Assembly: GCA_947494975.1 (NCBI GenBank)
Contig: CANLXA010000002.1
Span: 124,001-188,000, forward strand
Length of the DNA: 64,000 nucleotides
Direction of reading: 5' to 3'
From: an uncultured Roseicyclus sp.
GTDB lineage: Bacteria; Pseudomonadota; Alphaproteobacteria; Rhodobacterales; Rhodobacteraceae
Shown: one piece after another, positions 1 through 64,000 of the stretch
Layout of the letters: the number at the start of each line of letters is the position of its first letter
How positions within the stretch are numbered: position 1 is the first letter of the stretch
Made by a program: the position numbers and the translations under genes
Notes under the pieces: generated by a model
Database searches by the model: none
Told to the model about the DNA's origin: nothing
What the model saw: only the letters and a program-made list of their open reading frames with translations

Positions 1-2
1 GC

Positions 3-83
3 GCGATGGATATGACCTACGATCCCGTCACCTCGCGCGGCAAGGTGCTTGGTTTCCGACGGGTCTGGAGCGAGGGGGCCTAG
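3..83 (+). CDS. 3' end of a protein-coding gene truncated by the window start
   Basis: Open frame 3 from window start: AMDMTYDPVTSRGKVLGFRRVWSEGA*; too short to assign. Confidence 0.5.
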   Translation, partial: AMDMTYDPVTSRGKVLGFRRVWSEGA

Positions 84-547
84 GCCCGCTCGATCAGCCC
101 GGCATAACACCCGTGACCCGCATTATGGGCGTGGATGTAGCGGATCGCTGGATTGGCCAGCATCTCGCGGATCACGGGCTCCGCCGCCGCCCCGTCGACA
201 ACCCGGCCATCGGCGATCTTGTCGCGCGCATCGAAGCCCCGGAGCGACAGCAGGCGGCGGGCCATCACGGCGGGGACCTGATCGACGGCGTCGTATGTGT
301 CGGTCGCGCCTTCGATCACGTAGATCGCATGGCTGGACCGGTAGGGGGAGTGTGCCGGTTGATGCATGTGGTTGAGCAACAACAGGGTCTCGCCCACCTC
401 CGCATCGCGCATCTCGATCCGGTCGGGGTAACAATCGGGTTCGGTCGCGGTGACCCGCTCGGCGCCGTGGGTCGCAAGCTCCTCTTCGGACAAGCCAAAG
501 AGGTGGGCGAAGGGTTCGGGCGACAGACCGCGGATTCGATAGGGCAT
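80..547 (-). CDS. DUF1203-type protein
   Basis: 155 aa ORF; MPYRIRGLSPEPFAHLFGL...YPDRIEMRDAEVGETLLLLNH pattern typical of DUF1203. Confidence 0.8.
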   Translation of the reverse strand: MPYRIRGLSPEPFAHLFGLSEEELATHGAERVTATEPDCYPDRIEMRDAEVGETLLLLNHMHQPAHSPYRSSHAIYVIEGATDTYDAVDQVPAVMARRLLSLRGFDARDKIADGRVVDGAAAEPVIREMLANPAIRYIHAHNAGHGCYAGLIERA

Positions 548-637
548 TGAGGTGGCTCCGGTTTGGGGGTGATGCCGGAAAGATGTCGCCCGGCGCCGCG
601 CAACGCGACCCGGATGCTGCGCATTTTCAGTGGCGCT

Positions 638-2149
638 TCATTGATCCGGCTTGGGCAGGCAGGACGCATCGACCAGCACCGCCATGAGCCCGCGCCGCGC
701 ATACGCGCCGCCTTCGACCTCCAACGGGATGTCTTCGAGCACCACACATGCCGCAGGTTTGTAGGTGCCGACCCACATCACGGGTCCGGCGGCGTTCTGC
801 GGCGGCTGATACATCTGATCGAAGAAATGGCGGGCCGGGCCGGCGGGCCGGGCGCTGTAGACCGGAAGGGCATTGTCGCGCCCGGTATAAAGCAGATCGG
901 CCACAACATCGCGATGATCCACGGCAATGGCCTCGGCCCGCGTCCGGTCCGCTGCATCGAGGATCTGGTACGACAGGTCCGCCCGGCCCAGATGGCGCGC
1001 CATCACGGGCCGGTCCCGATAGGTGATCACCTCCGGGGCCATGTAGAGCGTGACAACGCCGATCGCGGCCACACCATTGAGCGCAATGGCGGCGATCAGA
1101 ATCCAGCTCCGCCTCAATTGGCAGAGCCATCCGACGATCAGCGGCGTGGCCGCGAGAAAGGCGGGAAAGGCCCAATTTGCGAAGGCACCTGACACAAGCG
1201 CCTGCGCGCTGACCAGGGCGAGGATCGAGAGGGCAAAGGCCAGAAGGATACGGTCATCGGGCTGCTTTGGCCGGATCGTGAGCCAGATCAGACCAGCGGC
1301 CAGAAATGGACCGATTGCCAGAATCTGGCTCACCAGAAACGTCCCGAGATTGGCCAGGCTGATCCCCGCCATTGGTGCCGTTTCAGTCATCCAACCGGCG
1401 TTCTGTGCGAGGTGGCGGATGGTCACCAGCTCATTGCCGAGGTTCCACAGAAGGTTCGGGGCAAGCACGCACAGCGACGCTCCGACCATCAGCCCCGTCT
1501 TGCGCCACCCAAGGCGCGCCGCCGGCTGAACCCATGCCGCCATGGCGAGGCCCAGATAGAAGTAGAGCCCGGCATATTTCGCCATCGCGGCCATCCCGAC
1601 GAGAGCGCCAATCGCCACCGCGCGCGCGACGGTGATCTTTCGCCACGACGTGACGTAGAGCGCCAGCGCCGCCGCATAGAAGGGCGCCGCGACCGTGTCC
1701 GTTGAGATCATGTAGCTGCCAACGGCAACAATGGGCAGCGTCAGGTAGGCCAGCGCCGTCCAGAAGGCGGCGGTGGCACCATAGAGCCGCGCGGCGATCT
1801 GCACGAGGATCGCCGCCGTCATGCCATGCAAGATGGGCGCGGAGACCCGGATCCAGAATGTTGTGTCCTGACCCGCCAGATCGGTGACGCCGCGCAGCAG
1901 GTAGGCAATCAGCGGCGGCTTGGAGAAGTACCCGAATTCAAGATCCTGTCCCCAAAGCCAGTATTGCGCCTCGTCCACGAAAAGATCGGTCTGGTCAAAA
2001 GTAAGCGTCAGGATCCGCAACGCCGTGATCAGGGCGATCACGCCATAGGCAAGCCAAGCCCGGCCGAGGGCAGGGCGGCTCAATACGGCGAAATGTTCAA
2101 GCGCGTAGGCCAAGGTCGTGTCATCTGTGCGTCCCACACCGCGCGCCAA
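638..2149 (-). CDS. Glycosyltransferase family 39 / ArnT-like multi-TM protein
   Basis: 503 aa multi-TM; FVDEAQYWLWGQDLEFGYFSKPPLIAYLL motif of the GT39/PMT_2 superfamily. Confidence 0.85.
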   Translation of the reverse strand: MARGVGRTDDTTLAYALEHFAVLSRPALGRAWLAYGVIALITALRILTLTFDQTDLFVDEAQYWLWGQDLEFGYFSKPPLIAYLLRGVTDLAGQDTTFWIRVSAPILHGMTAAILVQIAARLYGATAAFWTALAYLTLPIVAVGSYMISTDTVAAPFYAAALALYVTSWRKITVARAVAIGALVGMAAMAKYAGLYFYLGLAMAAWVQPAARLGWRKTGLMVGASLCVLAPNLLWNLGNELVTIRHLAQNAGWMTETAPMAGISLANLGTFLVSQILAIGPFLAAGLIWLTIRPKQPDDRILLAFALSILALVSAQALVSGAFANWAFPAFLAATPLIVGWLCQLRRSWILIAAIALNGVAAIGVVTLYMAPEVITYRDRPVMARHLGRADLSYQILDAADRTRAEAIAVDHRDVVADLLYTGRDNALPVYSARPAGPARHFFDQMYQPPQNAAGPVMWVGTYKPAACVVLEDIPLEVEGGAYARRGLMAVLVDASCLPKPDQ

Positions 2150-2299
2150 AGGCCGTCAGACGAGCATCGAGAGGAAACGCACATTCTTGATTGAAGCGTG
2201 CAACATGCATTCCAACGAATGCGGTGCCGCTGTCAACCAAGCGGGGTGATATCAGGTGCGGGGTCGCTGAAACCCGCCGCATCGTCGCCCTATGAGACG

Positions 2300-2329
2300 A
2301 AAAAAACGCGCAGGGCGGCACCCTGCGCG
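2300..2329 (-). terminator. Rho-independent terminator of rplY
   Basis: Minus strand CGCGCAGGG-TGCCG-CCCTGCGCG followed by TTTTTTT, just after the rplY stop. Confidence 0.9.
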
Positions 2330-2357
2330 ATCAGAAATCAGGCGGATGTTCCGCAGA

Positions 2358-3026
2358 TTATTCCTCGGCGACGTCCTCTTCAGCCGGGTCGTCTTCACCC
2401 TCGGCCGGGGCGGCGGCGGCGTCTGCGTCATCGGCATCGTCTTCCGCGGACAGCAGGGCCGATGGGGCCGTGAGATTGGCAATCACGAAATCGCGGTCAA
2501 TCGTGGGCGTCGCGCCATCGGGCAAATTGACAGAGCTGATGGTGACGGTGTCGCCAATGTCCAACCCGGTCAGATCGATCACAATGGATTCCGGAATGTC
2601 AGCCGCGGTCACGCGCAGCTCGACCTCGGGACGAACCATCGTCAACACGCCGCCTTTCTTGAGGGCGGGGCATGCATCTTCGCCGATCACGTCAACGGCG
2701 ATGAAGAGGTTCACCTTCGAGGTCCGGCGCAGGCGCATGAAATCGACATGCGTGGGCAGGTCCTTCACGACGTCGCGCTGCACATTGCGGCAGATCACGC
2801 GGACATCTTCTTCGCCCTCGACCTTCATGTTGAACAGCGTCGACAGGAAACGACCCGCCTTGAGGTTCTTCAGAAGCACGTTGAAGGGGATCTGGATCGG
2901 CATCGGGTCAACCCCGCCGCCATATACGATACCGGGCACTTTGCCTTCACGGCGTGCTTGACGAGCGGCCCCCTTGCCTGTCCCCGTCCGTGCCTCGGCG
3001 ATAAGATCAGGAATCTCACCAGCCAT
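2358..3026 (-). CDS. rplY: 50S ribosomal protein L25/general stress protein Ctc
   Basis: 222 aa; [29 protein letters not shown]-terminus and acidic C-terminal tail. Confidence 0.95.
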
Positions 3027-3158
3027 AGTTGTTCTCCTAGATTATGAGCCGCCTCCAAGGGTGTCGGCTCCGGTTCAGAAGTCGCGCGTATAGGGCAGGG
3101 ACGCCGAATTGAAAAGCCCCCACTTGCGCAGATCGTCCGCCCGTGTCAGCCGTGGGCG

Positions 3159-4313
3159 ATGAGTATCCTGTCCGCCCTGTCCGTTTCCCGCCGCCCGGTG
3201 ATGGCCTTCATGATCGTTGGCTTCTTCTGGGGCAGCTTTGCCGCGCAGGTGCCGGTGCTCAAGGCGGGCATCGGGGCGGATGATACGCTTTTTGGCGTGA
3301 TCTTGCTGGGCACGTCCATCGGGCTGGCCACCACGATGTGGCTTGCGCCGATCTTCGACCGGCGGTTCGGGCGGCTGGCGATGCCGATTGCGGGGCTGAT
3401 CTTTGCGGCGGCTGCGATGGGCCCGGCGCTGGCATCGTCCCCGGTGATGTTCTTCTTCGCGATGGTCATGGCGGGCTATTGCTCGGGCATGTTGGATGTC
3501 GTGATGAATGCGCGCGTGTCCGAGTTGGAGGCGCGCCAGGGCCGGTCCCTGATGAACGCCAACCACGCCATGTTCTCCGTCGCCTACGCCATCAGCGCCC
3601 TGATGACCGGGTTCGCGCGGGAGGCCGGGTGGGACCCGGTGCAGATCTTCGCGGCCATCGCGGTTGTGATCGTCGGCCTGGCGCTGTGCTTGCGGATGGA
3701 GGTGGAGCCGATCGACGAAGAGGCGCGGCGCACCAACCGGTTTCCTTGGGCCACCGTGCTCTTGTGCGGTGCCATCGTTCTGATCGCGTTCTTCGTGGAG
3801 GCCACGGTCGAGGCGTGGTCGGCGCTCCATATCGAACGGACGCTTGGCGGGCGCGCGGCAGAGGGCGCGTTGGGCCCGGCCATTCTGGGCCTGACCATGG
3901 CGGTTGGCCGGTTCTCGGGCCAGGCCCTGACCGAGCGGTTTTCGGAAACCGCGATCATCGTGATCGGGACCGGCATGTCGTGCTGCGGCGCGCTGATTGC
4001 GGCCACCGCGCCATCGCCGCTCATCGCCTATCTGGGCTTTGGCGCCATGGGATTGGGGATCGCGGCGGTGGGCCCGGTAGGGCTTGCCATCGTCGGCCGC
4101 ATGGTGCGGCCAGAGCACCGCACCGCGGCCGTCGCGCGGGCGGCGGTGATCGGCTTCATGGGCTTCGTGCTTGCGCCATCGCTGATGGGGTTCGTGTCCG
4201 GTGCGTTCGGCCTCCGGATCGCGTTTGCAACGGTTGCATTGGTTGCGGTGATCGCACCGCTACTGGCGCTCTATCTCCGCGCCAATACGGCGCGCTACTC
4301 CCATTCCGTGTGA
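3159..4313 (+). CDS. MFS transporter
   Basis: 384 aa, about 12 TM; FFWGSFAAQVPVLKAGIGADDTLFG typical MFS. Confidence 0.85.
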   Translation: MSILSALSVSRRPVMAFMIVGFFWGSFAAQVPVLKAGIGADDTLFGVILLGTSIGLATTMWLAPIFDRRFGRLAMPIAGLIFAAAAMGPALASSPVMFFFAMVMAGYCSGMLDVVMNARVSELEARQGRSLMNANHAMFSVAYAISALMTGFAREAGWDPVQIFAAIAVVIVGLALCLRMEVEPIDEEARRTNRFPWATVLLCGAIVLIAFFVEATVEAWSALHIERTLGGRAAEGALGPAILGLTMAVGRFSGQALTERFSETAIIVIGTGMSCCGALIAATAPSPLIAYLGFGAMGLGIAAVGPVGLAIVGRMVRPEHRTAAVARAAVIGFMGFVLAPSLMGFVSGAFGLRIAFATVALVAVIAPLLALYLRANTARYSHSV

Positions 4314-5458
4314 AAGTCTTTCGGCATCAACAGGTTGTGGCGGCCCAGATCGGTAATGTTCCGTTCGCCGCATAGGGCCATCGACGTATCCAGCTCCTTG
4401 TGGATGACCTGCAACGCCTCTGTCACGCCCTGCTGCCCCCGGGCGCCGAGGCCATAGACAAAGGCGCGCCCGATCATCGTGCCCTTGGCCCCCAGCGCGA
4501 TGGCCTTCAGGACATCCTGGCCCGTCCGGATCCCGCTATCGAGATGGACCTCCATCTTGTCGCCGACAACATCCATGATGCGCGGCAACATGCGGATCGA
4601 GCTGAGCGCGCCGTCCAGCTGACGGCCGCCATGGTTGGAGACAACGATTGCATCTGCACCCACATTCATCGCCTCGCGGGCATCGTCTTCATCGAGGATG
4701 CCCTTGAGGATAACCGGGCCGTCCCACCACGACCGGAACTCCTTGATCCGCTCCCAATTCAGGCTTGGGTCGAAGGCCTCCGCCGTCCATGAACTCAGCG
4801 AGCCGGGATCGGTGACACCCTTGGCATGCCCGACGATATTGCCGAAGAACCGCCGCTTGGTGCCCAACATCTCAAGGCCCCACGGGATCTTCGTCATCAT
4901 GTTGGCGATCGAGGCGGGGGTGAGTTTGGGCGGGGCGGAGAGGCCGTTTTTGATGTCCTTGTGGCGCTGCCCCATGATCTGAAGGTCGACCGTAATAACC
5001 AGCGCGGAGCAATGGGCGGCCTGCGCGCGGGCGAAGAGGCGCTTCATGAACTCATCGTCTTTCAGCGTATATACCTGAAACCAAAAGGGTTTTTGGGTGT
5101 GTTCGGCGACATCCTCGATCGAGCAGATCGACATGGTGGAGAGCGTGAAGGGCACGCCGAAGCGTTCGGCGGCGCGGGCGGCTTTGATCTCGCCATCGGC
5201 CGCCTGCATGCCGGTCAGCCCGACGGGAGCCAGCGCCACGGGCATGGCCACATCCTGGCCGACCATCCGCGTCGCGGTCGAGCGGCCCGCCATATCGCGC
5301 GCAATGCGTTGGCGCAGGCGGATCAGATTGAAATCGCTGACATTTTCGCGAAAGGTCTGCTCCGTCCAACTGCCGGATTCCGCGTAATCGTAGAACATCT
5401 TCGGCACGCGCCGTTTGTAGATGCGCTTCAGATCCTCAATCTCGGTGATGACGGGCAT
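4295..5458 (-). CDS. lldD: FMN-dependent alpha-hydroxy acid oxidase/L-lactate dehydrogenase
   Basis: 387 aa; GADAIVVSNHGGRQLDGA, DSGIRTGQDVLKAIALGAKGTMIGR motifs. Confidence 0.9.
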   Translation of the reverse strand: MPVITEIEDLKRIYKRRVPKMFYDYAESGSWTEQTFRENVSDFNLIRLRQRIARDMAGRSTATRMVGQDVAMPVALAPVGLTGMQAADGEIKAARAAERFGVPFTLSTMSICSIEDVAEHTQKPFWFQVYTLKDDEFMKRLFARAQAAHCSALVITVDLQIMGQRHKDIKNGLSAPPKLTPASIANMMTKIPWGLEMLGTKRRFFGNIVGHAKGVTDPGSLSSWTAEAFDPSLNWERIKEFRSWWDGPVILKGILDEDDAREAMNVGADAIVVSNHGGRQLDGALSSIRMLPRIMDVVGDKMEVHLDSGIRTGQDVLKAIALGAKGTMIGRAFVYGLGARGQQGVTEALQVIHKELDTSMALCGERNITDLGRHNLLMPKDFHTEWE

Positions 5459-5478
5459 GGCAAGGCACCTTCCACTAT

Positions 5479-5499
5479 TTGGTCAAATTTATTTACCAA
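5479..5499. promoter_or_regulatory. Inverted repeat TTGGT-N11-ACCAA upstream of lldD-like gene
   Basis: ttggtcaaatttatttaccaa, 21 bp upstream of the start codon. Confidence 0.4.
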
Positions 5500-5549
5500 T
5501 CTTGTGGGCCGGAGTCCACCGCAGGATGCAAACCCGGAATGCGACCAAC

Positions 5550-5654
5550 TGAACGCATTTGCGTTCATCTGAGCAGGCAAGTCTCGGAAAGTGCGGTCAT
5601 CTGGACAGACTCCGATGCGGTCCGGTGATCGGATCTCGATGCGTTCATCTGAAC
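5550..5654. promoter_or_regulatory. Cluster of GTTCATCTGAAC-like sites upstream of MarR gene
   Basis: TGAACGCA-TT-TGCGTTCA dyad at 5550-5567 plus TGCG(T/G)TCATCTG(A/G)(A/G)C at 5560, 5592 and 5640. Confidence 0.5.
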
Positions 5655-5767
5655 GGAGTTAACCCAACCTCTCCAAACCAACCCCCACCGCGTGCAGAGT
5701 CAGCAATTTGCGCAACACGGGTGTCGCCCATCCTATTCCGGCATCTCGCATGCACGGAGGGTTTGGG

Positions 5768-6253
5768 ATGAACACCGACTCGAGGGAATGGACCCTGCGG
5801 GAGCGATCGGCACGCAATGTGCTGATGCTGCACGCACAGGTGAGCGGCTTGTCGACGATGGTGGCCGACATGCTGGAGCGGCATCTTGGCGGCGCGCGGG
5901 AGGTCGAGGTCCTCCACGTGCTCGACCACCTGAGCCGCGACGGGGACGGCATGTCGATCAGCGATCTGGCGCGGGCGATGAAATGGTCACGCCCGACCAT
6001 GTCGCGGGTGGTGGGCCGGATGCTGGAGGCCGGGCTGGTCGAAGCGGCGGTGTTCGACGACGACCCGCGGAAGCGGACGATCTGGCTGACCGAGGCAGGG
6101 CTGCGGCAGCGGGTCCTTCTGATGGAGCGGGTGGCGATGGAATTGATGAAGGTGGAGATGCACCTGCGGGCGACGAAGGTGGCGAGCCTGCGGGAAGAGG
6201 CGGGGGCGATGGTGGCGCTGTTGGAGAAGATGCGGGAGAAGAAGAGGCGGTGA
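5768..6253 (+). CDS. MarR family transcriptional regulator
   Basis: Winged-HTH: EVLHVLDHLSRDGDGMSISDLARAMKWSRPTMSRVVGRMLEAGLVE; start at MNTDSREW rather than the upstream in-frame Met. Confidence 0.85.
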   Translation: MNTDSREWTLRERSARNVLMLHAQVSGLSTMVADMLERHLGGAREVEVLHVLDHLSRDGDGMSISDLARAMKWSRPTMSRVVGRMLEAGLVEAAVFDDDPRKRTIWLTEAGLRQRVLLMERVAMELMKVEMHLRATKVASLREEAGAMVALLEKMREKKRR

Positions 6254-6752
6254 GGGGGAGTGTTTGCGGAGGTTGGATTGGGTGGGATCGCGGCGAATGT
6301 CGGGAGAGAGGCCAAAGTGACTGATTCTGCGCGGCACACAGTTGTCCGCTCCTTGGGACGTGTCCAAAAACATGATAAAATCAGGCGGAGTTTTGCCAAG
6401 GGTTTGCGACACGATATTTTTCAAGGATTTAGGTCGCATCTCCGGGAGTGACAAAATCGACCATTTGTGAATCCTATTGCTGTTGCAAGCGCGAGCGTAT
6501 CTGCGGCGGCACTTGGATTATGCGACAACTTTGCGAGGCTTAGGCACCGCACTTGCTGTAGGAGAAGTCGGAATGAGGTTATAGAAAATTGAAAATCTCC
6601 ACGGTTCGGTTAAAGTTCGTAATAGAGGCATGGTTGTTCAAAGAATCTCGTTTATCGGAGGCAACTAATTGGTTGCGACAGTTGCTGCTTTGTCAGCGGC
6701 GAATGCAATCCTACTTACCCATTTGTAAGGACATAGCGACGGAGAGAATTTG

Positions 6753-7715
6753 ATGCGATTGATACCTGCCTTCTGCCTTTTCTTCCTTCTTGCGGTCAAC
6801 GCTTCCCATGCACAGCTAAGTCCTGAGGAACGTGACGAATTGCAGGAACGCATTGAATTCTTCTGCCAAAACGCAGACGTGGACTTCGCTAGGATCATAG
6901 AATTTGAAGGAGAAGGTTCCGTCACAGGTATTGCACGGCTCGTCGGAGGCTCACTGAGTGGGCAGATTTCAGTCCAGGACTTTGAGAACTTCTCACAACT
7001 GTCCGGTGATTTTCGCAACGAACCAACTATTTGTTTTTTTGAGGCATTTGAACTTTGGCTTCCTGTGTTCCTGCCTTCGAACCGCATAGAAGAGACTGGG
7101 TCGGTTGTCGACAGCGATGGCTCTACTCTTTCCGGAACGGTGTACGAATGGTTCGCGCTTGGCGAGTGGCCGCTGCAGCGCGTTCTAGACACATGGCCCG
7201 ACGCGCATTCAAATTTCACGGAAGTCGACTTGAATCATCCCCAAATCGAACTCGCAGGCAATTTTCGCTATATCCGGTTCACGCAAGAAGATAGGGCACT
7301 TCCTGGAAGCTATGAGCTCAGACCTGTGTTTGATAACTCGGGTGAAAACGTTGCAGTGTGGTTGTTTTACGAGTGCGAAGAAGATTGCCAAGAAGCATGC
7401 ATAATCTACGAGACTCACTTCCGGGGATGGGCAACTGACACCGGAGGTAGAGCTCCAACCGCTACGGAGATTACTGAGGATTGGCGTGAAGTGCAGGTTC
7501 GAACTCCGACCGGAATGGCGGATGCGGGATGGCGATTGAGGCGTATGGAGTACACCCAAGACCGGCTATCGGAAACCCAGTACGACGGCTTCTATACAAG
7601 ACTAAGGGTCGTCAGACGTGGTCAACGGGAAAGCTACTACGACTTCGACGATGGCGGCGAATTTTCTTGGGGCACATGCTATGCGTCGCTTATCGTTTCA
7701 TCGGATTCTGCTTGA
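6753..7715 (+). CDS. Hypothetical secreted protein, no recognised family
   Basis: Signal peptide MRLIPAFCLFFLLAVNASHA; cysteine-containing mature protein; locally lower GC than flanks. Confidence 0.7.
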   Translation: MRLIPAFCLFFLLAVNASHAQLSPEERDELQERIEFFCQNADVDFARIIEFEGEGSVTGIARLVGGSLSGQISVQDFENFSQLSGDFRNEPTICFFEAFELWLPVFLPSNRIEETGSVVDSDGSTLSGTVYEWFALGEWPLQRVLDTWPDAHSNFTEVDLNHPQIELAGNFRYIRFTQEDRALPGSYELRPVFDNSGENVAVWLFYECEEDCQEACIIYETHFRGWATDTGGRAPTATEITEDWREVQVRTPTGMADAGWRLRRMEYTQDRLSETQYDGFYTRLRVVRRGQRESYYDFDDGGEFSWGTCYASLIVSSDSA

Positions 7716-8265
7716 TCTGAGCTAGCCCCCGGAATTCGGACACTGACGTTAGCTACGACATGTTGTCTGCTGATCTTCAACGACCATGGTTCCCGTAGAG
7801 ATTTTTTGCGGTTTTCCAAACTGTTAAATGTGCCTGCTGGGTCCGAGTGGATGTGTAAAACAATAATAATTATAGATCATAACTGCTGACCCATAATCAG
7901 CCCTTCTCTTCTCTGCACAGACCGACCACTGCTATGTTTTGCTAGGGGTTTATGGCCATGGCGATAATGAGCGTTTTTGACACTGCCGAACCCTCCAAAG
8001 CCGACGTTGGGGCAGTCGCGGCGAAAGCTCGCAACGTCCCGCCTTCCAACCTTCTTATGACTTGTAGCTTTGTCCTTGCGGCGAATGTCGGCAAGGCGGG
8101 CTGCAAGCGCAGCATTCGAGACCAAGGTCGAGCGACCGCCTTGGGCCGTCCGCGCGAGTGCCAGCGCGCCTGATTGGCTCGATGCTGCGGCGCATCCGGT
8201 GGCCGCGAAGATGCCAAAACTCCTGATTGCTGCACGGTGTTGGATGTCAACTTCTCGAACCGGCT

Positions 8266-8883
8266 CTACCTGTGGGGGGCAAGCGCGGAGAGGATCAGCG
8301 CGCACTGCCGTTCCACAGATGAAGCGATCGGCTTCTCACCCAGGGCGGGAGAGTCTTGAAGGTCTGACATGCCGTGAATGGCGGACCACGCAAAGAACTG
8401 ATGGTCGGGCTTCGGCGGCACAATGACATCGGAGTGCGCAAGCTCGGTCAGGCACTTGCCAAGCCAGTCATAGGTTGAGGGTCGGTCCGATACTGTTCCG
8501 GGGGCCATGCCGAACGGCCCGAACATCAGACGCCATAATTCCGTACGCGCGTTCGCGAAGGTGACATAGGTCATGGCCAGCGCAGTAAACCGTTTTCGTG
8601 CATCCGCTGCATCCATTGCGACGCTGTCGAAGGGAACGGTGTGCTCAAAAGCGGCGGCCAAAGCATCGAATCCCCGCTCTGCCACACTGCGTAGAAGGGC
8701 GCTCTTGTCGGGAAAATGGCGATAGGCCGCGCCGGGTGACACACCTAGATCCCGTGCCGCCTTCCGCACGGAGAGGTCGGCCAACTCGCCATCGGTGGCA
8801 GCATTCAGGGTGTAATCAACAAGGGCTTCCTTGAGGTTGCCGTGGTGATGCGCATCGCGGGGCTTTGTCTGTACCATACGCAC
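8266..8883 (-). CDS. TetR/AcrR family regulator (WHG-type C-terminal domain)
   Basis: VRKAARDLGVSPGAAYRHFPDKSALLRSVAERGF HTH. Confidence 0.9.
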   Translation of the reverse strand: MRMVQTKPRDAHHHGNLKEALVDYTLNAATDGELADLSVRKAARDLGVSPGAAYRHFPDKSALLRSVAERGFDALAAAFEHTVPFDSVAMDAADARKRFTALAMTYVTFANARTELWRLMFGPFGMAPGTVSDRPSTYDWLGKCLTELAHSDVIVPPKPDHQFFAWSAIHGMSDLQDSPALGEKPIASSVERQCALILSALAPHR

Positions 8884-8885
8884 TT

Positions 8886-8936
8886 GTAATCACTGTTTAC
8901 ATGACGTGCAAGGCGGTATATGTAACCAGTGATTAC
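8886..8936. promoter_or_regulatory. Twin operator for the divergent TetR/hydrolase promoter
   Basis: GTAATCACTGTTTAC (8886-8900) and GTAACCAGTGATTAC (8922-8936), each a GTAAnCAnTGnTTAC-type dyad. Confidence 0.7.
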
Positions 8937-8951
8937 TTTCGGAGTCGATTG

Positions 8952-9797
8952 ATGAACGCCATGACCGAATTCACGAAAACCGCGCCCGTTTCCCATAATG
9001 TGCCGACCTCTCTGGGGCGGCTTCATGTTGTTGAAACCGGTCAGGGACCAGAGACGATTGTCCTCTGGCCATCCATCTTCACGGACCATCACATCTATGA
9101 CGATCTGGTCGCGCGCTTGGGCACCTCCCATCGCTTTGTGCTGATTGACGGCCCGGCCCATGGAAAAAGTGACGGCGGAACGGATGAATTCACCATGGAG
9201 GATTGCGCCAATGCGATGACGGAGGTGATGGATCATTTCAATCTCGACGAGGCGATTGTCGGAGGCACCTCGTGGGGTGGGATCACGGCAGCACATCTGG
9301 CACTGATGTCCCCCGCCCGCGTCAAGGCTCTCGTGCTGATGAACACGCCCATGCAGATCGACGCGACCCGTCCCGGACTCAAGTCGCGGTTCATCGCAAG
9401 CGGCGCACGGTGGATACTAAAGACGGCAACATTTCGAAACGGCGTTGCAAAGAGCTTTTTCTCAGATGATGTCCTCACGGCGAACCCCGCCTACACCCGC
9501 GCTTTCCACGACATGTTGAAGACAGCAAAGCCTTCAAGGCTGGCAACGGCGATCCGATCCGTAATTCTGCGCGGCTCACCCTTGATCGATCGTATGGCGG
9601 AGCTGACAGTTCCCACCCTCGTCATCGCCGGGAAAGAGGATGCGATGTATCCGATTGCCGTTCAGGCCGAGGCCGCACTGCGGGCCCCAAATGGTCACTT
9701 CGCACCCGTCGACGGCAAACACATCTCCGCTGTTGAACAGCCTGCGCGCGTTGCGGAGGTCATTACAAACTTCATTTCGACGGAGGCTGCACATTGA
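8952..9797 (+). CDS. Alpha/beta fold hydrolase
   Basis: GGTSWGG nucleophile elbow, IDGPAHGKSDG; start MNAMTEFTKTAP. Confidence 0.88.
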   Translation: MNAMTEFTKTAPVSHNVPTSLGRLHVVETGQGPETIVLWPSIFTDHHIYDDLVARLGTSHRFVLIDGPAHGKSDGGTDEFTMEDCANAMTEVMDHFNLDEAIVGGTSWGGITAAHLALMSPARVKALVLMNTPMQIDATRPGLKSRFIASGARWILKTATFRNGVAKSFFSDDVLTANPAYTRAFHDMLKTAKPSRLATAIRSVILRGSPLIDRMAELTVPTLVIAGKEDAMYPIAVQAEAALRAPNGHFAPVDGKHISAVEQPARVAEVITNFISTEAAH

Positions 9798-10648
9798 CTT
9801 TTCTCATTCTCGGAGCCACGGGCCTGCAAGGCGGCGCTGTTGCCCGCGAAATGCTCAACCGTGGGCAATCCGTCCGCATCCTGACGCGCCGCGCAAAATC
9901 GTACAGGGCGGAGGCGCTTGCCAGGACGGGCGCAGAGGTGGTCGAAGGCGATTTGTCCAGGCCGGACACGCTGCCTGCCGCATTCAAGGGCGTTACCGGC
10001 GTTTTCTCCGTTCAGGATTTCTACGCGCCCGGCGTGGGTCTGGTGGGCGAACTGGAACAGGGCCGCGCCGTGCTTGCTGCAGCAAAGGCCGCCGGGGTTC
10101 GCCACATTGCGCAGTCGACCATGGGCGACGGCCATGCGCCCGGCGGGCCAGAACATTTCGTATCGAAGGCACTGTTGGAACGCGAGATCAAACGCAGCGG
10201 CATCGATTGGACGCTTCTGGGCACTGTCTGGTTTATGGACAACTTGCTGAATCCCGATATGAAACCCGCGCTGATGTTCCCAGTGCTCGCCGGTTCGCTT
10301 GATCGAGATACGAAATTTCAGATGCTGGCGATCGAGGACCTCGGATGGATGGCCGCCGAGGCGCTGACCGATCCAGACACCTGGAAGGGGCGAAAGATCA
10401 ACATGGCGGGCGATGTCATGACGGTTGCACAGATGAAGGACACCTACCGCGCGGTCACGGGCAAGCGACCCAAAAGCTGGCGCATTCCGCGCGCCTTGTT
10501 CCGACGGCTGGTGCCGGAATTTGCTGAACAGCTTGATTGGCACAACCGGGTGAATTTTGCATTCGGGAGCGAAGAATTGCGAAAAGCTAAACCGGATGCG
10601 TTGGGGTTGGCGGAGTTTTTCGAACAGCATTCAATCGAAGCCATGTAG
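9794..10648 (+). CDS. NmrA/HSCARG-like NAD(P)-binding protein
   Basis: TFLILGATGLQGGAVAREML Rossmann motif; TTG start overlapping previous TGA stop (TTGA). Confidence 0.85.
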   Translation: MTFLILGATGLQGGAVAREMLNRGQSVRILTRRAKSYRAEALARTGAEVVEGDLSRPDTLPAAFKGVTGVFSVQDFYAPGVGLVGELEQGRAVLAAAKAAGVRHIAQSTMGDGHAPGGPEHFVSKALLEREIKRSGIDWTLLGTVWFMDNLLNPDMKPALMFPVLAGSLDRDTKFQMLAIEDLGWMAAEALTDPDTWKGRKINMAGDVMTVAQMKDTYRAVTGKRPKSWRIPRALFRRLVPEFAEQLDWHNRVNFAFGSEELRKAKPDALGLAEFFEQHSIEAM

Positions 10649-10971
10649 GCGCAGGAAACAGCAGACCTTCAGATCACATAGACAAATGCCAGCTTTCGTC
10701 CGCAGTTGCCGTCATTCATCTAAGCCAGATGCTGCACCGACTATGAACGTCCGCTTCGGGGAAGCTGCATCGCAGCGACGCTGATGGGTGCTGACCGCAG
10801 CTTTGGGCCGTCGATAATTGTCAAAGGACGTTGTGCGTACTTTAAGCGACCCACCGTTTGGCATGTGCGCTGAAAGACGGCTGCAATGAACCACGCACGG
10901 AAAACTTCGATGGACGGCGCCGCAGGACAAACTGCGCGCCGCCTTTGGCAGTCGGGTTGAAGGCAAGACCG

Positions 10972-11361
10972 CTAACTCTCGTTGAGCAGATCGGTGCCGT
11001 AGGAATTATCGACCGTGCAGAGCCACCCGTGAGCCGTGTCCCGGGCGAAAACGTAGGTTGCGCGGCGGACAATCGGCTCTTTTGCCTCTCCGATGTGAAG
11101 GAGCGTTTCCATGATCACGAGGGCGGTGTCGCCGCCTTCGATCACCTGCGCTTTGCCTTGCGTGACAGACAGGGTGTTCCCGAAATGCCTGGCGATTGCC
11201 TCGAACGCGGTTCTGATCTGAGCCTTGCCTTTTGCGACCTGTCCGGGTTGTACGACCAGGGCGGCGTCTTCGGCATAGAACTCCATAAGGGCGTCAAAAT
11301 CCTCGGTCCCGATCGCTATATCGGCCTGTTTGATCAGTGTGAGAATCTCGTGTTCAAGCAT
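10972..11361 (-). CDS. SnoaL/NTF2-like (DUF4440-type) protein
   Basis: MLEHEILTLIKQADIAIGTEDFDALMEFYAEDAALVVQPG. Confidence 0.8.
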   Translation of the reverse strand: MLEHEILTLIKQADIAIGTEDFDALMEFYAEDAALVVQPGQVAKGKAQIRTAFEAIARHFGNTLSVTQGKAQVIEGGDTALVIMETLLHIGEAKEPIVRRATYVFARDTAHGWLCTVDNSYGTDLLNES

Positions 11362-11863
11362 TTGGAGTTCCTTTCTCAAGACGCGGGGCCAAGCCGAGGC
11401 TGAAGTGCTGCTTCGTTCCATGATTGCGAACGACGAAGAACCAGGTCCACCAGATCAGAAGTGCCTGCAGCGGTGCGCGGATCAGAAGATAAACTGGCCC
11501 CAGAACATGCCCGCCCATGCCGGTGTGATTTAACGCGGCATAAACATTGACCGGGAAGAAAGCGACCAGCACGCCGATGGCAAGCAGCCCAACCGTGCGT
11601 CGGCTGGCGGGATATGCGAGGCCGACGGCAATGGCGAGTTCCAGTAGGCCCGTTGCGAAGACGAGCAGCGTGGCAAAGGGAACAAGTGGTGGAAGCATTT
11701 TTGTCATCGCTTCGGTCTCGACAAAGTGGCCAATACCGAAGAATCCAAAGGCGAGTGCGATGCCCATTGTGCCGCCGAGGCGCGTTCTGCCAGTCCCGCC
11801 TCTGGCCCTTGCGACAAATAGCGGGGCGAGTAGCAGGCAGAGGATGATGAGTGGCGTTGTCAT
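11354..11863 (-). CDS. DoxX-like integral membrane protein
   Basis: 4 predicted TM; ATGLLELAIAVGLAYPASRRTVG. Confidence 0.7.
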   Translation of the reverse strand: MTTPLIILCLLLAPLFVARARGGTGRTRLGGTMGIALAFGFFGIGHFVETEAMTKMLPPLVPFATLLVFATGLLELAIAVGLAYPASRRTVGLLAIGVLVAFFPVNVYAALNHTGMGGHVLGPVYLLIRAPLQALLIWWTWFFVVRNHGTKQHFSLGLAPRLEKGTPNA

Positions 11864-11884
11864 GATATCAGGTCCTTACACGCC

Positions 11885-12865
11885 TTACACGACGACGACA
11901 TTGCCGCGCTTGCGACCGGTTTCGACATAAGCGTGCGCTTCGACCAGATCGGAGAGCGGATAGGTGCGATCCATGACAGGCGAGAACTTGTTTTCGGCCA
12001 TGAGCGCCAGAACTTCTGACAGTTCTTCGCGATGCATCTCGGGTTTCAACATGCCCGCTGCGGCGAACCTGGCTTTTCTGCCTCCAATTACCCCGGTCAG
12101 GATCATGTCGCGCAACAGCGCCAGACCAAGGACCGGACACACATAACGCCCGTTCTCGGCAAGCGCGGGTTTCGCCGCGCCGAAGGACGCCACTCCAAGA
12201 GTGTCGAAAACAACGTCATAAGCGGCCCCGCGCTTTAGAGGATCTTCGGCGTTGTAGTCCACGACGTGGTCCACTCCGAGAGAGCGGAGCATCTCCGTGT
12301 TGCGCGCGCTCGCGCTGGCGGTCACCTTTGCACCGAGAGCCTTGGCGAATTGAACCGCCGCCGTCCCGAGGCTCCCGGACCCACCAAGGATCAGCACGTT
12401 TTCACCCGGCTGAACTTGCGCCACACGGGTCAGGAAGTGCCAGGATGTCATTGCGCCATCAAAGAGCGTAGCGGCTTCTTCGTAGGAAACAGTGGTAGGT
12501 TTGGTCAGAAGGCTGCCATCTTCGTCGACGCTGATATGCGTCGCGTTGGCACCAAACTGAAGGCCGGCTTCGCCAAAGACGGCGTCACCAATACGAAACT
12601 TCGTCACTTTGTCTCCGACGGCGACGACATCGCCCGAAAAGCAAGTCCCGGCCAACCCGGCGCGAGGGCGCTTCAGTCCAAGAAAAAGTCGGACGAACTT
12701 CGGTTGCCCGGCCCGCATCATACCGTCCGCACGGGACACCGCAGAGGCCCGCACGCGGACCAGAACCTGTGCTGCGGAGGGCGTCGGCACCGGCCGCGTG
12801 ACCGGAGTAAGGACGTCCGGTCCACCGTAGCGGCTGACGTCCCAGGCGTTGAGTGTTGTGTCCAT
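11885..12865 (-). CDS. Zn-less MDR/quinone oxidoreductase-type NAD(P)-dependent alcohol dehydrogenase
   Basis: VLVRVRASAVSRADGMMRAGQPKF, ENVLILGGSGSLGTAAVQFAKALGAKVTA. Confidence 0.9.
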   Translation of the reverse strand: MDTTLNAWDVSRYGGPDVLTPVTRPVPTPSAAQVLVRVRASAVSRADGMMRAGQPKFVRLFLGLKRPRAGLAGTCFSGDVVAVGDKVTKFRIGDAVFGEAGLQFGANATHISVDEDGSLLTKPTTVSYEEAATLFDGAMTSWHFLTRVAQVQPGENVLILGGSGSLGTAAVQFAKALGAKVTASASARNTEMLRSLGVDHVVDYNAEDPLKRGAAYDVVFDTLGVASFGAAKPALAENGRYVCPVLGLALLRDMILTGVIGGRKARFAAAGMLKPEMHREELSEVLALMAENKFSPVMDRTYPLSDLVEAHAYVETGRKRGNVVVV

Positions 12866-12869
12866 GACG

Positions 12870-12897
12870 ATCTCCTTCGTTGTACGAAGAAGGAGAT
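12870..12897 (-). promoter_or_regulatory. Inverted repeat that would sequester the Shine-Dalgarno of the alcohol dehydrogenase mRNA
   Basis: mRNA sense: ATCTCCTTC-TTCGTACAAC-GAAGGAGAT-CGTC-ATG. Confidence 0.6.
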
Positions 12898-12963
12898 ACA
12901 GGATAGGTTTCGATCCAATAATTGTCTATTGTAAACCAGATTGGTTCAAAAACGTTACGCTAG

Positions 12964-13845
12964 ATGGATTGGAAATCTCTCCCCGCGTTTCTCGCAGTTG
13001 CGCGATCTGGCTCGCTACGCGCTGGCGCAGAGCAAGTGGATGGCACCCATGCCACCGTGCGCCGCCAGATCGAAGGTCTGGAAGCGCAATTGGGTACAAC
13101 GCTTTTCCGCAGAAATGCCGGCGGTCTGAAATTGACGGCGTCGGGGCGGCGCCTGCTCCCTCAAGCTATCGAGGCGGAAGCTGCGCTCCTCAAAGGCTTC
13201 AACGCTGTGAAAGGACTGGATCGCGAGGCGTCGGGACAGATCCGATTGTCCGCCGATCCCCTGACGGCGCACTATCTGCTCGCGCCGGTTCTGGCGGACT
13301 TTGCCGCGCTTTACCCGGAAATCGAAATTGAGCTGAAGCTTTCCTACCTGCTGGATTCGATCGAGAAGGATGAGACGGACATTTCCATTCGTCATGTCCT
13401 CGAAGTTGAAGAAGATGCCGTTGGGCGGAAGCTTTTTCCACTGTCGCTGGGGGTGTTCGCGTCACGCAGTTATATCGATGCACAACTGCCGAATGCCGGG
13501 ACGAAAGGTAAGGGGCTGACCTGGATTGGCTACGGAGAGGTTCCCGAGTTGCAAACCATGATCGCTTCCTCCCCATTCTCGAAGGCACGCATTCGACACA
13601 TTGTCACTGACCCGCAAATGCATCTGCATCTGGCCCGGGCCGGAGCCGGAATGACATTCTTGTCCAATTGGGTTCCGACCGTGTTTCCCGAGTTGCAGCG
13701 CGTGCCCGGAACCGAGTTGGATCAGCGCCGCTCAACCTGGATCTTGCTGCACGGCGGCCTGCGTCGGATCCGGCGCGCACGGCTTTTGGTGGACTATCTG
13801 AGTGCAGCTCTACTGGAGCGACGGGCGGAATTCATTGGTCGGTGA
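12964..13845 (+). CDS. LysR family transcriptional regulator
   Basis: MDWKSLPAFLAVARSGSLRAGAEQVDGTHATVRRQIEGLEAQLGTTLFRR HTH. Confidence 0.92.
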   Translation: MDWKSLPAFLAVARSGSLRAGAEQVDGTHATVRRQIEGLEAQLGTTLFRRNAGGLKLTASGRRLLPQAIEAEAALLKGFNAVKGLDREASGQIRLSADPLTAHYLLAPVLADFAALYPEIEIELKLSYLLDSIEKDETDISIRHVLEVEEDAVGRKLFPLSLGVFASRSYIDAQLPNAGTKGKGLTWIGYGEVPELQTMIASSPFSKARIRHIVTDPQMHLHLARAGAGMTFLSNWVPTVFPELQRVPGTELDQRRSTWILLHGGLRRIRRARLLVDYLSAALLERRAEFIGR

Positions 13846-13853
13846 GGCGGATG

Positions 13854-14225
13854 TTACCAAACAATGGCAATCGCCAAGACCAGCATGGCCGTCATGAATG
13901 GTCCCCATAGTTTGCGCTCCGCAGGGGATGGCGTGATCCAATTCAGTACCGTCGAAGCGAAGACGACGGCGACTGCCGCCCAGGCTGTCCAGCGCGGCCA
14001 ATTCGGCCAGTTTCCGTTGGCGGATAGGATAGCCATGCCGACTGCCGCCAAGATCGCAATCGATAGCGCTGCGATGATCCGCCCGCGCAACGGCAGAGGT
14101 CCTTCGACCTGGCCGCCTTGTGTCACGCGTCCCCAATGGGCTCCAAGGACAAGAGCGACCTGAAATCCAATCACCGCAGTTATACCCAAGCAGAACAGAT
14201 AAGACATAGCGATCATGTTGGCCAT
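13854..14225 (-). CDS. Small integral membrane protein, hypothetical
   Basis: 123 aa, 4 hydrophobic segments. Confidence 0.65.
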   Translation of the reverse strand: MANMIAMSYLFCLGITAVIGFQVALVLGAHWGRVTQGGQVEGPLPLRGRIIAALSIAILAAVGMAILSANGNWPNWPRWTAWAAVAVVFASTVLNWITPSPAERKLWGPFMTAMLVLAIAIVW

Positions 14226-14240
14226 TGGTATGCAGGTATC

Positions 14241-14906
14241 TCAGGCCGCGCGAAATTTCGGGGTTTCGGTACACGCAATCAGCCTTTCCACGATTTCGCG
14301 CTCGCTCAAGCCTTTTTCTGCGCGTTGCAAGACCAACTCTGCATGCCGCACGCCATCTTCGTCATATCCAAAGAGCACGGACTGGGCTCTGATGTCGGTG
14401 GGGCCGGACAACCATCCGCCGCGGCTGAGCGGATCGATGTAAAGCATCGATTTGGAGTAGTGTTCGTCGCCGCTGGCAATATCTGTACGGGCGAACGTGA
14501 TCTCGTCGACACCTTGATGTTCGAATACCTGGCTGATGCTGCGAAAATATGAATCCATCTTGCCGCTTGCATCGACTCCGTATCCCGTGATGGACAGCGA
14601 GGAGACGTCCTGCGCGATGCGCCAGATGCCGTAGTTAAGCGTCCCGTTGGCCTTATAACAATAGGTCCATACGCCTTTGAGGAACCGGTTGCGGTGATAA
14701 AGCGCGAGAAGCGCATCAGAGCGGCGGATCAGCCAATAGACGAGCAGGATAAACAGTCGGAACAGGCCTACGCTGGTGAAGAAAGTGATGAACCAGCGAA
14801 CCAGAGGGCGGAGGTCTTCTATCTCGGCGAGCCGGTTGCTGAGCGCCATGATGTAGAGGACGGTCACCAGCAGGATCGCGATATTCACTTTCTCGAGAAT
14901 ATTCAT
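14241..14906 (-). CDS. 2TM plus beta-rich cytoplasmic domain protein, Cap15-like architecture
   Basis: Two N-terminal TM segments then beta-rich LKGVWTYCYKANGTLNYGIWRIAQDVSSLSITGYGVD...GWLSGPTDIRAQSVLFGYDEDG. Confidence 0.6.
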   Translation of the reverse strand: MNILEKVNIAILLVTVLYIMALSNRLAEIEDLRPLVRWFITFFTSVGLFRLFILLVYWLIRRSDALLALYHRNRFLKGVWTYCYKANGTLNYGIWRIAQDVSSLSITGYGVDASGKMDSYFRSISQVFEHQGVDEITFARTDIASGDEHYSKSMLYIDPLSRGGWLSGPTDIRAQSVLFGYDEDGVRHAELVLQRAEKGLSEREIVERLIACTETPKFRAA

Positions 14907-14969
14907 GGCTTTGGTGCTCTCTTGTGAGGGGCGGAGGGCGGCACATCTTTTGCGCCGCCCAGGCAGGCG

Positions 14970-15479
14970 TCAGACCTGCTGCGCGTTGTTTTGGGTGATC
15001 CAAAGCAGCCCAAAAAGCAGGAGCGCGGCTGATAGGGTGCAAGCGATCGTCCGGACCGAGTTCCAGAACGTCCAACGGGGGACGTAGGTGTCCAGCCAGT
15101 AGGCGCGGGTGTTGTCAGAGGCCATTTCCATCCCTGCAAGCGCTTCGTTCATCGGAACGTTGAAGAAGACCGTCACGCCGAAACAGCCGATCAGATAGAT
15201 CAGACCGGCCAGCATGATCAGGGTTCCCGCCGGACCGCTAAGGCCGAACGCGCCGTAGGCCACAACCAGCAACGAGACAGCGGCCATGCCGAGAAAGAGC
15301 GTCATGAACACCCAGCGGAAGACCTCGCGGTTGATGACTTGCATGGCCTCGACGCCGCCGTGACCGCCCGTATTGGCGAGCGAGCGCATGATGAAGTCCG
15401 AAAAGGCGAGGAAGACCCCGCCGACAAAGGCGTAGGACAGGATGGTGAGTTGAAGGATAATGAACATGATTGGGGACAT
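14970..15479 (-). CDS. DUF1772 (anthrone oxygenase-like) membrane protein
   Basis: MSPIMFIILQLTILSYAFVGGVFLAFSDFIMRSL...EAMQVINREVF. Confidence 0.85.
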   Translation of the reverse strand: MSPIMFIILQLTILSYAFVGGVFLAFSDFIMRSLANTGGHGGVEAMQVINREVFRWVFMTLFLGMAAVSLLVVAYGAFGLSGPAGTLIMLAGLIYLIGCFGVTVFFNVPMNEALAGMEMASDNTRAYWLDTYVPRWTFWNSVRTIACTLSAALLLFGLLWITQNNAQQV

Positions 15480-15535
15480 CGGATTGCTCCTTTGAAAGAG
15501 CCGGAGCACTTGGCTCCGGCTGTAGTTGTGAGGGG

Positions 15536-16366
15536 TCAGGCAGCCGTGTTCCACGCATCACTGGCCATTGCGGTTTGGGCGAATTCGGCGAAGTCGCGCG
15601 GTTTGCGCCCCAAGGCGCGTTCCACCCCGTCGGTTATATGCGCGTTGCGGCCATCCAGCGTCTCGCGGGCAATCGAGGTGAAGACATCGGCAACGAAGTC
15701 TCCGCCCGAGGCTGCGACATTGGCGTGGAAATCCTCAAACGTGATCGGGATGTGCTGGATGGGGCGGCCAAGCGTCGTCGACAGTACCTCAGCCATCTCG
15801 GCGAAGGTCATCAGGCGCGGTCCGGTGACCTCGTAGCGCTCGCCCAGGTGACCTTCTTCGGTCAGCGCGGCGACGACCACATCGGCGATGTCGTCGATGT
15901 CGATGATCGGCTCGGCGATGTCGCCACCTGGCATCGGCAGCACACCGCCAAGGATCGGGTCACGCAGATAGCCCTCGCTGAAATTCTGCGCAAACCAGGC
16001 CGAGCGAACGATGGTGAACCCAATGCCTGAATTGCGGACGACCTCTTCGCCCTTACCGGCAAAATGCTCGCCCCGTCCGGAGAGAAGCACGATGTGCTTG
16101 AGCCCGCTGGCGGCCGCGACCTTGGTGAAACGTTCCAGTTTTTCCACCGCGCCGGGGAAGGCAAGGTCGGGGAAATAGGTGACATAGGCTTTCGAGACGC
16201 CGCTCAGGACAGGCGCCCATGTGGCAGGGTTTTCCCAATCGAACGGGGTCTCGGAAGTGCGCGATCCGCAGCGGACGGGCAGGCCCTTCGCCTCCAGTTT
16301 TGCGGCAACGCGCGCACCGGTTTTACCGGTGACACCGACGACGAGAATGGGTTGGGTATCGGTCAT
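15536..16366 (-). CDS. NmrA family NAD(P)-binding protein
   Basis: MTDTQPILVVGVTGKTGARVAAKLEAKGLPVR. Confidence 0.88.
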   Translation of the reverse strand: MTDTQPILVVGVTGKTGARVAAKLEAKGLPVRCGSRTSETPFDWENPATWAPVLSGVSKAYVTYFPDLAFPGAVEKLERFTKVAAASGLKHIVLLSGRGEHFAGKGEEVVRNSGIGFTIVRSAWFAQNFSEGYLRDPILGGVLPMPGGDIAEPIIDIDDIADVVVAALTEEGHLGERYEVTGPRLMTFAEMAEVLSTTLGRPIQHIPITFEDFHANVAASGGDFVADVFTSIARETLDGRNAHITDGVERALGRKPRDFAEFAQTAMASDAWNTAA

Positions 16367-16541
16367 TTTTCTATCTCCTGTTGCTGGTATTCGGTGCAAC
16401 TGGGATAGACCGTGACTCAGATGAGGATATTGACCGCTGCTGCCATGGTTTTGACCGGCTGAGCCAAAGCGCACTATCACTGGAGCATTTGCAAACTATA
16501 CTCCTCGGCGCGAATTCGTCAGGAAAGGGCGAGAAGATTAC

Positions 16542-17540
16542 GTGGCATATGTGACGTCCCTGTTTGCGCGAAAGATGGTGGCCGCCGCTGGAATGGGCAT
16601 TGATCCGAAGGCGACACTGGCCCTTGCAGGGATCGATCATGACGCACCATGGGATCCGAAGGTCATGATCACCGCCGCCGCCTATTATGAGATGCTGGAG
16701 GCGATGGCCAAGCAGGTCGACGTCACCGAGTTGCCCGTACATGTGGGCGCGTCCATGCGATGTGATGAATACGGGGCACTTGGGCTGGCCTGGAAGGCGG
16801 CGCCGACCCTTGGGGGATCTTGTCGACGGATCGTGCGGTATGCGCGGTTGTGGACCGGTGTGGTAGCCTACGAGTTGCGGACACATCCACGCGGGACGCT
16901 TTTCATTTTGCATCGCGAGGGCGAGAGACGGCTTGGGCTCCGATTGTCAAACGAGGCCACCCTGGCAAGCGCAGTTGCTCTTGGCCGTCAGGTGTGCCCC
17001 GTGCCCTTCGCCCCGCTTGAGGTGTTTGCCCAACACCCGGCTCCGCGGTCTACTGCTTTTCATGAAGAGTGGTTCGGTTGCCCAGTCACGTTCAACGCTG
17101 AACTTGACGCGGTGCTGATCTCTGACGAGGCGATGGAGCGGCCCAACATTCTTGGAGACAAAGGCATCTCGCAATACCTCGCCGCACATCTTGATGCGGA
17201 GTTGGCCAGCATCAACGCGCCCCCGCCCATCGTTCGCGCGGCAAAGGACGCCATTGCCCAGTCGCTCAGCGAAGGTGCACCGCGGGTGGCGGACATTGCC
17301 AAGGGTCTGGGGTTGAGCGCGCGGTCGTTTCATCGCCGCCTGTCCGAGCACGGCATGAACTTTCAGGTGCTGACCGAAGAGACCCGCCGCGAATTGGCGG
17401 AAGGTTTGCTCAAGGACGACCGGCACTCCCTCGCCGAAGTCGCCTTCTTGACCGGTTTCTCGGAGCAAAGTTCGTTCACGCGAGCCTTTAAGCGATGGCT
17501 TGGGACCACACCGGCAAGTTATCGAAAGTCGCAGACGTAG
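16542..17540 (+). CDS. AraC family transcriptional regulator (Arabinose_bd + HTH_18)
   Basis: VADIAKGLGLSARSFHRRLSEHGMNFQVL...LAEVAFLTGFSEQSSFTRAFKRWLGTTPASYRK. Confidence 0.92.
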   Translation: MAYVTSLFARKMVAAAGMGIDPKATLALAGIDHDAPWDPKVMITAAAYYEMLEAMAKQVDVTELPVHVGASMRCDEYGALGLAWKAAPTLGGSCRRIVRYARLWTGVVAYELRTHPRGTLFILHREGERRLGLRLSNEATLASAVALGRQVCPVPFAPLEVFAQHPAPRSTAFHEEWFGCPVTFNAELDAVLISDEAMERPNILGDKGISQYLAAHLDAELASINAPPPIVRAAKDAIAQSLSEGAPRVADIAKGLGLSARSFHRRLSEHGMNFQVLTEETRRELAEGLLKDDRHSLAEVAFLTGFSEQSSFTRAFKRWLGTTPASYRKSQT

Positions 17541-17810
17541 TCAGGAACTTGAGACGAAATCGCTGTTCCGCTCACGCGGCGAACGTCCGCAATGCGGGAT
17601 GCACCTGCAGCATTCGATCACCGTCGCCAAAGGCCGCCCAGGGCCGACCTTGATCGGGCTCGGCAGTTGATTTGAGCTAACGCTGCGTCGCATTCGGCTA
17701 CTGCTGAGAGCCCAAGGCTCATCGAATTGCCGCGCGATAGTGAAAGTCCGGATTGCTGAAGGATCAGCGAGGTAGTTCTCCGTCAAGCTCCTCTACAGAT
17801 GATCACTTTG

Positions 17811-18725
17811 TTACCTCCCAGAGAGAAAATCGCGAATTGCATTCGCGACCCGCACAGGGGCCTCAATCTGTGGCGAATGACCTGCCTCGGGAAGAAGAAC
17901 CAGCTCGGCGTCGGGGATGCGGTCAGCATAGGCTTCGGCGACACCCATCGGGACAACCATATCCTCGGCGCCCCAAAGCACCAGTGTGGGCACCGCCAGG
18001 GTTTCGATCCGGTCGGACAGGTCGTGTTCAGCCCCGCCACGAACACTCTGGGCAAGCCCGTTGATGAACTCCATCCGATGGTTCGTTGTATCGATCAAAT
18101 AGTTCTTCACCGGACCGGGAACGGACGGAGGATTGTAGAGCACGCGCTGCATGAGGGCATCGAACGCGTCATGTGTGGTGATCGGCGCACCGAAACCGCC
18201 GTAGACCACGGTGTCGTCAACCACGAGCCCGGGTGCGTTGACCAGGATCAACCGGTCCACCTGATCCGGGTGCGCGAGCGTGAACGCTGCCGAGATATGG
18301 CCCCCCATGGAGTTTCCCGCGAGGAAGAAGGTATCAAGATCAAGCGCAGCCACAAAGCTTTCGACGAACGCACGTTGCCCGGCGATGCTGTAATCAAGGT
18401 CAGGGTCCGGCACATTGTCGCCGTGGCCCTGAAGGTCCGGCAGGATCACGCGATAGTCGCCTGTCAGTTCGCCCGCCGTGCCGACAAAGGAATGCCGGTC
18501 ATCGGCCATCCCATGCAACATCAGCAACGTCGGACCGTCACCACCCTCGAAGTAGTTTACGTCGTAGCCATCAATGGTGACCGTTCTTGCGGTCAGGCCC
18601 GCCCAGCTGGCAGCTTGGGATTGCGTCAGGGCTACAATCGTCCCCGGTGCGAAGAAGAAGACCCCGACGGCGGCGATCACCAGGATGGCAACGGCTCCGC
18701 CAAGCCATTTAAGCAAGCGCTTCAT
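17811..18725 (-). CDS. Alpha/beta fold hydrolase with N-terminal membrane anchor
   Basis: LMLHGMADDRHSF, LAGNSMGGHISAAF nucleophile elbow. Confidence 0.9.
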   Translation of the reverse strand: MKRLLKWLGGAVAILVIAAVGVFFFAPGTIVALTQSQAASWAGLTARTVTIDGYDVNYFEGGDGPTLLMLHGMADDRHSFVGTAGELTGDYRVILPDLQGHGDNVPDPDLDYSIAGQRAFVESFVAALDLDTFFLAGNSMGGHISAAFTLAHPDQVDRLILVNAPGLVVDDTVVYGGFGAPITTHDAFDALMQRVLYNPPSVPGPVKNYLIDTTNHRMEFINGLAQSVRGGAEHDLSDRIETLAVPTLVLWGAEDMVVPMGVAEAYADRIPDAELVLLPEAGHSPQIEAPVRVANAIRDFLSGR

Positions 18726-18747
18726 GTAGGTTGTTCCAGTCTTGAGT

Positions 18748-19659
18748 TCAGTTGCCCCGAGGTCGGAAGTCTTCGAGAACTTCGACATCGATGGTTTGAA
18801 TGCGTGCAAAGCGCTCGGTCGGATCGTTCATCACGGTCCAATTGTGCCGGGTCTTTGCAACCATGACCGAGTCATCGGGAAGGATGCCGGACCAGTCGAA
18901 ATCCACCGTCACCGCATACGTGTTTTCGCCCGTTTCCTCTGCCGAGAAATTGCTGATCGCATGGGTGCTGGCCGCAACCTGAGAACCGGGACCGGCAAGC
19001 CACGCCTCAAACCCTTCGAAGTCAGTGATGACACCGCTTGAAAAGTTCAACGACATGTCATCGGCCAGAATTTCGCGCACGGGCTCCGCGTTGCGCGACG
19101 GGTCTTCGATCAGCGCCAGCCAGTAATGCACCAAGCTGCGCATCCGGTTCTCGGCATAGGCATCGACAAACTCACCGGCCTCCGGCTCGCCGTTCTGTTC
19201 GATCAGCACATTCGACAACAGCGGAAGCCCCGCCTCGCCGGGGGCGAACTCAACGGTGTAGGTCAGATCGGCTTGCCGCACCGCGTTGTCGGGCAACATG
19301 CCCTGGTTCTGATAGGTGATCTGGGCCGTCAGGGTCATGGCCCCATCTGCGCCATGGGTAATCTCCGTCGATCGGACATGATGCGCATTGTCCCATGTGT
19401 CGGGAAGCTGTGTCACCCGCTCGGCATATTCTGCGTGGCCATTGGCCGTCCCTAGGCCGGATGTGACGGTCACATCCTCGGTGAGGATATCGAGTGCGTT
19501 TTCAACACCGCCTTCTGGACGCTCGTAAAACTGATACCAACGATAATATTGTGCATGAGCAGCATGTTCCTGGAATCCCTGCCGGATTTCATCACGTGTC
19601 ATTTGTGTGACCCCTTGCGTGGCAGTGACGGCAAAGACCAGGATAGTTGAACGGCGCAT
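18748..19659 (-). CDS. SnoaL/NTF2-like protein, likely tandem domains
   Basis: TRDEIRQGFQEHAAHAQYYRWYQFYERPEGGVENALDILTEDVTVTSGLG. Confidence 0.7.
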   Translation of the reverse strand: MRRSTILVFAVTATQGVTQMTRDEIRQGFQEHAAHAQYYRWYQFYERPEGGVENALDILTEDVTVTSGLGTANGHAEYAERVTQLPDTWDNAHHVRSTEITHGADGAMTLTAQITYQNQGMLPDNAVRQADLTYTVEFAPGEAGLPLLSNVLIEQNGEPEAGEFVDAYAENRMRSLVHYWLALIEDPSRNAEPVREILADDMSLNFSSGVITDFEGFEAWLAGPGSQVAASTHAISNFSAEETGENTYAVTVDFDWSGILPDDSVMVAKTRHNWTVMNDPTERFARIQTIDVEVLEDFRPRGN

Positions 19660-19676
19660 ACAAGGCCTCTGACCCT

Positions 19677-19704
19677 TCTAAAATGAATGATTGCTCATTT
19701 TAGA
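19677..19704. promoter_or_regulatory. TetR-type operator in front of the NTF2/hydrolase operon
   Basis: Perfect 10 bp dyad TCTAAAATGA-ATGATTGC-TCATTTTAGA, 17 bp upstream of the gene start. Confidence 0.75.
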
Positions 19705-19708
19705 TAGA

Positions 19709-20284
19709 TCAGGCTTTGATGGCGCGCCAGCACAAATCAAACACGTTTTCGGCATTGGCGGGATCAGGCTTGTCACCGCTGAACGCCGCAGCACGGCCTA
19801 GCTGCAACGCCGGGGCGGACAGCAGTGTGACGATGCCGTCGATATCGACCTCACGCACAAGGCCGTGTGTCACTGCATCCGAGATAACGGCGCGAGATTG
19901 CGCCGCCATTTCGCTGATAAGTTGTTTGTCTCCCGTGCTCAGGATCGTGTCGTTCAGAATGACCTCTACGTATAAAAAGTCGTCTGGTCGCAGATAGGAA
20001 AAGTCCAACACCGCAAACCACATCGCTTTGATTTTTGCTTCGGTGGTATCTGCGTTTTCAACGGCTTCCATCATGACGGCATGCAGGTCTGTCTTGATCG
20101 CGAGGTAGACCGCACGCAGCAATTGTTCTTTGTTGTTGTAGTACCGATAAATCGTGCCGACAGCGAGGCCAGCGCGTTTGGCAATCGCATTCACGGACGC
20201 GGCGGAGGAACCACTTTCCACGACCTCTGCAACGGTCGCTCGACGGATGTCTCCAAGCTTATCACCGGTCTTTTGCTTGGCCAT
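19709..20284 (-). CDS. TetR/AcrR family regulator
   Basis: VNAIAKRAGLAVGTIYRYYNNKEQLLRAVYLAIK HTH. Confidence 0.9.
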   Translation of the reverse strand: MAKQKTGDKLGDIRRATVAEVVESGSSAASVNAIAKRAGLAVGTIYRYYNNKEQLLRAVYLAIKTDLHAVMMEAVENADTTEAKIKAMWFAVLDFSYLRPDDFLYVEVILNDTILSTGDKQLISEMAAQSRAVISDAVTHGLVREVDIDGIVTLLSAPALQLGRAAAFSGDKPDPANAENVFDLCWRAIKA

Positions 20285-20429
20285 CCTCGTTCCTAACGTA
20301 CCCGGACATCGACTACCTTCTACCTCGTCATCACATCTGGAAAAAGCAAACCGAAACCCAAACTGCGCGAAGGTTCGTTTCGTCCCGCAGAGCCGACCGT
20401 GTGTGACCTGCCCCGGCGCGTCATGTCCA

Positions 20430-21015
20430 CGACGTTGGTTGGAGGCCGCTTAGAGCCCTATCCAAGAAATGCTGCGCCACGCTCGAATGGCGGCTTTTGA
20501 AACTTCTAGTAGAGCAGTGAAACGACTTGATCTGTTTCGGGTCTTCGCCTCGCATCGTCGGGCAGTCGAGCGCACAAATGACGTCCGGTATGGCAGGTGC
20601 GCTCGCTGGCATGTTTCAGCGAACCGTTCACGAGGGCTTCTTCGATCAGGCACAAATGCCCGATCAAGACGCCGGCACCGGCTTTGGCCTCTTCCACGGC
20701 AAGGCTGTAGAGGGAAAACTTCGGACCGCGTCTCGGATCGCTTGTAGGCGTGGCTGTCGCCTTTGACCAAACCGCCCAGTCATCTGCCCATGTCTGATCG
20801 TGCAGAAGCGTCGCTGTCTTGAAGTCTGCGACCCGTTCCAGAAGTGCGGGTGCGCAGACCGGTATGATCTCATCGGCACAAATCGGGACCTGGTTGGGGG
20901 ATCCATCGGGCACATCGAAGAAAATCGCCAGATCGAACAGGTCTCTCGACAGGCTCGGCGGGGTTTCCACGGCAGTGACCGAGAAGTTGATCATGGGGAA
21001 GTGCGCTCTGACCAT
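20430..21015 (-). pseudogene. LysR-family regulator remnant (substrate-binding domain only, 3' frameshift)
   Basis: DLAIFFDVPDGSPNQVPICADEIIPVCAPALLERVADFKTATLLHDQTWADDWAVWS; no HTH; C-terminus continues in another frame (DVICALDCPTMRGEDPKQIKSF). Confidence 0.7.
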
Positions 21016-21032
21016 GCGGCGAAAGGGGATTG

Positions 21033-21078
21033 ATTTGATACGATATCGTACTTTAAGTAGTGCGATATCGTATCAAAT
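21033..21078. promoter_or_regulatory. 46 bp dyad with two TACGATATCGTA-type operators
   Basis: ATTTGATACGATATCG-N14-CGATATCGTATCAAAT, perfect 16 bp arms. Confidence 0.8.
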
Positions 21079-21090
21079 GGAGATTCGAAC

Positions 21091-22233
21091 ATGACACTCT
21101 CTCGCCGGAAGACGCTCGCCCTGATCGGAGGTGGAACAATTGTCGCCGCAACGGCGGCGGCGGGCTTCCAGATCACCCGAATGCCAGCGACGGCACACCT
21201 GCCATGGGAAGCAGCCGGCCAATACGCAGATCCTCGGATGCGTGCGCTGAGCTTTGCGATCCTTGCGCCGAATCCCCACAATCGTCAGCCATGGATGGTG
21301 GACCTTGCGGCGCCCGATACGGTGGTCCTCTACGTCGACACGGCCCGGTTGCTGCCCGCGACGGATCCCTTCAATCGCCAGATTACCATTGGCTTGGGCT
21401 GTTTTCTTGAGGTCATGCGGCTAGCGGCCCTGGAAGACGGGCTTGCGGTATCGTTTGAACTCTTCCCCAACGGATCAGACCCCGATGCGTTGGACGAACG
21501 CCCGGTTGCGATTTGCCGGTTTGAGCCCACGGGTGCCGCCGCTGACCCATTGTTTGCGCAGGTTCCCCACCGTAGAAGTCTGAAAGAGCCCTATGATCTG
21601 GCTCGACCGGTTCCGGACGCGGCCATGGCAACGATCCGCGAGGCCGGCATCCATGGCACGTTGGTTGAAGGCACCAATGATCCGGACACAGTTGCGAGCT
21701 TGCGCGCGCTGAGCCGTGAGGCGCTCAGGATCGAGATCGAAACCCCGCATACCTACCAGGAAAGCGTCGACCTGTTTCGTATCGGTCGCCGCGAAGTCGA
21801 TGCAAACCCGGATGGTATCGACTTCACGGGCCCGGTGTTTGAAGGGCTCTCGATGACAGGGCTGTTCACACGCGCGTCTGTTCTGGATAGGTCATCAACC
21901 GCCTATCAGCAGGGGTTGGCGGCCGTGTTTGCCAATACGGACACGGCCATGGCGCATATCTGGCAAGTCACGCGGACGAATACCCGCGCCGATCAGATTG
22001 CGGCCGGTCGGGATTGGGTGCGCCTGAACCTTGCGGCCACGGCGCTCGGCCTAGGGATCCAACCGCTGAGCCAGGCTCTGCAGGAATACCCCGAGATGCA
22101 GAACCTCTATCGGCAGACCCATGAGCGGCTGGCACCTGCTGGCGGGACCGTGCAAATGTGGGCGAGACTTGGCTATGGCCCCGAAATCGGCCCAAGCCCG
22201 CGATGGCCGTTGGAGGAAAAGATTGTCGCATAA
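21091..22233 (+). CDS. Acg-like FMN-binding nitroreductase with Tat-like signal
   Basis: LSRRKTLALIGGG; FAILAPNPHNRQPWMVDL; LGLGIQPLSQALQEYPEM. Confidence 0.85.
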   Translation: MTLSRRKTLALIGGGTIVAATAAAGFQITRMPATAHLPWEAAGQYADPRMRALSFAILAPNPHNRQPWMVDLAAPDTVVLYVDTARLLPATDPFNRQITIGLGCFLEVMRLAALEDGLAVSFELFPNGSDPDALDERPVAICRFEPTGAAADPLFAQVPHRRSLKEPYDLARPVPDAAMATIREAGIHGTLVEGTNDPDTVASLRALSREALRIEIETPHTYQESVDLFRIGRREVDANPDGIDFTGPVFEGLSMTGLFTRASVLDRSSTAYQQGLAAVFANTDTAMAHIWQVTRTNTRADQIAAGRDWVRLNLAATALGLGIQPLSQALQEYPEMQNLYRQTHERLAPAGGTVQMWARLGYGPEIGPSPRWPLEEKIVA

Positions 22234-22690
22234 CACCCACGACCCCCGCCTGTATTTTCAGATGTTCAACGAAATCGGAATCATCGAGCAACTGACCCGA
22301 GCGCTCTTTGAGGCGCAATTGCCGGCGGGGGTCCTGGTGTCGCATTTCAGCGTGCTGAACCATCTGGTGCGGGTCGAGGACGGCCGCACGCCGCTTGAGC
22401 TTGCCCGGGCATTTCAGGTGCCCAAGACAACCATGAGTCATACTCTGTCCTTGCTCACCAAGCGGGGATGGATCGATATGCGCGCGAACCCTGACGATGC
22501 AAGGTCAAAGCGGGTGTGGTTGACGGATCAAGGCCGGGCGTTTCGCGATGATGCAATCAATATGCTTGCGCCACATGTCGACCGGTTGTCGGGCGCCATT
22601 CCGCCTGACCTTGTAAAGGACCTTCTGCCGAAACTGGTAAGCATTCGCCAGGTGCTCGACGCAGCGCGGGATACCGCCGTCGCGCGTTAG
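22223..22690 (+). CDS. MarR family transcriptional regulator
   Basis: [49 protein letters not shown] start at 22223 or ATG at 22262. Confidence 0.85.
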
Positions 22691-23478
22691 GCGCGGTGGG
22701 CGCCGTCCGAAAGCGTTTTCACGAAGGCCAATACATCTGCAGTGGATTTGCCGGACGCGATCTCCGACACGATGGCCGAGCCGACGACGCAGCCATCGGC
22801 GACCGACGCGATGGCCTCAGACGCCTCAGGCGTGCGGATGCCGAAGCCGACGATGACGGGCAGGTCGGTCCTGGCCTTGATGCGGGCGACCTCGGGGCCG
22901 ACATCCTTGGCCTCGGCGGCAGCGGCGCCCGTGATGCCGGTGATCGAGACGTAGTAGACGAAGCCGGACGTGTTGGTCAGCACCTTGGGCAGGCGGGCAT
23001 CGTCGGTTGTGGGGGTGGCAAGGCGGATGAAGTTCAGGCCCGCATTTTGGGCGGGGATGCAGAGCTCCTCATCTTCTTCGGGCGGGAGGTCGACGACGAT
23101 GAGGCCGTCGATCCCGGCCTCTTTCGCGTCGCCCAGGAACGTGTCGACCCCGCGCGAATAGATCGGGTTGTAATAGCCCATCAGGACGATTGGCGTGGTG
23201 CTGTCCCCCTCCCGGAACGTGCGCGCCATCTGCAGCGTCTTTTCCAGCGTCATGCCGCCATCGAGGGCGCGCTGACCGGCGAGCTGGATCGTCGGGCCAT
23301 CGGCCATGGGATCGGTGAAGGGCAGGCCCAGTTCGATGATATCAACGCCAGCCTCCGGCAGGCCCTGCATCACGGCAAGCGCGGTGTCGTAATCCGGATC
23401 ACCGGCCATGATATAGGAAACAAAGGCTTTCTTCCCCTCGGCCCGCAGCCTGGTGAATGTGTCGTCGATACGGGTCAT
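22687..23478 (-). CDS. trpA: Tryptophan synthase alpha chain
   Basis: [56 protein letters not shown]. Confidence 0.97.
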
Positions 23479-23623
23479 GGTCGGGGCCTCTGATAGAATT
23501 CGTCCGGGGATCGTTTGCGGCAGGACGCGGCGGAAATCAATGGGCAGGCCCATCGCGGGGAAAGCGCGGGCGGGTTTCCCTGTGGGTCTGGAACCTTTCG
23601 GGGGGCGTGCCCATTTACCTGGT

Positions 23624-23809
23624 ATGAATTATATCCTCGCCCTGCTGCTCCCGCCGCTCTCCATCTTTCTGGCCGGTCGTCCGATCCTCGGGCTTCTGAT
23701 TGCGCCGGTCTGGGTGCTTGCCCTGTTCTTCTCGGGCGGGCTGACCCATCCGATGTTCATCCTGCTGGCCTGGTTCGTGATCTTTGAACGACGTGAGCGA
23801 CGCAGCTAG
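23624..23809 (+). CDS. Small membrane protein (61 aa), hypothetical
   Basis: [61 protein letters not shown]. Confidence 0.65.
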
Positions 23810-25131
23810 GCTGTCATCCGCCAGAACCGCCAGGGCAGGGCAATCGCGGCCACGAAAATCCCCAGCGTGTAGCCAAGCCAGAGGCCCTGCGCGCCGAGAT
23901 CGAAGATGAAGCCCAGAACATACGCCACCGGAAGCGCAAGGATCCAATAGGCGACCAGCGTGATCACGGTGGGCATGGTCATATCCGACATGCCCCGAAG
24001 CGCGCCAAGGGCCGTGCCCTGCACGCCATCGGCAATCTGCAACAGCGCCATGATGATGAAGAGGGTCACCGCCAGTTCGATCACGGCGGGGTCGGCCGAC
24101 ATCGTTTCAGCCATCGGACGACCGCCAAAGACGAAGGCCATGGCCGCAATGGCTTGCCACAGGATCACCATCACGAACGACGCTTTCAGGATCGGGCGCA
24201 GGCGCCGTGTGCTGGTGGCGCCCACGGCCTGCCCGATGCGGATCGAGACCGCGCCGGCCATGCCGAGGGGGATCACATAGGCCATGCCGGCCAGCGCATT
24301 GACGATCTGATGGGCGGCCAGCGCCTCCGCGCCGAGCCAGCCCATCATCAGACCAACGAATGCATAGGCCGCGCCTTCGCCCGCATAGCCGATGCACAGC
24401 GGGATCGCCTCCTTGGTCTGAGCCCAGACATCCGACCAGGCGACGCTTACCTTCTGCCGGAAAGCGGCCAGGCCCGGCGCGCGGCCGAGCACGATCCATG
24501 CGGCCAGAAGTGACACGCATTGCGACAGGATGGAGGCCAGCCCCGCCCCAAGAATGCCCAGGCCGAGGATATGGATGAAGGTGTAATTGGCGGGGATGTT
24601 GAAGAGCACCCCGAGATAGGACAGGCCCACGGCCGTCCAGGGCCGGTCCACCGCGTCGAACAGGGCTTTCAGCCCGAAGAACAGCGTGAAGGGCACGATC
24701 CAGATTGCCATCGAGACCCAATAGGGCAGGAGGATGGCCAGAACCTCCTCGGGCTGACCGAGGGGGCCGAGGAACGGGTAGACTGCGAGCATCAAAAGCG
24801 TGGACGCCCCGCCGCCCAGAAGGCACAGCAACAGCCCCGAGCGCAGCGCGACGGCGACGCGGGCCGGGTCCTTGGCGCCCTCCGCCTGGCTGATCTGAAC
24901 GGAGATCACGGTGATCACGCCCCAAAGTGCGGAGATCAGGATGATGAGAACCGCCGTCGTCACGCCCGCAGCGGCCAAGGGCACGGTGCCGAGGGGTGAG
25001 ATCATCGCGGTATCCACCACGCCGATCATCAGCGCGGCCATCAGGCCGACCATCAGCGGTACGGCCAGCCGGATCAGGGGCCAGATCTCAGCGCGCGTGG
25101 ACGCCGGTTGGGGAAGAGCTTGGTCTGTCAT
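23806..25131 (-). CDS. MATE family efflux transporter
   Basis: 441 aa, about 12 TM; RLAVPLMVGLMAALMIGVVDTAMISPLG. Confidence 0.92.
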   Translation of the reverse strand: MTDQALPQPASTRAEIWPLIRLAVPLMVGLMAALMIGVVDTAMISPLGTVPLAAAGVTTAVLIILISALWGVITVISVQISQAEGAKDPARVAVALRSGLLLCLLGGGASTLLMLAVYPFLGPLGQPEEVLAILLPYWVSMAIWIVPFTLFFGLKALFDAVDRPWTAVGLSYLGVLFNIPANYTFIHILGLGILGAGLASILSQCVSLLAAWIVLGRAPGLAAFRQKVSVAWSDVWAQTKEAIPLCIGYAGEGAAYAFVGLMMGWLGAEALAAHQIVNALAGMAYVIPLGMAGAVSIRIGQAVGATSTRRLRPILKASFVMVILWQAIAAMAFVFGGRPMAETMSADPAVIELAVTLFIIMALLQIADGVQGTALGALRGMSDMTMPTVITLVAYWILALPVAYVLGFIFDLGAQGLWLGYTLGIFVAAIALPWRFWRMTA

Positions 25132-25431
25132 GGATCACCGTCCGGGCGGGCCCGGCATCGAAAGTCGCGTGGCGGAGCGGTGGGCTCCGCAGGTTCAGGA
25201 GGCGTTCAGCCTCGCGACGGCCGATCCATGGGTCTGATCCTTTCGTGGACGGATAACATGCTCTGCATATGAGATATGCATCCGCAAGTCGAGAGGCACC
25301 CGTGACTTGAGGACGCCGCGCCCGCCCGGTTCTGCGCGACCCTGGCACGCTATCGCGGCGCATTTATTGGTTGCCTTGCCACCGTTCCTGCACCGCCTTA
25401 GAAGGCGGCGAGTTTGCAAGGGAGCGCGGGC

Positions 25432-26529
25432 ATGGGGTTCAAGATGGGTATCGTAGGGCTGCCGAATGTCGGCAAGTCGACCCTGTTCAATGCGCTGACG
25501 AAGACGGCGGCGGCGCAGGCGGCGAATTTTCCGTTTTGCACGATCGAGCCCAATGTGGGCGACGTGGCGGTGCCCGATGCGCGGCTCGACACGCTGGCGG
25601 CGATTGCGTCGTCCAAGCAGGTGGTTCCGACACGCATGACCTTTGTGGACATTGCGGGGCTTGTGAAAGGCGCGTCGAAGGGGGAGGGGCTCGGCAACCA
25701 GTTTCTGGCCAATATCCGCGAAACCGATGCCATCGCCCACGTGCTGCGCTGTTTTGAAGACGGCGACGTGACCCATGTGGACGGCCGCGTGGACCCGATT
25801 GCCGATGCGGAGACGATCGAGACCGAGCTGATGCTGGCCGATCTGGAAAGCATCGAGAAGCGATTGCAGAATATCGTGCGCAAGGTGCGCGGCGGTGACA
25901 AGGAGGCGGTGCAGAGCCAGCGCCTGATGGAGGCCGCGAAGGCCGCGCTGGAGGACGGGCGGCCGGCCCGAACGGTTGAGGTGGATGCCGAGGACGCCAA
26001 GGCGTGGGGCATGTTGCAGCTGCTGACGGCCAAGCCGGTTCTGTATGTCTGCAATGTCGAGGAGGAGAGTGCGGGGACGGGCAATTCCCAGTCCGCGCGG
26101 GTCGCGGACATGGCGGCGGCGCAGGGCAACAGCCACGTCGTGATCTCCGCCAAGATCGAAGAGGAAATCGCGCAATTATCCGCGGAAGATGCGGAGATGT
26201 TCCTTGAGGAGTTGGGGTTGGAAGAGGCGGGCCTCGACCGCCTGATCCGCGCGGGCTATGCGTTGCTGAACCTGCAGACCTATTTCACCGTCGGCCCGAA
26301 AGAGGCCCGCGCCTGGACCATCAGGGAGGGCACGCTGGCCCCCGCGGCGGCCGGTGTGATCCACGGGGATTTCGAGGCGAAATTCATCCGGGCCGAAACG
26401 ATTGCCTATGACGACTTCGTTGCCCTGGGGGGCGAAAACGCGGCCAAGGAGGCGGGCAAGATGCGGGCCGAGGGCAAGGGGTATGTCGTCAAGGACGGAG
26501 ACGTCCTGCATATCCTGCATTCCGGTTGA
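25432..26529 (+). CDS. ychF: Redox-regulated ATPase/GTPase YchF
   Basis: MGFKMGIVGLPNVGKSTLFNALTKTAAAQAANFPFCTIEPNVG. Confidence 0.97.
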   Translation: MGFKMGIVGLPNVGKSTLFNALTKTAAAQAANFPFCTIEPNVGDVAVPDARLDTLAAIASSKQVVPTRMTFVDIAGLVKGASKGEGLGNQFLANIRETDAIAHVLRCFEDGDVTHVDGRVDPIADAETIETELMLADLESIEKRLQNIVRKVRGGDKEAVQSQRLMEAAKAALEDGRPARTVEVDAEDAKAWGMLQLLTAKPVLYVCNVEEESAGTGNSQSARVADMAAAQGNSHVVISAKIEEEIAQLSAEDAEMFLEELGLEEAGLDRLIRAGYALLNLQTYFTVGPKEARAWTIREGTLAPAAAGVIHGDFEAKFIRAETIAYDDFVALGGENAAKEAGKMRAEGKGYVVKDGDVLHILHSG

Positions 26530-26545
26530 GACCGGCGCGCCAAAT

Positions 26546-26590
26546 GGGGGCTAGCCCCCGTCGCCAGAGGCGACTCCCCCAGAGTTTTTC
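26546..26590 (+). repeat. Nested hairpin element downstream of ychF, possible terminator or intergenic repeat
   Basis: GGGGG-CTAG-CCCCC, GTCGCC-AGA-GGCGAC, CCCCC, AGAGTTTTTC. Confidence 0.6.
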
Positions 26591-26637
26591 AGCCAAGATG
26601 AAAGAGCACGACCGGCATTGAGGGCAGGGAAACTCCC

Positions 26638-27111
26638 ATGGACCATCTCGATCCTTTCCGACCCCGTCCGGTGCGGGCCTTGCCGCCGGTCGAGCGGCAG
26701 GGCTGGCGTTTGAAGCAATATGCGATTGTGTCCGACGGGCGGGCTTTTGACGCCACCGTCGCGGAGGCGGCCTGTGCCGAGGCGCTGCATCGGTTGCCGG
26801 TGGCGGGCGCCTTGAGCGATGGCGCGGGCAATCACGGCGTGGGTTTTCAGATCGTGCATTTCGCGCAGGTCGCGGTGGTGGCACCGGTATTCTATTGGCG
26901 ATGGGGCAGCGTCTTAGCGAACCTGCCGCAACTGCGCGCACGATGGGACAGGCCCGATGTGTTCGAGACCGGTGTCGCGGGCGTTGTCGGATGCGTCTGG
27001 GAGATGCAGGTCGTCGCGTTCGAGGTGGATCTGTGGCAGCGGACGATGCTTGCGGCGGCGCGTGCCGCGGACGAGCGGCTGGCGCAGTATCTGGAGGACA
27101 CGCTGGCGTAG
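26638..27111 (+). CDS. Hypothetical protein
   Basis: 157 aa ORF with coherent sequence MDHLDPFRPRPVRALPPVERQGWRLKQYAIV. Confidence 0.65.
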   Translation: MDHLDPFRPRPVRALPPVERQGWRLKQYAIVSDGRAFDATVAEAACAEALHRLPVAGALSDGAGNHGVGFQIVHFAQVAVVAPVFYWRWGSVLANLPQLRARWDRPDVFETGVAGVVGCVWEMQVVAFEVDLWQRTMLAAARAADERLAQYLEDTLA

Positions 27112-27166
27112 CAGGCCGGTGTTCAGGGACGTGGCCCCGCGCTGTGGTGCGCGAGGCCAGTTCGTT

Positions 27167-27547
27167 TCACCGACCGTGGGCCGTCACCAGCGCCTGGGGG
27201 CCGGGGTTGAGGATGGTCTGGTAGCGGAACCGGATCTCGTCGATGTTGCGGACCGGGCCGCGCAGGTTGAACCAGCCGGTGCAATTGCCGGGCGTCACGA
27301 TGCGGCGAACGTTGAGGTCCTGGCTGCCGCCAAGCGCGAAGCTCACATCGACGTCGCCGAAATGCACGGCGCGGTTCGCGACGCAGAAGCGGACCTCGCG
27401 AAACAGCGCCGGGCCGGGGACGCTGATCACATCGACATCGCTGGTATCGGCGGCCACACGGGCACCGAGGACGGTGCTGGCGGAGGCGGGCAGTGCGGCG
27501 GAGGCGGCGAGGGCAACAAGGGCGAGGGTTTTGATAGTCAGTTTCAT
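27167..27547 (-). CDS. Hypothetical secreted protein
   Basis: Signal peptide MKLTIKTLALVALAASAALPASA. Confidence 0.65.
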   Translation of the reverse strand: MKLTIKTLALVALAASAALPASASTVLGARVAADTSDVDVISVPGPALFREVRFCVANRAVHFGDVDVSFALGGSQDLNVRRIVTPGNCTGWFNLRGPVRNIDEIRFRYQTILNPGPQALVTAHGR

Positions 27548-27842
27548 GGATCAATTCCTTTGGTTTTAAAAAAGTGTGTCGAAAAATGGTGTCGACAGGG
27601 AGTGATACGCGAAGCGACGAAAATTCCGTCGCAGAGAGCGGACATTTTTTCCCGGCGAGGCGGGGAAATTCAGCCAAGATACTGACGTACAGAGATTTTT
27701 TTGTGAAGGTCCATGTGGCCTGTCATGACGTGCCGACTGGTTTCAGCTGTCGTGATTTGGTGGATCACATTTGTTGATTTGTCATTCGGCGGCAGATGCG
27801 GTGGGTTGCAATGTCCCGGTTCGGGCAAGAGGGAACGACCGT

Positions 27843-28766
27843 ATGAGCACGCCACAGGCCGATGAGACCCCCGCTGGCTTTGCATATGCCATATCGGCGT
27901 ATCTTCTGTGGGGCGCGGTCCTGCCGCTCTACCTGAAGGCCGTCTCCCACATCCCTGCGGGTGAGATCGTGGCACACCGGATCATCTGGTCTGTGCCGAT
28001 CATCGGCGCACTGATCCTGGTGACCCGGCGCACCGCAGATCTTCGCGAGGCATTGCGAAGCCCGAAGATGATCGCGATGGCGGCGCTGACGGCCTTCTTC
28101 GTATCGATCAACTGGGCCGTCTATATCTGGGCGATCTCGAACGATCAGGCCCTGGACGGCGCCCTTGGATACTACATCAACCCGCTGTTCTCGGTCTTCC
28201 TGGGGGCCGTGTTGCTGGGCGAGCCATTGTCCCGGTTGCAATGGGCCGCCGTCGCATTGGCAGGTTTGGCGGTGGTCGTATTGACTGTCGAAGAGGGGCG
28301 CCTGCCCTGGGTCGCGCTGGCATTGACCTTCAGTTGGGGCGCTTACGCGTTTTGCAAACGCAAGTTGCCCGTGGGGCCGAACCAGGGCTTCTTTCTGGAG
28401 GTGGCGATCCTGAGCATACCCGCGATCATCTGGATCGCGTGGCTTGGCGCCACCGGCCAGGGCAGGTTCCTCACCGGCGTGCCGCTCGACACCTGGCTCC
28501 TGGTCGGGTGCGGCGTGGTGACAGCCGTGCCGCTGATCCTCTATGCCAACGGTGCGAAGCTCCTGCGCCTGAGCACCATCGGCATCCTGCAATACATTGC
28601 ACCGACACTCATTTTCCTCGTTGCCGTGTTCTTGTTCAAAGAGCCATTCGGCACCGCCCGCATGATCGCCTTCCCGATGATCTGGGCGGCCTTGGCGCTC
28701 TATTCGGTGGCGTTGTTCCGCCAGGCGAGGGTGGCCAGCAGACCCGTGAAACCGGTGGCCAATTGA
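27843..28766 (+). CDS. rarD: EamA family transporter RarD
   Basis: GFAYAISAYLLWGAVLPLYLKAVSHIPAGEIVAHRIIWSV. Confidence 0.92.
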   Translation: MSTPQADETPAGFAYAISAYLLWGAVLPLYLKAVSHIPAGEIVAHRIIWSVPIIGALILVTRRTADLREALRSPKMIAMAALTAFFVSINWAVYIWAISNDQALDGALGYYINPLFSVFLGAVLLGEPLSRLQWAAVALAGLAVVVLTVEEGRLPWVALALTFSWGAYAFCKRKLPVGPNQGFFLEVAILSIPAIIWIAWLGATGQGRFLTGVPLDTWLLVGCGVVTAVPLILYANGAKLLRLSTIGILQYIAPTLIFLVAVFLFKEPFGTARMIAFPMIWAALALYSVALFRQARVASRPVKPVAN

Positions 28767-28805
28767 ACCTTGTTTTCCCCGGTCACCGATTATAGACGGG
28801 TCAGC

Positions 28806-28895
28806 GGAGACGTGGCCGAGTGGTCGAAGGCGCTCCCCTGCTAAGGGAGTAGGCGGGAAACCGTCTCGAGGGTTCGAATCCCTTCGTCTCCGCCA
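28806..28895 (+). tRNA. tRNA-Ser (anticodon GCT), CCA encoded
   Basis: GGAGACG/CGTCTCC acceptor stem, CTCCCCTGCTAAGGGAG anticodon arm, long variable arm, GGTTCGAATCC T-arm. Confidence 0.96.
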
Positions 28896-29099
28896 TTTCC
28901 CTCGAAGTCGTTGACCTTTGACCACCTCACACTGGGGCGGGATTTGGCGCTTTCGCGTTGACGGCGGCTTCCGGTCCGCTTGGTTGTCTGCCTATTTTGC
29001 ACCACAATCTGCTGTGCAGACGCGGAGGGTTTCCGCCATGGGCATTGCGAGACGAGGGCGTCTCTTCCACTCCGCCGTTGCGTACCGCGCGGTGCAGGA

Positions 29100-29802
29100 G
29101 CGCCGAACCCCAAGAAACCGGCTGGATCAACCTTCATATCGACTCGGAGACCGTCGCCCGGAGCGACGTGCTCAAAACGGTGAACACGATGCAGCGATTG
29201 GGACTGACGCTGCCGCTTGGGGAGACGTCCTTCAGGGGAGGTGAGGCGTGGACACGACCGCCGTTCAGCGAGGAGTGGATCAGAACGCGTATGCTCGCCC
29301 CCGGCGCGTTGGGTGGGTTGAACGGCCGGGTATGTGCCCTGATGCTCGGCATGATCAAAGGAGGCTACCGGTCCTCCGAGGGTGCAGCGTTGATGGTGGA
29401 CACGATCCGGCTCGATTGCGATGTGCCAAACTTCTCCATCGAACCCGAAGGGCGGCGGCTTAAGAGCCGCTACGCCCGCCGCATGATCCCTCTGACCTTG
29501 TGTCGTTCGAGGCCCTCAAGCAGTATCCCCAAGGCTTCCGCAATCGGGCCACCCTGAGCGCTGCCATGAACAAGCTCGTGAGGGCGAGCGGCCTACTTGA
29601 GACGCTCCGCCATTCGTTCCATGAGCTGCGTCATGCGTTCGAAGACCGCATGCTTGCCGCTGGAATCGGCGACAGGATCAGGCGCGACCTCTTCGGTCGC
29701 CGGCTCGATCGCGACTTCCTCGACCGGGGTCACGACGGCCGGCACCCGTTCCGCTTCATCGTCTCGGTTGAAAAAGGCGTCGACCTGTCCGACCAGCGTT
29801 AG
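29100..29802 (+). pseudogene. Tyrosine recombinase/phage-type integrase, frameshifted and catalytically eroded
   Basis: Frame 2: WTRPPFSEEWIRTRMLAPGALGGLNG...YRSSEGAALMVDTIRLDCDVPNFSIEPEGRRLKSRYARRMIPL; then frame 1: FEALKQYPQGFRN...LRHAFEDRMLAAGIGDRIRRDLFGRRLDRDF. Confidence 0.8.
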
Positions 29803-29848
29803 ACCACGCGCGATCTGATGGCCCAGATCGAGGCGGACCTGCAGACCG

Positions 29849-29986
29849 TTCGATTGGGTCGCCGGTGATCACTACAATACCGGGCACTCGCACAATGCCC
29901 TAGGCTGCCGGCCACCGGCTCCGGAGGCCATCGTCCCGATGGACCGAAGGCGAACCCCGGATAACGTTCAACCTGGACCACTCAAG
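29849..29986 (+). mobile_element. C-terminal remnant of an IS3-like (DDE, rve-type) transposase
   Basis: In frame: FDWVAGDHYNTGHSHNALGCRPPAPEAIVPMDRRRTP, matching the YNxxRPHSALGYRPPAPEA terminus. Confidence 0.75.
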
Positions 29987-30268
29987 TGGGGCTGCTCGGC
30001 GCGACGCGGTCGTTTTCCGTGGGCGCGAAAATCTGACATGTTCGGAGCACTCAAATGCCCGTCGCCACGGCGCGGCAAATGTGGATTAATCCCGGCCACA
30101 TGTATACGCCGCATGTCTTACTCGGAAGATGTGTCACACGCGTCAGAATCGTGGCTCCCGGAGATCGACGCCGTGACGATCCAATACTCGAACATTGTGC
30201 CACGCAGGAGTCACCAGACGTTAACGTTTGCGCGTTAGCCCGTGGCGAAGCATCAGTTGGAGCTCGCC

Positions 30269-31210
30269 ATGATACGTTACCTGCTGGCCGCGGCCATCAC
30301 CTTCTTGTTTGTCACCACGGGAAACGCTCAAAGCTGGACCGTTGAGCGGATCAGCGCCCCGGTGCGTGCAACGGAAGATGGCACCAATTGGTATCAATTG
30401 CAGCTCGGTGACACCCTACCAGCCTCCGCCTGGATACAAACCGGTCCTCGTGGTCGATTGATACTGAGCCGGGAGTCGGAACGTGTTGTTTTCCGGCCCG
30501 ACACGCTGGCGTCGGTGGCTATGTCGCAGCCAAGCGGCCAGACCATGCGCGTGACTCAAAGAACCGGATCAGTGCTTCTCTCCATTGATCCGGCGTCAGG
30601 TCACGAAACGGAAGTGGTCACACCACATCTGGCAGCGGTCATTCTTGGCACCGTGTTTGAGGTGACCGTCGCGGGCGCTGGCAGCGCCCTTCGCGTGGAT
30701 GAAGGCTCCGTGAGCGTAAACAGTGGCGAAGACCGGGCGGTCATCGGGGCCGGTCAGCAGGCAAACGTGTCGGCGTCCGGACCTGGTGCGATCACTGTCA
30801 CACCGGCCGACGTCACAAGCCTTACATCGGCAATTGGCCGGACCTTTGCCGAGCCCTTTGGCCAGGTGCGTCGTTTGGAAGTTGGCAATCGCGGTGGCAA
30901 TGGGGGCGGCAACGGTATCGGAAACGGCGGTGGCCACGGTGCTGGCAACGGCGGTGGCGTTGGCCATGGTGCTGGCAACGGCGGTGGCGTTGGCCATGGT
31001 GCTGGCAACGGCGGTGGCGGTGGCCACGGTGCCGGAAACGGCGGTGGCAACGGCAACGGTGCTGGAAATGGCGGTGGCAACGGCAGCGGCGGCGGGAATG
31101 GCGGGGGGAACGACAACGGTGCCGGTAACGGCGGCGGGAACGGCAACGCTGCTGGAAACGGCGGTGGGAACGGTAACACTGCTGGAAACGGCGGTGGCAA
31201 CGGCACCTAG
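30269..31210 (+). CDS. FecR-domain secreted protein with Gly/Asn-rich decapeptide repeat tail
   Basis: Signal peptide MIRYLLAAAITFLFVTTGNAQ; FecR domain LGDTLPASAWIQTGPRGRLILSRESERVVFRPDT...VLGTVFEV-like; tail GHGAGNGGGV repeats. Confidence 0.85.
   Translation: MIRYLLAAAITFLFVTTGNAQSWTVERISAPVRATEDGTNWYQLQLGDTLPASAWIQTGPRGRLILSRESERVVFRPDTLASVAMSQPSGQTMRVTQRTGSVLLSIDPASGHETEVVTPHLAAVILGTVFEVTVAGAGSALRVDEGSVSVNSGEDRAVIGAGQQANVSASGPGAITVTPADVTSLTSAIGRTFAEPFGQVRRLEVGNRGGNGGGNGIGNGGGHGAGNGGGVGHGAGNGGGVGHGAGNGGGGGHGAGNGGGNGNGAGNGGGNGSGGGNGGGNDNGAGNGGGNGNAAGNGGGNGNTAGNGGGNGT
30931..31200 (+). repeat. Tandem repeat, nine 30 bp units in frame
   Basis: Consensus tggccatggtgctggcaacggcggtggcgt, period exactly 30 bp. 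Confidence 0.9.
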
Positions 31211-31218
31211 GCGTTGAG

Positions 31219-34050
31219 ATGATCAGGCGTTCGCAAGAGCCATCAGGCGGCCATTCCGGCCCGTTGTTTTCGGACGTCCCATCCCCAAAGAATCGCCGCC
31301 CGGGTCTTGCGTGGCGCCCCCTGGCTGTGAGTGTGGCAGCCTTGCTGATCGGCTGGATGCTATATCTTTCGCCTTTGGTGTCCGTCGTCAACAACCGGCT
31401 CTTGGAATGGCGCATGGGCGCAACCGCCCTGACTGCGTCCGGCGAAATCGTGTTTGTCGCGATCGACCCCCGCTCTTTGCGAGAGGTGGGGAGCTGGCCT
31501 TGGTCCAGATCCGTGCACGCCGACATACTCGATCGATTGGTGGCCGCAGGCGCCAGGGACGTCTTTTTCGACATCGACTTCGCTTTCCCATCGGACGTCG
31601 AGGGGGACACTCAATTCGCTTCGGCGCTGGAACGGGCGGGCGGCGCAACGCTTCTTGCAACTTTCGCGCAGGCCGAAAGCATCGGCGCTTCCTCGACATT
31701 GAGCTACAATTTGCCCTATGCCCCGTTTCGCGAATGGAGTTGGACCGCGTCCGTCAACGTCGATAGCGATCGCGATGGGCTGATCCGCACCTACCCATCG
31801 GGCCTGCAGAACGACGGCCAGTTCACTCCTTCAGCCGCTATACTGCTCGCTGGGGGGGCGATAGATGAGGGCACCGAGTTACTGGTCAACTACTCGATCT
31901 CTCCGGCCGATATCCCTTCGCTGTCCGCGGTGGACGTGGCACGGGGCGAGTTCCCGGCGGACATGGTCAGGGGGCGTTCCGTCATAATTGGCGCCGGAGC
32001 CATCGAATTGGGTGATCATTTCGCGGTCCCCCTGCATCAGGTCATTCCCGGCGCCCTCATTCATGCGCTGGCAGCGGAAACCATCATTCTTGACGCAACC
32101 GTTTCGTGGGCCCGTGCAGATGTTTTGGCTGCAATGCTCGCGGTGCTGGTCTTGTGGATGAGCCGCGTCGCATGGAGAAGCCCCTGGCGATTTGTGAGTG
32201 TTACAGGCTTGGTCGTGATCGGGGTCGAAGCCCTGGCCCTCGTCGTGTTTCAGGCGACATTCGTCTCCTTGCCAACGGCTTTCGTACATCCCGCTCTTCT
32301 CGCCCATACCTTGCTTACGCTGGCGAATTCGCTGGATTTCAGCAAACTTCTGCTAAGTCGAAAGGACATTCAGATACGCAACAGCCAGGCTTTGCTTGAG
32401 CATCTGTTCAAGGAAAGCTCGGACGGCGTCGTAATCGTTGGTCCAAGTGGTGAGACGCTTTTGCACAGCCGGTCAGCGCAGGCAATGTTTGGCACCAACG
32501 AGGTTGGGGACATTTCTCTTCCAACCGAAGTCGTGAACCGCGCCCTTAAGATGCAGGCGGCGACCGGTCGCAACCTGGCTGAAGCGGAGCTTGGCACCGT
32601 GATCTTGCCTGGCGAGAACGGACCACGACATATCGAATACCTCGTCAGCCCGTCCTCGTTCCACGATCTCGAGCTTGGCACGCATACCACCACGGCAAAG
32701 CAGATTGCCGCGATTTCAGCCCGGGACGTTACCGACCTGAAACGTCAGGAACGAGAGATCGCTTATCTTTCGACCCACGATGAACGCACCGGAGCGCTTC
32801 GCCGTCTGCCCTTTCTCGAACTCTTTCGGCTGCGCCTGGAGACCAGCGCACCAACGGCCGTGTTCGCCTTGAAGCTGCATGGTCTGAAGGCGATCAACCT
32901 CACCTTCGGTCGCGATGTGAGTGACGATGTGCTTCGCGGGGTCGTAGAACGACTGGAAAAACTCGAAATGGGTTTGTCGGCCATTGCGCGCCTTGACGGC
33001 AACAGCTTCGCTTTCTTCATTGAGGGTGTTTCCAACCGCTGCGACTTCACATCCATGGCACGCTCCATCCGCGCGACCGTCACGAAGTTTTACGACTTGG
33101 CTGATGTCGCTGCCCAGATCGAAGCCAGTATCGGATATGTCGAAGTCGGATTGGAAAACACATTGTCCGCCGAACAGTTACTCAGCCGGGCAGAAGATGC
33201 GCTTGACGCCGGAACCTCCGGCAGCATGTCGGGTGTTTTTGCCTACGACCCTTCCGTCGCCGAGCAAAGGGCCCGGGTTCGGGCCGTGGAACGTGCCCTG
33301 CCAGGATCCGTTGAGCGAGGCGAGTTATATGTTGTGTATCAAACGCAGCACAGGCTTGAAGACGGCGCATTGATCGGGCTGGAGGCGCTGGTGCGTTGGA
33401 AGAACCCGGATCTTGGCCAAGTGTTCCCTGACGAATTCATCCCGATTGCCGAGTCAAATGGCTTCATTTCAGAGCTTGGGCGCTTTGTCCTGCACAAAGC
33501 CGTCCAGGACGCGACCAGCTTGCCGGACGAGGTTACAATGGCCGTGAATGTCTCAAGCGTTCAGTTCAGGAATGGCGATCTTCTCAGTGATGTTCAAAAT
33601 GCGCTCGCTCAAGCAGGCCTGCCACCTGAGCGGCTGTGCCTCGAATTGACTGAATCCGTTCTTCTCACGGAAGACAACGACACAATGGAAACCATGCAAG
33701 ACATCGCCATGGCCGGCGTTACATGGGCGATGGACGATTTCGGCACCGGCTTTTCGTCAATGGCCTATCTGTCCAGCCTGCCGCTTGAGAAGGTCAAGTT
33801 GGACAGATCCTTCACCATGGCATTGCACACTGATCCATCTGCCAGGGTCATCCTGCGGTCCGTGAAAGCGCTTTGCGATGGATTGGGCATCGGCCTTCTG
33901 TGCGAGGGGGTCGAGACCGACGAACACCGGAACATACTTTTGGAAGAGGGGTGCCTCGAAGGACAAGGCTATTACTACGGTCGGCCGGTTCCGCTTTCCG
34001 ATATCGTACGACCCAATCATGCGTTGCAAAGCGGCGATGCGGTTGCCTAG
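31219..34050 (+). CDS. CHASE2-PAS-GGDEF(degenerate)-EAL protein, predicted c-di-GMP phosphodiesterase
   Basis: CHASE2 VFVAIDPRSLREVGSWPWSRSVHADILDRL; GGDEF site is LDGNSF; EAL site LEALVRW, DDFGTG, EGVE and QGYYYGRP present. Confidence 0.9.
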   Translation: MIRRSQEPSGGHSGPLFSDVPSPKNRRPGLAWRPLAVSVAALLIGWMLYLSPLVSVVNNRLLEWRMGATALTASGEIVFVAIDPRSLREVGSWPWSRSVHADILDRLVAAGARDVFFDIDFAFPSDVEGDTQFASALERAGGATLLATFAQAESIGASSTLSYNLPYAPFREWSWTASVNVDSDRDGLIRTYPSGLQNDGQFTPSAAILLAGGAIDEGTELLVNYSISPADIPSLSAVDVARGEFPADMVRGRSVIIGAGAIELGDHFAVPLHQVIPGALIHALAAETIILDATVSWARADVLAAMLAVLVLWMSRVAWRSPWRFVSVTGLVVIGVEALALVVFQATFVSLPTAFVHPALLAHTLLTLANSLDFSKLLLSRKDIQIRNSQALLEHLFKESSDGVVIVGPSGETLLHSRSAQAMFGTNEVGDISLPTEVVNRALKMQAATGRNLAEAELGTVILPGENGPRHIEYLVSPSSFHDLELGTHTTTAKQIAAISARDVTDLKRQEREIAYLSTHDERTGALRRLPFLELFRLRLETSAPTAVFALKLHGLKAINLTFGRDVSDDVLRGVVERLEKLEMGLSAIARLDGNSFAFFIEGVSNRCDFTSMARSIRATVTKFYDLADVAAQIEASIGYVEVGLENTLSAEQLLSRAEDALDAGTSGSMSGVFAYDPSVAEQRARVRAVERALPGSVERGELYVVYQTQHRLEDGALIGLEALVRWKNPDLGQVFPDEFIPIAESNGFISELGRFVLHKAVQDATSLPDEVTMAVNVSSVQFRNGDLLSDVQNALAQAGLPPERLCLELTESVLLTEDNDTMETMQDIAMAGVTWAMDDFGTGFSSMAYLSSLPLEKVKLDRSFTMALHTDPSARVILRSVKALCDGLGIGLLCEGVETDEHRNILLEEGCLEGQGYYYGRPVPLSDIVRPNHALQSGDAVA

Positions 34051-34199
34051 CGATTTGGGATGAATTCGGTCGGGAAATCGTCTGTTTTGGGCGGCACCAA
34101 GGCCGACATCCCCAGACGACGTTCATGAAAAGGGCTCACCGGGATGAAGGATAGTTTGCCCTCGATCATCGCGCTTCACCCTGGTTCGACAGAATAATG

Positions 34200-34570
34200 G
34201 AGCAGAGCGATCAGGCGAAGACAGAGAGGTATCGCCAATAGTTGTTTGGCCCTGCTGATTCGCCGAGCGTTGTGGCGCCTCCCGTGCAACTTGTCCGAGG
34301 ATACATCCGTCTTGCCGCGCGTCACATGGGGTTTGACGTAAGCAGCAGGCATCAACCGAACAGCATGGCGGCGCTCGCGGCCCCGGTGATGCGCCGGCCC
34401 GCAGGCTTCCATGCCAACCACACATCGCGGAAGGGTTTCAAAGAATGCCAACAGCTTCGCGCGTTTGATCCTCTTGTTGATGATCGTATGTCCGGTGGCC
34501 GAAACGCAGTGCACCTGAAAATCATCCATGCCCATCCCTCTCGGGACATTGCTCCGCAATGCCGTGCCGA
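34200..34570 (-). mobile_element. IS110-family transposase N-terminal remnant
   Basis: DFQVHCVSATGHTIINKRIKRAKLLAFFETLPRCVVGMEACGPAHHRGRERRHAVRLMPAAYVKPHVTRGKTD. Confidence 0.8.
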
Positions 34571-34758
34571 TCAGTGATCCGTGACGACTGTCGTTGCTGT
34601 CATTGGCTGGCTCCTTTCCCAGCGGTCGATAACAACCGCACTTCGGCACGGTCGATGCCGGTGGAGCAGGAGTCATCCACACCAACCGCTATGGGCCGCT
34701 CGGCTCTTGCCGCAGGTCGTCCACCCGTTCTCCGCCTCTTGGAGTCTGATTGTGACAC

Positions 34759-35541
34759 TCAAACCGCTTCGAGGGCGGTGGTCCATTGCGCGAAAGATGA
34801 CGCTATCAGGATCTTGTCCGACCCGACGACGAAACAGCGCACACCCTTTTCGCGCCATTGATCCACAAGACCGACGCATTCCGCGGGTTCGGGCGAGAAG
34901 ACAGGCATGATCACGGGAAGACCTGCATCGACGGCTGCGGCCACCATCTCCTCAACCGCTGTGCGGACCTCCGCGTGCCGCCAATCGCCGTTCAAACCCA
35001 TGGAGACCGACAGATCGAATGGTCCGACCATCAATGCGCGCAATCCCTCCGTTGCGCAGATGTCCCTGATATTGCGGTGCCCCTCGACGGTTTCGACCAG
35101 GCCGATAATGCCGACGCGCGCCTCTTCCTCGGCCACGTAGTCCTGCCAGTTGCGGATAAAATGCCCCCCAGATCGGCAGCAAGGGCACGCCCCACGGAGG
35201 CCGTGAGGGCCAAAGCGTGTTGCCGCAACCGCGCGGGCGGCCTCTTCGCCGGACGCCAGGTTCGGGATCACGACATGCCGGATGCCCGCATCCAGCGCTT
35301 TCATGATGAGCACGGGATCATTACGCGGCACCCGGACGGCGCAGGCGATATCGTTTGCGTCGGCTGCACGGGCGAGGTTCTCGGCGGTCTGCATGCCGAA
35401 GATGCCATGTTCGCAATCGATGATCGTGAAGCCAAATCCGTTCAGGCCGATCAGGTCGATGAGTTCAGGGGCCGCGATCTGGGACCATGTGCCCAAGCTT
35501 AGCTCATCAGATGCGAGAAGTGTCCTGAGATCGCGGGTCAT
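34759..35541 (-). CDS. HpcH/HpaI aldolase/citrate lyase family protein
   Basis: MTRDLRTLLASDELSLGTWSQIAAPELIDLIGLNGFGFTIIDCEHG; VRVPRNDP. Confidence 0.9.
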   Translation of the reverse strand: MTRDLRTLLASDELSLGTWSQIAAPELIDLIGLNGFGFTIIDCEHGIFGMQTAENLARAADANDIACAVRVPRNDPVLIMKALDAGIRHVVIPNLASGEEAARAVAATRFGPHGLRGACPCCRSGGHFIRNWQDYVAEEEARVGIIGLVETVEGHRNIRDICATEGLRALMVGPFDLSVSMGLNGDWRHAEVRTAVEEMVAAAVDAGLPVIMPVFSPEPAECVGLVDQWREKGVRCFVVGSDKILIASSFAQWTTALEAV

Positions 35542-35942
35542 GCGTCGGAGAGGCCAAGGATGGCCTTGCATCTGATCTCGACGAGGATCCCCGGCATCGA
35601 GAAGCCGTTGACCGAGAAGCCGGTCCAAGTCGGGTAGCGATTGGTGAAGTATCGGTCCTTCACGGCCATGAACGTCTTCAACTCGTCCATCGATCCCGCG
35701 AACCAGCTTTCGAGCTCCACCACGTCATCGAAGCCGGCCCCCGCAGCGGCGAGAACCTTGCCTGCATTCTCGAACGCTTGAGTGAATTGCGCTTCAGCCC
35801 CATCAACCACGTTGAGGTTTTCGTCACGGCCCACCTGACCGGAGCAATAGAGCGTGTCACCCACCAGGATGCCGGGCGCGTAATGGTAGATGTCGTAAAT
35901 GTTTTCCATCCCGTCGGGGATGATGACCTTGCGGGTGGGCAT
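35538..35942 (-). CDS. RidA (YjgF/YER057c/UK114) family protein
   Basis: YAPGILVGDTLYCSGQVGRDENLNVVDGAEAQFTQAFENAGKVLAAAGAGFDDVVEL. Confidence 0.9.
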   Translation of the reverse strand: MPTRKVIIPDGMENIYDIYHYAPGILVGDTLYCSGQVGRDENLNVVDGAEAQFTQAFENAGKVLAAAGAGFDDVVELESWFAGSMDELKTFMAVKDRYFTNRYPTWTGFSVNGFSMPGILVEIRCKAILGLSDA

Positions 35943-35947
35943 TGGGT

Positions 35948-37978
35948 TTACCTCCTGTAGCAGACGGATTTCACGGCCTCGGCGATGCGGCGCGCATCGG
36001 GCATGTATTGGCGTTCCAGCCGGTCGTTGTAGGGCACCGGCATCTCGGGCGCGCCGATGCGGGCGACGGGGGCGTCGAGCCAGTCGAACGCGGACTCGGT
36101 GATGGCCGAGGCGATTTCACCGCCAAACCCGCCGAAAAGCGGCGCTTCGTGGACGACGACGGCGCGGTTGGTCTTGCGGACACTGTCGGCGATGGTGTCG
36201 ATATCGAGCGGCTTTATTGTGCGCGGGTCGATGACCTCCACGCTGATCCCTTCACCGGCCAGTTTCTCGGCGGCCAGCACGGCCCGCTCCACCATGGCGA
36301 GGGTGGCGACCACGGTGCAGTCCGTCCCCTCCCGTACGATACGCGCGCGGCCGGGTTCGAGCGCGTAGCTGTCTTCGGGCACCGGTTGGGCTTTGCCGAG
36401 GTACAGGAGCTTGTGTTCCAGAAAGACGACCGGCCCGTCATGGCGGATGGCGGCGGCCATGAGGCCCTTGGCGTCATAGGCGGAGGAGGGCGCGTAGATC
36501 TCCAGCCCCGGTACATTGGCGAAGAACGTCTCCAACGATTGGCAATGCTGCGCGGCCAGCCGGATGCCAGCGCCTTGCGGACCCCGGAAGACGATGGGCA
36601 CCTTGGCCTTTCCGCCCAACATGAAGCGCGCCTTGGCCGCCTGGTTGACGATCGCGTCCATCATCAGGGTCACGAAATCCCAAAGCTGAGCTTCCACAAC
36701 CACACGTTTGCCGCGCATGGCCGCGCCGACGCCGCAGGTGGCAATTGCGCCTTCGGAGATCGGCGTGTCGCGCACGCGGTTCGGGCCAAATTCCTCGAAA
36801 AGGCCGCGGGTGAGGCCGAAAATGCCGCCGGTTTTGCCGATGTCTTCGCCCAAGAGGATCACATCCTTGTCGCGGGCCATTTCCTGCGCGAACGCCTCCG
36901 TGATGGCCTGGGCATAGGTGATTTCGCGATTGCCCGTTGCAGGGGGAGCGGCTTGCAGCGGAGGACGCGGTGCGCTGACGAGGGCCATGGCGCCTTCCAT
37001 CTCGGGTTCCGATTGCGATTTCGCCCAGTCGATGGCCGCCTCGATCTCGGCTTCCGCGGCTTCGGTCAGCGCCGAGTACCTTGTGTCGTCGAGTTCGGAA
37101 CGTGCCGCCATGTCCGCCCCGAGGCGGATGATCGGATCGCGGGATTTCCACGCCTCCTCCTCCTCTTCGCTCCGGTAGGCGGGCAGATTGGCGCGCATGG
37201 AATGGTCATCCCAGCGATAGGTCAGCGCCTCGATCAGGGTTGGCCCATCGCCTGCGCGGGCGCGCAGAGCGGCGCGGGTGACGGCGGCATGGATTGCAGC
37301 CAGATCATTGCCGTCGACCCGTTCGTTCGGCACGCCGTAGGCGTCGGCGCGGCCCGCAATCGTGGCACCCGCCGTGACCGCCTCGGTCGCTGTCGTCAGG
37401 CCGTATTGGTTGTTTTCGCAGAAGAAGATCAGAGGCAGCTTCCAGATCGCGGCAAGGTTCATGGCCTCGTGGAACATGCCTTCATTGGCCGCGCCATCGC
37501 CGAAGAAGGTGATCCCGATGGCAACGGTGCCATCGAGTTGCTCGGCCAAGGCAGCGCCCGTGCCAAGGCCCATGCCCGCGCCAACAATTCCGTTCGCACC
37601 AAGAATGCCGTTTTCGAAATCCGCGATGTGCATGGACCCGCCCAGGCCCGCGCAATAGCCCGCTTCGCGGCCCATCAGTTCGGCGAACATCCGACCCAGA
37701 TCGGCCCCTTTTGCAATGGTGTGGCCGTGGCCCCGATGATGGGTCAGCACGAAATCCCGCGGCTCCAAAACGGCGCAGGCGCCCGCCGCGATGGCCTCTT
37801 GCCCGACACTGGAATGGGCGGTGCCCTTGATGACGCCTTGCAAGAACAGCTCCTTCGCGCGGGTCTCGAACCGGCGGATGCGCAGCATCATCTTCAGCGC
37901 GGCAAGGCGGTCGTCGGGCCCGAGCGTGTTGTTGGTGAATTCCTGGCGCAGCGTGTCGAGGATGGAGGGATCAGTCAT
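35948..37978 (-). CDS. Fused thiamine-PP-dependent 2-oxoacid/acetoin-type dehydrogenase E1 alpha and beta
   Basis: Alpha: HRGHGHTIAKG, GDGAANEGMFHEAMNLAAIWKLP; beta: ITYAQAITEAFAQEMARDKDVILLGEDIG. Confidence 0.93.
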   Translation of the reverse strand: MTDPSILDTLRQEFTNNTLGPDDRLAALKMMLRIRRFETRAKELFLQGVIKGTAHSSVGQEAIAAGACAVLEPRDFVLTHHRGHGHTIAKGADLGRMFAELMGREAGYCAGLGGSMHIADFENGILGANGIVGAGMGLGTGAALAEQLDGTVAIGITFFGDGAANEGMFHEAMNLAAIWKLPLIFFCENNQYGLTTATEAVTAGATIAGRADAYGVPNERVDGNDLAAIHAAVTRAALRARAGDGPTLIEALTYRWDDHSMRANLPAYRSEEEEEAWKSRDPIIRLGADMAARSELDDTRYSALTEAAEAEIEAAIDWAKSQSEPEMEGAMALVSAPRPPLQAAPPATGNREITYAQAITEAFAQEMARDKDVILLGEDIGKTGGIFGLTRGLFEEFGPNRVRDTPISEGAIATCGVGAAMRGKRVVVEAQLWDFVTLMMDAIVNQAAKARFMLGGKAKVPIVFRGPQGAGIRLAAQHCQSLETFFANVPGLEIYAPSSAYDAKGLMAAAIRHDGPVVFLEHKLLYLGKAQPVPEDSYALEPGRARIVREGTDCTVVATLAMVERAVLAAEKLAGEGISVEVIDPRTIKPLDIDTIADSVRKTNRAVVVHEAPLFGGFGGEIASAITESAFDWLDAPVARIGAPEMPVPYNDRLERQYMPDARRIAEAVKSVCYRR

Positions 37979-37981
37979 GCG

Positions 37982-39298
37982 TCACCCGTACACCAGCCGT
38001 GGCAGCCACAGCGATAGATCGGGCCACAGGATCACGATGACAAGCGCCATGATCTGCAGCCCGATGAACGGCCATTGCGCGGAGAAGATGTCTTGCAGAC
38101 TGACACCTTCGGGCGCGGCCCCCTTGAGGTAGAAGCAGGCCGGGCCAAAGGGGGGCGTCAGGTAGGCGATCTGCATCGACAGGTTGAAGACGATGCCGAA
38201 CCAGATCGGGTCATAGCCCAATTCCGTCAGAACCGGCAGGAAGATCGGCATGGTCAGGAACAGGATGCCGATCCAGTCGATGAAGAACCCCAGCAGGATG
38301 AAGACGCCGACCATGACCGCGAGGATCACGGACGGATTGTTGGACACGTCCGCCAGCATCGTGGAGGCGAAGTCGATCCCGCCCATCAGGTTGTAGACGC
38401 CGATCAGGGCGTTGGTGCCGAAGACCAGCCAGAACACCATGCCGCAGGTGCGCAGAGCCTGGACCATAACATCGCGGATCATCGCGTAGCTGAGCGTGCC
38501 GCGCACCCATGCGGCGACGGCGGCCCCGAAGGCCCCAAGGGCCGCGCTTTCGGTGATCGAGGCGAAGCCGAAATAGATCGAGACGAGAACCCCTGAGGCG
38601 ACCAGGATCGGCAGAATGACCCCCTTGAAGAGCGCCAGCTTCTCGCCAAGTGGCAGGTCGCGTTCCTCGGCAGAGAGGGCCGGACCCAGGGCCGGGTTGA
38701 ACCAGCATCTGGCCAAGACATATGTCGCGTAAAAGCTGGCCAGCATGAGGCCCGGCACGAGCGTGGCCAGGAACAGATGCGAAATGCTGACCTGCGCAGT
38801 CAATCCAAAGAAGATCAGGATGATCGAGGGCGGGATCATGGTGCCGAGGGAGCCGCCCGCCGTGATGATGCCAATGGCAAGCTTCTTATCATAGCCGAGC
38901 CGCAACATCTGCGGCAGCGCGATCAGGCCAAGCAGCACGATCTCGCCTCCGATGATGCCCGTGGTCGCGCCCAGGACGACCGCAACAAACACGGTCACGA
39001 CCCCGATGCCGCCGCGCAGACTGCCCGCCCAGACATGAAACGCATGATAGAGATCGCGCGCGACACCGGATTTCTCCATGAAACTGGCCATGAGCACGAA
39101 CATCGGCACGGCGATCAACTCGAAGGAGCCAATGAATTCGGCAGTTCGCGCACCGATCAGGAACAGGCCGTTCGGCCCGAAACTCGCCACCGTCAACACG
39201 ACGGCAATGGCGCCCGACACGAAGGCGACCGGAATGCCGAGGATCAGAAGCGTCATCATCGCGACGACGATGAGGATGGAAACCGTTGCGATATCCAT
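37982..39298 (-). CDS. TRAP transporter large permease (DctM family)
   Basis: 438 aa multi-TM; GSLGTMIPPSIILIFFG. Confidence 0.93.
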   Translation of the reverse strand: MDIATVSILIVVAMMTLLILGIPVAFVSGAIAVVLTVASFGPNGLFLIGARTAEFIGSFELIAVPMFVLMASFMEKSGVARDLYHAFHVWAGSLRGGIGVVTVFVAVVLGATTGIIGGEIVLLGLIALPQMLRLGYDKKLAIGIITAGGSLGTMIPPSIILIFFGLTAQVSISHLFLATLVPGLMLASFYATYVLARCWFNPALGPALSAEERDLPLGEKLALFKGVILPILVASGVLVSIYFGFASITESAALGAFGAAVAAWVRGTLSYAMIRDVMVQALRTCGMVFWLVFGTNALIGVYNLMGGIDFASTMLADVSNNPSVILAVMVGVFILLGFFIDWIGILFLTMPIFLPVLTELGYDPIWFGIVFNLSMQIAYLTPPFGPACFYLKGAAPEGVSLQDIFSAQWPFIGLQIMALVIVILWPDLSLWLPRLVYG

Positions 39299-39303
39299 GC
39301 CTG

Positions 39304-39864
39304 TCAGGGCCTCGGCCCGATACGGGTTTCGGGGGGGATGGTGCTGTGCGGTGTGTCATCGGGCGGGTAGCTTTCCTCCCCGTGGCGCAGGAGCCGCCAC
39401 AGCCGGATCAGCACAACAATCAGAAAAAGGGTGGCCGCGAGAAACAGTGCGACCTTCAGGTATGCCGGAACGGGCGTGTTCCACGACGTACCCGAGCGTT
39501 CGGGAAACCAGGTGCCGTCGGGCATGTAGCGGAACGCCGCGCGTTGCGCGATGTTCCAGCCGGAAACGGCCAGTCCGCCCAGGAACACGATACCGCACAG
39601 ATGGCCGAGCCCCTCCAGCGCAAGGCGCGGCTTTCGCGGTAACTTGTCGGCCACGACCGAGATTCGCATGTGGCCGCGTTCGGCCATGCAGAAGGCGCCG
39701 CCGAACAGGAACGCGACTGCGCCGAGGAGTCCGGCAATCTCGTGTGCCCAGAAGGTCGGCGCGTTGAAGCCGTATCGGGCGACCACTTCCACCACCATCA
39801 TCACGACGATGATGCCGAAACCATAGGCGGCGAGCGTGCCCAGCATCAATGTGAGACGTGTCAT
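39304..39864 (-). CDS. TRAP transporter small permease (DctQ family)
   Basis: MTRLTLMLGTLAAYGFGIIVVMMVVEVVARYGFNAPTFWAHEIAGLL. Confidence 0.88.
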   Translation of the reverse strand: MTRLTLMLGTLAAYGFGIIVVMMVVEVVARYGFNAPTFWAHEIAGLLGAVAFLFGGAFCMAERGHMRISVVADKLPRKPRLALEGLGHLCGIVFLGGLAVSGWNIAQRAAFRYMPDGTWFPERSGTSWNTPVPAYLKVALFLAATLFLIVVLIRLWRLLRHGEESYPPDDTPHSTIPPETRIGPRP

Positions 39865-39922
39865 GATGGCCCCTTTCGAGATGCTTCGGGCTACCTGTTG
39901 GCAGCCCGAAGCAGCGGTATGA

Positions 39923-40924
39923 TCACATGATGCCCAACTCGGCGAGGAAGGCGCGGTGGCTCTCGACGATCTGCGCCGCACGGTCGTTGCGCGAACCCCA
40001 ATCGTCCCAGACCTCTTGAAGCATGGCGCGGAAAGTCGCGGCATCCTCATCGCTGAACGCGATGAACTCCACGCCCAGGTCGTCCCGTGCCGCAGCGATC
40101 GCGGCTTCTTCCTGTTCGGCCAGGACGGTTTCCAGAGTGGCCGAAAGCCCCTCGCAGGCGGCGGTGAATGCGGCCTGGTTCTCGGGCGAGAGGGCCTCCC
40201 ATTTCTCCATCGAGACCGACATTTCGGTGACCGGCATGGAATGCCCCGCGCGGATCGAGTAGGGCGCGTTCTGATACATCCCGAAGGCCATGTTGAGGCC
40301 GACATTGGCGAGGTCCGACGCATCCAGCACGCCGGTCTCCAGCGCGGTGATCGCATCCCCCGGCGAGAGATTGACGAGTTGCGCGCCGGCCCGCGTCAGC
40401 AGGTCCGACGGCAAGCCGCCGGGGGCGCGTATCGTGATGCCCTCGAAATCCGCGACCGAGCGGATCGGCACGGTCGACGGGATTTCCTCACCCGGCCAGT
40501 GCACGATGCAGATCAGGTGCATACCGTAATCCGCATAGAGCGCGCGCCCCAGTTCAAGGCCGCCGCCCTCGCTGAACCAGCGCGCACGGGTTTCCACGTC
40601 GGGATAGGCCGACAGGGTATCGCCGAAGACCGCGAAGGCGGGGTCGAGTCCGGCAAAGAAGGTCGGCCCGGTGTATTGGCCATCGAGAAGGCCGTTTCTG
40701 ATGGCGTCCATCGTGTCCGTGGCACCAACGACCGAGCCCGCGGGGAAGACCTGGATCTCGACCTCGCCGCCTGTCGTCTCGGCCAGTTCGGCGGCCATGT
40801 CTTCGAATGCCGTGGTGGTCGCGGCGGTCGCGCCAAGGAATGTCTGCATTCGGAAGTTTTCGGCGAAGGCGGGCATCGCCATGAGGCCAATGGCCGTTCC
40901 AAGCACAAGAGTCCGGATAGTCAT
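39923..40924 (-). CDS. TRAP transporter substrate-binding protein (DctP family)
   Basis: Signal peptide; ITIRAPGGLPSDLLTRAGAQLVNLSPGDAITALETGVLDASD. Confidence 0.92.
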   Translation of the reverse strand: MTIRTLVLGTAIGLMAMPAFAENFRMQTFLGATAATTTAFEDMAAELAETTGGEVEIQVFPAGSVVGATDTMDAIRNGLLDGQYTGPTFFAGLDPAFAVFGDTLSAYPDVETRARWFSEGGGLELGRALYADYGMHLICIVHWPGEEIPSTVPIRSVADFEGITIRAPGGLPSDLLTRAGAQLVNLSPGDAITALETGVLDASDLANVGLNMAFGMYQNAPYSIRAGHSMPVTEMSVSMEKWEALSPENQAAFTAACEGLSATLETVLAEQEEAAIAAARDDLGVEFIAFSDEDAATFRAMLQEVWDDWGSRNDRAAQIVESHRAFLAELGIM

Positions 40925-40964
40925 CTCTCTTTCCTCCCTGAGATGTCGGTGGTCGTGCGCGGTC

Positions 40965-41864
40965 TCATGCCGCGATACGTGGGGTTTTCATGTTGAGGAT
41001 GCGGCGCGTATCAGCCACCGTGGCGGGTTCCCGGCCAAGGCGGCGGGCCTGGGCCGCGACCTTTTCGATGACCTCCGCATTGGTCATGTGCCGTGCGCCG
41101 TCCAGGTAAGCGTAGTCACCCAGACCGATGGAAATATGCCCCCCCTGCCGGATGATCTTTTCCGTCAGCTCGAACAGGTCGCCCTTGTAGTTCACGACCG
41201 TCCAGACGGTCTCGAATTCAGGCGGCAGGAAAGCTGTGTGCGCATCAAGCCCGGCTTCGGTGCCCGGGTGACCGGCAAAGATGATTTCATCGGTCATGCA
41301 AAAACAGACATAAGCCGGCGCATCGAGCACACCCATTTTCAGGAAGTGCTCAATCTGGCGCGTGAAGCTGACGTTCCAGCTGACCAGATAAGGCGTCAGG
41401 TTGTAGTGACGGATACGCTCGGCGAAATACATCAACGTGCCAGTGGAGTTCTTGTAGATCAACTCGGTGGTGTCGTATTTGCCCGCGGCGGGGTTCCACC
41501 AATCGACGTTCACGCTGCCGGTATCCATCGGTGCAAAATCCGGCGCGGTATCGGGCGACTTCATCATCTCTTCAATGGCGGCGAACCGGCCCTTCGCATC
41601 GGCGTCATTGGCCACGTAGCCGAGGGTCGGGTGGATCAGAATATCGGATTGCGCCCGGATACCCGCATTCGTCTCCAGATAGAAATTCGGATCGTGGGAC
41701 GGCGTTCCATCCGCGTGGCGACCGTGGAAATGCACGATGGAGGCGCCTGCGTCGTAGCAGGCCTTTGCATCGGCGATGATCTCGGAAGGGAGGAACGGGA
41801 CATGCGGGTTGCCGTCTCGCGTTGCGAGCTCGTTCACGCGGGCTTCGATGATGATCTTCTCCAT
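40965..41864 (-). CDS. 3-keto-5-aminohexanoate cleavage (BKACE/Kce) family protein
   Basis: KIIIEARVNELATRDGNPHVPFLPSEIIADAKACYDAGASIVHFHGR. Confidence 0.9.
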   Translation of the reverse strand: MEKIIIEARVNELATRDGNPHVPFLPSEIIADAKACYDAGASIVHFHGRHADGTPSHDPNFYLETNAGIRAQSDILIHPTLGYVANDADAKGRFAAIEEMMKSPDTAPDFAPMDTGSVNVDWWNPAAGKYDTTELIYKNSTGTLMYFAERIRHYNLTPYLVSWNVSFTRQIEHFLKMGVLDAPAYVCFCMTDEIIFAGHPGTEAGLDAHTAFLPPEFETVWTVVNYKGDLFELTEKIIRQGGHISIGLGDYAYLDGARHMTNAEVIEKVAAQARRLGREPATVADTRRILNMKTPRIAA

Positions 41865-41937
41865 TCCGTACCCTCCCAAACGCACCCGCCAAAGGGCGAG
41901 TCGCCTCGACGATGGGCGAACGGGCTATCAGAATCCA

Positions 41938-41994
41938 TACTTAAGTTATATATACGTTGCAAAAACCGTCCTTTCATATTACTTAAGATATATG
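41938..41994. promoter_or_regulatory. Direct repeat TACTTAAG(T/A)TATAT, 42 bp apart, upstream of LuxR-type regulator
   Basis: TACTTAAGTTATATA (41938-41952) and TACTTAAGATATATG (41980-41994). Confidence 0.5.
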
Positions 41995-42846
41995 ACAAGG
42001 CAATTATCAGCTGCGAATACGGTGCATGATGTCGGCGATCTTCTTGGCGGTGCGTTTGCCGGGCACACGATGCAGCGGCTCAGAACGCCGGAAGGAAAGT
42101 ATCGATACAGCTATGTAAGCGCCGGGTTGAAGGCGTCGTTCGGACTGGATCCGGCGGAGTTGATGGAACTCGACGAAGTGGACCACAGCTGGATCCACCC
42201 GGAGGATCGCCAAGGCTTTATCGATGCGCTCGAACACTCGGCTGCGGCGCTGTCCCGCCTCGACGAAGAGGTGCGCGTCGCCAAGGCCGGCGGCGGCTAC
42301 CGCTGGGTGCGCTCGGTCGGCAATCCGCGCCGATTGGCGGACGGCACCGTGATTTGGGACGGTGTTGCGTTGGATGTGACGGATCGGCACGAGGCACACG
42401 AGGCGCTGGAGCGTACGTTGCGGCAGGCCCGACAAAACGAGACATCCGAAGGACGATTTTCCTATATCGCGGCCCAGGACGTGTTGGATGGTTTGTCGCG
42501 ATTGCGCGCAGCCGTCGACCGGCTTGGTTCGGATGCTCCGGAAGTTCACGATGTGAAGGCTGTATTTTCGGATTTCGAGCGTGCCCTTTTGGCTGCCAGG
42601 GACCTGGTCGAAAAGCCCGCTACAGACGCGATAACGCGGCCACCGGCGTCCGTTTCAATCCGCACAGCGCTGACCGACAGGCAAAGAGAGATCCTTGCAG
42701 CTGTCGCGCGCGGTGCAACGAACAGGGAAATCGCTCGCGAAATGCAGATCTCGGAAGGCACCGTGAAACTCCATATCTCAGCGATCTTGAAACGACTGGG
42801 GGTACAGAACCGGACGGAGGCAGCGCTGGCATGGAGAGTCGCATGA
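41992..42846 (+). CDS. PAS-LuxR family transcriptional regulator
   Basis: PAS SFGLDPAELMELDEVDHSWIHPEDR; HTH LTDRQREILAAVARGATNREIAREMQISEGTVKLHISAILKRLGVQNRTEA. Confidence 0.9.
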   Translation: MTRQLSAANTVHDVGDLLGGAFAGHTMQRLRTPEGKYRYSYVSAGLKASFGLDPAELMELDEVDHSWIHPEDRQGFIDALEHSAAALSRLDEEVRVAKAGGGYRWVRSVGNPRRLADGTVIWDGVALDVTDRHEAHEALERTLRQARQNETSEGRFSYIAAQDVLDGLSRLRAAVDRLGSDAPEVHDVKAVFSDFERALLAARDLVEKPATDAITRPPASVSIRTALTDRQREILAAVARGATNREIAREMQISEGTVKLHISAILKRLGVQNRTEAALAWRVA

Positions 42847-43323
42847 GCGGTCCGATCTCTGTGCCGATGTGCCGACGACGCGACCTTGAACGAGAAAAGC
42901 ACAGGCTTCCCGACGCATTCCGGTATCAGTCAGTTCTTCGGGATCGGGCGGGACGATGTTCCATGCATCTGGTGCGAACAGAACTGAACGAATGTCTTCT
43001 CGCTCGGTGTCCTGACACGTCGGAAAGACCAGAAACGCAGCGGGTCACTGCCGGATGGGAACAACTTCCTTGCTCTTGTTCATCTTACAACTCGAGCCTG
43101 GAAGGCTGAGGTTATGAGGGAACATATCTGAATGCCTTCGATCTGATACGGTTGGGTAGTCACATACTTGGCGTAGGGGCATCCGGAGTGCCGTGCGTTG
43201 GGCCATTGTCGGATTTCGAGAAGCGACGGGGATGCGTTTTTGATCCCGCCAATGACCATGGCGGGCCGGAACAGTTGGATAGGTAGTAACGTTCAAATTC
43301 AACAACCCACCGCAGCCTTTCAC

Positions 43324-44019
43324 CTAATCGTCAAAGTAGGCTTGGTGAGTTGTGTAAATGGCCGCAATTGTCGGCGTAAGACGATCCAGATGGGTTCGAA
43401 GGACGTCATCGGCCGTTTGCACGTCACCGCTGAAGACGGCAGTCAATAGCGATTGATGGTCCAAGTACAAGACGCCCATCGCGTCTTTGCTGGTCAACGC
43501 CAACATGCAAAGGCGATCCACCTGCGCCTTGTTCTCGGCGATGATGTCGAAGGCGAATGCCTGTTTCGCGGATGCACAGAGCAGTTTGTGAAACTCGTAG
43601 TCCAGTTCATGAAACCCATCCACATCGTCCGCCGCAACCGCACCTGCCTGTTCACGCAGATTGGCCTTCAGGGACGCATCCACCGAGGTGTCTCTATCCA
43701 TGGTTGCCGCCCGAACAACCTCCAATTCAACGGCCGTGCGCACAAAGCGGGCATTTGATATCAGCTGCCGCGAGAACGGTCGCACGACCGTCGCCCGTTG
43801 GGGGCGGACAAGAAGAAGGTTGAGGTTCGCAAGGCGGCTAAATGCCTCCCGCACGGGCTGGCGAGAGAATCCAAACGACTTCGCGACCTCTGACTCTGAA
43901 ATCTTGGTGCCAGGCAGCAAGTCGAGTCGCGTGATCCGTCCATAGAGTTCGTCAAACACCACATCACTGCTTGTCGTGCGTTCAAGGGCTCCGAGTGCTG
44001 TCATTTCCTGCATGTCCAA
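43324..44019 (-). CDS. GntR family regulator (FCD domain)
   Basis: RITRLDLLPGTKISESEVAKSFGFSRQPVREAFSRLANLNLLLVRPQRATVV. Confidence 0.93.
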   Translation of the reverse strand: MDMQEMTALGALERTTSSDVVFDELYGRITRLDLLPGTKISESEVAKSFGFSRQPVREAFSRLANLNLLLVRPQRATVVRPFSRQLISNARFVRTAVELEVVRAATMDRDTSVDASLKANLREQAGAVAADDVDGFHELDYEFHKLLCASAKQAFAFDIIAENKAQVDRLCMLALTSKDAMGVLYLDHQSLLTAVFSGDVQTADDVLRTHLDRLTPTIAAIYTTHQAYFDD

Positions 44020-44072
44020 CGGTTGTTTCCCTCAGTTTGGCAGGGTTTTGCAAAAAAGAACAGAGCAAACTT

Positions 44073-44161
44073 GGATACTAGAAAGAGGTAAAGCCTTTGA
44101 TTTATGGTGGAAATTGTCTTCTCCGTCCATGCTCAAATATATTTTATGTTGACTAGTATCC
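44073..44161. promoter_or_regulatory. Paired inverted sites GGATACTAG / CTAGTATCC between GntR and TRAP operon
   Basis: GGATACTAG at 44073-44081 and CTAGTATCC at 44153-44161, 80 bp apart. Confidence 0.5.
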
Positions 44162-44346
44162 CAGTTTACATATTGAGTGGCGCCATGAGCCACGGCAGGG
44201 CGGCGATGCGTGCCAGGGGAGGCGGGAAGAACTCAACTTTGGGTTTTCCATGGTCCGGCACCCAAGCCCGCACAGTTTCTGACTTGGGACCTGGCCAGCT
44301 TCTGGCTGGAATAAACAACAAATTGAATCTCATCTGGGAGGACCGA

Positions 44347-45330
44347 ATGTTCAATTTTTCAACGAAGACGATGGCCGTAACCGCCATCCTGCTGAGTAGT
44401 GTTGCAACTGCGCAGGCCGACATCACGCTGCGTGGTGCAAGTATGTTCGACGAGGACCATGCCTTCACTCAGACGCTGCGCGAATTCGAGCGGCTGGTCG
44501 CCGAAAACTACGATGGCGAGGTGAGCTTTGACCTGCGCCTGAACGGCGAACTCGGCGTCGAGTCCGACTATGTCACATACCTCAACCAAGGCGTTGCCGT
44601 GGATTACACAATCCTCGCCCCGTCCAACATGGCAGTTTTCTCGGAATCCATTCCGCTGATGGACATGCCATTCCTGTTCCGCGATCTGGAGCACTGGAAC
44701 GCAGTGCTATCCTCCGATGTTCTGGCTCCGCTGGAAGATGATCTGCGCGGGGCCGCTGGTATCGTGATCGTCGGCTACCATGGTGGCGGCGTGCGCAATC
44801 TTGCCTCGGCCGAGCCAATCACCAACATGGAAGAGCTGGCCGGACATCGTATGCGGGTGATGGGGGCGCCGATTCAGGCACAGACCTTCGACGCTGTCGG
44901 GGCTGCGCCATCGGCTATCGCCTATAACGAGGTATACAACGCGATCCAAACAGGCGTGATCGCCGGGTTTGAAAACGAGGCCGCCTCGATCCAGAATCTG
45001 AACTTCTACGAAGTGGCACCCCATATCTCGCTGACGCAGCACACGATCACCGTGCGTCCAATTGTGATGTCGGCGGCAACCTTCGACAATCTGCCCGAGG
45101 ATCTGCAGGCGGCGGTGATGCAGGCCGGTGCTGAAGCGGGCGCCTTCGGTCGCGCCCTTGAAAGCGGCGCCGACGGCGAGATTCTTCAAGAAATGCTCGA
45201 CGCAGGCCAGATCGAAGTGCACGAATTCGAAGGACGCGAGCAGATGCTCGAACTGGTTCAACCTGTGCAGGACGCTTATGCAGCCGAGCTTGGTGCGACC
45301 GAGCTGCTCGAAAGCATTCGCGGAATGTGA
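44347..45330 (+). CDS. TRAP transporter substrate-binding protein (DctP family)
   Basis: MFNFSTKTMAVTAILLSSVATAQADITLRGASMFDEDHAFTQTLREFERLVAENYDGEV. Confidence 0.92.
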   Translation: MFNFSTKTMAVTAILLSSVATAQADITLRGASMFDEDHAFTQTLREFERLVAENYDGEVSFDLRLNGELGVESDYVTYLNQGVAVDYTILAPSNMAVFSESIPLMDMPFLFRDLEHWNAVLSSDVLAPLEDDLRGAAGIVIVGYHGGGVRNLASAEPITNMEELAGHRMRVMGAPIQAQTFDAVGAAPSAIAYNEVYNAIQTGVIAGFENEAASIQNLNFYEVAPHISLTQHTITVRPIVMSAATFDNLPEDLQAAVMQAGAEAGAFGRALESGADGEILQEMLDAGQIEVHEFEGREQMLELVQPVQDAYAAELGATELLESIRGM

Positions 45331-45426
45331 TGACCTTCTGGTCGACGGGCGGTGCAGGCTGACTGCGCCGCCCGTCCACTCACCGGTCGGCGAGGCGCGG
45401 TCAACGATCTTCGATAGGGACACAAC

Positions 45427-45921
45427 ATGCTAGGAACACTCATTGACCGCCTTTGCGCGGGCCTCCGCGTCGCGCTCGGCGTGTTGATGGGGGCGCTGGC
45501 TGTGCCGGTCGCGATGCAGGTCCTTTCGCGTTACACGGGGATCATCCCCACGTATCTCTGGACGGAAGAGCTGGCGACGTTCCTCTTCGTCTGGATCGTC
45601 ATGATCGGGTCTATCGTGGCCGTCTGGGACGGCACACATTTCGACGTGCGGATCACCCGTGACGCCAAACGCCCCTTCTTTCGCCTTCTACAGAACGGCA
45701 TCGTGCATTTCGCCATCATGCTGTTCGGCGCTCTGTTCCTGATCTACGGCATCGAATACACCGAATTCGGCGGCAATCAGCGTTCTGTCATGATGCGCGC
45801 CAACCTTGCCATCACCCACGTCTCCGTACCGATTGCCGGTGGCCTTTGGATGCTGCTGGCAGGCTATCGCCTGATGGAAGATGTGGCGGAATTCCTAAAC
45901 CGGGAAAACGCGCAGACATGA
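45427..45921 (+). CDS. TRAP transporter small permease (DctQ family)
   Basis: LAVPVAMQVLSRYTGIIPTYLWTEELATFLFVWIVMIGSIVAV. Confidence 0.92.
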   Translation: MLGTLIDRLCAGLRVALGVLMGALAVPVAMQVLSRYTGIIPTYLWTEELATFLFVWIVMIGSIVAVWDGTHFDVRITRDAKRPFFRLLQNGIVHFAIMLFGALFLIYGIEYTEFGGNQRSVMMRANLAITHVSVPIAGGLWMLLAGYRLMEDVAEFLNRENAQT

Positions 45922-47231
45922 TACTCGAGACCGCCACCGCGGCCACGATGCTGATTGCCACGTTCCTGCTGCTGATCTTGATCCGCATCCCGGTGGCCTT
46001 CGCCTTGGGCCTTGCGACGATACCAGTGGTATTGCTTGAGCTGCGGCTGACACCCTTCATCGTGCTTGACCGGATGTTTCAGTCGTACAATTCGTTCATC
46101 CTTCTTGCGGTGCCGTTCTTTCTTTTGGCTGCCAACCTGATGAATTCAGGCAAGGTCACAGACCGTCTGATCGAGTTGGCGCGCGTTCTGACCGGGTGGA
46201 TGCCTGGCGGCCTTGGTCATGTGAACGTTGCCGTGTCGATGTTGTTTGCGGGCATCTCGGGCTCCTCCACGGCAGATGCGGCTGGCATAGGCAAGATCCT
46301 GATCCCCGCGATGCAGAGGGAAGGCTATGACACCCGCTTTGCCGTGGCGATCACGGCATGCTCGTCGGTCATGGGGGTCATCATCCCGCCGTCGATCCTT
46401 ATGATCGTCTGGGGCGGTGTCATGCAGGTCTCGGTCGGGGCCCTGTTTCTGGGTGGCGCGATCCCGGGTCTGATGATTGGCCTTGCCTTGATGGGTACCG
46501 TCTACGCCTTTGCAAAAGCGCGCAACTACCCGGTGATCGCCGCGCCGAACTGGACCGAATTCTGGGCTGCATGGCGCGGCGCGGCGCTCGCGCTTCTGAC
46601 ACCGGTCTTTGTGATCGGCGGGATCGTTGGTGGCCTCGTCACCCCCACGGAAAGCGCCATTATCGCGGCCGGCTATGCGCTGATCCTCGGCATGTTCGTG
46701 TATCGGACGGTCACGCCAGCGGACCTTGGCCATATCCTCTATGATACCGCTCGCTTTGCCGCCATTTCGCTTTTCGCGATTGGAACGGCGTCCGCCTTCG
46801 GATGGCTGCTGTCGTTCTACAACGCGCCGCGTCTGATGGTCAGCGTCCTGACGGCATGGGAGTTCGGGCCGTTTGGAACGGCGCTGCTGATCGCGCTTCT
46901 GTTCCTGCTGTTCGGGCTTTTCATCGATGCCATTCCGACGATCATCATCCTTGGCACGGTCCTGATGCCCGTCGCGCAGGCCGGTGGTGTCGACCCGATT
47001 GCCTTTGCCATCATCGGAATCGTGTCGCTCGCCTTCGGGTTGGTTACGCCGCCCTACGGATTATGTTTGCTGATCTCCGCCGCCATCGGCGGCCTCAACG
47101 TCATTCAGGTCCTGCGCGAGGTCGTGTTCATCCTGGCCCCGATGCTGCTCATCCTGATCCTGCTGGCGGCGTTTCCCGAAATCATCTTGTGGCTGCCCAA
47201 AGCCCTCATGCCCGGCACGTTCCCGGACTGA
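45918..47231 (+). CDS. TRAP transporter large permease (DctM family)
   Basis: ATGA overlap with DctQ; GISGSSTADAAGIGKILIPAM; VMGVIIPPSILMIVWG. Confidence 0.93.
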   Translation: MILETATAATMLIATFLLLILIRIPVAFALGLATIPVVLLELRLTPFIVLDRMFQSYNSFILLAVPFFLLAANLMNSGKVTDRLIELARVLTGWMPGGLGHVNVAVSMLFAGISGSSTADAAGIGKILIPAMQREGYDTRFAVAITACSSVMGVIIPPSILMIVWGGVMQVSVGALFLGGAIPGLMIGLALMGTVYAFAKARNYPVIAAPNWTEFWAAWRGAALALLTPVFVIGGIVGGLVTPTESAIIAAGYALILGMFVYRTVTPADLGHILYDTARFAAISLFAIGTASAFGWLLSFYNAPRLMVSVLTAWEFGPFGTALLIALLFLLFGLFIDAIPTIIILGTVLMPVAQAGGVDPIAFAIIGIVSLAFGLVTPPYGLCLLISAAIGGLNVIQVLREVVFILAPMLLILILLAAFPEIILWLPKALMPGTFPD

Positions 47232-47291
47232 CGCTGCGCTTCCCCAGTCACACACACGCGAAGCCCGCATTTCGCAAAAGGAAGGATCGAC

Positions 47292-48035
47292 ATGAAACTT
47301 GAAGGTAGAACCGCAATCGTGACCGGTGGGGGGCGTGACATTGGCCGCGCCGTTGCCGTCAAGCTTGCCTCCGAGGGCGCGCAGGTCGCAGTGAATTACT
47401 ACTCCAGTTCGACGGGGGCGGAGGAAACCGTTGCCGTGATCGAGACAGCTGGCGGCAAGGCGTTTGCCATGCAGGGCGACCTGAACAAGAAGGCGGATGT
47501 CGATGCGCTGGTCTCGCACACGGTTGAGACCTTTGGCGGCGTCGACATTCTGGTGAACAATGCCGGTGGCCTCATCGCCCGCAAGACGATTTCCGATATG
47601 CCGTTGGAGCATTGGGAGGCGGTCATGAGCCTGAACCTCACCAGTACTTTCCTGATGACGCAGGCATGCCTGGCCAAGATGACGTCCGGCGCCATCGTCA
47701 ATCTCGCAAGCCAGGCCGGTCGAGACGGGGGCGGGCCCGGCGCCGTTGCCTACGCCACGGCAAAAGGTGCCGTAATGACGATGACACGCGCCCTGGCGAA
47801 GGAGGTCGGCCCGAAAATCCGCGTCAACGCGCTGTGTCCCGGCATGATCGACACGGAATTTCACAACGTTCACACACCCGATGCCGGCCGCCGTGGGTTT
47901 GAAGCAAACGCGCCACTGAAACGACAGGGCCATGTTGAGGATGCCGCAAAGCTGGTGCTGTTTCTGGCCAGCGACGACAGTGCGTTCATTACGGGGGCCA
48001 ACATCGACATCAATGGCGGCATGTTGTTTTCATAG
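47292..48035 (+). CDS. SDR family oxidoreductase
   Basis: GRTAIVTGGGRDIGRAVAVKLASEG; YATAKGAVMTMTRALAKEV. Confidence 0.93.
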   Translation: MKLEGRTAIVTGGGRDIGRAVAVKLASEGAQVAVNYYSSSTGAEETVAVIETAGGKAFAMQGDLNKKADVDALVSHTVETFGGVDILVNNAGGLIARKTISDMPLEHWEAVMSLNLTSTFLMTQACLAKMTSGAIVNLASQAGRDGGGPGAVAYATAKGAVMTMTRALAKEVGPKIRVNALCPGMIDTEFHNVHTPDAGRRGFEANAPLKRQGHVEDAAKLVLFLASDDSAFITGANIDINGGMLFS

Positions 48036-48053
48036 AACCAAGGAGTTCGTTTG

Positions 48054-48365
48054 GTGTCCGATTTTCCGATTGTCTCGACCGGGCAACATGTCACGCGGCA
48101 AGTGCTTTCCGATCATCCGGACCTTATGGTTGTCGCATTCAGGTTCGATGAGTCCGGTGCCGTAGGGGCCTTGCACAATCACCCGCATGTGCAATCGACC
48201 TATGTCGAAAGCGGGCGATTTCGGTTCACTTTGGGCGACCGGGAAAAGGAGGTCGGTCCGGGAGACAGCTTCGTCGTTCCCTCCGGTCAAACCCACGGCT
48301 GTGTCTGCATGGAGCCCGGAACGCTGGTAGATTGCTTCACGCCGCGCCGTGACGATTTCCTCTGA
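48054..48365 (+). CDS. KdgF-like cupin
   Basis: GALHNHPHVQSTYVESGRFRFTLGDREKEVGPGDSFVVPSGQTHGCVCMEPGTLVDCFTPRRDDFL. Confidence 0.85.
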   Translation: MSDFPIVSTGQHVTRQVLSDHPDLMVVAFRFDESGAVGALHNHPHVQSTYVESGRFRFTLGDREKEVGPGDSFVVPSGQTHGCVCMEPGTLVDCFTPRRDDFL

Positions 48366-48370
48366 GCGCG

Positions 48371-48808
48371 ATGCGATTTCTGGCGATCGGCGATTGCATG
48401 GTGGACCTCGCGCCTTCTGATCGAGCCGGCGTATTCACGTTTGGCTTCGCGGGGGATACGTTCAACACGGCTTGGTACTGGCTCAAATCGCGCCGTCCTT
48501 CGATGAGGAGGCCGGGTGGCCTGGCGATGCCGCCCCGGACGCGACCCTTGACCGCCTTGCACAGATCGGTGTGAGCCGCGTTGTTGGTAGGAACGAAGAG
48601 CATTCAGTTGTGCATCAGGACGGGTTTGTCCGCCGCCGAAGGTCGCGACACCACGGCCGCAGGCGACAGTTTCAATGCGGGCGTTCTGGCGGGGATCGCG
48701 ATAGGATGGGATTTGACGACAGGAGTTGCTTGCGGCTGCGGTCTGACACGCGATGTCGTTCAACGAAAAGGGGCCCTTGCCCCCGTTGCGTGGGATCCGG
48801 CGCTGTGA
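48371..48808 (+). pseudogene. kdgK: 2-keto-3-deoxygluconate kinase (PfkB/KdgK) pseudogene
   Basis: N-term RFLAIGDCMVDLAPSDRAGVFTFGFAGDTFNTAWY; then frame 1 APSFDEEAGWPGDAAPDATLDRLAQIGVSRVVGRN; then frame 2 DTTAAGDSFNAGVLAGIAIGWDLTT; centre missing. Confidence 0.88.
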
Positions 48809-48851
48809 GTGTCTCCTGTTTGTGGCAAACAATCCAAACGGGTGGGAGCAT

Positions 48852-50048
48852 ATGAAACAAACCTGGCGCTGGTTCGGTCCCACCGATCCTGTTTCCATCA
48901 GTGACGTCCGGCAGACGGGCGCTTCGGGCATCGTTTCAGCCCTCCACCATGTGCCAAACGGGCAGGTCTGGACGCACGGGGAGATCAGGAAACGCCAACG
49001 GGAAATCGAAATGCCCGATGGCGATCCGTCCGGCCTGACGTGGGATGTTGTCGAAAGCCTTCCAGTCTCGGAGGCGATCAAGTCGCAAAAGGGCCCCGTG
49101 AAGGAACACCTTGAGGCTTACAGGCAAAGCCTTTCGAATCTGGCGGAATGCGGCTTACGCACAATCTGCTACAACTTCATGCCGGTATTGGATTGGACAC
49201 GGACGGATTTGCGCCACCCGTTGCCACATGGCGGCCATGCCATGCGGTTCGATCTTGTGGATTTCATCGTGTTTGACTGCTTTGTCCTCGAAAGGCCGGG
49301 TGCGGTGCACGACTATTCGGCCGAGATCGTGGGCACCGCCCAAGCGCGGTTTGCCGAGCTTGGCGACAAGGGCTGCCGGACGCTTACGGCTAACATCGTT
49401 GCGGGCTTGCCGGGCGCCAACAATGCCTGGAGCCTTGATGATGTAAGGGAGTGCCTTGTCGCCTACCGTGGCACACCCCACGAGGCGCTTCGATCCAACC
49501 TCATCGATTTCCTGTCGGAAGTTGTTCCAACTGCCGAACGGCTCGGCATCCGGCTTTGCTGCCATCCGGACGATCCGCCCTTTCCTCTGCTGGGATTGCC
49601 TCGGGTTCTGTCGACCGAACAGGATTACGCCGCCGTCCTGGGTGCGGTGGACAGTCCCTCTAGCGGCGCCACGTTTTGCACCGGGTCATTGGGTGTGGCC
49701 GAAGAGTTCGACCCGGTGGCGTTCATCGCCCGGCTTGGCCATCGCATCCATTTTGTTCATTTGCGCAATACCGCGCGCTCCGGCCCCCGCGATGGTCAAC
49801 GCTACAGCTTCACGGAGGCCGAACACCTGGGCGGCGACACCGATATGGTCGCGACCATTCGTGCGCTTGTGGCACAGGAAGATCGACGCCGCGAGACGGG
49901 CCGGGCCGATTGCGAGATCCCGATGCGACCCGACCACGGCCACGCATTGCTGAGCGATCTCGTGCGTCCCGGGCAACCCGGCTATCCACTCATTGGACGG
50001 ATGCGCGGGCTTGCGGAACTTCGCGGCGTCATGCTTGGCAGCTCTTAG
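48852..50048 (+). CDS. uxuA: Mannonate dehydratase
   Basis: MKQTWRWFGPTDPVSISDVRQTGASGIVSALHHVPNGQVW. Confidence 0.96.
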   Translation: MKQTWRWFGPTDPVSISDVRQTGASGIVSALHHVPNGQVWTHGEIRKRQREIEMPDGDPSGLTWDVVESLPVSEAIKSQKGPVKEHLEAYRQSLSNLAECGLRTICYNFMPVLDWTRTDLRHPLPHGGHAMRFDLVDFIVFDCFVLERPGAVHDYSAEIVGTAQARFAELGDKGCRTLTANIVAGLPGANNAWSLDDVRECLVAYRGTPHEALRSNLIDFLSEVVPTAERLGIRLCCHPDDPPFPLLGLPRVLSTEQDYAAVLGAVDSPSSGATFCTGSLGVAEEFDPVAFIARLGHRIHFVHLRNTARSGPRDGQRYSFTEAEHLGGDTDMVATIRALVAQEDRRRETGRADCEIPMRPDHGHALLSDLVRPGQPGYPLIGRMRGLAELRGVMLGSS

Positions 50049-50417
50049 ACCACCGTAAACGGCCCGGCCCCGTGTGATCGGCCTACCTTTGTTTGATGGT
50101 CGATCCACAGGCGACGCGTACACGTCGGTCCGAGACTGGTCTTTGAAGCACGACAAGTCGTGGTGAGACTGTTGCCAGACCACAAAGCCCGCCGCGTAAT
50201 CCCTTGCCCGCAACAGCATGGAGAACTCCAGCTTCGCGACACCCGTCACTTATCCGAACTGCCAACACGCATTTGGGTGGACCAATGTCCGTTTCGGCGG
50301 GCAGCGTTACTGCATATCGGACCAGCGCAACAACTGCGGGCCACACAGTCTCAACTGTTATTGGTGGTTCAATTCCTTAGCGGCCGCCCCGACACCCGGC
50401 GGGTATACCGGACCCAT

Positions 50418-51530
50418 TCAACGAAATGTTGTTGCGGCCATAGGTTGCGCAATGGGAATGAGGTGATTGTCAAACGACCTTGGGTGGCTTCGCAGAAGCA
50501 CGGCTTGAGCGACGGAGCTCCAGTAGCCAACATCGCCTTCACCAGTGGCAAAACAGAATCCAGATCCGGCTCGACCGCTCAAACCACAGACATCTGGGGC
50601 AGCAATTGAGTGCGCGAAAGCCCGGCTGGCGGTATTGAAGACCTGAACCACTCCACCTCTTGGCGAACTGATGCCGACCAATCGGGCGCCGTTTGAAAAG
50701 GCAACACTGCCGGCATATCCTTGGAGTTCCAAATGATCTGCGTTGTCCGCTGCCAAGGGCTCGATAGGACTGCCTCTTTGATGCAGCCCAAGCAGCGCAG
50801 GGGCATCAAGCGGATCGCCTTGCCACTGCATGGCCAAGGCCACGGTCCCATCGGGCGCTACATCGAGATGGCGGATCGAGTTCATGCGGTAATCGGCACC
50901 CAACTCCAACTGCTCCAACACCGCCCCGTCCGGAGACACGTAGCTGAGATTGGGGCGCATTGTCGGAAGGTTCAGCTTGGCTCGACCACTATCGGGGTGG
51001 GTTTCGATACCGCCATTGGCAACGACGAGGGTTTCCGTGCCGGGCAGCCGCAGGATGTCGTGGGGACCAATGCCACCGGAGGCAATCTCAGCTACGCGGA
51101 TGTAACCCTGCCGTGCATCCCAGATGCCGATGACACCCCGGGCGGCATCAAAGTCATTCTCGGTCGTGTAGAGTGTCGATCCGTCGGCGGAGAAGGCGCC
51201 GTGTCCGTAGAAGTGGCGCCCGTCCGGTGCCGTGACGCGGGCAATCTCCGCTCCCGTGCTGCAATCAATAACAAGGGCGAACGTTCCTGGCCTGCGGGCG
51301 AAGGCTATGACCTCGGGACGGATTGGATGGGCCGCGGCGGCGTGGCCGCGGGCGGGAAGGTCGACTTCGAATATGATCTGCCCGCCAATGCCCAGTCCAC
51401 ACAATGTGTAGACCCCATCGGGGCGGAGGGCGGCGGTGACGTAGGCCGGATTTCCCGCATCGGCCCAGGTGGCTTTGGGGGCGAGGCCGGTGGCAAGAAG
51501 GCCAGCCAAGACGGCACGACGGGCAACCAT
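50418..51530 (-). CDS. DUF1513 domain-containing protein
   Basis: FYGHGAFSADGSTLYTTENDFDAARGVIGIWDARQGYIRVAEIASGGIGPHDI. Confidence 0.9.
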   Translation of the reverse strand: MVARRAVLAGLLATGLAPKATWADAGNPAYVTAALRPDGVYTLCGLGIGGQIIFEVDLPARGHAAAAHPIRPEVIAFARRPGTFALVIDCSTGAEIARVTAPDGRHFYGHGAFSADGSTLYTTENDFDAARGVIGIWDARQGYIRVAEIASGGIGPHDILRLPGTETLVVANGGIETHPDSGRAKLNLPTMRPNLSYVSPDGAVLEQLELGADYRMNSIRHLDVAPDGTVALAMQWQGDPLDAPALLGLHQRGSPIEPLAADNADHLELQGYAGSVAFSNGARLVGISSPRGGVVQVFNTASRAFAHSIAAPDVCGLSGRAGSGFCFATGEGDVGYWSSVAQAVLLRSHPRSFDNHLIPIAQPMAATTFR

Positions 51531-52528
51531 CAGTCGCCATCCAGTGAGTTGAACCCAGCCGATACGCCAAGGCTTGGACCCATCTCTGTCACGATAAGCT
51601 CTCGCAACTCATTGATCCGCTGCTGGATCACCTCGATGCGAAAACGACCTTGGGGATCTGCCACACTGGCCAATGTTGGATCGTCCAGCCGCTCCAACTC
51701 CGAGATCGCCACGTCGAAGCCTGCGCGGATGTCAGCGTTGATAGCTGGGGCCGCGACCGTCAGAGCGGCTGACAACTCAGCCAACCCTTGCATGGAGATG
51801 ATCAGGTTCTGGACGGATCGCCCAGACCTGCGGGCCTCGGCCCGGTTGGGACGGGGGCGGTCGAAGGTGCCTAAGGGACGGCCAAGACGGATATCCGCGT
51901 TGAACTCCAATCCGGTCGTCAGGGCGTTGAACAGGGCCCGCATCGCCTCCGTCTGCGATTGGTAGCGGTCGTTGGTGCCCGCCATCCGCATCAGGTCCGC
52001 GTGGGTCCGGGTCCAATCCTGTTCTATCGCGGCGGTGGTCGTGGCGATGTCCGAAGCCACGACCTGAACCAGATCGCAACGGTAGGCGGCGTCCCCCCTG
52101 GTGGAGATGTCGGAATCGAACAACAGGAATTCCATGGCGTAAAACCCCCGCGCCGCGACGGAGACGCTGGCATAATCCGAGGCGATCACCGGATCGCTGG
52201 CGCCGATCAATTGCGCCAACGCCCGGGGTGTCGCTCCCCGGCTGTCGGGCCAGAACGCCAAGGCGAAGGCGCGGTTTTCCGCCTCGAACGGGCCGAACCG
52301 CAGGTGGCTGATGCGGACCCACGCATCGAAAGCTTCGTGGTAGGCCGCGACAAGCGCCGGGGACATGCAATCCTCGGCCGCCAGGGCAAGGGCCTGGCTG
52401 GCTTCTGCAAGCTGCGTCACCCCTGGCAGGACATGGTTGTTAAGGGCTGCATCGATGGCGGCTTGGTGGTCCTGAGCGGCAACTGCGGACGGAAGGGCGA
52501 CGATCAGGGCGAAGGTCGCAAGACGCAT
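51530..52528 (-). CDS. Imelysin family protein
   Basis: FDAWVRISHLRFGPFEAENRAFALAFWPDSRGATPRAL; YAMEFLLF. Confidence 0.88.
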   Translation of the reverse strand: MRLATFALIVALPSAVAAQDHQAAIDAALNNHVLPGVTQLAEASQALALAAEDCMSPALVAAYHEAFDAWVRISHLRFGPFEAENRAFALAFWPDSRGATPRALAQLIGASDPVIASDYASVSVAARGFYAMEFLLFDSDISTRGDAAYRCDLVQVVASDIATTTAAIEQDWTRTHADLMRMAGTNDRYQSQTEAMRALFNALTTGLEFNADIRLGRPLGTFDRPRPNRAEARRSGRSVQNLIISMQGLAELSAALTVAAPAINADIRAGFDVAISELERLDDPTLASVADPQGRFRIEVIQQRINELRELIVTEMGPSLGVSAGFNSLDGD

Positions 52529-52529
52529 G

Positions 52530-54089
52530 TCACAGGCTTTCGAGGAAGGTGATCAGGGCGGCGCGATCAGCCGGCGGCATGGCAATGACGGCCTCGCGGG
52601 ACGCCTCTGCCTCTCCGCCGTGCCATAGGACGGCTTCCAACAGGTTACGGGCACGACCATCATGGAGGAAGTAGGTGTGGCCGCTGACCGTCTCCGTCAT
52701 GCCAATCCCCCAGAGTGGTGCGGTCCGCCATTCGCGGCCCGTTGCTCGTCCTTCAGGTCGGTTGTCAGCCAGTCCGTCACCCATATCGTGCAGCAACAGG
52801 TCGGTGTAGGGCCAGATCAACTGGAAGCTGGTGGCCGGATCGCGCTCCAGCCTGTGCGTGACAAAAGCAGGCGTGTGGCAGGCGGCACATTGGGCCGTGT
52901 GGAAGATCTCCCGTCCTCTGAGCACGGTTGGGTCGTCGACATCGCGGCGGGCGGGAACGGCGAGGTTCTGGCTGTAGAACGTCACCAGGTCGAGGCCAAC
53001 GTCATCGATTTCCAGCCCCTCCTGCTCGGGATCTCCCCCGTGCAGGGCAGCCACGCAATCCATTTGCATTTCGGTGCATTCGCCCCATCCGTTCGGGTGC
53101 AGTGCGTTCGAGATGCCGATATCGCCGGCGAAGGCACCGGCACTTTGTTCGCGGATCGTGGGGTTGCCTGCCTTATGGCCGAAGCGTCCCAACATCGGTT
53201 GGTTGTATTCCAGTGACCAGACGATCTGGGGGCGCCCGGAGATTCCGTCTCCATCGCGATCGTCCGGGTCGGCGTTGGCGAGGATGTCTTCCACGGGGAT
53301 CGCTTCCAACAGGCCAAGGCCAATCATCTGGTTGGCGATGCGTGGGCTGAGCATTGCATCGGGATGCAGGGGGCCGTAGCCGAGGTCGACGGCATCATAG
53401 GTGGGTTGGCGGAGCGTTGCTGTTTCGCCCCCGGACAGGGCCACCTCAATCTCTTCATACTCGATTTGAAGGGAGTATTCCGCGGCGAAGCCGGGAAGGC
53501 TGAAATCTTGCAACTGGGTGCCGTAATTCGGATCACCCTGTGTGGCGATGTAGTCCGCGATCTCGGACAAAGGGCCTGCGTTGATGGTTGGGGCAGGGAT
53601 TGAGATACGCAGGAACATCGACACGGAACTGTCGTCGGGTCCTTCCGGCGGATGGCCACGCCCGTCCTTGACGTGGCACCGCTGGCAGGACCGGGCGTTG
53701 TAGAGCGGCCCCAGACCGTCGCTCGCGAGGGTTGAGGCCGGGGCCGTCACCCAGAGCCGGCGGAACAACCCGTTCCCGACCCTGAAGTTCAACTCGCCCT
53801 CGAAGCTGAGGTTTCCCAATGGCTGTGAAAATGCATCGGCGTTCTGACGGGGCCTGACAGTGCCCGCCCCGGCCGAGTTTTCCTCGAACGGAAGGGCAAC
53901 CGTGAAATCAACGGGCGCAGCCGTGATCGCCGCGATCCGGGCCCGTTCTTCATCGGTGCGGGGAATAACATCCAGATGCACATCGGCAAGCCCCTCCCAT
54001 GCGGGTACGGGCGGGGTGGTATCGCTATTGGCCGCCAGGGCGAGAGCCAAGGCGATGGAGGCGGCGAGAAGGGGGGCTGATCGGTTCAT
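52530..54089 (-). CDS. Di-haem oxidoreductase family protein (putative thiol oxidoreductase/peroxidase)
   Basis: Two haem motifs CQRCH and CAACH; LGPLYNARSCQRCHVKDGRGHPP. Confidence 0.92.
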   Translation of the reverse strand: MNRSAPLLAASIALALALAANSDTTPPVPAWEGLADVHLDVIPRTDEERARIAAITAAPVDFTVALPFEENSAGAGTVRPRQNADAFSQPLGNLSFEGELNFRVGNGLFRRLWVTAPASTLASDGLGPLYNARSCQRCHVKDGRGHPPEGPDDSSVSMFLRISIPAPTINAGPLSEIADYIATQGDPNYGTQLQDFSLPGFAAEYSLQIEYEEIEVALSGGETATLRQPTYDAVDLGYGPLHPDAMLSPRIANQMIGLGLLEAIPVEDILANADPDDRDGDGISGRPQIVWSLEYNQPMLGRFGHKAGNPTIREQSAGAFAGDIGISNALHPNGWGECTEMQMDCVAALHGGDPEQEGLEIDDVGLDLVTFYSQNLAVPARRDVDDPTVLRGREIFHTAQCAACHTPAFVTHRLERDPATSFQLIWPYTDLLLHDMGDGLADNRPEGRATGREWRTAPLWGIGMTETVSGHTYFLHDGRARNLLEAVLWHGGEAEASREAVIAMPPADRAALITFLESL

Positions 54090-54147
54090 CTTTGCAATCC
54101 GCATCGGGTGAAGTGACATACATTGCCACTTCACCCTGCCTTGTGGG

Positions 54148-55410
54148 TTACTCGAAGACGGCGGATGGATTGTCGAGACTGTCGGATCCCTCAAAAGCGA
54201 TCGTGTCGAGGCCAAGCGCGACGACGATCCGCTCAATCGTCTGGGTCTGGGCTATGAGGCCGTTGACACCACCCATGATGAGGGCCTCACCGGCCTCATT
54301 CCCGCGTTCCAGCATCTGATCGTAGGCAAAGCCCGCCTCCGCCGCGAGGACAATCTGGCCAAGCTCGCGCATCGTCTCGGACAGGCGGATGCGCATTTCC
54401 GTGTCCAAAGCCGGATCGGTCGCGGCGACCAGATCAGACAGCGACGGCCCGCTGACGACGGTGCCGTCGGCCCGGACGTATTCGCCAAGGTAGACGTTCT
54501 GCACGCCAAGACCGTCGAGATAATGGTCGTTATGGGTGTTGTCGGCGAAGCAGGAATGCTCTTCCTCCGGGTCATTGAGCATGACGCCAAGGCGCATCCG
54601 TTCGCCCGCGACTTCCCCGTAGGAGAGCGATCCCATGCCGGTCAGCATCGCAGAGATCCCGGCGTCCGGATCGGCCATTACGGCAGCACGGGCATCGCCG
54701 CCTTCCACCCATTGGGCCGCCATCCATTCCAGATCGCTCACCAGAAGCTCGGTCGCCGCGGTCAGATACTCCGCGCGGCGGTCACAGTTGCCGCCGGTGC
54801 ACGCGTCGCCTGCTGCGAAATCCGTCCAGGGACGGTTGCCCGCACCGGGGCCGTGGCCGTTCAGGTCTTGGCCCCAAAGCAGAAACTCGATGGCGTGGTA
54901 GCCCGTGGCCACGTTCGCCTCGATCCCATCGGCCTCGTGCAGCGTCTCTTCCAAAAGGGCGGGTGTGATAATGCTGGCGTCGATCTCTGTCCCCGACAAT
55001 GTGAAGGAGGCATTGGCGATGACGTTGAGCGCGGCAAGCTCGTTCTCGTCGCTCGGGCCCCCGTATCCTCCGTCCACATAGTCGATCAGGCCTTCGTCCA
55101 GCGGCCAGGCGTTCACCCGGCCTTCCCAGTCATCGACGATGGCATTGCCGAAGCGATACACCTCGGTTTGCTGGTAAGGGACCCGTGCGGCCAGCCACGC
55201 GGCCCGGGCGGCAGTAAGCACCTCTGCCGAGGGGTTTGCGACCAGGTCCGCAACCGCCTCTTCCAGCGCTTCGGCCGTGATCAGGCTGTCTTCATAGCCC
55301 GCTGCCGCAATGTTTGCGTATGTGGTCAAGACGTCGGTGGCCTCTTGTGCCATCGCCGGTCCGGCAAAGAATGTGGCCAAGGCTGTGGTTGTCAGGATCG
55401 TTCTTTTCAT
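54148..55410 (-). CDS. Imelysin family protein (peptidase M75)
   Basis: Signal peptide; GYHAIEFLLWGQDLNGHGPGAGNRPWTDF; AARVPYQQTEVYRFGNAIVDDWEGRVNAWPLDEGLIDYV. Confidence 0.93.
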   Translation of the reverse strand: MKRTILTTTALATFFAGPAMAQEATDVLTTYANIAAAGYEDSLITAEALEEAVADLVANPSAEVLTAARAAWLAARVPYQQTEVYRFGNAIVDDWEGRVNAWPLDEGLIDYVDGGYGGPSDENELAALNVIANASFTLSGTEIDASIITPALLEETLHEADGIEANVATGYHAIEFLLWGQDLNGHGPGAGNRPWTDFAAGDACTGGNCDRRAEYLTAATELLVSDLEWMAAQWVEGGDARAAVMADPDAGISAMLTGMGSLSYGEVAGERMRLGVMLNDPEEEHSCFADNTHNDHYLDGLGVQNVYLGEYVRADGTVVSGPSLSDLVAATDPALDTEMRIRLSETMRELGQIVLAAEAGFAYDQMLERGNEAGEALIMGGVNGLIAQTQTIERIVVALGLDTIAFEGSDSLDNPSAVFE

Positions 55411-55500
55411 CGCGCAGTGTCCCTTGTGTGCGGTCAGTTGGATCGACTGGCTTACGCATAGGCACTGGCTGGGTCGAAGTGGGTGTGTCGGTCAGGAATT

Positions 55501-55565
55501 CAAAAGACGGCGATGCATCCGCGTTGGAACAAATACATTCCAACAGATGCGCTCGCCGTCTGTTG
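55501..55565. promoter_or_regulatory. Long imperfect inverted repeat upstream of imelysin operon
   Basis: CAA-a-AGACGGCGA-t-GCATC-cgc-GTTGGAA-caaataca-TTCCAAC-a-GATGC-gc-TCGCCGTCT-g-TTG. Confidence 0.75.
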
Positions 55566-55644
55566 CAGCATTGGTCCGGATTTCGGTCCGCCACTATCCA
55601 ATTCCCTGCATGCAGGAGGGCTGACTCGCCCTCTGTGGATAATC

Positions 55645-55661
55645 CTGACCTATTTAGTCAG
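55645..55661. promoter_or_regulatory. Candidate iron-responsive operator (TGA-N9-TCA)
   Basis: CTGACCTATTTAGTCAG. Confidence 0.5.
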
Positions 55662-55729
55662 ATAATGCAAAGCGAGATTGGGAGACACGGCAACATGTCG
55701 CGATCTGACACATCACAGACATCCGGCAA

Positions 55730-56218
55730 TCAACTCAGGTCGATCTCTTCGAACAACGCTCTGAAAGCAGCCCTGGCTCGGTCTCGCTGCCTGACCGACC
55801 GGGCGGCATCGAGGTTGGAAAGGTCATTGCCGACAATGATCAAGCCCACCATTCCAACCTCATAGTGGGGTGTGCAGACATAGCCGTAGACCCCCGGCAC
55901 GCTCATTTCGAGGGTGACCACTTCGTCCACCCCGCCGTTCCACGGCTCGACCCCCTCGGGGATCATGCCGCGTCGGGCGGCGGTGTTGTGGCCCGTGTCG
56001 GTGGGAATGAATGTCACCACATCACCAGTGGCCGCATGTAGAATGGGTGGTTCGAACACGTTGATGTTCTGATCGTCAGAGCAAGCCGCGTTCAGCATCA
56101 TGATGACATGATGGCCGGGGGTGAGGAGGGGCACGTTATTGGCGAGGGCCACGCCGGTGAAACCCGCAAAGACACCAGCGGAGACAAGAAAATGGCGGCG
56201 GCCGGGATCAGTAGGCAT
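55730..56218 (-). CDS. Pseudoazurin-like cupredoxin with Tat signal
   Basis: RRHFLVSAGVFAGF; VYGYVCTPHYEVGMVGLIIVG type-1 Cu loop. Confidence 0.92.
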   Translation of the reverse strand: MPTDPGRRHFLVSAGVFAGFTGVALANNVPLLTPGHHVIMMLNAACSDDQNINVFEPPILHAATGDVVTFIPTDTGHNTAARRGMIPEGVEPWNGGVDEVVTLEMSVPGVYGYVCTPHYEVGMVGLIIVGNDLSNLDAARSVRQRDRARAAFRALFEEIDLS

Positions 56219-56975
56219 GAACGAGCAAATCCTTCCGAGGACCTACGGTCACTTCGATGTTCACGCCGTAAGTGCTGGCAATCGTGTGGCTGCGAAGAAC
56301 GACATCAGGCGGCCCTTGGGCCAGGATGCGCCCTTCACCCAACAGGATCAGGTGATCGGCGAAACGGGCCGCTAGGTTCAGGTCATGGAGCGCGACCAGC
56401 CCCGTGACTTGCCGGTCGGACATGGCATCACGGATGCGGCTCAAAACGTCGAGTTGGTGACGTAGATCGAGGGCGGATGTCGGCTCGTCGAACAGATAAA
56501 CATCTGATCGGCGAACGAGGGCCTGGACGACCGAGACCATCTGGGATTGGCCGCCAGACAACTCGCTCACGTAAGCTTCCGACAGGTGCCCGATGCCGCC
56601 CTGATGCAGCGCCTTCGCCACCGCGTCGATATCCGCGCTGCCGACTTTCCAACCGCGAAGCTGCTTTTGGGCCATCATCACCACGTCGAACACGGTGAGT
56701 GCCGCGTTCGCAGTGAAGAATTGCGGCATGAAGCACACCTGTTGCAGGCGTCTTCGGGTGGTCAGTTTGGCAAGGTCCTGATCGCCAAGGTGAACCTGTC
56801 CGCTGCTGGGCTTCAGCAACCCTGCAATCAAGCGGAACAACGTGGATTTGCCGGATGCATTGGGGCCGATCAAGGCGGTCAGCTTGCCAGTGGGCAGCGG
56901 AGCAAACCCGACACCTTTGAGGATGGGCCGGCGCCCGTATGCGAATTCCAGACCGGAGACCTGCAGACCACTCAT
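56208..56975 (-). CDS. Iron/siderophore ABC transporter ATP-binding protein (FepC/FhuC type)
   Basis: LIGPNASGKSTLFRLIAGLL Walker A; SELSGGQSQMVSVVQALVRRSDVYLFDEPTSALD. Confidence 0.95.
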   Translation of the reverse strand: MSGLQVSGLEFAYGRRPILKGVGFAPLPTGKLTALIGPNASGKSTLFRLIAGLLKPSSGQVHLGDQDLAKLTTRRRLQQVCFMPQFFTANAALTVFDVVMMAQKQLRGWKVGSADIDAVAKALHQGGIGHLSEAYVSELSGGQSQMVSVVQALVRRSDVYLFDEPTSALDLRHQLDVLSRIRDAMSDRQVTGLVALHDLNLAARFADHLILLGEGRILAQGPPDVVLRSHTIASTYGVNIEVTVGPRKDLLVHAY

Positions 56976-58045
56976 TGCCAGTGTCTTTTGCGTTGGGTGA
57001 GGATGAGAGAGATGAAGAACGGAATACCGATCAACGACGTGATCATCCCGATGGGGTAGACGACGCCCGGTGTGATCGACTTCGATGCGATGGAGGTGCC
57101 CGACAGGATCAACGCTCCGCACAAGGCGGATAGCGGTAGAAATCCGCGCTGATCTTCGCCAACGATCAGCCGCGCGATATGTGGCCCCACGAGGCCCACA
57201 AAGGCAATCGCGCCGACGAAGGACACGGCGACCGCTGACAGGAGCGAAACCCCTGCCAAAACGGCAAGGCGTAGTCCGCTGACGTTGACGCCGAGGGCGG
57301 CGGCTTTGTCCTCTCCCATCCTGAGCGCCGTCAGAGCCCAGGACTTGTAAATGAAATAGGGCAGGACAATCGCCAACAGCGCGACGCAGATCCCGACCTT
57401 CTCCCATGTGGCCCGGGCCAGCGATCCCATTTGCCAGAAGATGAGTTGAGCCAGCTGGATCTCTGATGCACCGTATTGCAGGAACATCAACAGCGCGTTG
57501 AAGGTGAACAGCATGGCGATGCCCACCAGGATCATCGCCTCGGGCGAGACCCCGCGCAGACGGGTGAAGGCAAACAGGCCGAGCGAGGTCAGCATCGCCA
57601 TGACGAACGCATTCACCGTCACGAACAGACCACCCACGCCGGGGATCAGGGACCATCCCAGAACGATGGCGAGGGCGGCCCCGAAACTGGCGGCGGACGA
57701 AAGCCCAAGCGTGAACGGGTCCGCCAGCGGATTGTTGAGGATCGTCTGCATTTCGGCCCCAGCCACGCCAAGCATGGCGCCAACGGCAACAGCCATCAGG
57801 GCGACGGGCAGGCGAAGGCCCCAGATCACGACCGCTTCGTTCGTTGTGGCGATTGACGGTTGCAGGATGACTTGGATCACGCGCCCGATGCTCGCGTCAA
57901 ACGGGCCGGAGACGATATCCAGCAGAACGGTAAGGCAGAGGATCGCGATGGCCGTGCCGACGATCACGGCGCGCCTGGTGATCGACTTTCGGTATCCAGT
58001 CGAGATGTCGGACACACTTGGTCCGAGCACGGGTGTATCTGTCAT
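56972..58045 (-). CDS. Iron ABC transporter permease (FecCD family)
   Basis: LRLPVALMAVAVGAMLGVAGAEMQTILNNPLADPFTLGLSSAASFGAALA. Confidence 0.95.
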   Translation of the reverse strand: MTDTPVLGPSVSDISTGYRKSITRRAVIVGTAIAILCLTVLLDIVSGPFDASIGRVIQVILQPSIATTNEAVVIWGLRLPVALMAVAVGAMLGVAGAEMQTILNNPLADPFTLGLSSAASFGAALAIVLGWSLIPGVGGLFVTVNAFVMAMLTSLGLFAFTRLRGVSPEAMILVGIAMLFTFNALLMFLQYGASEIQLAQLIFWQMGSLARATWEKVGICVALLAIVLPYFIYKSWALTALRMGEDKAAALGVNVSGLRLAVLAGVSLLSAVAVSFVGAIAFVGLVGPHIARLIVGEDQRGFLPLSALCGALILSGTSIASKSITPGVVYPIGMITSLIGIPFFISLILTQRKRHWQ

Positions 58046-58116
58046 CGAATTGATCCTGATTGGAGAGATTGGCGGCGGCCCAGAGCAATTCCCAGCCGCC
58101 GCCCATGGTCCGCTGG

Positions 58117-59271
58117 TCAGTTGGACAAGCTGACCCAGAACTGACCCTCGAAGCCATACGGCAGGAACCGATAATGAAGACGTGTCATGGTCTCTTCCGG
58201 GTCAAGGTCCGGGAACGCGTCGGGGTGTAGCCACACTGCGATCTGTTGGATGGCAACGAAGTGGAAAGGCGAGTTATAGAACTGGTGATAGATGGAATGC
58301 ATCCGGCCTTCCTCCACCGCCCGCAGGGTCTCGAACCCGGGACGCGCGGCCAGGGCTTGCAGACGTTCCTGGTTCACGGCCTCTGAACCCTCGTACCCCA
58401 GAAGTGTCGCGGTGACTTCCGGGCGAGCCTCGGACCAATTGGCACCGGTGCTCAGCATCACGTCCGGATCGGCGGCGATGATGCCTTCGAGGGTGATCTC
58501 CACACTGTAGGCGTTCGCCAGGGTGGAGCCATAGTTCACGCCCCCGGCAAGCTCGATGAAGCGGCCATAATTGTAGCTTCCGAACGTGTTGCAGCAGAAA
58601 TCCGGGTTCCAGCCTGCGGCGTTCTCCATCACGACAAGGGGGCGCTCTTCCGCCGGAATGCCGTCGACAACGTTGGTCACACGGCGCATCTCGGCGATGT
58701 AGAAGTCGATGAACTCGGCCGCGTTGGCCTCTTCCCCCAACAGGCGGCCCAAGATCAGCAGCGATGGGACGGTATTCTCCGTCGCATTGCGGCGGAAGTC
58801 GATGAAGACCACGGGCACGCCTGCTTCGTCGAGTCGTTCAATCAGGCCGGTTTCTTCGGCGTTGAACAACCCGCCCAAGTCCAGCAGAACCAGGTCGGCC
58901 TCATTCTGAAGCACGGCCTCGATGCTGAAATCGCTGGAGTATGGATTGCCGAAGTTGATCAGCCGATCCGTATCCTCGGGGAAGGCGGCCTCGAACCGGC
59001 GGAAGGCGTCGGGGTCGTAAAGGATCAGGTCGTCCTTCCACCCGATGATGTTTTCGAACGGGTTGCCGTCCTCGATGGCCGCGATGGAATACATCATCCG
59101 CCCCTCGCCGAGGACGATGCGGGTGGGACGATCGGGCAACGTCACTTCGCGGCCTGCAATATCGGTGAGAGTGAAGGCTTCGGCTTGAGCATCAGGGGCG
59201 GACGCGACCACAAGGGTTGCGCTGGCTGCTATAGCACCAAGGAAGCCGCTGAAACGTGTCTGGAACGACAT
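58117..59271 (-). CDS. Iron/siderophore ABC transporter substrate-binding protein
   Basis: TLTDIAGREVTLPDRPTRIVLGEGRMMYSIAAI; FSIEAVLQNEADLVLLDLGG. Confidence 0.92.
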   Translation of the reverse strand: MSFQTRFSGFLGAIAASATLVVASAPDAQAEAFTLTDIAGREVTLPDRPTRIVLGEGRMMYSIAAIEDGNPFENIIGWKDDLILYDPDAFRRFEAAFPEDTDRLINFGNPYSSDFSIEAVLQNEADLVLLDLGGLFNAEETGLIERLDEAGVPVVFIDFRRNATENTVPSLLILGRLLGEEANAAEFIDFYIAEMRRVTNVVDGIPAEERPLVVMENAAGWNPDFCCNTFGSYNYGRFIELAGGVNYGSTLANAYSVEITLEGIIAADPDVMLSTGANWSEARPEVTATLLGYEGSEAVNQERLQALAARPGFETLRAVEEGRMHSIYHQFYNSPFHFVAIQQIAVWLHPDAFPDLDPEETMTRLHYRFLPYGFEGQFWVSLSN

Positions 59272-59754
59272 GAGCGGTCTCCGGATTATGGTGTATCCGT
59301 GTGCTAGTGCTGGTTTTCGCTAATGTCGAGTCTTTTTGTCGGAATAGATATCCGCATCCAGGAAACACCATGGATAGCATGATCTTTTCGAGCAATAGGA
59401 TTGAGTGCCAACCAATCAATGCGAGTTGCAGACAGCTCATCTCCAGTCGTGCCCCGTCAGAAGGAGGCGTCCTCCGGACCTGACCACTCCCCAGACGTCA
59501 GCTCTCGGACCATCTTTGTGCGATTGAGCAAGACGGTGTCTTTGCCAATATCGTCCGATCAGAAAATGAATCATCTTTCGAGGGCGGTGGGGTGTTTGGC
59601 AATGAAGTAGACGACCTATGAATTTGTCATGCCAGGTGACGCCTGTGGTGATCCTTCTCACCATCGGCGGCGTCGACTGCAGGGGAGAAGCGAATTCAAT
59701 TCCCGCTTATTGGTGCGCGGTACTGGACGACAACAAGCGCCCGGCAGCCGGTTA

Positions 59755-60129
59755 TCAGCGATCCGCCTCGCCATCGGGGGGATCATCGTAGATGGACCAG
59801 CCGAAGTCGCGATCGCTCGGGGGGAGCTCATCCTGGGGCGTATTGCGGGCGAGGTAGGCCTTTGCAATGAAGTTCGCCGTGATCGGCGCCGTGAGGAACA
59901 GGAACAGCGAGATCAGGAGTTCGTGCACCGACACGTGCCCGGTATCGACGTAGAAGAAGATGATGGAAGCCAACAGCACGCCACCGACGCCGAGCGTCGT
60001 GGCCTTGGTGGGCGCATGCAGGCGCTGGACGGTATTCTTCAGTTTCACCAGCCCGTAGGAGCCGACGAAACCGAAGATGCCACTGATGACAAGGAAGACC
60101 GAGATGAGCAGTTCAGCCGCGACGTCCAT
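59755..60129 (-). CDS. mnhG: Monovalent cation/H+ antiporter subunit G
   Basis: GIFGFVGSYGLVKLKNTVQRLHAPTKATTLGVGGVLLAS. Confidence 0.93.
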   Translation of the reverse strand: MDVAAELLISVFLVISGIFGFVGSYGLVKLKNTVQRLHAPTKATTLGVGGVLLASIIFFYVDTGHVSVHELLISLFLFLTAPITANFIAKAYLARNTPQDELPPSDRDFGWSIYDDPPDGEADR

Positions 60130-60138
60130 GGGTCTACC

Positions 60139-60408
60139 TCACTCGATGATGTCGCCGCGCAAGAGAAAGCGGCAATAGGCGACGGTGGAGACGAAACCGA
60201 CCATGGCGACGAGCATGGCCGCCTCGAAATAGATCGCTGTGCCGCGCCAGACGCCATAGAGCACCAGCAGCGCGATCACGTTGATCACCATCGTATCGAG
60301 TGCCAGGATCCGGTCGGCGGCGTCGGGGCCCACGGCGATACGCCAGAGATCCAGCAGGAGCGCCACGCCGTAGCAGCCGGCGGCGAACATCAGGGCATAT
60401 TCGATCAT
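60139..60408 (-). CDS. mnhF: Monovalent cation/H+ antiporter subunit F
   Basis: LLDLWRIAVGPDAADRILALDTMVINVIALLVLYG. Confidence 0.93.
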   Translation of the reverse strand: MIEYALMFAAGCYGVALLLDLWRIAVGPDAADRILALDTMVINVIALLVLYGVWRGTAIYFEAAMLVAMVGFVSTVAYCRFLLRGDIIE

Positions 60409-60896
60409 GGAAAGATCTCCTTCAGGCGGCGTTCGTAGCGCGACTTGATCTCATCCCGTACGCTGTCGGGGTCGTCGGTGTGCAGGCAATGGACAAGGAT
60501 CGCGCCACCGTCGGCGGCCAGCATGGCCGAGACCGTGCCCGGCGTCATGGTGATCGTGCCCGCCAGAACGGTGATCGCCTCGGCCGATTTGAGGTCAAGC
60601 GGGATCGGGATCCAGTGCGATCGGATATCGGGCTCGCGGCGAAACAGGATGATCATCGCGACCTGAACGTTGGCGACGATAATGTCCCATAGCACGACCA
60701 GAACGTATTCAATGATCTTGAACGGCCGGGCGAGTCTGGGTCGGTTGGGCCAATAGGCGGCGGTGACCATCGGGATGATCAGCCCGAACAGCGTTCCAAG
60801 GATGAGGTTACCCAAGGTGAACGTATTCACCAGGCCGAGCCACACCAGAACGAGGGTCAGGCTGAGGAGGGGGTGGGGCACAAGGCGTGTCAGCAT
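60405..60896 (-). CDS. mnhE: Monovalent cation/H+ antiporter subunit E
   Basis: LTLVLVWLGLVNTFTLGNLILGTLFGLIIP; ITMTPGTVSAMLAADGGAILVHCLH. Confidence 0.93.
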   Translation of the reverse strand: MLTRLVPHPLLSLTLVLVWLGLVNTFTLGNLILGTLFGLIIPMVTAAYWPNRPRLARPFKIIEYVLVVLWDIIVANVQVAMIILFRREPDIRSHWIPIPLDLKSAEAITVLAGTITMTPGTVSAMLAADGGAILVHCLHTDDPDSVRDEIKSRYERRLKEIFP

Positions 60897-60899
60897 GGC

Positions 60900-62456
60900 T
60901 CAGCCCTCCTCGCGGGGATCAATGACTGCGGTGACGTACCCATCGCGATCGAAGAGCTGTTCGGAGGTGTCACCCAGATACGCCGAGACAGGGCCCGCGA
61001 ACGCGGCAAGTCCGGCCAGCACGGCCAGGGCCGCCATGGTGGGTGCGATCTGCAGGGCCGTGGCTTTGGGCTGGGGTGGGGGTGCTGCTTGCACGGTGAT
61101 CTCGTCAGGGTTGAGCGTCGGCTCGGGCGCGGGCGTTGCGGTGGATTTCCAGAACAGCGCTGAGCCCGCGCGGGCGAACCCGACAATGGTCAGAAGTGAT
61201 CCCGCCAGGATGGCGGACCAGGCCCAGACCATCAAGCCGGGCTCCCGCAGCGCGTCGAGGACGAGGAGTTTGCCGAGAAACCCGCTGAGCGGTGGCATCC
61301 CTGCCATGCCGATGGCGGCGGCGAAAAAGAGGGCCGCGAAGAGGCCGTTCTGAACCGTCGCGGGCGTTGGCGTCAGCGTGTCTGCTGCGCGCTGCGTGAC
61401 CACCAGATCGGCGATCAGGAACAGGCAGGCGGTGGCGAAGGTGGAATGCACCAAGTAGTAGAGCGCCGCCGAGGTTGCGGTGGGCGAAAACGCTGCGACG
61501 GCCACCAGAAGGGTTCCCATCGAGCCGACAACCGAAAAGGCGATCAGGGGCATCAAACGCCGCGCGCCGAGCACGCCGAAGGCGCCGATTGCGATGGTCA
61601 CGATGGCGGCGGGGAAGAGCCATGTGGCGGCCAACCCTTCTGTCCCCGGAATGCCCGGGCCAAAGGCCGTCGTATGGACGCGCAAAATGGCGTAGGCGCC
61701 GACTTTCGTCATGATCGCGAAGAGGGCCGCCACAGGCGCGGGCGCGTTGGCATAGGTGGCGGGCAGCCAGAATTGCACGGGGAAGAGGGCTGCCTTCACC
61801 GCGAAGACGATCATCAGAAGGATCACTGCGACCCGGACAAGGGCAGCCTCTTCGGCGGGGATCTCGGCCACCCGCACCGCGAGATCGGCGATATTCAAGG
61901 TGCCGGTCGAGGCATAGAGCGTGCCGAGCGCGAACAGGAACAGGGTGGAGCCTGCAAGGTTCATGACCACGTATTGCAGGCCCGCGCGCATGCGGTCCCG
62001 CCCGCCGGAATGGATCATCAACCCGTAGGACGCGATCAGCAGCACCTCGAAAAACACGAACAGGTTGAAGACGTCACCGGTCAGGAACGCGCCGCAGATC
62101 CCCATCAATTGAAACTGGAAGAGCGCATGGAAATGCCGCCCGCGGGCGTCCCAGCCGGTTGCGATGGCGTGAATCAGAACAATCAGCGCAAGCGTGGCCG
62201 TCAGCAGCACCATGAGCGCCGACAGGCGGTCGAGCACCAGGACAATCCCAAAGGGGGCGGGCCAATCGCCGAGGCGATAGACGTGGGTGGTGCCATCGGC
62301 GGCAAGGGTGGTCAGCCCGACGGCAATGGCGAAGAGGGCCAGCGTGCCCGCCAGTGATGCGGTCCGCGCCAACGGCATGTCGTAGCGCATGACAAAGCCG
62401 ATCAGCGGCGCAAGGATGGCCGGGAGGAAGACCGGCAGAATGATCCAATGCATCAT
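60900..62456 (-). CDS. mnhD: Monovalent cation/H+ antiporter subunit D
   Basis: 518 aa NuoN/MrpD-like; VMNLAGSTLFLFALGTLYASTGTLN. Confidence 0.94.
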   Translation of the reverse strand: MMHWIILPVFLPAILAPLIGFVMRYDMPLARTASLAGTLALFAIAVGLTTLAADGTTHVYRLGDWPAPFGIVLVLDRLSALMVLLTATLALIVLIHAIATGWDARGRHFHALFQFQLMGICGAFLTGDVFNLFVFFEVLLIASYGLMIHSGGRDRMRAGLQYVVMNLAGSTLFLFALGTLYASTGTLNIADLAVRVAEIPAEEAALVRVAVILLMIVFAVKAALFPVQFWLPATYANAPAPVAALFAIMTKVGAYAILRVHTTAFGPGIPGTEGLAATWLFPAAIVTIAIGAFGVLGARRLMPLIAFSVVGSMGTLLVAVAAFSPTATSAALYYLVHSTFATACLFLIADLVVTQRAADTLTPTPATVQNGLFAALFFAAAIGMAGMPPLSGFLGKLLVLDALREPGLMVWAWSAILAGSLLTIVGFARAGSALFWKSTATPAPEPTLNPDEITVQAAPPPQPKATALQIAPTMAALAVLAGLAAFAGPVSAYLGDTSEQLFDRDGYVTAVIDPREEG

Positions 62457-62806
62457 GCCTGCGGACCCTTCTCGTCATCTTGCTGCTCGATATCGATCTG
62501 GTCTGTCTCGGCTTCAAGAAACGCGCCAAGCCCGATCATCACCAGAACCGCCGTCATCCCGAAGGAGATGACGATCGCCGTCAGGACAAGGGCCTGGGGC
62601 AGGGGGTCGGTATAGGTCGCCTCGCCATAGCGCGACAGGATCGGGGATTGGTCGATGGCCAGCCGTCCGCTCGCGAACAAAAACACGTTCACGGCGTAGG
62701 ACAGGAGCGCGAGGCCGAGGATCACCGGAAATGTCCTCAGCCGGAGGAGGAGGTAGACCCCTCCAGCCGTGAGGACGGCAATCGTGCTTGCGACGATGAT
62801 TTCCAT
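62453..62806 (-). CDS. mnhC: Monovalent cation/H+ antiporter subunit C
   Basis: NuoK-like; VYLLLRLRTFPVILGLALLSYAVNVFLFASGRL. Confidence 0.93.
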   Translation of the reverse strand: MEIIVASTIAVLTAGGVYLLLRLRTFPVILGLALLSYAVNVFLFASGRLAIDQSPILSRYGEATYTDPLPQALVLTAIVISFGMTAVLVMIGLGAFLEAETDQIDIEQQDDEKGPQA

Positions 62807-62807
62807 C

Positions 62808-64000
62808 TCAGGTCTCCGTCTTGGCGTCAGTGACCTGTTCGCCGGGGTCGTAATCCATGGGCTCGACATTCACCGTCGCGCCCGCAAAACGCGCGATCCG
62901 CGACAGGCTGTAGAGCATCAGCATCACCGCGCCGAGGACCGTCAGGAACACGCCGAGATCGAAGAGCATGGCCGTGGCAAGCTCGAATTCCTCGATGGGG
63001 GGCAGGTGCACATAGGTGTAGGCGCTGGTCAGGAACGGTTGGCCCGCAAGCCATGCACCGGCCCCCGTCAGCCCCGCGATTACGACGCCGAGGCCGATCA
63101 TCGTGTGGTATTCGATCTTCTTGCGTTCCTGCGTCCATGCAAAACCGGACGCCATGTATTGCATCAGAAGCGCGATGGCGATCACGAGGCCCGCAACGAA
63201 GCCGCCGCCGGGCTCATTATGGCCGCGCAGGAAGATGTAGATGCCCACGACAACGACGATCGGCATCAGCACGCGGGTGACGACGACCATCATCAGCGGG
63301 TGCCTGTCACGCGACCGGTCTTGCGAATAGTCCATGTTCCGCAGCCGCCGCGCCGCCGGTCCATCCAGAAGCGCGTGCATAAGCGCATAGATCACAAGGC
63401 CCGCGATCCCCAGCACGATGATCTCGCCATAGGTGTCATAGCCCCGGAAGTCGACGAGGATCACGTTGACCACATTGGTGCCGCCGCCGCCCTCATAGCT
63501 GTTTTCTATGTGGTAATCCGAGATCGTCTCGATGTCCCGCATCAGGAAGGCATAGGCCAGCGCACCCACACCGCCGCCCGCCGTCAGCGCGATAAACCCG
63601 TCACGTAATTTAAGGCCGATCGGGCTTTCCCTGGGCGTGATCTTGGGCATGAAATGCAGTGCCAGCAGGAGCAACATGATCGTGACCGTCTCAACCGAGA
63701 TCTGCGTCAGCGCCAGATCAGGGGCGGAGAGGTAGGCAAAGCCCGCCGAGATCGACAGCCCGATGATCCCGATCAGAACCAAGGCCCTGAACCGGTGATG
63801 ATGCATGATTACGACCGAAGCGGTTGCCACGGTCAGCATCACCCAGACCACGGCGATAACGGGCGGCACGGGCAGGAGCCCTCGGGTGGGGGCCGATAGC
63901 CCGCTGCCGGAATAGGCGATCCATCCCAACACGACGGACGTTACGGTGAAAATGGCGAGGTAGCGGCTGATCGCGCCGTTATGGGTGGTTTCGGTGATCC
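62808..64000 (-). CDS. Monovalent cation/H+ antiporter subunit A/B fusion, 5' end outside window
   Basis: MrpA C-terminal part followed by MnhB domain (RVLMPIVVVVGIYIFLRGHNEPGGGFVAGL); frame open to the window end. Confidence 0.92.
   Translation of the reverse strand, partial: ITETTHNGAISRYLAIFTVTSVVLGWIAYSGSGLSAPTRGLLPVPPVIAVVWVMLTVATASVVIMHHHRFRALVLIGIIGLSISAGFAYLSAPDLALTQISVETVTIMLLLLALHFMPKITPRESPIGLKLRDGFIALTAGGGVGALAYAFLMRDIETISDYHIENSYEGGGGTNVVNVILVDFRGYDTYGEIIVLGIAGLVIYALMHALLDGPAARRLRNMDYSQDRSRDRHPLMMVVVTRVLMPIVVVVGIYIFLRGHNEPGGGFVAGLVIAIALLMQYMASGFAWTQERKKIEYHTMIGLGVVIAGLTGAGAWLAGQPFLTSAYTYVHLPPIEEFELATAMLFDLGVFLTVLGAVMLMLYSLSRIARFAGATVNVEPMDYDPGEQVTDAKTET

Follow-up and report, generated by a model that had tools for sequence, protein, structure and literature searches.

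A hairpin in the leader of an alcohol dehydrogenase-like (ADH) gene of marine Rhodobacterales buries the gene's Shine-Dalgarno sequence (SD), and its two arms covary among orthologs from species to species. We consider it roughly an even bet (a probability of about 0.5) that this is a cis-acting RNA element with the ADH SD in its 3′ arm and the -10 and discriminator region of the ADH promoter beneath its 5′ arm, an arrangement that would tie translation to the transcription start controlled by a divergent LysR-family regulator. The placement of the hairpin atop the ADH promoter suggests that stray transcripts are silenced and the properly started message is translated. We put forward slightly more tentatively the broader idea that a promoter-gated lock on the ribosome binding site (RBS), of the type found at phage T4 gene e, guards a bacterial metabolic operon in many Rhodobacterales genera, with a covariation that has outlasted the turnover of the sequence itself.

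In the window (the whole 64,000-nucleotide stretch of DNA that was analysed), the ADH and lysR genes are divergent and their starts are 98 bp apart (Table 1). The enzyme carries the Pfam assignments ADH_zinc_N_2/ADH_N and its PDB relatives are quinone oxidoreductase-type MDR enzymes; every NCBIfam model stays under its cut-off. The region 3′ of ADH (10972-11863) contains a weak DoxX-like membrane ORF and a second, SnoaL-like/SgcJ-EcaC ORF, and on Ruegeria and Yoonia plasmids an SgcJ/EcaC gene is also found 3′ of ADH with one other gene intervening. This suggests that ADH and the downstream SgcJ/EcaC gene form a conserved operon.

Table 1. Features of the LysR/ADH locus, ordered by window coordinate.
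Feature	Position	Strand	Basis or remark
ADH-like gene, MDR-family zinc-type alcohol dehydrogenase / quinone-reductase-like	11885..12865	-	Pfam PF13602, PF00107, PF08240
ADH ATG start codon	12863..12865	-	start aligns in orthologs
Hairpin 3′ arm GAAGGAGAT, holds SD AAGGAG (12872-12877)	12870..12878	-	direct reading
Hairpin loop TTCGTACAAC, 10 nt	12879..12888	-	ortholog motif counts, alignment
Predicted transcription start inside loop	12885..12886	-	counted from TA
Hairpin 5′ arm ATCTCCTTC, anti-SD strand	12889..12897	-	direct reading, top inverted repeat; conserved pairing
Proposed -10 of ADH promoter, TATCTC	12893..12898	-	TA = 12898/12897; overlaps 5′ arm
GGAT-N8-ATCC dyad, putative LysR activation site near -22	12901..12916	-	ortholog alignment
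Proposed -35, TTATTG, 17-bp spacer	12916..12921	-	first T invariant, 36/36
GAACCAATCTGGTTT dyad, candidate main LysR site near -55	12933..12947	-	GAACC-N-GG type
Divergent LysR-family regulator gene	12964..13845	+	PF00126/PF03466 (HTH_1/LysR_substrate)
Neighbouring ORF, convergent with lysR and co-directional with ADH	13854..14225	-	possible read-through source

On the minus strand from 12897 to 12863, the leader reads ATCTCCTTC TTCGTACAAC GAAGGAGAT CGTC ATG. A preliminary description of this DNA claimed a perfect 9-bp stem that buries the SD, and direct reading bears this out: positions 12889-12897 pair with 12870-12878, the hairpin ends 4 nt before the ATG, and the SD, AAGGAG at 12877-12872 and 6 nt ahead of the ATG, lies wholly inside the stem. 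The TTCGT/ACGAA extension proposed there is an alternative register that adds nothing to the 9-bp stem. The SD is therefore paired in a stable hairpin beside the start codon, which is the arrangement of an RBS-sequestering leader hairpin.

Several measures place this hairpin in its genomic context. A repeat search ranks it as the top inverted repeat, and the pattern CTCCTTC-N3..20-GAAGGAG occurs once in the 64 kb versus 0 expected. The shorter ATCTCC-N4..16-GGAGAT is present at five places in the 4.5-Mb genome, four of them besides the ADH hairpin. The local fold has a predicted energy of -12.4 kcal/mol (z -1.9; 8/200 shuffles equally good), and the 42 nt before the ADH ATG give a folding z of -2.7 (2/200 shuffles). 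Among 155 SD-bearing gene starts from 400 kb of the genome plus the window, an SD as fully paired (P >= 0.999) is seen at one and comparably stable SD pairing with P >= 0.95 at five. Within one genome, the ADH hairpin is unusual, not unique; its significance comes from the orthologs.

We compared 36 distinct Rhodobacterales upstream regions, drawn from whole genomes, GTDB contigs and plasmids, each with the LysR/ADH divergent pair; genus-level searches for further orthologs added just one. A LysR homolog 70-91% identical to that of the window adjoins ADH in 35/35 tested, and also in L135, an ortholog recovered with the covariance model described below. The regions divide into a close group (n=18; ADH 67-100% identity) and a distant group (n=18; ADH 54-61% identity). 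Members of the close group retain the stem, with compensating substitutions around a nearly invariant core (ATCTCC/GGAGAT); three of them have the variant stem ATCTCTC/GAGAGAT (L033, L037 and L044) and another forms a 12-bp stem that includes G-U pairs (L039). When the 17 distinct close orthologs were aligned (alignment A2), standard pairs filled 84% of pair cells versus 79% in column shuffles, and every slid register brought this figure down to 42-56%. Two-sided changes were present in 14 cells. None of 500 shuffles matched the paired-cell, two-sided-cell or covariation values, while the number of pairs with a two-sided change was unexceptional (115/500 shuffles).

In the distant group the sequence of the stem is mostly different from that of the window, and pairs such as CGTCTCTTG/CAGGAGACG (L097), GCTCCTCG/CGAGGAGC (L100), CCTCGTC/GACGAGG (L005) and CGTCCT/AGGACG (L098) take its place. 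These leaders were assessed with an alignment-free swap test, in which each 5′ half was joined either to its own 3′ half or to that of another species. For the distant group, the folds of own halves had an advantage of 2.9 kcal/mol over those of swapped halves (z -6.1, 0/20000); for the close group the advantage was 1.5 kcal/mol (z -3.7, 4/20000). When the test was slid along the intergenic region, the own-partner signal appeared at the hairpin only (z -7.1 at -44..-2), and non-overlapping windows elsewhere gave z between -2.8 and +2.4. The permutation is unweighted for relatedness, but these flat control windows were drawn from the same sequences. A clear SD-covering stem was not seen in about one third of the distant orthologs (L086, L092, L096, L101, L102 and L003), and the stem of L089 is weak.

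These results have implications for what kind of object the hairpin is. The near invariance of the close-group core would be expected if the -10 (TATCTC) and the SD (GGAGAT) merely happened to be complementary in this lineage; however, the close group also shows two-sided changes, and the preference for own over swapped arms holds in distant orthologs with other sequences (0/20000), making coincidence highly improbable. That the hairpin is more than chance is well supported. The compensatory changes characteristic of a conserved RBS-sequestering pairing are present, and because the two arms co-evolve, an RNA that contains both is under selection in most, but not all, lineages. The preliminary description had treated a lack of conserved pairing in orthologs as grounds for abandoning its proposal; the pairing is conserved, with covariation, and this supports the masking of the SD by the hairpin.

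The same description offered a second possibility, that the dyad is a DNA site for the divergent LysR. The dyad does lie in a divergent LysR intergenic region, where an operator for LysR or another dimeric regulator might be located, and a LysR-type operator should be conserved in sequence together with its regulator. Instead, the arms are wholly different among orthologs (for example ATCTCC/GGAGAT, CGTCTC/GAGACG, GCTCCTCG/CGAGGAGC and CCTCGTC/GACGAGG) while the LysR recognition region, THAT(V/L)RRQ(I/V)E, is conserved. In addition, the spacing between the arms ranges from 4 to 17 nt among clear-stem orthologs, G-T pairs are tolerated in the stem, and a separate dyad of GAACC-N-GG type is conserved where a LysR site is expected, lying in most orthologs some 80-95 nt ahead of the ATG. 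An operator function for the hairpin palindrome is thus very unlikely. In one ortholog (L095, G178), an in-frame stop interrupts lysR within the part encoding the DNA-binding region, while ADH retains an open frame; this regulator may be broken.

RNA thermometers (ROSE, fourU and simple hairpins) resemble the ADH hairpin in that the SD is paired in a leader hairpin, and the preliminary description suggested that heat might melt the stem and free the SD. There is precedent in the roseobacters, where RNA thermometers exist upstream of small heat-shock genes (PMC3230580). Unlike a thermometer, however, the ADH hairpin is not predicted to melt at growth temperatures: the thermodynamic prediction for the window gives a probability of 0.00 that the SD is unpaired from 10 to 50 C, and predicted SD opening over this range is flat in nearly all orthologs. 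The stem is a perfect 9 bp, ADH is not a heat-shock gene, and an Rfam search (cmscan) for thermometers or riboswitches returned chance-level matches only, far under gathering scores. We therefore regard the thermometer as extremely improbable. That so strong an SD should stay shut at every temperature in the predictions is easiest to understand if normal mRNA is able to escape from the hairpin.

Such an escape would depend on where transcription starts, and the conserved columns around the hairpin bear on this. When all 36 sequences were anchored by eye on the TA at the hairpin's 5′ edge, the proposed -10 had T at -12 in 35/36, A at -11 in 36/36 and C at -7 in 32/36, with the TA columns favoured by the anchoring itself; an invariant T, not selected for by the anchoring, sits 23 nt upstream of the TA in 36/36, at -35. 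Because most alphaproteobacterial sigma-70 promoters are without T at -7 (PMC8407463), TANNNC is acceptable as a -10. The distant group has a Y/R step 12 nt downstream of the TA (C at -1 in 12/18, R at +1 in 14/18), and near the predicted start the close group has C at +1 in 14/18 and A/G at +2 in 18/18. Taken together, these columns look like an alphaproteobacterial -35/-10 promoter that would start within the loop. The proposed -35 is a poor one, and a consensus scan of the window prefers another promoter, TAGACA-17-TATCCT, whose start would fall within the 5′ arm and so shorten the hairpin; its TATCCT is not conserved as a -10 in the orthologs.

The loop itself is enriched in the motif (G)TCAA, which is found in 11/18 distant and 9/17 close sequences versus about 1.5 expected, and is conserved even in the stemless orthologs L096 and L102. 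Its complement is TTGAC, which is followed about 17 nt later by AT-rich sequence and may supply the divergent lysR promoter with its -35. We also considered the loop TCAA as a protein-binding signal and set this idea aside; the overlapping lysR -35 explains the motif equally well, and the motif is also present in orthologs that have no stem.

From this anatomy we propose how the hairpin might work. The LysR-activated promoter would start ADH transcription within the loop, and therefore the normal mRNA would be without the 5′ arm and its SD would be exposed. RNAs started further upstream, whether antisense through lysR, by read-through from the convergent neighbour or at spurious sites, would carry both arms, fold, and stay untranslated. 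The covarying arms would thus act only in RNA arriving from upstream, and translation of the ADH operon would be tied to initiation at the LysR-controlled promoter. Folding predictions for the window at 25 C fit this scheme, with a probability that the SD is unpaired of 0.00 in an upstream-started RNA versus 0.82 in a loop-started RNA, and the loop-started leader has less structure than most of its shuffles, 196/200 of which fold as well or better. In the distant group the effect is modest, the loop start lifting mean predicted SD access from 0.30 to 0.45 only. The preliminary description had also spoken of a translational switch; the masking of the SD stands, but the promoter anatomy suggests action on upstream-initiated transcripts and not a switch inside the normal mRNA.

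Possible sources of upstream RNA were considered among the neighbouring genes. In the window, the ORFs on the far side of lysR are oriented toward ADH, and a search for a terminator-like site between them and lysR found none. Across loci, the nearest ORF past lysR runs in the same direction as ADH in 21/33, a count that is not decisive for read-through, and across these 33 loci the strength of the hairpin is independent of the orientation of the gene beyond lysR.

A different possibility is that the whole hairpin is present in the normal mRNA, which would then start at or before the invariant TA, and that it strongly damps or gates ADH translation. It could do so at a fixed low setting or be opened by a protein, an sRNA or a metabolite, and it may also protect the 5′ end. 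The conserved, covarying stem is as expected for such a device, and a start at the TA would make the hairpin 5′-terminal, with 0-8 nt ahead of it. A factor that binds the loop, or one that acts in autoregulation, is conceivable, since E. coli QorA, which like ADH belongs to the broad MDR family, binds specific RNA (PMC10380284); autoregulation of ADH through RNA binding is possible, though unsupported. Against a gate in the normal mRNA, no conserved -10-like element lies at the needed distance and the TA itself behaves like one. Furthermore, nothing that could open the hairpin is apparent, the predictions keep it shut at all temperatures, and the overlapping lysR -35 can account for the conservation of the loop. 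We judge this alternative to be rather unlikely but worth keeping in mind, and favor a start within the loop.

As far as we have seen, the hairpin is a locus-specific device that accompanies the LysR/ADH unit, also where that unit sits on plasmids of Ruegeria and Yoonia. A covariance model (R1) run against 397 genomes of the family, Rhodobacteraceae, found the element before this gene alone, plus one more ortholog (L135); because R1 was built from close orthologs, diverged stems elsewhere would escape it. Five weaker R1 matches were rejected as regulon members, as none of them precedes a gene start that is convincing and set in the LysR/ADH arrangement; they look chance-like. On a plasmid of Yoonia sp. 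SS1-5 (L085), a recombinase and a transposase adjoin the LysR/ADH unit, consistent with its horizontal movement. A more remote locus (L103, G157), whose ADH is 47% identical, has a different 8-bp hairpin, GATCAAAC/GTTTGATC, before the ATG with the SD in its loop region, and its promoter sequence differs as well; this is possibly an independent solution. A search of the literature found no report of this hairpin element.

If the proposed scheme is correct, bacteria, and not phages alone, make translation depend on the site of transcription start by means of a promoter-overlapping hairpin, and divergent regulator/enzyme pairs can be insulated from read-through and antisense noise. More generally, an SD-masking hairpin seen in genomic DNA may be absent from the normal mRNA; because of this, thermometer or riboswitch predictions require a mapped 5′ end.

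The proposed logic is not without parallels. Insertion sequences of the IS10/IS50 type hide the RBS only in transcripts that enter from outside, and this protection against read-through is the same RBS hiding in outside-derived transcripts that we propose for ADH. Unlike IS10/IS50, the ADH locus contains no insertion sequence; the unit is the LysR/ADH gene pair, sometimes on plasmids. A second parallel is found in phage T4, where, at gene e, I-TevI and soc, a hairpin buries the RBS in upstream-started RNA while proximal transcripts escape and get translated; at gene e, long transcripts are repressed about 100-fold and the late promoters overlap the hairpin's 5′ strand (PMC3014915, PMC2988022). 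Under the proposed scheme the ADH hairpin would share this T4-type logic, with a proximal start and a translational repression that are both predicted. In contrast to the T4 elements, its carriers are bacterial genomes and plasmids, the gene behind it is a metabolic one controlled by a divergent LysR regulator, and the upstream RNA that it would silence is not a phage early transcript but would be read-through or antisense RNA.
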